From: an uncultured bacterium
Lineage (GTDB): Bacteria; Patescibacteriota; Minisyncoccia; Phycocordibacterales; Phycocordibacteraceae
Length of the DNA stretch: 34,049 nt
Direction: 5' to 3'
Assembly: GCA_903994795.1 (NCBI GenBank)
Contig: CAJEYI010000010.1
Span: 1 to 34,049, forward strand
The stretch's first letter is position 1; the number at the start of each line of letters is the position of its first letter. Made by a program: the position numbers and the translations under genes. Positions 1 to 34,049 of this stretch are shown in pieces. The notes beneath the pieces are model-generated. The model was not told the DNA's origin. It worked only from the letters and a program-made list of their open reading frames with translations, and ran no database searches.

Positions 1-2
1 GA

Positions 3-54
3 TACAGGACACCTTTAGAAATCTGGAGTGGTGCAATTGAGAGTTGAATGTACC
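3..54 (+). repeat. 52-bp terminal inverted repeat, left copy
   Basis: tacaggacacctttagaaatctggagtggtgcaattgagagttgaatgtacc is the exact reverse complement of 33998-34049. Confidence 0.97.
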
Positions 55-64
55 TAGCAAATAG

Positions 65-93
65 TTGACGCATATCACTCATTCTGGTATAAA
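65..93 (+). promoter_or_regulatory. sigma70-type promoter of the first gene
   Basis: TTGACG (65-70), 17-nt spacer, TATAAA (88-93), start codon at 111. Confidence 0.7.
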
Positions 94-110
94 TAAATAA
101 ACACATATTC

Positions 111-1193
111 ATGGCAAAAACAGCAACAACTACCAAGAAGGCAGGTGCCACAGCTCCAAAGAAGGCTGTTGCGAAGCTATCATTCGATACTACTACGCTC
201 GTAAAGAAGCTTATTTCTGAGGTTCCAGAGCGAGCTCGTGAAGTACTGGTGTACCGTTTCGGACTTGGGGCTTCAGCAGATCGGGAAACCCTTGAAGCCA
301 TCGGTGAACGTTGGGGAATTACCCGTGAACGAGTTCGCCAGATTGAGTCAGCTGGAATTGATTCTATTCGAAACTCTAAGCAATTCACTGAAGCATCTCC
401 TGCATTTGAAGAACTTGCAGAATACATTAAAAATCTTGGTGGGGTTGTTGCAGAAGACGAACTACTCCTCGGACTTGCTGCAGACGAAAAGTCTCGAAAC
501 CGTTACCGATTCCTCCTCGTGGTTGGTTCAGCATTTTTCCGTGAACGTGAGACTGAAGAATTTTATGCACGATGGCATGTAGATCAAAGCACTGCAAAGA
601 AAGTACACGCGGCACTTACCAGTCTGTACGGATCACTTTCAGATACTGAAGTTTTAACTGAAAGCGAAATTCTTGATAAATTTATTGAGGAGTTACACCA
701 AGTGAATGACGCGTACAAGAATGAAGAAATTTTAAAGCGCTGGCTTTCTCTTTCAAAAAACATTAGTTCCAATCCTCTTGCTGAATGGGGCAAGGCAACT
801 TCAGCGGCGATCCGCACAAAAGGTATTCGTGACTACGCATACCTCGTTATCAAGCGCGCAGGATCACCAATGCACTTTTCAGATGTTGCGAAGACCATTA
901 GCTCACTTTTTGCAAAGGAAGCACATGTTGCAACAACTCATAACGAGCTAATTAAGGATGACCGTTTCGTACTAGTTGGTCGCGGTCTCTACGCACTTGC
1001 CGAATGGGGCTATCAGCCAGGAGTTGTTCGAGACGTTATTAAGAAAGTACTAGTTAAGAAGCCCCTTACTCGCGAAGAAGTAATTGAAGAAGTTAAGAAG
1101 GTTCGCTACGTGAAGGACAATACGATTCTCGTAAACCTAAACGACCCTCGATACTTTAAGAGACTAAAAAACGGCACATACTCTGCGGCGTAA
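111..1193 (+). CDS. Sigma-70 region 4-like HTH protein with a probable C-terminal HARE-HTH domain
   Basis: LISEVPERAREVLVYRFGLG...ETLEAIGERWGITRERVRQIESAGIDSIR is a sigma-70 region 4 signature; the later RAGSPMHFSDVAKTI...GRGLYALAEWGY segment resembles HARE-HTH/RpoE-delta. Confidence 0.85.
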   Translation: MAKTATTTKKAGATAPKKAVAKLSFDTTTLVKKLISEVPERAREVLVYRFGLGASADRETLEAIGERWGITRERVRQIESAGIDSIRNSKQFTEASPAFEELAEYIKNLGGVVAEDELLLGLAADEKSRNRYRFLLVVGSAFFRERETEEFYARWHVDQSTAKKVHAALTSLYGSLSDTEVLTESEILDKFIEELHQVNDAYKNEEILKRWLSLSKNISSNPLAEWGKATSAAIRTKGIRDYAYLVIKRAGSPMHFSDVAKTISSLFAKEAHVATTHNELIKDDRFVLVGRGLYALAEWGYQPGVVRDVIKKVLVKKPLTREEVIEEVKKVRYVKDNTILVNLNDPRYFKRLKNGTYSAA

Positions 1194-1224
1194 ATCAGTA
1201 ACTGTTTTAGAACTCATATACACA

Positions 1225-1256
1225 GAAGCGAGCGCGGCCTAGGCCGCGCTCGCTTC
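1225..1256 (+). terminator. Rho-independent terminator
   Basis: Perfect 32-nt palindrome GAAGCGAGCGCGGCC TA GGCCGCGCTCGCTTC followed by TTTC, between two genes. Confidence 0.8.
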
Positions 1257-1278
1257 TTTCATTGCTATACTATACTTA

Positions 1279-2697
1279 ATGTCTAGCGCTCATGGTTCTG
1301 GTGGTGGCACTCCGTCCGGCTTTCAACTTCCGTTCTTGGATACGGTACATCACCTGATGCATTCTGCAGAGGGTATCCACTACACACCTAAACAATTTTC
1401 AATTGCCATAACTATCGCAATTGTCGTCTTCTTTATTTTTGAACCACAGCAAAGTATCCGTAACTTTGAGCTTTTCTTTTTTTCAATTCCATTATGGTTT
1501 CCTATTCTGATGTATAAAGCTGTGTATGAACGATTTGGTCAATTACAGAAAATAAAAGCCTTAAGAGACAAGGAGTATATGTTGCTTGAAATTCGAATTC
1601 CTCGAGAAGTCACAAAAACCCCGCAAGCAATGGAGACCTTCTTCACAAATATGCACATCACTTCAGGTGAGACCACTGCATACAAGAGGTATTTCCAAGG
1701 AGGCATGCGTCCAGTCTGGTCATTTGAAATTGTCTCACTTGGTGGTCGCGTACACTTCTACATGTGGATTCCAGTCGGATACAGAAGACCAGTGGAGAGC
1801 TTCCTTTATGCTCAATACCCAGATGTAGAAATAATTGAAGCAGAGGACTACACCAGACTAGTAAATCCATCGGAGCATGGGTACGGCATGTTTGCGGCAG
1901 AGCATGGTCTATCTGCTGATATGTCAAACGCATTCCCAATTAAGACGTACGTCGACTATAAAATGGAGCCTGGTGACAAACCTGAGGAAACAGTCGACCC
2001 TCTAGCGCAAGTTATCGAAATGCTTGCGAGTATAGGCCCACAGGAGCAGTTCTGGATTCAATTCGTTGCACGCGCAAGTAGGGGAGAAAAATTTAAAGGT
2101 TTAGTAAATGCAGATGGAAAGGCATACTCATGGAATGACATGGTGAAGGAGGCAGTAGAGCAAATTCGAGCAGCCACAGTAAAAAAGACAGTTCGAAAAG
2201 ATCCAGTAACAGGCGCAGACATCGAGAGTGAGACATTCCCAAATCCTAGTCGTGGGCAAACAGAGGCTATTGCAGCAATCGAACGAAAAGCAAGCAAGCA
2301 GATTTTTGATGTTGGCATACGCTCTATCTATCTCGCTCCTGAGGACAGTTTCCAGGGAATTATGATTCCTGCTCAACTCAGTATGTTTAAGCCATTTAGT
2401 AACGGGGGCAAACTTGGAAATTCTATCGGTACTTTAGGAAACAGATGGACTGCAATGTTCACAGATGTACCTTGGGAGGATATTGGTGGACATCACAAGC
2501 ATCATTTAAATCACATGGCCGTAGATATGTATCGTAGACGTGCGTACTTTAATGACCCATACATTAGCCCATGGATGATACTCAGTACTGAAGAGCTTGC
2601 AACATTGTTCCATGTTCCATCCTCAACAGTCACAACACCAAGCGTTGAACGAATACAGTCTTCAACTAGTGCAGCCCCTTCAAATCTCCCAAGCTAG
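1279..2697 (+). CDS. Conserved membrane-anchored hypothetical protein
   Basis: 472-aa ORF with an N-terminal hydrophobic segment (FSIAITIAIVVFFIF); TATACT (1266-1271) lies 7 nt upstream of ATG. Confidence 0.8.
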   Translation: MSSAHGSGGGTPSGFQLPFLDTVHHLMHSAEGIHYTPKQFSIAITIAIVVFFIFEPQQSIRNFELFFFSIPLWFPILMYKAVYERFGQLQKIKALRDKEYMLLEIRIPREVTKTPQAMETFFTNMHITSGETTAYKRYFQGGMRPVWSFEIVSLGGRVHFYMWIPVGYRRPVESFLYAQYPDVEIIEAEDYTRLVNPSEHGYGMFAAEHGLSADMSNAFPIKTYVDYKMEPGDKPEETVDPLAQVIEMLASIGPQEQFWIQFVARASRGEKFKGLVNADGKAYSWNDMVKEAVEQIRAATVKKTVRKDPVTGADIESETFPNPSRGQTEAIAAIERKASKQIFDVGIRSIYLAPEDSFQGIMIPAQLSMFKPFSNGGKLGNSIGTLGNRWTAMFTDVPWEDIGGHHKHHLNHMAVDMYRRRAYFNDPYISPWMILSTEELATLFHVPSSTVTTPSVERIQSSTSAAPSNLPS

Positions 2698-2730
2698 GCT
2701 TTTCTCGTCGCATAGTGCTATAACGTGTAT

Positions 2731-3762
2731 ATGGAAAAGCTTCAAGGCAAGAAAGTATACGTGGGCTTATCTGGCGGAGTAGACTCAGCAGTCTCTGCAG
2801 CACAGCTCAAGAAGGCAGGAGCTGATGTGACTGGTGTGTTTATTAAAGGATGGTACCCGCCTGGTATGCCGTGCACCTGGGCGACAGATAGACGCGACGC
2901 GATGCGCGTCGCGGCCTTCCTGCACATACCGTTCTATACACTTGATGCCAGCTTAGAGTACAAAAAAGGTGTCATTGACTACCTCCTATCTGAATACGAA
3001 GCAGGCAGGACGCCAAATCCTGACGTAATGTGCAACAGAGAGGTAAAGTTCGGAGCATTTTATGAATTCGCACGTACCCAGGGCGTAGACTACATTGCGA
3101 CAGGGCATTATGCCCAGCAAGTAAACGGCGAGCTCCTACGTGGTCCAGACCAATCTAAAGACCAGAGCTATTTCCTATGGGCGATAAGTTCTGACGCACT
3201 AGCACACACACTTTTTCCTGTAGGAGGACTACCAAAGACTGAGGTACGAAAGCTTGCAAAACACTTCGGACTTCCGGTAGCAGAGAAGAAAGATAGCCAA
3301 GGAATTTGCTTTCTTGGTTCAATTTCAGTAGATGAATTTCTGCGAAAAGAATTTGAACCAGTCCAGGGAAAGGCAGTTGATCAAAAAGGGATTGAAATTG
3401 GAACACATGATGGTGCAGTACTATACACACTTGGTGCACGAGCTGTTCTGCATGATGCTGAGCAAGGTCCGTGGTATGTAATTGCGAAAGATATGCGAAC
3501 AAATATCATTACCGTTTCCAAAGAGCAGTTCGCAATAATTCCAGCAACAGAAATACGGCTTCGAGATACTAATTTTTTTACAAGCACCTCAAATAAACTA
3601 ATCGCTCAATATCGCTATCACGGGCCACGTATCGAAGGTGTGTATAATTTTCAGAAAAACATTTTCACTCCAACTACACCACTCCAGGAAACACCTGCTT
3701 CAGGTCAGTCACTTGTGCTCTATCGTGCTGACGAATGTATTGGAGGTGGTATTATAGTGTAA
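2731..3762 (+). CDS. mnmA: tRNA-specific 2-thiouridylase MnmA
   Basis: VYVGLSGGVDSAVSAAQL PP-loop, NPDVMCNREVKFG, ATGHYAQ, KDSQGICFLG. ATG at 2731 preferred over GTG at 2725; TATAAC lies 6 nt upstream. Confidence 0.95.
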   Translation: MEKLQGKKVYVGLSGGVDSAVSAAQLKKAGADVTGVFIKGWYPPGMPCTWATDRRDAMRVAAFLHIPFYTLDASLEYKKGVIDYLLSEYEAGRTPNPDVMCNREVKFGAFYEFARTQGVDYIATGHYAQQVNGELLRGPDQSKDQSYFLWAISSDALAHTLFPVGGLPKTEVRKLAKHFGLPVAEKKDSQGICFLGSISVDEFLRKEFEPVQGKAVDQKGIEIGTHDGAVLYTLGARAVLHDAEQGPWYVIAKDMRTNIITVSKEQFAIIPATEIRLRDTNFFTSTSNKLIAQYRYHGPRIEGVYNFQKNIFTPTTPLQETPASGQSLVLYRADECIGGGIIV

Positions 3763-4623
3763 ATGCAAAACGTATTCAGCAGACCGAAACTTAGTAAAAT
3801 TATCAAAGCAGACGGAACGGTCGAAAGCTTTGACCCAACCAAACTCGAACAATCACTCATGCGAGCAGGCGCAAGTGAGTTTACTGCTGAACGTATTCGA
3901 ACAACGATTGAGGCATCTCTAGGAAGTCAGGCCGCAACACACGAAGTCTATAAGCGCGCTTTCCAAATGCTTCGACAGGACACGCGCGCCGCAGCGGCGC
4001 GCTATTCACTACGCCGTGCACTTTTTGAGCTCGGTCCAACGGGGCACCCGTTTGAAGACTTTGTAGCAAAGATGTTTGAAAAGGAAGGCTGGAAAGTTGA
4101 GTGGAGAAAACTGATTCCCGGAAAGTGCGTGACCCACGAAGTAGATGTGTATGCAACACGCAATGGAGAATTCCTTGCCGCAGAACTAAAGTACCACAAT
4201 GACCCAAACTACAAGTCTGATTTGAAGATCGCTCTTTATGTAAAGGCTCGTTTCGATGACATTTGGCAGTGTGATCCAGTCACACAAACCTGCCCCGTTG
4301 ATCATGGCTTTCTCGTCACAAACACCAAATTTACAAGTGAGGCAATCCGCTACGCACAATGCTCAGGTATTCAGCTGCTTGGCTGGGATTATCCAAAGGA
4401 AGGAAATCTCTATGACCGAATTGTTGCGACTGGCCTATACCCAATCACTTCGCTTACACTCTTAAAAAAGGCAGAGAAAAGGTTGCTTATCGACCAAGGA
4501 ATAATTGTATGTGAGCAATTGCGAGACAGTAGGGAAGCCATGCGTAACATTTCAATACCATCGAGCAGAATTGGTGCCATCCTTGCAGAAGTCGCTACGC
4601 TTTGCGGTTCTACAAATATATAA
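3763..4623 (+). CDS. ATP-cone domain fused to a PD-(D/E)XK (Mrr/restriction-endonuclease-like) nuclease
   Basis: N-terminal IIKADGTVESFDPTKLEQSLMRAGA... is ATP-cone-like; HPFEDFVAKMFEKEGWKVEWR...HEVDVYATRNGEFLAAELKYH matches a D...ExK nuclease core. Starts directly after the mnmA stop (TAA|ATG). Confidence 0.8.
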   Translation: MQNVFSRPKLSKIIKADGTVESFDPTKLEQSLMRAGASEFTAERIRTTIEASLGSQAATHEVYKRAFQMLRQDTRAAAARYSLRRALFELGPTGHPFEDFVAKMFEKEGWKVEWRKLIPGKCVTHEVDVYATRNGEFLAAELKYHNDPNYKSDLKIALYVKARFDDIWQCDPVTQTCPVDHGFLVTNTKFTSEAIRYAQCSGIQLLGWDYPKEGNLYDRIVATGLYPITSLTLLKKAEKRLLIDQGIIVCEQLRDSREAMRNISIPSSRIGAILAEVATLCGSTNI

Positions 4624-4911
4624 ATGAAAAAGGGTACATTTGCAGAACGAGTACGGGATGTGGTACGTCAGATTCCAAAAGGTGAGACGAAGTCATACAA
4701 GGAAGTTGCAGCCGTAGCGGGGAGCGCGGGCGCAGCCCGCGCTGTGGGTATGATTATGAAAAACAATTATGATCCAAGCGTGCCATGCCACAGAGTTATA
4801 CGGAGTGATGGCAAGATGGGAGGGTATAATCGTGGTGGAATTGATGTAAAGGCAAAGATGCTTGCGGATGAGCTCAAGCAAGTTTCCAAACCCAAAAAGA
4901 GAGAAGCTTGA
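4624..4911 (+). CDS. MGMT family (methylated-DNA-cysteine methyltransferase, DNA-binding domain) protein
   Basis: FAERVRDVVRQIPKGETKSYKEVAAVAG...PCHRVIRSDGKMGGYNRGG; PCHR active-site motif present; starts directly after the upstream TAA. Confidence 0.9.
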   Translation: MKKGTFAERVRDVVRQIPKGETKSYKEVAAVAGSAGAARAVGMIMKNNYDPSVPCHRVIRSDGKMGGYNRGGIDVKAKMLADELKQVSKPKKREA

Positions 4912-4924
4912 TAAAATTGAAACC

Positions 4925-5626
4925 ATGGACAACCCCGTATCAAATTCTGAAGTCCATATTGAGCCGTCATGGAAAGAGCATCTTTCTGATGAATTCTCAA
5001 AAGAGTATTTTACAAATCTACAAACCTTTGTGCGCGAGGAATACAAGAATGGAGTCGTTTATCCGGCTCCAAAAAACATCTTTCGGGCTTTCGATTTATG
5101 TCCATTCGATGAGGTAAAGGTCGTGATACTCGGACAGGACCCATATCATGGCCAACACTCAGGAAGACCACAGGCAAATGGGCTTTCGTTTGCGGTACAC
5201 GAAGAGCTTGCGCTCCCGCCATCACTTCAGAATATTTTTAAAGAGATCGAGTCTGACCTAGGAAAACCTTTGACAAACAAAAACGGTGATCTTTCGAGAT
5301 GGGCAACACAGGGGGTCTTGCTACTAAATGCAACGCTCACCGTGCGAGCCAGTGAAGCTGGCTCGCACCAGAAGAAAGGCTGGGAAGAATTCACAGACGC
5401 CGTCATACAATCACTTTCAGATAATCGCGAGCACCTGGTATTTATCCTGTGGGGAAACTACGCTAGGCAAAAAGGAACCTGCATCGACAGAGCCAAGCAC
5501 CTCGTACTCGAATCACCACACCCCTCACCATTTTCCGCACACAATGGCTTCTTCGATTCAAGACCCTTTAGCAAAACAAATGAGTACCTGGAAGAACAAA
5601 ACAAGACTCCAATACACTGGTTATAG
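4925..5626 (+). CDS. ung: Uracil-DNA glycosylase
   Basis: VVILGQDPYHGQHSGRPQANGLSFAV, VLLLNATLTVRA, HLVLESPHPSPFSAHNGF. Start re-assigned from 4862 to 4925 (MDNPVSNSE). Confidence 0.95.
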   Translation: MDNPVSNSEVHIEPSWKEHLSDEFSKEYFTNLQTFVREEYKNGVVYPAPKNIFRAFDLCPFDEVKVVILGQDPYHGQHSGRPQANGLSFAVHEELALPPSLQNIFKEIESDLGKPLTNKNGDLSRWATQGVLLLNATLTVRASEAGSHQKKGWEEFTDAVIQSLSDNREHLVFILWGNYARQKGTCIDRAKHLVLESPHPSPFSAHNGFFDSRPFSKTNEYLEEQNKTPIHWL

Positions 5627-5652
5627 CACCATGCTGGTATACTTTATTAAAT

Positions 5653-6507
5653 ATGCAAGAAAGAATGCCTAATGCTCCAAGGATTAAACCTGTTGCAGAA
5701 GTAATTGAGGATACAAAATTAACTCCTCAAGTACATGCTCCAGAATATTGGGTTCCTCGCCAAGAGATACCCTTTAGTAAAGAATATATCGGGCTTCAAA
5801 TTAAAGTGGCAAAGGAGATTGCCCAAAGACTAGGTGCTCCATTGTCAAAGGTTGCAGATGATTACACAACAGTACTTCGTTACTATACAGAGCCGAATAC
5901 GCCGGATTACATAGATACAAGTACTATGAGCGACGAGCAGGCAGCGGAGGCAATATTTGAAAAGGAGAAAACTCGGTTGACAAGAGAAGCTCCTATTAAG
6001 TACAGTGACTATGATCGGTACGGCTGTTTTTCATTCATGACACACACTGGAGGCACAGGTGAAGACCTAAAAGGAAGAGTAGATATACACTTCTCCAACA
6101 AAGAGCTTGATGGAACGGGTCCGCTTGATCATGAGAAGATAAATCGACGCCTGAAAGAATTGAAAGATTTATTTACAGCAATAAAAAAAGAAAACCCAGA
6201 TGCAAAGTATGTGCGTGGTGATTCATGGCTATATAACATCCAGGCCTATACAAGACTTTTTCCAGAAAGTTATCTTGCCCATCCAGAAATTGATAATTCT
6301 GAAGGTGCTTTAGTGACCGAAAGAACATGGGGACAGTTTGTTGACGGACACCTGCAGTTAAAAGCAGAGCTTGGTGAACAATTCTTAAAGAATATTAGAG
6401 AACTGGCAGAGGTGTCACCAGAAACAGTACGAGGCGCCATGCCACTACAAGCCCTCATTGTTACTGCACCCATTGAGGACTTTTATAAAATGTACGGGGT
6501 GGAATAA
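5653..6507 (+). CDS. Hypothetical protein, no family recognised
   Basis: 284-aa ORF; TATACT (5638-5643) 9 nt upstream of ATG. Confidence 0.75.
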   Translation: MQERMPNAPRIKPVAEVIEDTKLTPQVHAPEYWVPRQEIPFSKEYIGLQIKVAKEIAQRLGAPLSKVADDYTTVLRYYTEPNTPDYIDTSTMSDEQAAEAIFEKEKTRLTREAPIKYSDYDRYGCFSFMTHTGGTGEDLKGRVDIHFSNKELDGTGPLDHEKINRRLKELKDLFTAIKKENPDAKYVRGDSWLYNIQAYTRLFPESYLAHPEIDNSEGALVTERTWGQFVDGHLQLKAELGEQFLKNIRELAEVSPETVRGAMPLQALIVTAPIEDFYKMYGVE

Positions 6508-6535
6508 TGATGGCCTATTGAGATATACTTTGATT

Positions 6536-7093
6536 ATGAAAGAAGGAATTACCGCACCAGCTTCAGGAGGTGAGGCTAAGGTAGACCAGTACGTTCGACG
6601 CATACGTGATGGCGAATCTATGGCTGACATATTTAAAGGATTACCCGCCTCATTTAGAACTGGTATAGAGGCAAAACTTGGTTTGTCTACAGAACATCCC
6701 TCCAACCAACCTGAAAAATCGAACGGGGGATTTTCTTCAATAGATACTGGGGCAGGAAATCCACTCTCAGCACTACAAGAAGTAAGGTCTCGATTGGGTA
6801 TGTCCGAAGCAGGTACAAATATTTCTAGCAATGCTCGGGCATTAGAAAAACTACAAATCGCTTTAAAGAAACGAGGAGAGCGTAGTGGTAGGCAACTAAT
6901 CTTTGAAGACTTGTATCGAAGAATCGCTGAGCGAAATGATTCTGCTGAGATAGTTCAAACACTTGCGGGTGAGATATATAACGAGCTACGCATCGCAGAA
7001 TACCCAATTCCGGAGGGATATAACCAAGCCTGGAACAAAGCAACACAAGACAATTCCTTAAAGCATCAAGAACAAAATTCATGGGTATATTGA
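6536..7093 (+). CDS. Hypothetical protein; 3' end probably continues in another frame to 7139
   Basis: ATG at 6536 lies 6 nt after TATACT (6524-6529). Coding-like sequence continues in the +1 frame (SIKNKIHGYIEETLDPKVDPRHVVV*) to TGA 7137-7139. Confidence 0.7.
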   Translation: MKEGITAPASGGEAKVDQYVRRIRDGESMADIFKGLPASFRTGIEAKLGLSTEHPSNQPEKSNGGFSSIDTGAGNPLSALQEVRSRLGMSEAGTNISSNARALEKLQIALKKRGERSGRQLIFEDLYRRIAERNDSAEIVQTLAGEIYNELRIAEYPIPEGYNQAWNKATQDNSLKHQEQNSWVY

Positions 7094-7141
7094 GGAAACT
7101 TTGGATCCAAAAGTCGATCCGAGACACGTGGTAGTTTGAAT

Positions 7142-7615
7142 GTGACTATATCCGAAAAGTTGATAGACAGTCTAGACGAGCTCATAAAAAACGGCATAAT
7201 CGATGCTAACTATAAATTCGGCCAAGCAAATACTCAGGCAGCTTCTGATTCACGTCACGATGCTATAACAATATATTTCAATGCCCCTCCCACAGATGAT
7301 GCACTAAGATATTTGTCGGCTCTTGCATCTCGTTACTACCGAGGAGATACACTACTGGGAAAGAAGATCTCCAAAGGGTTTTATATGTCAGAGGTCGGAA
7401 GTGTGACAGAAGCACACATACAGAATTTGTTGCTACAACTCGAACCTATAGATTCTAAACTAAAAAAGGGTGTTCAGAACTATGTAACTGGTACTGGAGG
7501 TCGAATTGCCATGTCTGAAGCCCAGTACTATGCACTTCAAGAATCACTGAGTACGTTTGGTGTTGATATAACCTATAGCTCAGAAGATGGCTTTAGAATT
7601 GGTAACATTCATTAA
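7142..7615 (+). CDS. Hypothetical protein
   Basis: ORF with a probable GTG start (VTISEKLIDSLDELI...) 2 nt after the TGA at 7137-7139; the ORF track uses TTG at 7136. Confidence 0.65.
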   Translation: MTISEKLIDSLDELIKNGIIDANYKFGQANTQAASDSRHDAITIYFNAPPTDDALRYLSALASRYYRGDTLLGKKISKGFYMSEVGSVTEAHIQNLLLQLEPIDSKLKKGVQNYVTGTGGRIAMSEAQYYALQESLSTFGVDITYSSEDGFRIGNIH

Positions 7616-7695
7616 TTTTGGCCCAATGATACTTTCGAACCTTGGTTTAATTGTCTTTAATTGCACACTCATCCCACTCAAGGTATTCTCAATAG

Positions 7696-9000
7696 ATGGC
7701 AAAGGCATCACAAAAGTCAGTAGTTCCGGGCATTTCATTTGTGCAGGAATTAGATGGTATCTCTGAATACAGACTAGAATCAAACGGACTACGCATCCTC
7801 CTCAGCCCCGACACATCAGTACCTGTAGCTGGGTGCATGATTACGTACCACGTCGGCTCACGAAACGAAGCCACTGGCTACACAGGCGCCACTCATCTCT
7901 TGGAGCACCTACTCTTTAAGGGCTCAACTAATTTCAATAAAGAAAACCACAAAACTGCATGGGAACTGCTCGAGGCAAAAGGTGCGCATGTAAACGCAAG
8001 CACGTGGTTTGACCGTACAAACTACTACGCGGTCTTTCCCAGCGAACTCCTCCCAGACGCAGTTGCACTTGAGGCAGATCGCATGCGCAACGCATTTTTA
8101 ACTGAAGAAGATCGCTCAGGCGAAATGCCAATTGTGCGAAATGAATTTGAGCGAGGTGAGAATCTTCCAGCAGAAGCACTCGATAAGCAGGTGTGGGCAA
8201 CAGCATTTCAAGCGCACCCATACCATACTTCAACGATTGGATGGAGAAGTGACATAGAGCAAGTCTCAATCGAACGCCTACAACAGTTCTATAACGATTT
8301 CTATTGGCCTAACAACGCAACAGTAACTATTGCAGGGAATTTTGATGTACGCGAGACGCTTGCACTTGTAAAAAAGGAATTTGGTGTACATCCGAAATCA
8401 CCAATGCCATTTCCTGCGATGTATACTGATGAACCAAAGCAGGAAGGTCAGCGCCGCACAACCGTACATCGAGCAGGTGTAAACATGATTGCGATTGCAC
8501 ACAAAACTCCTGAAGGAAACCACGAAGACATTCCTGCACTTTTAATGCTTTCACTTATTCTCTCAGAAGACAAAACGAGCCGACTATACAAAGCACTTGT
8601 AGACAACGCAAAGGCAACTGACGCAAGCATTTACTGCTGGCAGTTACATGATCCTGCGCTTTTTGAAGCATTCGTAACACTTGCCCCAAAGACCACACAT
8701 GAGCAAGCAGAAAAAATTGTATTAGCAGAGTACGAAAAGATTATTCAAAAAGGCGTAAAGACTGCAGAACTTGCACGTATAAAACGCATGGTACGAACGT
8801 ATTTCGCAACTCGTCGGGACGGACCATACGCATTTCTATCTAGTCTTAATGAAGACCTTGCGACAGGTGACTGGACACGATTTGTCACACTTCCCGAAGC
8901 ACTTCAAAAAGTCACAAGCAAAGACATTCAGCGAGTCGCAAAGAAGTACCTTGTAAAAGACCAATCAACAATTGGGTGGTTTATCAATACCGCTGTATAG
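7696..9000 (+). CDS. M16 family zinc metallopeptidase (catalytic type)
   Basis: HxxEH motif in GATHLLEHLLFKG; downstream E-containing region; TATTCT 6 nt upstream of ATG. Confidence 0.93.
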   Translation: MAKASQKSVVPGISFVQELDGISEYRLESNGLRILLSPDTSVPVAGCMITYHVGSRNEATGYTGATHLLEHLLFKGSTNFNKENHKTAWELLEAKGAHVNASTWFDRTNYYAVFPSELLPDAVALEADRMRNAFLTEEDRSGEMPIVRNEFERGENLPAEALDKQVWATAFQAHPYHTSTIGWRSDIEQVSIERLQQFYNDFYWPNNATVTIAGNFDVRETLALVKKEFGVHPKSPMPFPAMYTDEPKQEGQRRTTVHRAGVNMIAIAHKTPEGNHEDIPALLMLSLILSEDKTSRLYKALVDNAKATDASIYCWQLHDPALFEAFVTLAPKTTHEQAEKIVLAEYEKIIQKGVKTAELARIKRMVRTYFATRRDGPYAFLSSLNEDLATGDWTRFVTLPEALQKVTSKDIQRVAKKYLVKDQSTIGWFINTAV

Positions 9001-9003
9001 CCT

Positions 9004-10269
9004 ATGAAAAATATCACCTCGTCCATCACAGAACTTGAACATGCAGGAATGCGCCTATTTGCTGCACGAACTGGCACAAAAGACGTGGTCTCTATGGAGG
9101 GCAGTATGTATGGAGGCTGGAACATGCTTCCACTCACAAAGTCTGAAGTGCCTGAAATGGTCACCGAGCTTTTTGATGCTGGGACTGCGAAGAAATCAAA
9201 AGATACAATTCGTGAAGCACTTGGTGCACGGGGTGTGAGTATTTCATTTTCTGCAGGCGGGGACCGCACATACTTTTCAGCATCATGCCTTCCTGAGGAT
9301 ATTTCGTTTGCATTGCAGACAATTGTTGAATGCCTCACCGAAGCAACTTTCCCAATTACAGAAATAAAGTCAGCAAAGGCTCGTACGCTTGGTGATTTAA
9401 TTGAAGAAAAAAGCGAAACCCGATCAGTCGCATCTACGGCACTATCTCGCATGCTGTACGACTCAGAGCATGTAAACTTCGCAGAAACAATTGAGGAACG
9501 GAAGAAAAGTGTAGCAGGAATTACGAGAGCCGATTTGCTCGCATTTAGAAAAACACTTGGGCAGGGAGGTCTTATATTTTCCATTACTGGAGACATCTCA
9601 CCAGAATCAACTTTGAAAACAGCTCTAAAGATTCTAAGCAAACTACCAAAGGGCACGACAGCTGTTCCTGAAAAACACATGAACACCAAGAAGCAAACTT
9701 TTCAAACAAAGACTGTTCACATAACAGACAAAGCAAATATCGATGTCTACATCGGTATGACCATGCCGTTCACCTATGAAAGCAAGCTGTACCGTCCGTT
9801 TATGCTTCTCTCAGAACTTCTTGCAGGAGCAGGGTTCACCAGCCATCTTGTGAAAACAATTCGAGAGCGTGATGGACTTACATACACAATACGTTCAATA
9901 CCGAGTGGTTTTAGTGACAAAGCAGACGGTAGCCTTAAGGTTTGGGCTACATTCTCACCAAGCATATACGAGAAAAGTATAGCTATGTTGAAAAAAGAAA
10001 TTTCAAACTTTTTAAATCAAGAAATAACCTTGAGCAATCTTCGTGCTCGCCAAGTAGAAATGATCGGTGGATACGAGGTCGGACTCTCAACCTCTCGAGG
10101 TCTTGCAAGTATGCTCCACAAAGTAGGTATAGAAGGAAAGCAACTTTCGTACGTAGATGAATACCCAGAGCTCATACAGGCAGTGACTTTGGAGGAATTG
10201 CAGGAAGTTGCGAAGCTGATTTCTGTAGACAGAATGTCTCTTGCTGCGGCAGGTACCTTTACTAAATAG
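9004..10269 (+). CDS. M16 family peptidase-like protein lacking HxxEH (non-catalytic partner)
   Basis: M16-like fold segments (MLYDSEHVNF, LAGAGFTSHLVKTIRERDGLTYTIRS); no HxxEH; 3 nt after the upstream gene. Confidence 0.85.
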   Translation: MKNITSSITELEHAGMRLFAARTGTKDVVSMEGSMYGGWNMLPLTKSEVPEMVTELFDAGTAKKSKDTIREALGARGVSISFSAGGDRTYFSASCLPEDISFALQTIVECLTEATFPITEIKSAKARTLGDLIEEKSETRSVASTALSRMLYDSEHVNFAETIEERKKSVAGITRADLLAFRKTLGQGGLIFSITGDISPESTLKTALKILSKLPKGTTAVPEKHMNTKKQTFQTKTVHITDKANIDVYIGMTMPFTYESKLYRPFMLLSELLAGAGFTSHLVKTIRERDGLTYTIRSIPSGFSDKADGSLKVWATFSPSIYEKSIAMLKKEISNFLNQEITLSNLRARQVEMIGGYEVGLSTSRGLASMLHKVGIEGKQLSYVDEYPELIQAVTLEELQEVAKLISVDRMSLAAAGTFTK

Positions 10270-10288
10270 GTGTGGTATATTTTTACAC

Positions 10289-12226
10289 ATGACAGTACTC
10301 GAAGTCCGAACTAAATACCTCAACTTTTTTAAAGAGCGTGGTCACGTAGAAATACCTTCGGCACCAATTGTGCCTGGAAATGACTCCACCACTCTCTTCA
10401 CATCTTCAGGCATGCAACCACTTGTTCCATACCTTCTTGGACAAACACACCCAGCAGGTATTCGACTCGTAGACTCACAGAAGTGTGTGCGTACTGGAGA
10501 CATCGATGAAGTAGGCGATAACCGTCACCTCACGTACTTCGAAATGCTTGGAAATTGGTCATTAGGTGACTACTTCAAACAAGAGCAGCTTCCATGGATT
10601 TTTGAATTTCTAACCAGCAAAGAGGTTGGGCTCGGGCTCGACCCCTCTAGACTTTACGTAACCGTTTTTGCAGGTGATGAGTCACTTTCAATTCCAAAGG
10701 ATGCCGAGGCAATAGAATTATGGAAAAGACTTTTTGGCGAAAAGGGAATTGATGCAAAAGATATTGTAATTGGTTCTGAAGAGAACGGATACAAAGTTGG
10801 TATGCAAGGAGCTAGGATTTTCGCATACGATGCAAAGAAGAATTGGTGGAGTCGCTCAGGTGTACCAAGCGCAATGCCAGCAGGAGAACCTGGTGGACCT
10901 GATTCAGAAGTATTCTATGATTTTGGAAAGGAACACGATCCAAAATGGGGTGAGCATTGTCATCCAAACTGTGACTGCGGTCGCTTCGTTGAAATCGCGA
11001 ACTCCGTCTTCATGGAGTACGTGAAGCAAGCTGATGGGTCATTTGATAAGCTTGTACAACGAAATGTAGACTTCGGAGGAGGTCTCGAACGTCTCGTGAT
11101 GCCTACCATGGCAGAAGGAAAAGTTGATGATGTGTTCCTTGCTGACACACTATATTCAACGATTACAGAAATTGAACGACTCACCGGAATACAGTATAGC
11201 GACGAAGAATACCAGAAGTCCTTCAGAATTGTTGCTGATCATGTTCGTGCTGCAGTATTTATTGCAGGAGACGACGTGCGACCTTCAAATACTGAAGCTG
11301 GCTACATACTCCGCAGACTTATTCGTCGCGCAATTCGTCACCTCGACAAGCTCGGAGTCGAATCAAACACACTTGCAACACTAGGTGGGCGAGTGATTGA
11401 TGCATACAAAGATACCTACACAAACCTAGGCGAGATGCGTACACAGATTGAAGAAACTCTCACGACAGAAGAGCAGAAATTCAGAAAAACCCTTCAGGGA
11501 GGAATTAAGGAATTTGAGAAGATTGTAAAACATGCACAGGACAAAAATATTGTAAGCGGGCACGACGCATTTGTTCTTGCCTCAAGCTACGGTTTCCCAG
11601 TTGAAATTACAGAGGAACTAGCAATGGAAAAGGGACTGACTGTAGACGTAGAAACATTTAAGAAAGAAATGGAAGAACACACAGCAAAGTCACGCACTGC
11701 GTCCGAAGGACGCTTCAAGGGCGGACTCGCTGACCATTCAGAGATTACCGTGCGATACCACACCTCACACCACCTTTTACTAGCCGCACTCCAGCACATC
11801 CTCGGAAAAGACAAAGTTCACCAGCGAGGAAGCAACATCACACCGGAGCGAGTTCGTCTCGACTTTTCATTTGATCGGAAACTAACGCCAGAAGAGGTGA
11901 CAGAAGCAGAGCGCATGGTTAACGAAAAAATGGACGAAGCACTACCTGTGTACGTAACAAGCATGCCTAAAGATGAGGCAGAGAAACTCGGAGCTGAGCA
12001 TGAGTTCGGTGTGAAATACGGCGATATGGTGACGGTCTATTCAATGGGTCCAAAGGATGCCACTCAGGAAAATCCTAAATTCACAGAATCATTCTCACTA
12101 GAATTTTGTGGAGGCCCTCACGTATCAAACACAAGCGAACTCGCTACTGATGGCAAGAAGTTTAAAATTCTTAAAGAAGAATCGGTTGCCGCAGGTATTC
12201 GTCGCATAAAGGCAGTTCTTGTATAG
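10289..12226 (+). CDS. alaS: Alanyl-tRNA synthetase, short form lacking the C-terminal C-Ala domain
   Basis: FTSSGMQPLVPYLLG, ADHVRAAVFIAGDDVRPSNTEAGYILRRLIRRA, EFCGGPHVSNTSEL; ends at VAAGIRRIKAVLV. Start corrected from 10241 to ATG 10289, 7 nt after TATATT. Confidence 0.95.
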   Translation: MTVLEVRTKYLNFFKERGHVEIPSAPIVPGNDSTTLFTSSGMQPLVPYLLGQTHPAGIRLVDSQKCVRTGDIDEVGDNRHLTYFEMLGNWSLGDYFKQEQLPWIFEFLTSKEVGLGLDPSRLYVTVFAGDESLSIPKDAEAIELWKRLFGEKGIDAKDIVIGSEENGYKVGMQGARIFAYDAKKNWWSRSGVPSAMPAGEPGGPDSEVFYDFGKEHDPKWGEHCHPNCDCGRFVEIANSVFMEYVKQADGSFDKLVQRNVDFGGGLERLVMPTMAEGKVDDVFLADTLYSTITEIERLTGIQYSDEEYQKSFRIVADHVRAAVFIAGDDVRPSNTEAGYILRRLIRRAIRHLDKLGVESNTLATLGGRVIDAYKDTYTNLGEMRTQIEETLTTEEQKFRKTLQGGIKEFEKIVKHAQDKNIVSGHDAFVLASSYGFPVEITEELAMEKGLTVDVETFKKEMEEHTAKSRTASEGRFKGGLADHSEITVRYHTSHHLLLAALQHILGKDKVHQRGSNITPERVRLDFSFDRKLTPEEVTEAERMVNEKMDEALPVYVTSMPKDEAEKLGAEHEFGVKYGDMVTVYSMGPKDATQENPKFTESFSLEFCGGPHVSNTSELATDGKKFKILKEESVAAGIRRIKAVLV

Positions 12227-12248
12227 CAACATTTGCTATACTTAGAGC

Positions 12249-13307
12249 ATGGGTCTTTTTTCTTCCAAAAATACAGCACGCACCTATGCGCTTTTTGATA
12301 TCGACTCCGCATCTGTCGGCGGAGCAATTGCACGCATAGGCACATCTGATCTTCCTACCATCTATTTCACTGCACGTTCACCAATTCAAGTGCGAGAACA
12401 CGAAGACAGCCAAGACGCGATGCTTCGCACACTTGCAGAAGTATCCGAGCAACTCATTTCGCAAGGTGGACCTACACTTCGCAAAGAAACAGGTAGCGGA
12501 CATATTGATAAAGTAATCGCAAGCATTGGTGCGCCGTGGCAACTCACCAACATCCGAATTGAAGCAATTGAAGAAAAGAAGCAATTTGTCTTTACCGACT
12601 CAATTCTTTCAGAAATACTTCGTAGAGAAATTGAGGTCCCAGAGGGGTATATAAAATCCACACAATCCGTTATTGCCACACTGCTAAACGGATACGAGAC
12701 ACCAAAGCCAGTCGGAAAGAAAGCAATTCGAGCTGATGTATACATTCTCTCTTCTCTTATTGATAAAGTAATTGCAAAGAATATTGAGAAGGCCTTACGA
12801 AAGACATATCACACTCATGCACTGACGCTCACTGCGTTCGCGTCAGTATCATTTTCAGCTTTCCGAAATGTGTATCCTCACGAAAAAGACTTCATCCTGC
12901 TTGATGTTACTGGCGAATCAACCACAATTGCGTTTATTCAAAAAGGCTTACTGATAGACGTCGTAACAGTTGCACACGGCAGACAAGATGAAGCACAGGG
13001 TTCACCTAATAATACAGAGGAGCAAATCTGGATAGACTCAATCAAGAATGCACTCCAGACTGCCGGCGTAGCACACACACTTCCTCCTACAATTTTCCTA
13101 CTTGCAAATCCGGATGTACGAGAATACCTGCGCACACTTATAAATTCGTCTACAATACCTTCACTTTGGCTCACAGACGACCCTCTTAGAATTATTGCTG
13201 TATCGGCAAGTCACTTTTCGCAATTCGTTCGAAGCAGAGGGGTCGCTGAGGCAGATTTATATTTTTCACTGCTTGCACTGTTTGTGCGCAATGAGCAAAA
13301 AAAGTGA
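12249..13307 (+). CDS. PilM/FtsA-like actin-fold ATPase family protein
   Basis: N-terminal YALFDIDSASVGGAIARI and FILLDVTGESTTIAFIQKGLLIDVVTVAHG resemble phosphate-binding motifs of the PilM/FtsA fold. Confidence 0.65.
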   Translation: MGLFSSKNTARTYALFDIDSASVGGAIARIGTSDLPTIYFTARSPIQVREHEDSQDAMLRTLAEVSEQLISQGGPTLRKETGSGHIDKVIASIGAPWQLTNIRIEAIEEKKQFVFTDSILSEILRREIEVPEGYIKSTQSVIATLLNGYETPKPVGKKAIRADVYILSSLIDKVIAKNIEKALRKTYHTHALTLTAFASVSFSAFRNVYPHEKDFILLDVTGESTTIAFIQKGLLIDVVTVAHGRQDEAQGSPNNTEEQIWIDSIKNALQTAGVAHTLPPTIFLLANPDVREYLRTLINSSTIPSLWLTDDPLRIIAVSASHFSQFVRSRGVAEADLYFSLLALFVRNEQKK

Positions 13308-13375
13308 GTCCAGCCCGTTAAAACTATACCCAGTGAGTGTTTTACAGCCTAAAAACACGGAGTATACTGTACTAC

Positions 13376-14650
13376 ATGCCTAAAACTATCGGTGACATAA
13401 TTCCACCATCACGCAGAAGAACACTAGATCAATCAAGCAATATAAATCCTGAATCACTAGCCCCAAACAACACCACACCATTACCACCCATGAAAATCAC
13501 ACCACCATCACGAGTACGAATTTCAACAGGGTCAAGTTTCCCCTATGGAACAGCACTCATTGTGCTCGTAATCCTAGCCGTATGTGCAGGAATCTTTTAT
13601 GCCTTTTCTGGAGCTGAAGTAAGGATCACACCAATGTCTCAGACTTCAACGATTAACACGACCTTTGCAGCGACATCAGATGCTTCTGGGGCATTACCAT
13701 ACGTACTTGTCACATCAACCAAAAACGCAAGTGTTGTGGTTCCAGCTGAAAGCACGCAAAGTGTAAGCGATTCAGCACAGGGAACTATTACTATTTCAAA
13801 TGCTCAAACAAAAACTCAGACGCTTATTGTAAACACCCGTTTCGCAACACCAAGCGGCCTTATTTTTAAGATTCATGCACCAGTAACTATTCCAGCAGCA
13901 TCAGCAACAGGTCCTGGCACGGTTACTGCGCAAGTATTCGCTGAGAAACCAGGAACTACATACAATATCCCAGCATCGTCATTTGTCGTTCCGGGACTTA
14001 AGGGAGGAGCTGCGTATACACTCGTAACTGCCGTATCTACTTCTCCAATGACTGGCGGATTTACGGGCATTCGTCCTGCGGTAGGCCAAGCAACAGACAC
14101 TGCAAACCAGCAAAAACTTCAGACTACGCTTTCCAAGACCCTTCTTGCAGATATTTCATCAAAAATCCCAACTGGCTACATAGTAATTCCTGGATCATCA
14201 AAGGTTACGTATCAAACAATGCCAGACACAGCATCAAGCACTTCAGTAGCAATCACAGAACAGGGCACTATGACTGAAGTAGCCTTCCCGAGCGATGCAC
14301 TTGCAAAAAATATTGCTCAACAGGTTGCTGGAAGCTATCAGGGAGAGCCGGTACTATTGGCATCATCTACATCACTCACACTTACCCCCACAGCAAGCTC
14401 AAGTACCTCAGCTAGCTCCACGTACCCATTCAGTCTTTCAGGAAACGTAACAATTATCTGGAAAGTCGACCCAGTACGCATAGCTGGAGCTGTTGCGGGT
14501 AAGACACGTAGCTCAGCACAGTCAATTTTGGCTGGTTTTAATGAGATTTCTCACGCAACCCTTACTTTACGCCCTTTCTGGAGCGACACTTTCCCTCAGG
14601 ACCCTACCCAGATCCATGTACTTATTAGTTCGCCTACAGAAGCCAAGTAA
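13376..14650 (+). CDS. Membrane-anchored baseplate J-like domain protein
   Basis: Single N-terminal TM (GTALIVLVILAVCAGIFYAFSG), then VTIPAASATGPGTVTAQVFAEKPGTTYNIPASSFVVPGLKG, typical of CPR baseplate-J-like proteins. Start corrected to 13376, 7 nt after TATACT. Confidence 0.7.
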   Translation: MPKTIGDIIPPSRRRTLDQSSNINPESLAPNNTTPLPPMKITPPSRVRISTGSSFPYGTALIVLVILAVCAGIFYAFSGAEVRITPMSQTSTINTTFAATSDASGALPYVLVTSTKNASVVVPAESTQSVSDSAQGTITISNAQTKTQTLIVNTRFATPSGLIFKIHAPVTIPAASATGPGTVTAQVFAEKPGTTYNIPASSFVVPGLKGGAAYTLVTAVSTSPMTGGFTGIRPAVGQATDTANQQKLQTTLSKTLLADISSKIPTGYIVIPGSSKVTYQTMPDTASSTSVAITEQGTMTEVAFPSDALAKNIAQQVAGSYQGEPVLLASSTSLTLTPTASSSTSASSTYPFSLSGNVTIIWKVDPVRIAGAVAGKTRSSAQSILAGFNEISHATLTLRPFWSDTFPQDPTQIHVLISSPTEAK

Positions 14651-14709
14651 TTGGCCGTAGAATAGATTGACGACATAAGGCTTACTTGGTAAGATAAATA
14701 ACGCTACAC

Positions 14710-14925
14710 ATGGCAGATACAAAAACAGACGAACCCGCAACTGGAAGGGTGGAAGAAGTGCTTCCAAATTCACTTTTCAGAGTGCGCATGCCGTCTGGTG
14801 AGTTACTGCTCGCGTACTTGGCCGGAAAGATGCGGTTGCATCGAATACGTGTCCTTGTTGGCGACAATGTAGAATTAGTTCTCGATCCTTATGGAGGAAG
14901 AGCTCGAATAGTAAAGCGTTTCTAA
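14710..14925 (+). CDS. infA: Translation initiation factor IF-1
   Basis: [60 protein letters not shown]. Confidence 0.95.
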
Positions 14926-14956
14926 GTCTCTTCATCAAAAAAACACCTATACCAAC

Positions 14957-15073
14957 ATGAAAGTACGAGCATCCATCAAGAAACAGCAACCAGGCGACAT
15001 TCTAGTACGTCGTCGTGGACGCCTATACCGAATCAACAAGAGCAACCCTCGTCGCAAAGCTCGCCAGGGATAG
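14957..15073 (+). CDS. rpmJ: 50S ribosomal protein L36 (cysteine-free form); absent from the ORF track
   Basis: [38 protein letters not shown], 38 aa, between infA and rpsM as in the canonical order. Confidence 0.93.
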
Positions 15074-15101
15074 TTATTAATTATTTTATACAGTCATATT
15101 T

Positions 15102-15482
15102 ATGCGTATTGCCGGTGTCACACTTCCAGATAGTAAGCAGCTTGCTTATTCACTACCGATTATTGTCGGTATCGGACCTGCGCGTGCTCTCGATATTTTA
15201 AAGAAGGCAAATGTTGCCCCAAACAAAAAGGGCTCAGATCTCACTGCTGATGAAGAGCAGACTATTCGTACTCTCGCTGAGAGCTACACAATTGAAGGAG
15301 AACTACGACGTGAAGTTAGCCAGAACGTAAAGCGCCTTAAGGACATTCGTTCAGCACGGGGAGTACGTCACGAACGACGCCTTCCTGTTCGTGGAGGACG
15401 CACGAAGACCAACTCTCGCACAGTCCGAGGTAATACTCGTAAGACTATGGGTTCTGGTCGCCGTTCGCTAGAAAAGACATAG
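15102..15482 (+). CDS. rpsM: 30S ribosomal protein S13
   Basis: MRIAGVTLPDSKQLAYSLPIIVGIGPARALDIL...RGVRHERRLPVRGGRTKTNSRTVRG. Confidence 0.97.
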   Translation: MRIAGVTLPDSKQLAYSLPIIVGIGPARALDILKKANVAPNKKGSDLTADEEQTIRTLAESYTIEGELRREVSQNVKRLKDIRSARGVRHERRLPVRGGRTKTNSRTVRGNTRKTMGSGRRSLEKT

Positions 15483-15516
15483 CTCTTAGAATTACTTCAA
15501 CTTCATTACTATCACT

Positions 15517-15951
15517 ATGGGTAAAAAACGAATTATCAAAAAATCAGGAAAGGGTCTCGATCAAGGACGCAAAGAGCGTGCACTTGGAAAGGCTGTTAAA
15601 AAGCGACTTGAGCGCGGCATTCTTCATGTTGAAGCTACATTCAACAACACAAAGGCCGTTCTTACAGACGACAAAGGCAACGCAATCATGTCGTCTTCAG
15701 CTGGAGCACTTGGTTTCTCGGGAGCACGTAAGTCTACTCCATATGCAGCTGCAAAGGTTGGTGAACTCCTAGGAGATCGCGCACTTGTGATCGGACTCAA
15801 AGAAGCTACGGTGATAATTCGTGGAGTTGGTGCAGGTCGCGAATCTACACTTCGCGCATTCTCTGGAAAGGGAATAGCTATCCGCAGCATTAAGGACGAA
15901 ACTCCTGTTCCGTTTAATGGACCGCGCGCTAAGAAGGCTCGACGTGTATAG
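15517..15951 (+). CDS. rpsK: 30S ribosomal protein S11
   Basis: GILHVEATFNNTKAVLTDDKGNAIMSSSAGALGFSGARKSTPYAA...DETPVPFNGPRAKKARRV. Confidence 0.97.
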   Translation: MGKKRIIKKSGKGLDQGRKERALGKAVKKRLERGILHVEATFNNTKAVLTDDKGNAIMSSSAGALGFSGARKSTPYAAAKVGELLGDRALVIGLKEATVIIRGVGAGRESTLRAFSGKGIAIRSIKDETPVPFNGPRAKKARRV

Positions 15952-15975
15952 CATCTAATTCTGAATTAATTACTT

Positions 15976-16584
15976 ATGAAAACTGGACCAAAATACAAAA
16001 TTGCAAAGCGACTTGGAGCTACTGTGTTTGAAAAGACACAGACTCAGAAGTTTGCTCTTGCTCAGGAGCGCACAGCAAAAAATAAGAAGCGCGGACGAGG
16101 ACCTACAGAATTCGGAAAACAGCTCCTAGAAAAGCAGAAAGTACGATTTACCTATGGAATCTCTGAAAAGCAGTTTAGTAACTACATTCAGGAAGCGATG
16201 AAGACTCACGGTCTTCCTCCTGCTGAAACACTCCACCGTCTTCTTGAGCTTCGTCTTGACAATGTCGTATATCGCCTCGGCCTCGCGCCGACGCGACGTG
16301 CAGCTCGCCAAATGGTTTCTCACGGCCATGTGACTGTAAATGGTACTAAAACCACTATTCCTTCACGACGTGTGCACCTAGGTGAGAAGATCGGAGTACG
16401 AGAAGGTAGCAAGACCCGTGTACCATTTGAAAACCTTGCAGAGCGACTAGCAGACCGAACAACACCATCATGGTTGATGTTTGATGCTAAAGCTATGCAG
16501 GGAGGTATGCAGACAATTCCTACAGTTGAAGCTACTGATACTGCAGGTGACTTGGTTTCTGTTATTTCCTTCTATTCTCGATAG
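15976..16584 (+). CDS. rpsD: 30S ribosomal protein S4
   Basis: LLELRLDNVVYRLGLAPTRRAARQMVSHGHVTVNG S4 domain; KQKVRFTYGISEKQFSNYI. Confidence 0.97.
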   Translation: MKTGPKYKIAKRLGATVFEKTQTQKFALAQERTAKNKKRGRGPTEFGKQLLEKQKVRFTYGISEKQFSNYIQEAMKTHGLPPAETLHRLLELRLDNVVYRLGLAPTRRAARQMVSHGHVTVNGTKTTIPSRRVHLGEKIGVREGSKTRVPFENLAERLADRTTPSWLMFDAKAMQGGMQTIPTVEATDTAGDLVSVISFYSR

Positions 16585-16625
16585 TTCGTCGTTTTTATTA
16601 TTACTGGTTAACTACTGATTGCGTT

Positions 16626-17588
16626 ATGGAACACCACATTACACTACCCTCAAAGCCTCGCGTTGTGTCTGAAGAAGGCATGCTAGGTATTTACGAAATT
16701 GACTCACTGTACCCAGGGTACGGTCAGACTCTCGGAAACTCACTTCGCCGCATTATTTTCTCATCACTTCCAGGTGCTGCTATTACTTCAGTTAAGATTG
16801 AAGATGTTCAGCACGAATTCGCAACTATCGAAGGTATTCGCGAATCAGTTATGGAAGTACTTCTAAACCTCAAGCGTGTTCACTTCACACTTCATGGTGA
16901 CGAGGCTCAAACAATTCGACTTTCAGTAAAGGGTCCTAAGCAGGTTACTGCTGCTGACTTCCAGATCCCAAGTCAGGTTGTTATTGCAAACCCTGGACAG
17001 CACATCGCTGATATCTCAGGAAAGATTTCTTTCGAACTAGAAGCAACTATCGAACGAGGTCTCGGATACGTACCACGTGAGGTTCTTACAAAGGAAAAAG
17101 CGGACATCGGCACAATCGCTCTTGATGCTGCGTTCACTCCAATTCGTCGTGCAAACTACGAAGTAGAAGACATGCGCGTTGGCGACCGAACAGACTTCAA
17201 TCGTCTCCGAGTTATTATTGAAACAAACGGCACAATCACTCCTCGTGAAGCTCTTGAGCGATCAATTGAGATCATGATTCACCAGCTTAAAGCAGTTGTT
17301 GGTTTCCAAGAAGAAGCTGAAATCAACACAGTTTCTAGCTCAAAGACATTGGAGGACTCATCTGATGATGACTCTGATGCCGCAAAGGACGCTGCGAAGA
17401 TGAAGCTTGAGGATCTTGAGCTCTCTAGCCGCACAACCACAGCTCTCTCTGAGGCTGGAATTCGCTCTGTAGCAGGTCTAACCCGCAAGACAGCAGCAAG
17501 TCTCAAAGAACTTGACGGCGTTGGAGACAAGGCAATTACTGAGATTACAGAGGCTCTTTCAAACCTCGGCCTCAGCCTTAAGGACTAG
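16626..17588 (+). CDS. rpoA: DNA-directed RNA polymerase subunit alpha
   Basis: GYGQTLGNSLRRIIFSSLPGAAITSVKIEDVQHEFATIEGI; C-terminal alphaCTD LELSSRTTTALSEAGIRSVAGL. Confidence 0.97.
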   Translation: MEHHITLPSKPRVVSEEGMLGIYEIDSLYPGYGQTLGNSLRRIIFSSLPGAAITSVKIEDVQHEFATIEGIRESVMEVLLNLKRVHFTLHGDEAQTIRLSVKGPKQVTAADFQIPSQVVIANPGQHIADISGKISFELEATIERGLGYVPREVLTKEKADIGTIALDAAFTPIRRANYEVEDMRVGDRTDFNRLRVIIETNGTITPREALERSIEIMIHQLKAVVGFQEEAEINTVSSSKTLEDSSDDDSDAAKDAAKMKLEDLELSSRTTTALSEAGIRSVAGLTRKTAASLKELDGVGDKAITEITEALSNLGLSLKD

Positions 17589-17631
17589 GATTGACGTAGT
17601 GACTCTAAAAAGGTAAGGTAAATCAACAATT

Positions 17632-17991
17632 ATGCGACATCACCACAAAGGACGAACATTCAGCCGACCGAAGAATCAGCGCGATGCGTTGCTTCGTTCG
17701 CTTGCACGCTCACTCATCTTGCATGAGACTATTTCAACGACTGATGCTAAGGCTCGTGAGCTTCGTCCATTCATCGAGAAACTTATTTCTCATGGCCGTG
17801 TCGACACCGTTGCTAACCGACGCCTCGTATCTTCTCGTATGGGAAATGACGACGAAATCGTAAAGAAAATCTTCACAGCTATCGGTCCCCGATACGCAAC
17901 TCGCCCAGGAGGATACACTCGTATCGTTAAGCGTCCAGTTTCAAACACTGCAAGCGACGGACGAAAGACCGCGTATATCGCATTCGTATAA
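17632..17991 (+). CDS. rplQ: 50S ribosomal protein L17
   Basis: MRHHHKGRTFSRPKNQRDALLRSLARSLILHETISTTDAKARELRPFIEKLI. Confidence 0.97.
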   Translation: MRHHHKGRTFSRPKNQRDALLRSLARSLILHETISTTDAKARELRPFIEKLISHGRVDTVANRRLVSSRMGNDDEIVKKIFTAIGPRYATRPGGYTRIVKRPVSNTASDGRKTAYIAFV

Positions 17992-18012
17992 CACCAGACT
18001 TACTCAACATTT

Positions 18013-18417
18013 ATGGCAAACACAATCGCACAAAAAGTTTCAAAGCAACGCACCCTACAAAATGTAGAGACGGTGAAGTATACCTTTGACGCAAAAGGAC
18101 AAAGCCTCGGTCGCGTAGCAAGTGAGGCAGCTTCAGCACTTCTAGGAAAAAAGTCTGCGCACTATGTGCAAAACATGGTTGTGCCTACAGAAGTTGAGAT
18201 TATCAATGCTGGTGGACTCGTTATGACTGAGAAGCGTATCTCTGGAAAGGTATACGAGCGATACACTGGGTACCCAGGAGGTCTTCGAAAGACTGGCATG
18301 AGCATGATGATTGATAAGAAGGGAATTGAGGAGGTTGTACGCATTGCAGTTGATGGAATGCTTCCTCGCAATAAACTTCGCAAGGACCGCATGAAGCGAC
18401 TAACCATCACTGTCTAA
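18013..18417 (+). CDS. rplM: 50S ribosomal protein L13
   Basis: LGRVASEAASALLGK...YERYTGYPGGLRK...AVDGMLPRNKLRKDRMKRL. Confidence 0.95.
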   Translation: MANTIAQKVSKQRTLQNVETVKYTFDAKGQSLGRVASEAASALLGKKSAHYVQNMVVPTEVEIINAGGLVMTEKRISGKVYERYTGYPGGLRKTGMSMMIDKKGIEEVVRIAVDGMLPRNKLRKDRMKRLTITV

Positions 18418-18436
18418 TTTATTAATTACATTTCGT

Positions 18437-18844
18437 ATGCCTGAACAAACAACTCTTCCTTATACCGTAGCCGTTGGCCGTCGCAAGACTGCAAGCGCTC
18501 GCGTACGCCTCACTCCAGCTGCAAAGACAACTGTGACTGTGAACGGCAAGCCAGCTGAGGAATACTTCCACACAAAGGAGCGCACTTCTGTAACTGGTGA
18601 CACATTTCGTCTCGACGAAATTACAGGTGACTACGAAGTAATGGCAAAAGTTCAGGGAGGAGGAATTTCAGCACAGGCTGAAGCAGTTCGTCACGCAATT
18701 GCTCGCGCACTCGTAAAGGCAAAGGCAGATCTTCGTGGCCCACTAAAGGCTGCAGGATTCCTTAAACGCGATCCTCGCTCAGTTGAACGAAAAAAACCAG
18801 GTCTCCGAAAGGCCCGCAAACGACCACAGTGGAGTAAACGATAA
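18437..18844 (+). CDS. rpsI: 30S ribosomal protein S9
   Basis: VGRRKTASARVRLTP...VQGGGISAQAEAVRHAIARAL...DPRSVERKKPGLRKARKRPQWSKR. Confidence 0.97.
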   Translation: MPEQTTLPYTVAVGRRKTASARVRLTPAAKTTVTVNGKPAEEYFHTKERTSVTGDTFRLDEITGDYEVMAKVQGGGISAQAEAVRHAIARALVKAKADLRGPLKAAGFLKRDPRSVERKKPGLRKARKRPQWSKR

Positions 18845-18861
18845 AGACTTATCGTTTACTC
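18832..18861 (+). other. Perfect hairpin spanning the rpsI stop codon
   Basis: GAGTAAACGATAA AGAC TTATCGTTTACTC, 13-bp stem, 4-nt loop; rpsI TAA at 18842-18844. Confidence 0.8.
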
Positions 18862-18930
18862 TGGTCCCCGCGAGGGGAACAGCCAATGTCGAGTCAGCGA
18901 GACAGGCCGTAGGAGGACAAAGCGTTAGAC
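18861..18930 (+). ncRNA. Structured 3' UTR or small-RNA candidate downstream of rpsI
   Basis: CTGGTCCCC-GCGA-GGGGAACAG hairpin (GNRA loop, one mismatch), then GCC-AA-TGTC...GACA-GGC hairpin, then the terminator at 18934. Confidence 0.35.
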
Positions 18931-18933
18931 CGC

Positions 18934-18969
18934 AAACAAAAAGAACTCCTTCAGGAGTTCTTTTTGTTT
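18934..18969. terminator. Bidirectional Rho-independent terminator between convergent rpsI and glmS
   Basis: AAACAAAAAGAACTCC TTCA GGAGTTCTTTTTGTTT, 16-bp perfect stem with A-tract and T-tract on either strand. Confidence 0.9.
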
Positions 18970-18988
18970 TATGCAATAGCTAGTTTTA

Positions 18989-20818
18989 CTATTCGACAGT
19001 CACTGACTTCGCCAGGTTTCTTGGCATATCAATTGGAAGACCGCGCTCGTGTGCAACACAGTACGCGAATAGTTGCAAAGGAATGGTCGTAAGTATTGGT
19101 TGCAGACATTCAATTGTCTGAGGGATCATAATGATGTCCGCGGTGATTTTAGAAAGTTCTTGAGTGTCACCAGAAGTAACGGCAATTATCTTTCCGCCTC
19201 GCGCACGAATTTCTTCAATATTTGATCGAGTCTTTTCATACAAGGAATCTTTGGGCATAAGCGCTATAGTTGGGAAGTTCTCGTCGATAAGCGCAATGGG
19301 TCCGTGCTTCATTTCTCCTGCCCCATATGCTTCTGCGTGTATGTATGAAATTTCCTTAAGTTTCAATGCACCTTCATATGCAATAGGGAATTGAAACTTC
19401 CGTCCTATGTATAAAGCATCCCTCATGTCTGCGTGTCGTTTTGCAATATCAGAAACTACATCTTTATTTTGAAGTATGCTCCGAATATATGCTGGCAGAC
19501 GCGTGAGCTCCTGAATAATTTCTTGTGTTGAGTTGCTGTACGCGGTGCTATTTTGAAGTTCGCGTAGCCTTAGCGCAATAAGCACAAAGACCGTCATTTG
19601 AGAGATAAATGCCTTTGTGGAGGCTACGCCGATTTCTGGTCCAGCATGATTATACACGCCTGCATCTGTAGCTCGGGCAATACTAGAACCCACCGCATTA
19701 ACAACTCCGAGTGTGAGGATTCCCTGCTTTTTCGCTTCTCGAATTGCCTCAAGAGTATCTGCTGTTTCTCCGGATTGTGACACAGCAATAAGCACCGTAT
19801 CTTCGGGAACAGCAGTCCATCTCCTATATCGAAGTTCCGAAGCTATTTCAACCTCTACCGGTATTCCAGCAATTTCCTCAATTAGTAGCTCACCAACAAG
19901 GCCGGCGTAGTACGCACTGCCGCAGCCTGTAATAATGATGCGCTTTATTGCCTTGAGTCTTTCTTCGACATCTGCAAGGCCGCCGAGCTTTGCCGTCGAA
20001 TTCTCAATATCTAACCTCCCACGAAGTGTGTTCTCGATTACCTCAGGACCTTCCATAATTTCTTTAAGCATGAAGTGTTCGTATCCTTTCTTCTGTGCGG
20101 ATTCTATATCCCAGTCCAATACCTCTACTTTCTTATCAAGCACATCGCGTGATAGGTTCATTATTTCGTACGAGTCTTTCTCAAGGACTGCCATTTCACC
20201 ATCGTTTAGGTATGTGACATTCCTAGTGTGAGCCAATAGGGGACTAGCATCAGAAGCTATGTAGTATCCATCATCTCCTATACCAAGCATCAGTGGACTA
20301 CCAAACCGCGCAGCGACGAGTTTGTCTGGCTCTCGCACAGAAGCAACAGCAATACCATACGCACCACGTACCTCCTGGAGGGCCGTACCTACAGCGACTT
20401 CAAGTGGTACACCTTCTGCATAGTGGTGCCCAACAAGCTGCGCAAGCACCTCGCTATCTGTTTCTGTGGCACAGGCAATCCCAAAGCCTAGTAACTGTTC
20501 ACGGATTTCAAGATAGTTCTCAATGATTCCATTGTGTACAAGCCAGATAGTTTTTGACTGATCACAGTGTGGATGAGCATTGAGTTCTGTTGGTGCTCCA
20601 TGGGTAGCCCAACGAGTATGAGCAATACCAGCATTCCCAGCGAAATCACTTGGAATACTTTCTTCAAGCTTCGCTACTTTTCCGCTTCGCTTAATAACCC
20701 CTTGTCCTGCCACGTACAGTCCTGCAGAATCATATCCACGGTACTCAAGACCCTTTAACCCCTCAAGCAAATAGGGCGTTGCGTTTTTTGATCCAATGTA
20801 TCCGAGTATTCCACACAT
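18989..20818 (-). CDS. glmS: Glutamine-fructose-6-phosphate aminotransferase (isomerizing)
   Basis: MCGILGYIG N-terminal nucleophile; SIS domains (VSQSGETADTLEAIREAK); C-terminal LPIDMPRNLAKSVTVE. Confidence 0.97.
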   Translation of the reverse strand: MCGILGYIGSKNATPYLLEGLKGLEYRGYDSAGLYVAGQGVIKRSGKVAKLEESIPSDFAGNAGIAHTRWATHGAPTELNAHPHCDQSKTIWLVHNGIIENYLEIREQLLGFGIACATETDSEVLAQLVGHHYAEGVPLEVAVGTALQEVRGAYGIAVASVREPDKLVAARFGSPLMLGIGDDGYYIASDASPLLAHTRNVTYLNDGEMAVLEKDSYEIMNLSRDVLDKKVEVLDWDIESAQKKGYEHFMLKEIMEGPEVIENTLRGRLDIENSTAKLGGLADVEERLKAIKRIIITGCGSAYYAGLVGELLIEEIAGIPVEVEIASELRYRRWTAVPEDTVLIAVSQSGETADTLEAIREAKKQGILTLGVVNAVGSSIARATDAGVYNHAGPEIGVASTKAFISQMTVFVLIALRLRELQNSTAYSNSTQEIIQELTRLPAYIRSILQNKDVVSDIAKRHADMRDALYIGRKFQFPIAYEGALKLKEISYIHAEAYGAGEMKHGPIALIDENFPTIALMPKDSLYEKTRSNIEEIRARGGKIIAVTSGDTQELSKITADIIMIPQTIECLQPILTTIPLQLFAYCVAHERGLPIDMPRNLAKSVTVE

Positions 20819-20881
20819 AGTGTTTATTTCTAAAACTGCGACTGAATGCGAAAAGATGCGTAATTTGATACAATCGACACA

Positions 20882-21805
20882 ATGGAATCTTCCCGAACAA
20901 CCGCCCCATACAAAATCCTCCTCTTCTATAAATACGTTGATATTGCTGACCCGGACACACTGGCAGATTCGTTGCGTACTTTAGCAAAGGAATTAAACCT
21001 CACCGGACGCATCCTCATAGCTACCGAAGGTATAAATGGCACAGTCGAGGGGGATGTAGAAAGTACTAAAATCTTTGCGCAGAGACTTCTTGAGAATCCG
21101 CTGTTTTCAGATGTATGCGTAAAGCTGAGCGAAGGGACTGGCGACGCCTTTCCAAAACTCTCAGTGAAGGTTCGAAATGAAATTGTAGGTACACGATACC
21201 CACAAGAAGATGCGTACCCACAAATGCGAACCGCACCACGCATCACTGCTGAAGAACTTCGAGATTGGTTTGAGCGTGGTGAGGAGTTTGAGATTGTTGA
21301 TATGCGTAATGACTACGAATTTGCTTCAGGCCACTTTAAAGGATCAATTGATCCTGGCATGCAGGCCTCTCGCGATCTTCCAGAGAAACTTCCACTGCTC
21401 GAACCTCTCAAGAAAAAGAAAGTGCTCACGGTATGCACGGGAGGAATTCGTTGTGAAAAGATGTCAGCATATCTTTTAAATAATGGTTTTGAAGATGTGT
21501 ATCAGCTCGAGGACGGCATTCATGGCTATATGCAAAAGTATCCTGGCAAGGACTTTGTGGGTGCACTCTATACGTTTGATAAACGAAAGACCATGCACTT
21601 TGGTGATGGGGAAGAGAATGGCCAGAAGATAGAGCGAGAGATAGTTGGTACATGCTATCTATGTGGAGACAAGACTGAGGAGTACGTAAACTGCGGAAAC
21701 GACTACTGCCACCGTCACTTTCTCGCGTGCCTCAACTGCCAGACAGGGGAGCGAACGTTCTGCTCGGAGCTTTGTATGGAAACGTCTAGCGCTTTGCCTC
21801 AATAA
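20882..21805 (+). CDS. trhO: Rhodanese-family tRNA uridine(34) hydroxylase (TrhO/YceA-like)
   Basis: LLFYKYVDIADPDTL...GRILIATEGINGTVEG...FEIVDMRNDYEFASGHFKGSIDPG...VLTVCTGGIRCEKMSAYL. Confidence 0.92.
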   Translation: MESSRTTAPYKILLFYKYVDIADPDTLADSLRTLAKELNLTGRILIATEGINGTVEGDVESTKIFAQRLLENPLFSDVCVKLSEGTGDAFPKLSVKVRNEIVGTRYPQEDAYPQMRTAPRITAEELRDWFERGEEFEIVDMRNDYEFASGHFKGSIDPGMQASRDLPEKLPLLEPLKKKKVLTVCTGGIRCEKMSAYLLNNGFEDVYQLEDGIHGYMQKYPGKDFVGALYTFDKRKTMHFGDGEENGQKIEREIVGTCYLCGDKTEEYVNCGNDYCHRHFLACLNCQTGERTFCSELCMETSSALPQ

Positions 21806-21834
21806 CATATGTTTACTTAGTTAAAATAAAAGTT

Positions 21835-22422
21835 ATGGAGAATATAGAACAAAGAGAATCAAAAAAAGGAATTCAATATCCTCGGATTGCTGAGGAAATC
21901 TTAAAACGAGTCGAAGTTGACCAAGATATGCGGAGCAAGACAATAGATGATGACTCAACTTGGGATGAGAGTATAGATCAACAAAACACACAAGCGATGG
22001 AGCGTATTGTTGCTGAAATTGGCTGGCCAACAATTTCTAAAGTTGGAGCTGAAGCCGCAAATGCAGCGTGGCTATTGGTTCAACATGCAGACCATAACCC
22101 AGTATTTCAACAATACTGTCTAACTTTAATGCTGGCTGAGCCCAGTGAAGAAGTTACACGTCAAGAAATAGCATATTTGGAAGATCGTGTTCGCGTAAAT
22201 ACGAATAGAGCTCAACTTTACGGAACTCAATTCACTGAAACTAGAGACGTAGAGACGGCAGAAAAAGTAATTTCTTATGGGCCAAGACCAATTGAAGATT
22301 TTGCAAATATAGACAGTCGACGAAATTCAATGGGTCTTGGTCCATTTGAAGAATACAGAAATGAGATTACAAAAAAGTATTATCCGCATCTACTAGAAGA
22401 TACTGTTAAAGGTTTTGACTAG
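21835..22422 (+). CDS. DUF6624-like protein
   Basis: IGWPTISKVGAEAANAAWLLVQHADHNPVFQQYCL...YLEDRVRVNTNRAQLYGTQF pattern; TAAAAT 7 nt upstream of ATG. Confidence 0.75.
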   Translation: MENIEQRESKKGIQYPRIAEEILKRVEVDQDMRSKTIDDDSTWDESIDQQNTQAMERIVAEIGWPTISKVGAEAANAAWLLVQHADHNPVFQQYCLTLMLAEPSEEVTRQEIAYLEDRVRVNTNRAQLYGTQFTETRDVETAEKVISYGPRPIEDFANIDSRRNSMGLGPFEEYRNEITKKYYPHLLEDTVKGFD

Positions 22423-22449
22423 CTCAACACTTTCGGGCATAGTATAGCT

Positions 22450-23004
22450 ATGAATGATGACGATGTAATTATTGAAGAAGATGGGGACGAGGAAACTGGT
22501 GGGAGCGAAGAAGAACTCGAAGCCACTGAGTCTCGCCTCGATACTAAACTCGCAAAGATGCGAGCGGAATTAGATCAGGTAAAGAAGGAGAAGCAGGAAA
22601 ACCTCGATGGGTGGCAGCGCGCAAAGGCTGACTATGTGAATGCACTTAAGCGCTTCGAAGAAGACAAGAAGGCAGCGCTTGAAATAGGCACACTAAAAGC
22701 AGCCCTCGCTTTTCTTCCTGCGATTGACTCTCTCGAACGCGCAAAGGAAACTACCGAGCTACCAGAAGGCTTTGCAGGTATCGTGAAGCAGCTTGAGGGA
22801 GCTGTAGCAAAGCTCGGACTTACACAGTTTGGAGCGGTAGGGGATATGTTTGATCCAATGATGCATGAAGCACTGGGGCAGGACGAGGCGAAGTCTGCAG
22901 ATGAGGATGACACCATTACTGCAGTACTTGAAACAGGATGGAAAATGGGAGAGCAGGTCGTACGACCAGCAAAAGTTCGTGTTGCTCACTACACACAATC
23001 TTAA
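22450..23004 (+). CDS. grpE: Nucleotide exchange factor GrpE
   Basis: DGWQRAKADYVNALKRFEEDKK...FLPAIDSLERA...VGDMFDPMMHEAL...GWKMGEQVVRPAKVRVA. Confidence 0.93.
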   Translation: MNDDDVIIEEDGDEETGGSEEELEATESRLDTKLAKMRAELDQVKKEKQENLDGWQRAKADYVNALKRFEEDKKAALEIGTLKAALAFLPAIDSLERAKETTELPEGFAGIVKQLEGAVAKLGLTQFGAVGDMFDPMMHEALGQDEAKSADEDDTITAVLETGWKMGEQVVRPAKVRVAHYTQS

Positions 23005-23011
23005 TTAGTCA

Positions 23012-23046
23012 AAAACTCAGCAAAAGTTTAGAACTACTTTAGTTTT
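23012..23046 (+). terminator. Possible grpE terminator (bulged stem, T-rich end)
   Basis: AAAACT(CAGCA)AAAGT...ACTTTAGTTTTT; imperfect. Confidence 0.35.
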
Positions 23047-23063
23047 TATTCATGGTGCTTTTT

Positions 23064-23069
23064 TATACT
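23064..23069 (+). promoter_or_regulatory. -10 element for the tRNA-like RNA
   Basis: TATACT, 7 nt before the first acceptor base (23077); no clear -35. Confidence 0.5.
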
Positions 23070-23076
23070 ATGAATA

Positions 23077-23146
23077 GCTGGCGGTTATTGGAACAAGTTT
23101 ACCTGACAGTCTAACTTAGAGGGTTCGATTCCTTCCGCCAGCACCA
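23077..23146 (+). ncRNA. Non-canonical tRNA-like RNA with encoded CCA
   Basis: Acceptor GCTGGCG/CGCCAGC (7 bp) + ACCA; GTT-ATTGG-AAC mini-arm; AAGTT-TACCTGACAGTCT-AACTT arm; 1-nt spacer; T-arm GAGGG-TTCGATT-CCTTC. All 70 nt are accounted for, but D and anticodon arms are atypical. Confidence 0.6.
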
Positions 23147-23155
23147 GCAGATTTG

Positions 23156-23183
23156 TTGACATCAAAAACGCTTGATATAAAAT
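23156..23183 (+). promoter_or_regulatory. sigma70-type promoter for a small RNA
   Basis: TTGACA (23156-23161), 16-nt spacer, TAAAAT (23178-23183). Confidence 0.75.
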
Positions 23184-23189
23184 AGTAGG

Positions 23190-23266
23190 TAAGGCTGTCA
23201 GGCCAATACTTTCGAACCCTCAAAAGTAACATCAAGCACCAGAGCAATCTGGTGCTTGTTGCTTTT
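23190..23266 (+). ncRNA. Putative small RNA with segments complementary to the adjacent tRNA-like RNA
   Basis: Consensus promoter upstream and intrinsic terminator at the 3' end; internal TACTTT-CGAACCCTCA-AAAGTA hairpin; no ORF. Confidence 0.65.
23233..23266 (+). terminator. Intrinsic terminator of the small RNA
   Basis: CAAGCACCAGA-GCAA-TCTGGTGCTTG (11-bp perfect stem, GNRA loop) then TTGCTTTT. Confidence 0.85.
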
Positions 23267-23280
23267 AGCTTTTGGTAGAT

Positions 23281-23308
23281 TTGAACTTAAATTTGAAAGG
23301 TGTAAAAT
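23281..23308 (+). promoter_or_regulatory. dnaK promoter candidate
   Basis: TTGAAC (23281-23286), 16-nt spacer, TAAAAT (23303-23308) with TG immediately upstream. Confidence 0.55.
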
Positions 23309-23318
23309 GTACGTATTA

Positions 23319-23370
23319 GCGTGCTGGCACGTATATACAAACGAAGCACGCAAAGTTGTCGCGTTGCGAC
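23319..23370 (+). promoter_or_regulatory. Structured dnaK 5' leader
   Basis: CGTGC-TG-GCACG (23320-23331), alternative GCGTGCT/AGCACGC pairing (23319-23325 with 23345-23351), and GTCGC-GTT-GCGAC (23358-23370). Confidence 0.55.
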
Positions 23371-23401
23371 GCTATTATTTAACTTTATAACTTTTCACAC
23401 T

Positions 23402-25312
23402 ATGGCAAAAATTCTTGGAATTGACCTCGGCACCACAAACTCAGCGATGGCCATCATGGAAGGTGGTGAGCCTCGCGTACTAGAAAACTCTGATGGAGCA
23501 CGCACGACTCCATCCGTTGTTGCAATTGCAAAAAATGGCGAGCGACTCGTAGGAACACTTGCGAAGCGTCAGGCTGTAACAAACCCAAAGAATACTATTT
23601 ATGGTATTAAGCGATTCATGGGCCATCGCTTCGATGATGCTGCCGTAAAGAATGACGTAGGTGTTGTGCCTTACGAAATCAAAGCTGGACCAGACGGAGG
23701 GGTAGTCGTGCACCTCGGTGACAAAGACTACCGACCAGAAGAAGTGTCAGCAATGATTTTGAGCAAGCTCAAGGCAGATGCGGAAGCAAAACTTGGTGAA
23801 AAAATTACTGAAGCAGTCATCACAGTGCCTGCGTACTTCGACGATGCACAGCGAAACGCGACAAAGGCAGCAGGCCAGGTAGCAGGCCTCGATGTGAAGC
23901 GCATCATAAACGAACCCACAGCAGCAGCGCTCGCATACGGATTTAATAAAAAGAAAGACGAGAAGATTGCAGTGTACGACTTCGGAGGAGGAACATTCGA
24001 CGTTTCTATTCTTGAGGTGGGAGATGATGTAGTAGAAGTGAAGTCTACAGACGGGGACTCGCACATGGGAGGTCGTGATATTGATCAAAAAATCGTGCGC
24101 TACATTGCAGACGAATTCAAAAAACAGAGCGGTATTGATGTAACAAAAGACGCACTTGCACTCCAGCGTCTCGATGAGGCAGCCGAAAAGGCAAAGCATG
24201 AACTATCTTCTGCACCTCAAACAGAAATCAACATTCCATTTATCACTTCTGATGCAGATGGCCCGAAACACCTTCTCCTTAACATCACTCGAGCTACTCT
24301 CGAATCACTTTCAGAGGAATTCATTACTCGCTCAATCGACATCACAAAACGTGCTCTTGAAGCATCAGGCCTTAAAGCTTCTGATATTAGCGAAGTAATC
24401 ATGGTTGGTGGTCAGACCCGCATGCCAAAGATTCAGGAGGAGGTGAAGAAGCTTTTCGGAAAGGAGCCAAACCTCAGCGTAAACCCAGATGAAGTCGTTG
24501 CTATGGGTGCTGCAATTCAGGCAGGTATTCTGCAGGGAGACGTAAAGGATATTCTTCTCGTCGATGTTATTCCTCTATCACTCTCTATCGAGACCGCTGG
24601 AGGAGTAGCAACAAAGATCATCGAACGAAACACTGCAATTCCAACATCTCGCTCACAAACATTCTCAACATATGCTGATAATCAGACAAGCGTAGAGATT
24701 CACGTCGTGCAGGGAGAGCGGGCAATGGCAGCAGACAACAAGGATCTTGGAAAGTTCCAGCTCGAAGGAATTCCACCAGCTCCTCGCGGACTTCCACAAA
24801 TTGAAGTTACTTTTGACCTCGACACAAACGGTATTCTCACCGTAAAGGCAAAGGAGAAGACAACTGGAAAAGAGCAGTCAATTCGTATTGAGGGCTCAAC
24901 CGGACTTTCAAGTGCGGATATTGAGAAGATGAAGCAGGACGCGGAGATGCACGCAGGAGAAGATGCGAAACGAAAAGAAATTGTAGAAGTGAAAAACCTT
25001 GCAGAGCAGATGATCTATACAGCTGAAAAAGCAGTGAAGGATAATGGAGACAAAGTAGATGCATCAGTTGTTACTGAGGTAAACGAGAAGATTGCAGCAT
25101 TGAAGACTGCTCGAGAAGGTGAAGATATCGAAGCAATTAAGTCTGCGAGCGAAGCGCTTTCTACTTCACTCTCCAAGATTGGCGAAGCCATGATGAAAAA
25201 TCAGCCTGAGGCAGGGCAGGGAGGTGAGGCAACAGGGAGTCCCGAAGGGGCCGGATCTGGGCCAGAGGCAGGAGCAAGCGACGCAGAATTCACCGAAAAG
25301 CCTGCAGAATAA
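23402..25312 (+). CDS. dnaK: Molecular chaperone DnaK (Hsp70)
   Basis: [41 protein letters not shown]; start set at 23402 instead of 23321. Confidence 0.98.
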
Positions 25313-25338
25313 AGTTATCTAGGTTCGGGCCATTAGGC

Positions 25339-25367
25339 TTGACATTTGGGCACTTATCGTGTATTAA
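25339..25367 (+). promoter_or_regulatory. sigma70-type promoter giving a leaderless start
   Basis: TTGACA (25339-25344), 17-nt spacer, TATTAA (25362-25367), then 7 nt to ATG 25375. Confidence 0.75.
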
Positions 25368-25374
25368 TGTATAT

Positions 25375-25893
25375 ATGAATACACGCGCCACTTCCGCAAG
25401 CAACATGTCTGCCTTTGCCATATTATTCGTAGCTTCTACTGCATTTAGTGGTCTAGCTATTGCTGCCCCTGCTCATGCTGACTATGGAGCACTGCCTATA
25501 TACAACTCAATCGATGCGGTTTGTTCAGGACGCAACGATCCAAACTGTCTTCTAAAGGAAACGCAGGCTGATATTCAGCAATCCTCTCAGTACCAGCCAC
25601 AATTCTCGCAGAATTACTACAATTCAAATCAAAATTACCAGTCGTACAATTCTGAACACAACCACAATTACAACACATCCTCATTCAACTGGTCATACGT
25701 ACCTCCTACATACAGCTACTACAACACACCATCATCGTATTACAATAGTTATCCTAGTTCATATTGGTTTGAATATCAGTACTCATATTCATTCCCTTCG
25801 TATGCGGATAACAACTATGGATATACACCAGTAACAAATAGTAGCCTACATGCACCTTGGACATACTATCCAACGAACTACTACAGCTTCTAG
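25375..25893 (+). CDS. Secreted Tyr/Asn/Ser-rich low-complexity protein
   Basis: Signal peptide-like MNTRATSASNMSAFAILFVASTAFSGLAIAAPAHA, then a Tyr/Asn/Ser/Gln/Pro-rich tail. Start corrected from 25339. Confidence 0.8.
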   Translation: MNTRATSASNMSAFAILFVASTAFSGLAIAAPAHADYGALPIYNSIDAVCSGRNDPNCLLKETQADIQQSSQYQPQFSQNYYNSNQNYQSYNSEHNHNYNTSSFNWSYVPPTYSYYNTPSSYYNSYPSSYWFEYQYSYSFPSYADNNYGYTPVTNSSLHAPWTYYPTNYYSF

Positions 25894-25915
25894 AACATAA
25901 GCCCTGAAGCAGATA

Positions 25916-25947
25916 AAACGCACATGAGTTGCCCCTCATGTGCGTTT
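25916..25947 (+). terminator. Intrinsic terminator
   Basis: AAACGCACATGAG TTGCCC CTCATGTGCGTTT, 13-bp perfect stem. Confidence 0.75.
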
Positions 25948-25984
25948 GTCGTATTATTAGCTTAATCAGCTAATTCGTAGAACT

Positions 25985-27085
25985 ATGGCTAATACATCAA
26001 AAAACTACTACGAAATACTTGGCATCGACAAGAAAGCCAACAAAGAGGACGTCAAAAAGGCGTTCAGGAAACTTGCGCAAAAACATCATCCTGACAAAGG
26101 TGGGAGCGAGGACAAGTTTAAGGAAATAACTGAGGCATACAGCATCCTTTCAGACGACAAGAAGCGTCGCGAATATGATTCGTATGGACAGACATTTGCA
26201 GGAGGTGGACCTGGAGCAGGTGGCTTCGGTGGAAACATGGGAGGTTTTGATTTCTCAAATTTCCAAGGTGCAAATATGGGTGGGATCGAATTCGACATCT
26301 CTGATCTTTTTGGAGGGATGGCGGGCGATATGTTTGGGGGGAACCGTGGCGCACGAGCCAATCGAGGGCGTGATATTTCGATGGATGTGGAAGTTAGTTT
26401 CAAGGAGTCCATCCTTGGTGCAAAGCGTTCAGTACTTATCACAAAAGTCGCAAAATGCGTAACATGTGAGGGAACAGGAGCGAAACCAAAAACAGAAATG
26501 GAGACCTGTAAGACCTGTAATGGCGCAGGACGAATTCACGAAACACGTGACTCAGTGCTTGGTGCTTTTACAAGTGTCCGCACATGTCCGCACTGCGAAG
26601 GTGCGGGCAAAGTACCGAAGGAAAAGTGCGCAACATGCTCAGGTAGGGGAGTTGTACGAAAGGAAGAGGAAATCAAACTCACGATTCCAGCCGGCATGGA
26701 CAATGGCGAAATGATTCGTATGCCTGGACAGGGCGAGGCAGTCAAGAATGGCACCTCAGGAGACTTGTATATAAAGGTTCATGTAAAACCTCACCAGACA
26801 TTTCGCAAGGAAGGAGCAAATCTCGTGATGAATCTACCGATCAAACTCACCGATGCACTTCTTGGTACGACAGTCACCATTAACACTATTGATGACAAAG
26901 TCCTTGAAGTAAAAATTCCCGTTATGCAAAACACTGAAGAAACACTTCGTGTTCGCAACAAAGGCGTTGCATATAGCGATGGAGGCACCGGTGACCTACT
27001 CATCCGTGTAACTGCAAGTCTTCCACGAAAGCTTTCAGGAAAGGCAAAGAAGGCGATAGAGGAACTCAAGAGCGAAGGGTTATAG
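25985..27085 (+). CDS. dnaJ: Chaperone protein DnaJ
   Basis: J domain with HPD (KHHPDKGG), G/F-rich segment, four CxxCxGxG-type zinc motifs. Confidence 0.97.
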   Translation: MANTSKNYYEILGIDKKANKEDVKKAFRKLAQKHHPDKGGSEDKFKEITEAYSILSDDKKRREYDSYGQTFAGGGPGAGGFGGNMGGFDFSNFQGANMGGIEFDISDLFGGMAGDMFGGNRGARANRGRDISMDVEVSFKESILGAKRSVLITKVAKCVTCEGTGAKPKTEMETCKTCNGAGRIHETRDSVLGAFTSVRTCPHCEGAGKVPKEKCATCSGRGVVRKEEEIKLTIPAGMDNGEMIRMPGQGEAVKNGTSGDLYIKVHVKPHQTFRKEGANLVMNLPIKLTDALLGTTVTINTIDDKVLEVKIPVMQNTEETLRVRNKGVAYSDGGTGDLLIRVTASLPRKLSGKAKKAIEELKSEGL

Positions 27086-27116
27086 GAATGTGTGCCGTGG
27101 GCGGTATACTATACAT

Positions 27117-27644
27117 ATGGATGTAAATAGCCTCGCTCTCCAAGTTTCAAATGTCGCCACTGCAAGTGCCTTTAATGCATGGGCACTCATTGGGAACTTT
27201 TTAATCTTGGCAGTACTTACCCTGCTTATGATTGCCTTCTCATACTATGGTGGAAAGGGTGGCATCATCTCGCTCATAATGGCATTCTATGGTGGATACG
27301 GTCTCTACCTTGTATTTCCGTACACCTCAGTGATTGTAGATGCTGGAGGTACTCCATTGTTTAAAGCACTTATAAGCATCTTTATCTTTCTTGTCGCACT
27401 CTTCATACCATTCATATTTATCCAACGTCTCATTAAAGGTGGTTTTGGTGTATTGAGTTTCGTTCCTCGATTTGCACTCTCATTTCTCGCCGCATGCTTC
27501 TTGCTCGCGCTAGCGTACCACGTCTTTAACGTCTCACACATTTATACATTTCCCGAACCAATGAACACACTCTTTGCTCCGGACAGGTTCTTCTTCTGGT
27601 GGTTTATTGCTCCACTCGCTGGACTCTTCTATCTCGTGCATTAG
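27117..27644 (+). CDS. Multi-pass membrane protein, hypothetical
   Basis: Several hydrophobic segments; ATG 6 nt after TATACT (27105-27110). Confidence 0.75.
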   Translation: MDVNSLALQVSNVATASAFNAWALIGNFLILAVLTLLMIAFSYYGGKGGIISLIMAFYGGYGLYLVFPYTSVIVDAGGTPLFKALISIFIFLVALFIPFIFIQRLIKGGFGVLSFVPRFALSFLAACFLLALAYHVFNVSHIYTFPEPMNTLFAPDRFFFWWFIAPLAGLFYLVH

Positions 27645-27675
27645 TCAATTATTAAAATCGTGTTACAATATAAAG

Positions 27676-29505
27676 ATGCCTCACACGGAGCCAAAAAAGA
27701 AGCTCACAATCTTCGGTATATTTAGCAAAAAAGTACTCCAGCACCCCTGGCTTTTTTCTGGTGTCATTATTGGCATCATCCTTACAGCTGCCGCAGATCT
27801 TGCCTCACCAATATACCTAAAGAAATTTTTCAACATCCTCACACTGAATCATGCCGACCCAACGGTCGTGCATGGACTACTTATTACACTCTTTATCATT
27901 GCGGTTATCTCGCTATTTGATTGGGCTGCTATGCGTCTTCAATTTTTTAGTACAACGTATTTAGAAACGAGAGTGATGAGTAGCCTATATGCAGATGCCT
28001 TTGAATATCTAATTGGCCACTCGTATGGATTCTTTAGCTCTCAGTTTTCTGGAACTTTGACTCGAAGAATTAGCAAGTATACGAACGCTTTTGAAGGACT
28101 ATGCGACACTGTATTATTGCAATTTGTTCCGACATGTCTTTTCGTGATTGGTGCAGTTATTATTTTATACACCAACAATCATGTGCTTGGAATTATTCTC
28201 GGTGCATGGTCACTATTTTTTATTTCTTTTCAGCTGTATGTGGGAAAACTGCGACAACCTATTCGTGTCGCGCGAGCTGAGGAGGATAGTCGCATGACCG
28301 GAAGTTTGGCTGATGCAATTTCTAATCAATCAACCATTTGGCAGTTCTCCGGTAACAGCTTTGAATTCGCACGATTCAAGGAAGCTGTCCGAAAATGGAG
28401 ATCTGCGACTATGCTTTCCTGGAATACAGACGAAATAATTTGGGCAGTCTTAGGTTTTTTCATTGTGATAATCAACATTTCTATGCTCTATGGAGCTGTG
28501 TACTTCTGGCAAAGAGGTCTTCTCACAATTGGAGACTTTGTACTGATACAGGCATATTTGATTACCACGATTCAACAGCTTATTGGAATCAACCGAAACC
28601 TTAGACGATTCTATGACGGAATTGCAGATGCAACAGAAATGATAGAAATTCTCAATACTCCGCATGAGATAAAAGATGCGCGAGATTCAAGACCGCTTAA
28701 AGTATCTAAGGCGCATATTTCGTTTACAAATGTTGACTTTAGCTTTAATCAAAATCGATCTATTCTCAAAAACTTTAACCTCGACATTTACGGGAGTGAA
28801 AAGGTTGCACTTGTGGGTCCGTCTGGCGCAGGGAAATCAACCATCACACGTTTGCTTCTACGCTTCTATGACACAAAAGGAGGTACTATTACAATCGATG
28901 GACAAAACATCACGGCAGTTACCCAAGAAAGCCTTCGCGATGCAATAGCATTCGTGCCACAAGAACCAATACTTTTCCATCGTTCACTCATGGAAAATAT
29001 TCGCTATGGCAGACGTGACGCGACAGATGAAGAAGTGCTTGAGGCAGCAAAGAAAGCACACTGCCACGAGTTTATTACTGGATTTCCTGAACAATACGAG
29101 ACATTTGTAGGAGAACGAGGAGTGAAGCTTTCTGGAGGTGAGCGCCAGCGCGTCGCAATTGCTCGTGCAATTCTAAAAAACGCTCCGATATTAATTCTCG
29201 ACGAAGCAACATCTAGCTTGGATTCCGAGTCAGAATCATTTATTCAGTCCGCACTTGATGTCTTGATGGAAGGAAAGACCGTGATTACAATTGCACACCG
29301 CCTATCAACAATTATGAAGATGGACAGAATCATTGTTATCGATGCAGGGCATGTGGTTGCATCCGGAACTCACGATCAGCTACTCACAGACGAGAAGGGC
29401 CTTTATCACAAACTATGGAGCATACAGGCAGGCGGGTTTATTACTGAAGAAGATAGTGATAACGAAAATGAGGATGTTAACAATCAAGAAGATGCTGCTG
29501 GTTAG
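27676..29505 (+). CDS. ABC transporter, fused permease/ATP-binding protein (exporter type)
   Basis: Walker A GPSGAGKST, signature KLSGGERQRVAIARAI, Walker B ILILDEATSSLD; N-terminal TM domain. Start corrected to ATG 27676. Confidence 0.95.
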   Translation: MPHTEPKKKLTIFGIFSKKVLQHPWLFSGVIIGIILTAAADLASPIYLKKFFNILTLNHADPTVVHGLLITLFIIAVISLFDWAAMRLQFFSTTYLETRVMSSLYADAFEYLIGHSYGFFSSQFSGTLTRRISKYTNAFEGLCDTVLLQFVPTCLFVIGAVIILYTNNHVLGIILGAWSLFFISFQLYVGKLRQPIRVARAEEDSRMTGSLADAISNQSTIWQFSGNSFEFARFKEAVRKWRSATMLSWNTDEIIWAVLGFFIVIINISMLYGAVYFWQRGLLTIGDFVLIQAYLITTIQQLIGINRNLRRFYDGIADATEMIEILNTPHEIKDARDSRPLKVSKAHISFTNVDFSFNQNRSILKNFNLDIYGSEKVALVGPSGAGKSTITRLLLRFYDTKGGTITIDGQNITAVTQESLRDAIAFVPQEPILFHRSLMENIRYGRRDATDEEVLEAAKKAHCHEFITGFPEQYETFVGERGVKLSGGERQRVAIARAILKNAPILILDEATSSLDSESESFIQSALDVLMEGKTVITIAHRLSTIMKMDRIIVIDAGHVVASGTHDQLLTDEKGLYHKLWSIQAGGFITEEDSDNENEDVNNQEDAAG

Positions 29506-29523
29506 TACGTTATACTAAAGCCA

Positions 29524-29550
29524 ATGCACTTTGAAGATTACGTCATCTGA
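29524..29550 (+). CDS. Putative 8-aa upstream ORF (MHFEDYVI)
   Basis: ATG lies 7 nt after TATACT (29511-29516); stop TGA ends 2 nt before the ATG of the next gene (29553). Confidence 0.45.
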   Translation: MHFEDYVI

Positions 29551-29552
29551 AT

Positions 29553-30080
29553 ATGTTTTTTGCTGAACACAGAAAAAAAATTGCACAGTTTAGTCTAGGA
29601 TTAGTTATATTTGAAAGTTTTATTCATTTATATGACTATTTGTTCTTTCCATTTTCTATCGGATATTGGGGTTATCTATGGGGTGGGGTAATTGCAAGCA
29701 GTATTGCATTACTTATAAATGCAGTGGTATATCTTGCATATGAACACATGAAAATCGATTGGCTACAAGCACGAGCAATTCGACAGCTTGCAGATAAAGA
29801 AAGTAAAAATGCTTTTGAAAAATTCATTACTTGGCACCACAAAGAGAAGGTTACATTGACAGAGAAAATAGTTGGGATAGTTTACTTTGTTTCTCTCACC
29901 CTCGTATTAGATCCTGTAATGATAGCCCTATATCATAGAAAAAGTTTTTTTAAGGGGATGGCAGGCGAGGATTGGATGCTGCTAATTAATAGTACCGTAG
30001 TAGCTTGTATTGTATGGCTACTAATCTGGGAGCCGGGGATTTTCCTTTTAAAATCCGCATACACAATGCTATTGCGTTAA
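29553..30080 (+). CDS. Multi-pass membrane protein, hypothetical
   Basis: 175-aa ORF with several hydrophobic helices. Confidence 0.75.
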   Translation: MFFAEHRKKIAQFSLGLVIFESFIHLYDYLFFPFSIGYWGYLWGGVIASSIALLINAVVYLAYEHMKIDWLQARAIRQLADKESKNAFEKFITWHHKEKVTLTEKIVGIVYFVSLTLVLDPVMIALYHRKSFFKGMAGEDWMLLINSTVVACIVWLLIWEPGIFLLKSAYTMLLR

Positions 30081-30108
30081 TCACAAAGTATGGTACTATA
30101 ATATACAT

Positions 30109-30933
30109 ATGGAAGAAAACGCTTCACAAGTAGATGCAATGCTTTTTGATCATGAAAGATTAAATGCATTTATTTATACACCCCTCGAAACAGCGCTTTC
30201 TGAATTAGTGAAACGCAAGCAAGACACCGAACTCCAATCATATGTTAATGAATTAATTCCTTCTGGAATTCCTAACATAATGAGTGAAAAGCAAAGCGTT
30301 GTAATCTTTAGAAATATTGCCACACCGAACTATGAAGTTACTCGGTTTATGCATATTGCGGTGTCCTTACAAGAATTGCAACCAGTTATTTTTGAATATA
30401 CCCAGGATAAATTTAACAACAGAAACGAATGGAAGTTTTCTTTAGCCAAGGTTCCTTTTTACACCGGTGTAAATAAGAATAATGAGCAACTGTTTGAATA
30501 CCAAAATATAATTGACGTGAACGCAAGCAATAATAAACCAATTAATTCAATTAATACAGTATGGGGTCAAAACTTGGTTGAATTCCATCATGAGTTATTT
30601 AACATGAGCTATCCTGAATACACAAATGTGCCTTATGATCTTTCCGAGTGGCTACATTCAATAGGTCCGGCCGCAAAGGACTACTATAAATCATTCCTAG
30701 CTCTTTTCTTAAAAGATGGAATCTTGTTTGAAAACTTCTTGATTGACGAAAAGGAGTTTGAATTCACAAAAAATATTATTCTCCCAGCTATTCAGGAACT
30801 TGAGAAGGAAACAGGGCACAAGCCACTTATTGTGGCTCTAGAACCGACAGATATAGAAGGAAATAAGTTTTGGCTTTCGCACCCACTCAAGAGAAAAGAG
30901 CTTTTTGCAGAAAAGATGCTACAAAAAAAGTAA
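30109..30933 (+). CDS. Hypothetical protein
   Basis: 274-aa ORF; TATAAT (30097-30102) 6 nt upstream of ATG. Confidence 0.8.
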   Translation: MEENASQVDAMLFDHERLNAFIYTPLETALSELVKRKQDTELQSYVNELIPSGIPNIMSEKQSVVIFRNIATPNYEVTRFMHIAVSLQELQPVIFEYTQDKFNNRNEWKFSLAKVPFYTGVNKNNEQLFEYQNIIDVNASNNKPINSINTVWGQNLVEFHHELFNMSYPEYTNVPYDLSEWLHSIGPAAKDYYKSFLALFLKDGILFENFLIDEKEFEFTKNIILPAIQELEKETGHKPLIVALEPTDIEGNKFWLSHPLKRKELFAEKMLQKK

Positions 30934-30974
30934 CTTGATTAGTCGACACCATCTGGTGATATACTTATTTGCAT

Positions 30975-31331
30975 ATGAGGAGGTCAGGTCCAGGAGTCTT
31001 AATTGGCGGAATTATATTTGGCTTAATTATCATTACCGGCTATCGTTTTTACGAATACGCACTGCAGCGCAACTTTTTACTTCAAGCCAATGTTACTTGT
31101 GATGCTCAGCACAATTCTTGTTTTGTAGCTGACTGCTCTGCAGATACATTAGGTTGCGACACAACGGCATATGAAAAAATTACCATTCTTGCAAGGAATG
31201 CACCCTCCTGCATTGAAGAGCATTCTTGTAAGGAATTTAACTGCGCAAGTTATGGTACGTGCTCAGTTCAATACTGCGCCGCAAACGCGGTCCAAACTGG
31301 TGAAAAATGCATAACCACACAAACTCCATGA
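30975..31331 (+). CDS. Membrane-anchored cysteine-rich protein
   Basis: N-terminal TM (GVLIGGIIFGLIIITGY) followed by a domain with 10 cysteines; TATACT upstream; ATGA overlap with the next gene. Confidence 0.75.
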   Translation: MRRSGPGVLIGGIIFGLIIITGYRFYEYALQRNFLLQANVTCDAQHNSCFVADCSADTLGCDTTAYEKITILARNAPSCIEEHSCKEFNCASYGTCSVQYCAANAVQTGEKCITTQTP

Positions 31332-33031
31332 ACATATTTTCTCACCTCATTCAAGTCGAATACTGTTATAACTATCTAATTAATCAAATTCCAGTTGGAT
31401 TATTAGTGTATTCACATATCCCAACTGCCGTTATCGCCGTAATATTTGGAGGATTTTTATTGTATAAAGTCAGAAACTTAGAAAGTATGACCTTGTTTGT
31501 GGTTTGTGTTAGTTTTGCAATCTGGTGTTTTCTAGATCTTAGCTCCTGGTTTGCTTTCCTTGGATCAAACATCACCATGTTTACATGGTCGCTAGTAGAT
31601 CTATTTGCATTGCTTTTCTTTTTCTTTAGTTATTATTTTCTTTTTACGTTTCTTATGCGGCGAGACCTATTCGCCTGGCAGAAGATTGTGGGTGTACTTT
31701 TTTTATTACCAACAGCTATATCGACTTTATTTGGATACAACCTTCTTTCATTTGACGCAAACCAGTGCCAAGTAAATGAACGAGAGTGGGTGGCACTATA
31801 TCCATATTTTGTTGAGGGGGTAATTGTGCTGGCAGTATTAGTGCTTGCATTTATATGTATCAGAAAGGCAACAACACAGAGACAACGTACTGAGGCACTG
31901 CTTGCTAGCACAGGAGTCTTTTTATTTTTGTTTTTCTTTTTCTTAAGCACGTTAGGAGTAAATGTGCTCGTAAATTACTTCGACATTAGCACATATGCTT
32001 ATAATTTTGAGATTTACGGATTGTTTGGTATGCCGATTCTCCTTATATATCTTGGCTATTTAATTGTGAAATATAATGAGTTTAATTTAAAAATCTTTGG
32101 AACTGAAGCCTTAGTTTTTGCACTCCTTGCATTAATTGCTTCAGAATTTGCATTTGTAAATACAGTTACTAATAGAATTCTTATTTCAATCACACTTGTG
32201 TTAACAGCTGCAATTGGATACATCCTTGTCAAAAGTGTTCAAAAGGAAATTGAACAACGAATGAATATTCAGCAGCTCGCATCCAACCTTCAAAATGCAA
32301 ACAAGCAGCAAATCGTCCTTATACACTTCATTACGCACCAGATTAAGGGTTACTTAACAAAATCACGAAATATCTTTTCAATGGCACTTGAAGGGGACTT
32401 TGGGAAATTACCTGACGCATTCCTCCCACTTGCAACTGAAGGTCTAAGCTCGGCAACAAATGGTGTTAATACTGTTCAAGAAATTCTTAATGCGTCAAAC
32501 CTAAAAAGTGGAGCTGTTAGCTACATATTTAAATCATTTAATCTTACAGAACTTATTCAAAAAATTATTTCTGAATTAATGCCGGCAGCAACCAAGAAAG
32601 GGCTTTCGTTAGTATGTAATTCAGAAAACGCAGTCCAACAAGTTATTGGAGATGAGGCACAACTTTATAACGCATTTAAGAACCTTATTGATAACTCAAT
32701 CAAATATACCCCATCCGGTTCTGTCACAATAAATCTTGAGTCGAAACCCGACAAAGTGATTTTTACCATAAAAGATACTGGGGTAGGAATTACAGCAGAG
32801 GACATGTCACACTTATTCACAGAAGGGGGTCATGGAAAGGATTCGGTTAAAGTAAATACTGAAAGTACTGGATTTGGACTATATATAGTAAAGAACATCA
32901 TTGATGCGCATCATGGAAAAATCTGGGCTGAATCAGAAGGATCAGGAAAGGGATCAACATTTACAATTGAACTTTCACTCACCGATGTCGCTCCCACTGC
33001 TCCTGAAATCAATTCCGAAGTTTCCAAATAG
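31328..33031 (+). CDS. Multi-TM (7TM-like) sensor histidine kinase
   Basis: H-box-like LIHFITHQIKGYLTKSRN; N-box FKNLIDNSIKYTPSG; G boxes DTGVGI and GFGLYIVKNII. Start at 31328. Confidence 0.9.
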   Translation: MNIFSHLIQVEYCYNYLINQIPVGLLVYSHIPTAVIAVIFGGFLLYKVRNLESMTLFVVCVSFAIWCFLDLSSWFAFLGSNITMFTWSLVDLFALLFFFFSYYFLFTFLMRRDLFAWQKIVGVLFLLPTAISTLFGYNLLSFDANQCQVNEREWVALYPYFVEGVIVLAVLVLAFICIRKATTQRQRTEALLASTGVFLFLFFFFLSTLGVNVLVNYFDISTYAYNFEIYGLFGMPILLIYLGYLIVKYNEFNLKIFGTEALVFALLALIASEFAFVNTVTNRILISITLVLTAAIGYILVKSVQKEIEQRMNIQQLASNLQNANKQQIVLIHFITHQIKGYLTKSRNIFSMALEGDFGKLPDAFLPLATEGLSSATNGVNTVQEILNASNLKSGAVSYIFKSFNLTELIQKIISELMPAATKKGLSLVCNSENAVQQVIGDEAQLYNAFKNLIDNSIKYTPSGSVTINLESKPDKVIFTIKDTGVGITAEDMSHLFTEGGHGKDSVKVNTESTGFGLYIVKNIIDAHHGKIWAESEGSGKGSTFTIELSLTDVAPTAPEINSEVSK

Positions 33032-33057
33032 TCCTTTGCAGGGTTTATACATGAAAC

Positions 33058-33085
33058 GGGCCCCCTGTACTTAAACAGAGGACCC
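33058..33085. terminator. Possible terminator between convergent genes
   Basis: gggccccctgt acttaa acagaggaccc, imperfect 11-bp stem with two mismatches. Confidence 0.35.
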
Positions 33086-33118
33086 ATCGCACAGAATGAT
33101 CATACTTGTTGGGTGCCC

Positions 33119-33904
33119 TCAGAAGCTTTTCGCGATAGCAATAGCGACTGTGGCGGGCGCAGAATTGTTTACCTGCACACGGACATAGATTGTCCATGTT
33201 TCCGATAATGTATACGCGATTTCAGTATTCGCGTAGACGACTTCATGACACTCGTCACGAGTCAGCCGCGCATCCTCACGGATGCAGTGACTGTAGGCAC
33301 TCTCGAACGAGAGAGCGACCTTCTCGCCAAGAGAGTCTTTCAGCCTTATTCCTACGAGAGCATAAGCTTTTGATGGCTCATACCCCGACCCGACCCATTG
33401 CCCGAAAGCAAAAAGTGGCGCAGCTGTCACTTTGCCACTCTTCCCAAGAGCGAACTCTCGAGAAACTTCGGCATAGAGGTTCGTCACATGCCCGTCATCG
33501 ACCCACCATTCACCGACGGTGGCATCGATTTTGAGTTCTCCGATAGAGGTTTTAAGGATCCTATCGAAGTACGCGTTTATCTCCTGCTCCTGTCCGGACT
33601 GATCCGGCGACGCAAAGACAACCGCCTCGAGAGTAACATCTTCGTAACTTGCATACGCAACTGTGCGCGAGACATTCGCGCGCACAGTATCCCCGGTTGC
33701 AGGGTAAACATACATCGAAGAGTCTTGCTCCTCGATATGGACGCTTACCTTGTCGGGAGCAGGAATCATGGGGACCCCGGCTTCCGACACCACAACGGCC
33801 GCGGGCAGTGAGTCGTGAGAATTACCATTGTCGGAAGCAAAAGCGCTTCCAACCGGAAATGAAGACATGATGCCGCAAAGAACGGCCAACAAGAACGTGC
33901 GCAT
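33119..33904 (-). CDS. Secreted hypothetical protein
   Basis: Signal peptide MRTFLLAVLCGIMSSFPVGSAFA; 261-aa ORF; AAAGG Shine-Dalgarno-like motif upstream; TTGACT-17-TATATT promoter on the minus strand. Confidence 0.8.
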   Translation of the reverse strand: MRTFLLAVLCGIMSSFPVGSAFASDNGNSHDSLPAAVVVSEAGVPMIPAPDKVSVHIEEQDSSMYVYPATGDTVRANVSRTVAYASYEDVTLEAVVFASPDQSGQEQEINAYFDRILKTSIGELKIDATVGEWWVDDGHVTNLYAEVSREFALGKSGKVTAAPLFAFGQWVGSGYEPSKAYALVGIRLKDSLGEKVALSFESAYSHCIREDARLTRDECHEVVYANTEIAYTLSETWTIYVRVQVNNSAPATVAIAIAKSF

Positions 33905-33997
33905 TTGTTTGACCTTTCTCTGCGCTGTGGCAAATTGCCACGGTTGGTTTCGTTACATAATATACTACAATTAGTAGTAAAAGTCAATGTCTACAAG

Positions 33998-34049
33998 GGT
34001 ACATTCAACTCTCAATTGCACCACTCCAGATTTCTAAAGGTGTCCTGTA
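33998..34049 (-). repeat. 52-bp terminal inverted repeat, right copy
   Basis: Exact reverse complement of 3-54; lies at the extreme right end of the window. Confidence 0.97.

Follow-up and report, generated by a model that had tools for sequence, protein, structure and literature searches.

We report a family of predicted tandem RNA gene pairs from Patescibacteria, in which a tRNA-like RNA is followed by a small RNA complementary to it. Judging from which parts of the two RNAs are conserved, the small RNA is best read as the dedicated antisense RNA of a tRNA mimic. Natural competence is the likely setting of these mimics, because within the genus the promoter element in front of them recurs upstream of comEC and radC in carriers, though not in non-carriers, and tracks an OmpR-type regulator. 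Overall, we lean towards an explanation in which a regulated tRNA mimic, driven by a competence-linked promoter, is controlled by its own tandem antisense RNA. Each pair would then represent a natural, mutually specific RNA switch of ~200 bases, and the family suggests that an RNA switch not described so far is tied to natural transformation. The common promoter element provides a concrete, testable candidate for competence regulation in Patescibacteria.

A tRNA-like RNA and a complementary small RNA in the grpE-dnaK gap

The window, that is the whole stretch of 34,049 nt analysed here, carries both putative RNA genes between grpE and dnaK, with the following features:

23034–23069, + strand: P1, candidate promoter of the tRNA-like RNA, consisting of direct-repeat box CTACTTTAGTTTTTATTCATG (23034–23054), 4-nt gap, T-rich stretch and −10 box TATACT (23064–23069); position weight matrix (PWM)
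23077–23143, + strand: tRNA-like RNA; direct reading, family alignment and covariance models
23077–23083/23136–23142, + strand: acceptor stem of 7 bp, GCTGGCG/CGCCAGC; direct reading
23084–23094, + strand: stemless D-like segment containing TTGG; direct reading
23095–23117, + strand: anticodon-like arm AAGTT/AACTT with enlarged loop; direct reading
23102–23118, + strand: loop and 3' arm segment CCTGACAGTCTAACTTA, the target of the small RNA; inverted repeat I1, duplex computation
23119–23135, + strand: T arm GAGGG-TTCGATT-CCTTC; direct reading
23156–23183, + strand: P2, sigma70-like candidate promoter of the small RNA, TTGACA-N16-TAAAAT; direct reading
23186–23208, + strand: antisense element A' (TAGGTAAGGCTGTCAGG plus CCAATA), directed against arm/loop 23102–23118 and D-like segment 23086–23091; inverted repeats, duplexes
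23207–23228, + strand: small hairpin TACTTT/AAAGTA showing the anti-T-arm sequence TCGAACCCTC (23212–23221); repeats I10 and I5
23230–23270, + strand: terminator, a hairpin CATCAAGCACCAGA/TCTGGTGCTTGTTG closed by a GCAA loop, then a weak T-rich tail; repeat I3, direct reading

The tRNA-like RNA has A23143 as discriminator and is directly followed by an encoded CCA (23144–23146). Its 7-bp acceptor and 5-bp T arm with a TTCRANY loop are those of a tRNA, and all 12 of these pairs are intact in almost all family members. The cloverleaf of a canonical tRNA, with D stem and 7-nt anticodon loop, is not formed, as the D-like segment is stemless and the loop enlarged. ARAGORN called no tRNA in the window, and the family members of genome G085 are likewise absent from the ARAGORN list of that genome. 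Rfam at gathering thresholds yielded no match in the window, including the tmRNA model RF00023; the best sub-threshold likeness for the tRNA-like fold was mascRNA (RF01684; 25.5 bits versus a cut-off of 42.5). The BjrC68 sRNA model (RF02353) reached 30.5 bits, below its threshold of 39, with the terminator hairpin giving most of the score.

Transcription of the small RNA is expected to start near 23190. The first-pass annotation had proposed three pairings between the RNAs, namely of CTGTCAGG (23195–23202) with 23102–23109, of CCAATA (23203–23208) with 23086–23091 in the D-like segment and of TCGAACCCTC with 23119–23128 in the T arm. All three are present in the sequence as described, and the first is longer than originally noted, extending over 17 nt (23102–23118 with 23186–23202), of which 16 are paired when G-U is counted. 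The TTGACA (23156–23161) and TAAAAT (23178–23183) boxes and the hairpin displaying the anti-T-arm sequence were also found as annotated. For the proposed GNRA-loop terminator, the hairpin with its GCAA loop is there, with a weak T-run. A leaderless ORF (ATGAGG...) in the small RNA was set aside, being limited to one loop class.

In the window, the pair has a duplex energy 5.3 SD below mononucleotide shuffles, and the anti-T-arm element forms a second duplex with the T arm of −19.0 kcal/mol. Comparison with shuffled controls was less clear-cut for this pair with RNAcofold, which adds the cost of unfolding and is unable to include the pseudoknotted second helix: at −2.2 kcal/mol it is among the energetically weaker ones, and 12 of 500 dinucleotide shuffles were equally good. 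Across the family, the same programme separated cognate from non-cognate combinations, with means of −9.5 and −1.0 kcal/mol, respectively.

The pair belongs to a family of predicted tandem RNA genes

BLAST searches with the window in relatives returned weak matches on the T-arm side only, several of them at sites that are not tRNA genes and yet have the same layout. From this start, covariance models were built from 7 and later from 25 loci, and searches with them revealed ~40 similar tRNA-like RNAs. Within the genus of the window (Kaiserbacteria-type Patescibacteria), carriers account for 11 of 93 genomes/species (G018 included) with up to seven copies per genome, counts that represent lower bounds owing to the strict filters used in the many-genome searches. 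Members also occur outside the genus, in other families of the order (G313, G465, G145, G266, G223, G398 and G377), and one further genome in the rest of the phylum has a candidate covariance-model match. Matches in Elusimicrobia, Oscillospiraceae and Sphingomonas were discarded, since the covariance model gives them no score.

Downstream of nearly every tRNA-like RNA come a TTGACA promoter and a small RNA that can pair with the loop, 5' arm strand and D-like segment of that tRNA-like RNA. In the tabulated members, the acceptor and T-arm pairs are kept with few exceptions, often built from different bases (e.g. GCCATCG/CGGTGGC in L088 and AAGGG/CCCTT in L081). CCA is encoded in 4 of 41 tRNA-like RNAs. 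By BLAST, likeness to real tRNAs is confined to the 3' half, as might be expected of a decayed tRNA gene with a fortuitously complementary neighbour; however, ~40 independent loci with 12/12 intact pairs and matching partners speak against decay, and together with the covariation described below the family leaves chance complementarity as good as ruled out.

The placement between grpE and dnaK, to which significance had been attached initially, is incidental, since members adjoin many different housekeeping genes. As neighbours and orientation both vary, a 5'-UTR regulator of dnaK is ruled out as well. A second copy between grpE and dnaK (L087), in genome G034 of another species, lies at the same distance from grpE as in the window; its arm and antisense sequences are unlike those of the window, each matching its own partner.

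Cognate RNAs are mutually specific and co-vary

Specificity was assessed with 36 non-redundant pairs of tRNA-like and small RNAs. From 5' to 3', the small RNAs carry the anti-loop, anti-5'-arm-strand and anti-D-like sequences, a small hairpin and a second element, which is always located 3' of the first. At most loci this second element is directed against the 3' arm strand. In the window, L077, L088, L090 and L103 it is complementary to the T arm (for some of them as judged by inspection), and in the f58 loci L098, L125 and L126 to the 3' strand of the acceptor (likewise by inspection). As both elements are ordered like their targets, the two helices are mutually pseudoknotted, and the permuted order pointed out for the window thereby proved general across the loci of the family. 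Capture of real tRNAs through their GGTTCGA sequence, also considered in the first-pass annotation, is unlikely to be general: the anti-T-arm element is found in only about five loci, the others targeting the 3' arm strand or the acceptor.

Duplex energies of the 36 cognate pairs sum to −1242.6 kcal/mol, compared to a mean of −669 (SD 30) for permuted pairs and −827 kcal/mol for the best of 100,000 random re-pairings. For 28 of the 36 tRNA-like RNAs, the own small RNA ranked first. Ten loci share the loop CCTCATC, which makes the flanking helix comparable without alignment. At offsets 3–7 of this helix, AU, UA, CG, GC and GU are exchanged on both RNAs, and none of 20,000 permutations paired as well, a count that is not a strict probability as the ten loci are related. 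Extended complementarity is thus kept by compensatory change, as in antisense regulators, which bears out the earlier proposal that the small RNA is a partner that captures or remodels the tRNA-like RNA. The pairing is very probably under selection.

The tRNA-like RNA is the presumable effector

Acceptor and T arm show 76% ungapped identity across loci, whereas the likeness of the middle of the tRNA-like RNA and of the small RNA across loci equals that of shuffled controls. Since the conserved arms belong to the tRNA-like RNA, and all that is kept in the small RNA is its pairing, the presumably working part resides in the former. The reverse assignment, with the small RNA as effector and the tRNA-like RNA as its sponge or decoy, could appeal to P2 being closer to the sigma70 consensus than P1. 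It is nonetheless most improbable given that the sequence of the small RNA is conserved solely as complement of its neighbour and that nearly all of the small RNA upstream of the terminator takes part in pairing.

Strict tandem co-inheritance, the long pairing, the conserved non-nested order and the hairpin between the two elements would also fit a scenario in which both RNAs form one functional complex and pairing builds the active particle, as for tracrRNA with crRNA. We regard this as unlikely, because the second contact varies between 3' arm strand, T arm and acceptor and would disrupt the tRNA fold at a different place from one locus to the next, because the small RNA lacks a conserved part of its own, and because no associated protein gene was detected in the flanks of the loci. 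Moreover, tRNA-like copies without antisense RNA exist (L080, L083, L084 and L129). An inhibitory role of the antisense RNA appears probable to us.

The solo copies also show that the mimic is not obviously toxic. An RNA-only toxin-antitoxin module, in which the mimic stops growth and the tandem antisense RNA acts as antitoxin, would share the anatomy of a regulated effector with a constitutive neutralising antisense RNA, and multiple paralogues with private pairs would be in line with it. Tolerance of solo copies argues against strong toxicity, however, and with copies at conserved housekeeping sites and no match in viral contigs, where a single loop pattern was tried, we consider such a module improbable. 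The solo copies are located directly before ORFs (methyltransferase-like; an unknown 166-aa protein; a TypA-like GTPase). For solo L083, no trans partner was found in 94% of the G085 genome.

Could the tRNA-like RNAs be functional D-armless tRNAs with expanded anticodon loops, used for regulated mistranslation or frameshifting and masked at the anticodon by the antisense RNA? In the family alignment the loops fit U-R-N-Y-A with an invariant A, the distance from triplet to T stem is 14–15 nt as in real tRNAs, the triplets can be read as anticodons (GGU, GUC, GAC, GCC, AUC, GAU, GCU and AGU), and the encoded CCA of some members would agree. However, RNAs with different triplets have nearly the same acceptor, arms measure 6–10 bp and loops 7–10 nt, and G085 possesses ordinary Asp-GUC, Val-GAC, Gly-GCC and Ser-GCU tRNAs, making this very unlikely. 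We do not claim decoding because of the uniform acceptor and the long loops. Supply of missing tRNAs was rejected as well, as G085 has ordinary tRNAs for most loop triplets; a Thr-GGU tRNA was not found in the 94% of this genome examined. Replacement of tmRNA by the tRNA-like RNA is likewise ruled out: six carriers have a tmRNA, including the window's own genome (G000, C1:56170–56592), and four do not, i.e. in G034, G039, G085 and G010, some of them nearly complete genomes, none scored above the Rfam cut-off.

A direct-repeat promoter element is shared with competence genes

P2 recurs throughout the family: 34 of 36 loci have TTGA 28–36 nt ahead of the point where antisense pairing starts, and nearly all have TANNNT 5–13 nt ahead of it. 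Scoring P1 against a naive sigma70-type consensus did no better than shuffles, and the search that followed led to a direct-repeat motif. Aligned on the −10 box, which inflates the information content at this position, P1 of the family comprises the repeats CTTnAnG and CTTGATC spaced 11 bp apart. They end ~10 bp before the −10 box, whose own end lies 6–8 nt upstream of the RNA's first base. In the window, a PWM with flexible gap gave a score of 17.1 for P1 (99th percentile of the background, 8.2); the score of only 5.1 at fixed spacing in leave-one-out mode is explained by a spacer that is 1 nt shorter. Direct repeats with 11-bp period, ending ~10 bp before the −10 box and lacking a proper −35 box, are characteristic of promoters activated by PhoB/OmpR (pho box). 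The geometry of P1 matches this promoter type, while its repeat sequence differs.

P1 of the window is nearly identical to the promoter of comEC in its own genome. Using a matrix trained solely on 20 tRNA-like promoters, strong sites were detected before comEC in carriers G000, G039, G065 and G151, and a weaker one in G085 (11.4; background 99th percentile per 365 nt, 11.7). No such site was present before comEC of 18 non-carriers, with no score above 5.5. Hence, P1 precedes comEC in 5/9 carriers as compared to 0/18 non-carriers (Fisher p=0.0016), as in a competence regulon. Sites before radC were found in most carriers having this gene (G021, G039, G065, G085 and G151, as well as G034 with a 1-nt shorter spacer). 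When 772 genes of G085 were ranked by P1 score, radC came 2nd, a Pif1-like helicase 6th, pilM 7th and comEC 10th; the identities of RadC, ComEC and PilM derive from Pfam, and the scores of comEC and pilM (13.3) are modest. The genes concerned in G085, i.e. comEC, radC, possibly pilM and the helicase, are at C3:38618–40147(−), C2:130393–131127, C2:10579–11664 and C1:48266–49975. Further loci with the common element are L193–L194, L213–L214, L223–L225 and L227–L228. Taken together, the set has the appearance of a competence regulon present in some Kaiserbacteria. To our knowledge, regulation of natural transformation in Patescibacteria has not been described. Conservation of ComEC, DprA and ComFC extends across CPR, and Saccharibacteria have been shown to be naturally competent (PMC10633639). 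RadC also turns up in literature on competence regulons.

A gene for an OmpR-family response regulator adjoins radC in G085 (C2:131470–132138(−)) and is also located near radC in L223, L227 and L228. Histidine-kinase-like ORFs adjoin radC in L224, L225 and L226. Orthologues of the regulator (at least 57% identity) occur in 8/8 genomes with the P1 motif and in 1/20 non-carriers, and are absent from carriers G010, G017 and G054. From this co-occurrence, P1 is most likely activated by the OmpR/PhoB-type response regulator. G017, G054 and the other families of the order have pairs without regulator orthologue or P1 motif, and G010 lacks the regulator only; competence control is therefore not universal. 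Within the genus, we judge competence-linked control to be reasonably probable. Genome G064 has radC and the regulator, and no tRNA-like/antisense pair was detected in it.

A gene encoding an HTH/LAGLIDADG-like protein was rejected as regulator, since it belongs to a widespread multi-copy family. This HTH family (LAGLIDADG-like by eye; G085 C3:71062–71742(−) and homologues) is widespread in the genus, and its G085 copy carries the strongest P1-type site of that genome. In the window, a P1-like site with a score of 24.3 at 8691–8727 on the minus strand lies antisense inside a zinc peptidase gene and is not followed by a tRNA-like RNA; it probably reflects chance.

Working model and related systems

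In the scenario we propose, the first of two tandem genes would encode a tRNA mimic made up of a stemless D-like GG segment, an anticodon-like arm and the conserved acceptor and T arm. Its promoter, which shares an element with those of comEC, radC and probably pilM, would be regulated and most likely turned on by the OmpR/PhoB-type regulator. The second RNA, made from its own sigma70-like promoter, would serve as dedicated antisense RNA. Pairing may initiate between its 5' end and the loop of the mimic, as suggested by this end being free and loop-matching, and would then spread through the arm into the D-like segment over ~17–29 nt. In the process arm strands would be exchanged, both RNAs carrying the same arm sequences, while the second element would grip and open the 3' arm strand, the T arm or the acceptor. 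The duplex would unfold the mimic and probably expose a long double strand to RNase III. Thus the antisense RNA would hold the mimic off until induction outruns it. Once free, the mimic may engage factors that handle tRNAs (RNase P, RNase Z, the CCA enzyme, EF-Tu or the ribosome) and thereby alter translation in the competent state. Its target is a guess on our part, and a translation factor or the ribosome in particular is doubtful. A more far-reaching version, in which competence turns on mimics whose loops (mostly for GNY/ANY codons) enter translation and reprogramme synthesis, each silenced beforehand by its antisense RNA as an orthogonal switch, is a long shot.

Adjacent antisense RNAs are known from type I and RNA-only toxin-antitoxin pairs such as tisB/istR-1 and SdsR/RyeA, and tRNA-like modules are carried by YrlA and other Y RNAs. 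As in the toxin-antitoxin pairs and in CreTA (PMC8501985), where CreT acts on tRNAs, an effector RNA lies beside a neutralising RNA with ~20 nt of complementarity. Unlike in these systems, the putative effector is tRNA-shaped and has neither reading frame nor CRISPR partner, and the antisense RNA is encoded on the strand of its target, downstream of it and in permuted order. The pseudo-tRNA tRNA-Other of Bacillus cereus is likewise a regulated tRNA-like bacterial RNA outside translation and linked to stress genes, but it comes from only one locus, where it is part of a larger RNA, and has neither a tandem antisense RNA nor co-evolving pairs (PMC3399842). With tmRNA, the mimic shares acceptor and T arm on a stemless D-like segment leading into a longer helix; in contrast to tmRNA, which coexists in most carriers, it is only ~67 nt long and has no tag reading frame or mRNA domain. 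Y RNAs and mascRNA, the latter from animals, also use the tRNA-like fold outside translation but have no antisense partner, and a gene for a Ro protein was not observed next to any of the tRNA-like loci. We found no description of a tRNA-shaped effector with tandem antisense RNA in the open-licence literature, and Rfam has no model for it. Accordingly, we are aware of no described RNA family that combines such an effector with a dedicated tandem antisense RNA in permuted order.

Some loci depart from the common layout. In L072 and L079, both beside prfA-rpmE, a terminator separates the tRNA-like RNA from the antisense RNA, unlike in other members, and the loop of L072 itself contains the anti-T-arm sequence. 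In other families of the order (L097, L128, L098, L124, L125 and L100), a near-perfect hairpin immediately precedes the tRNA-like RNA and is a candidate leader, operator or terminator.
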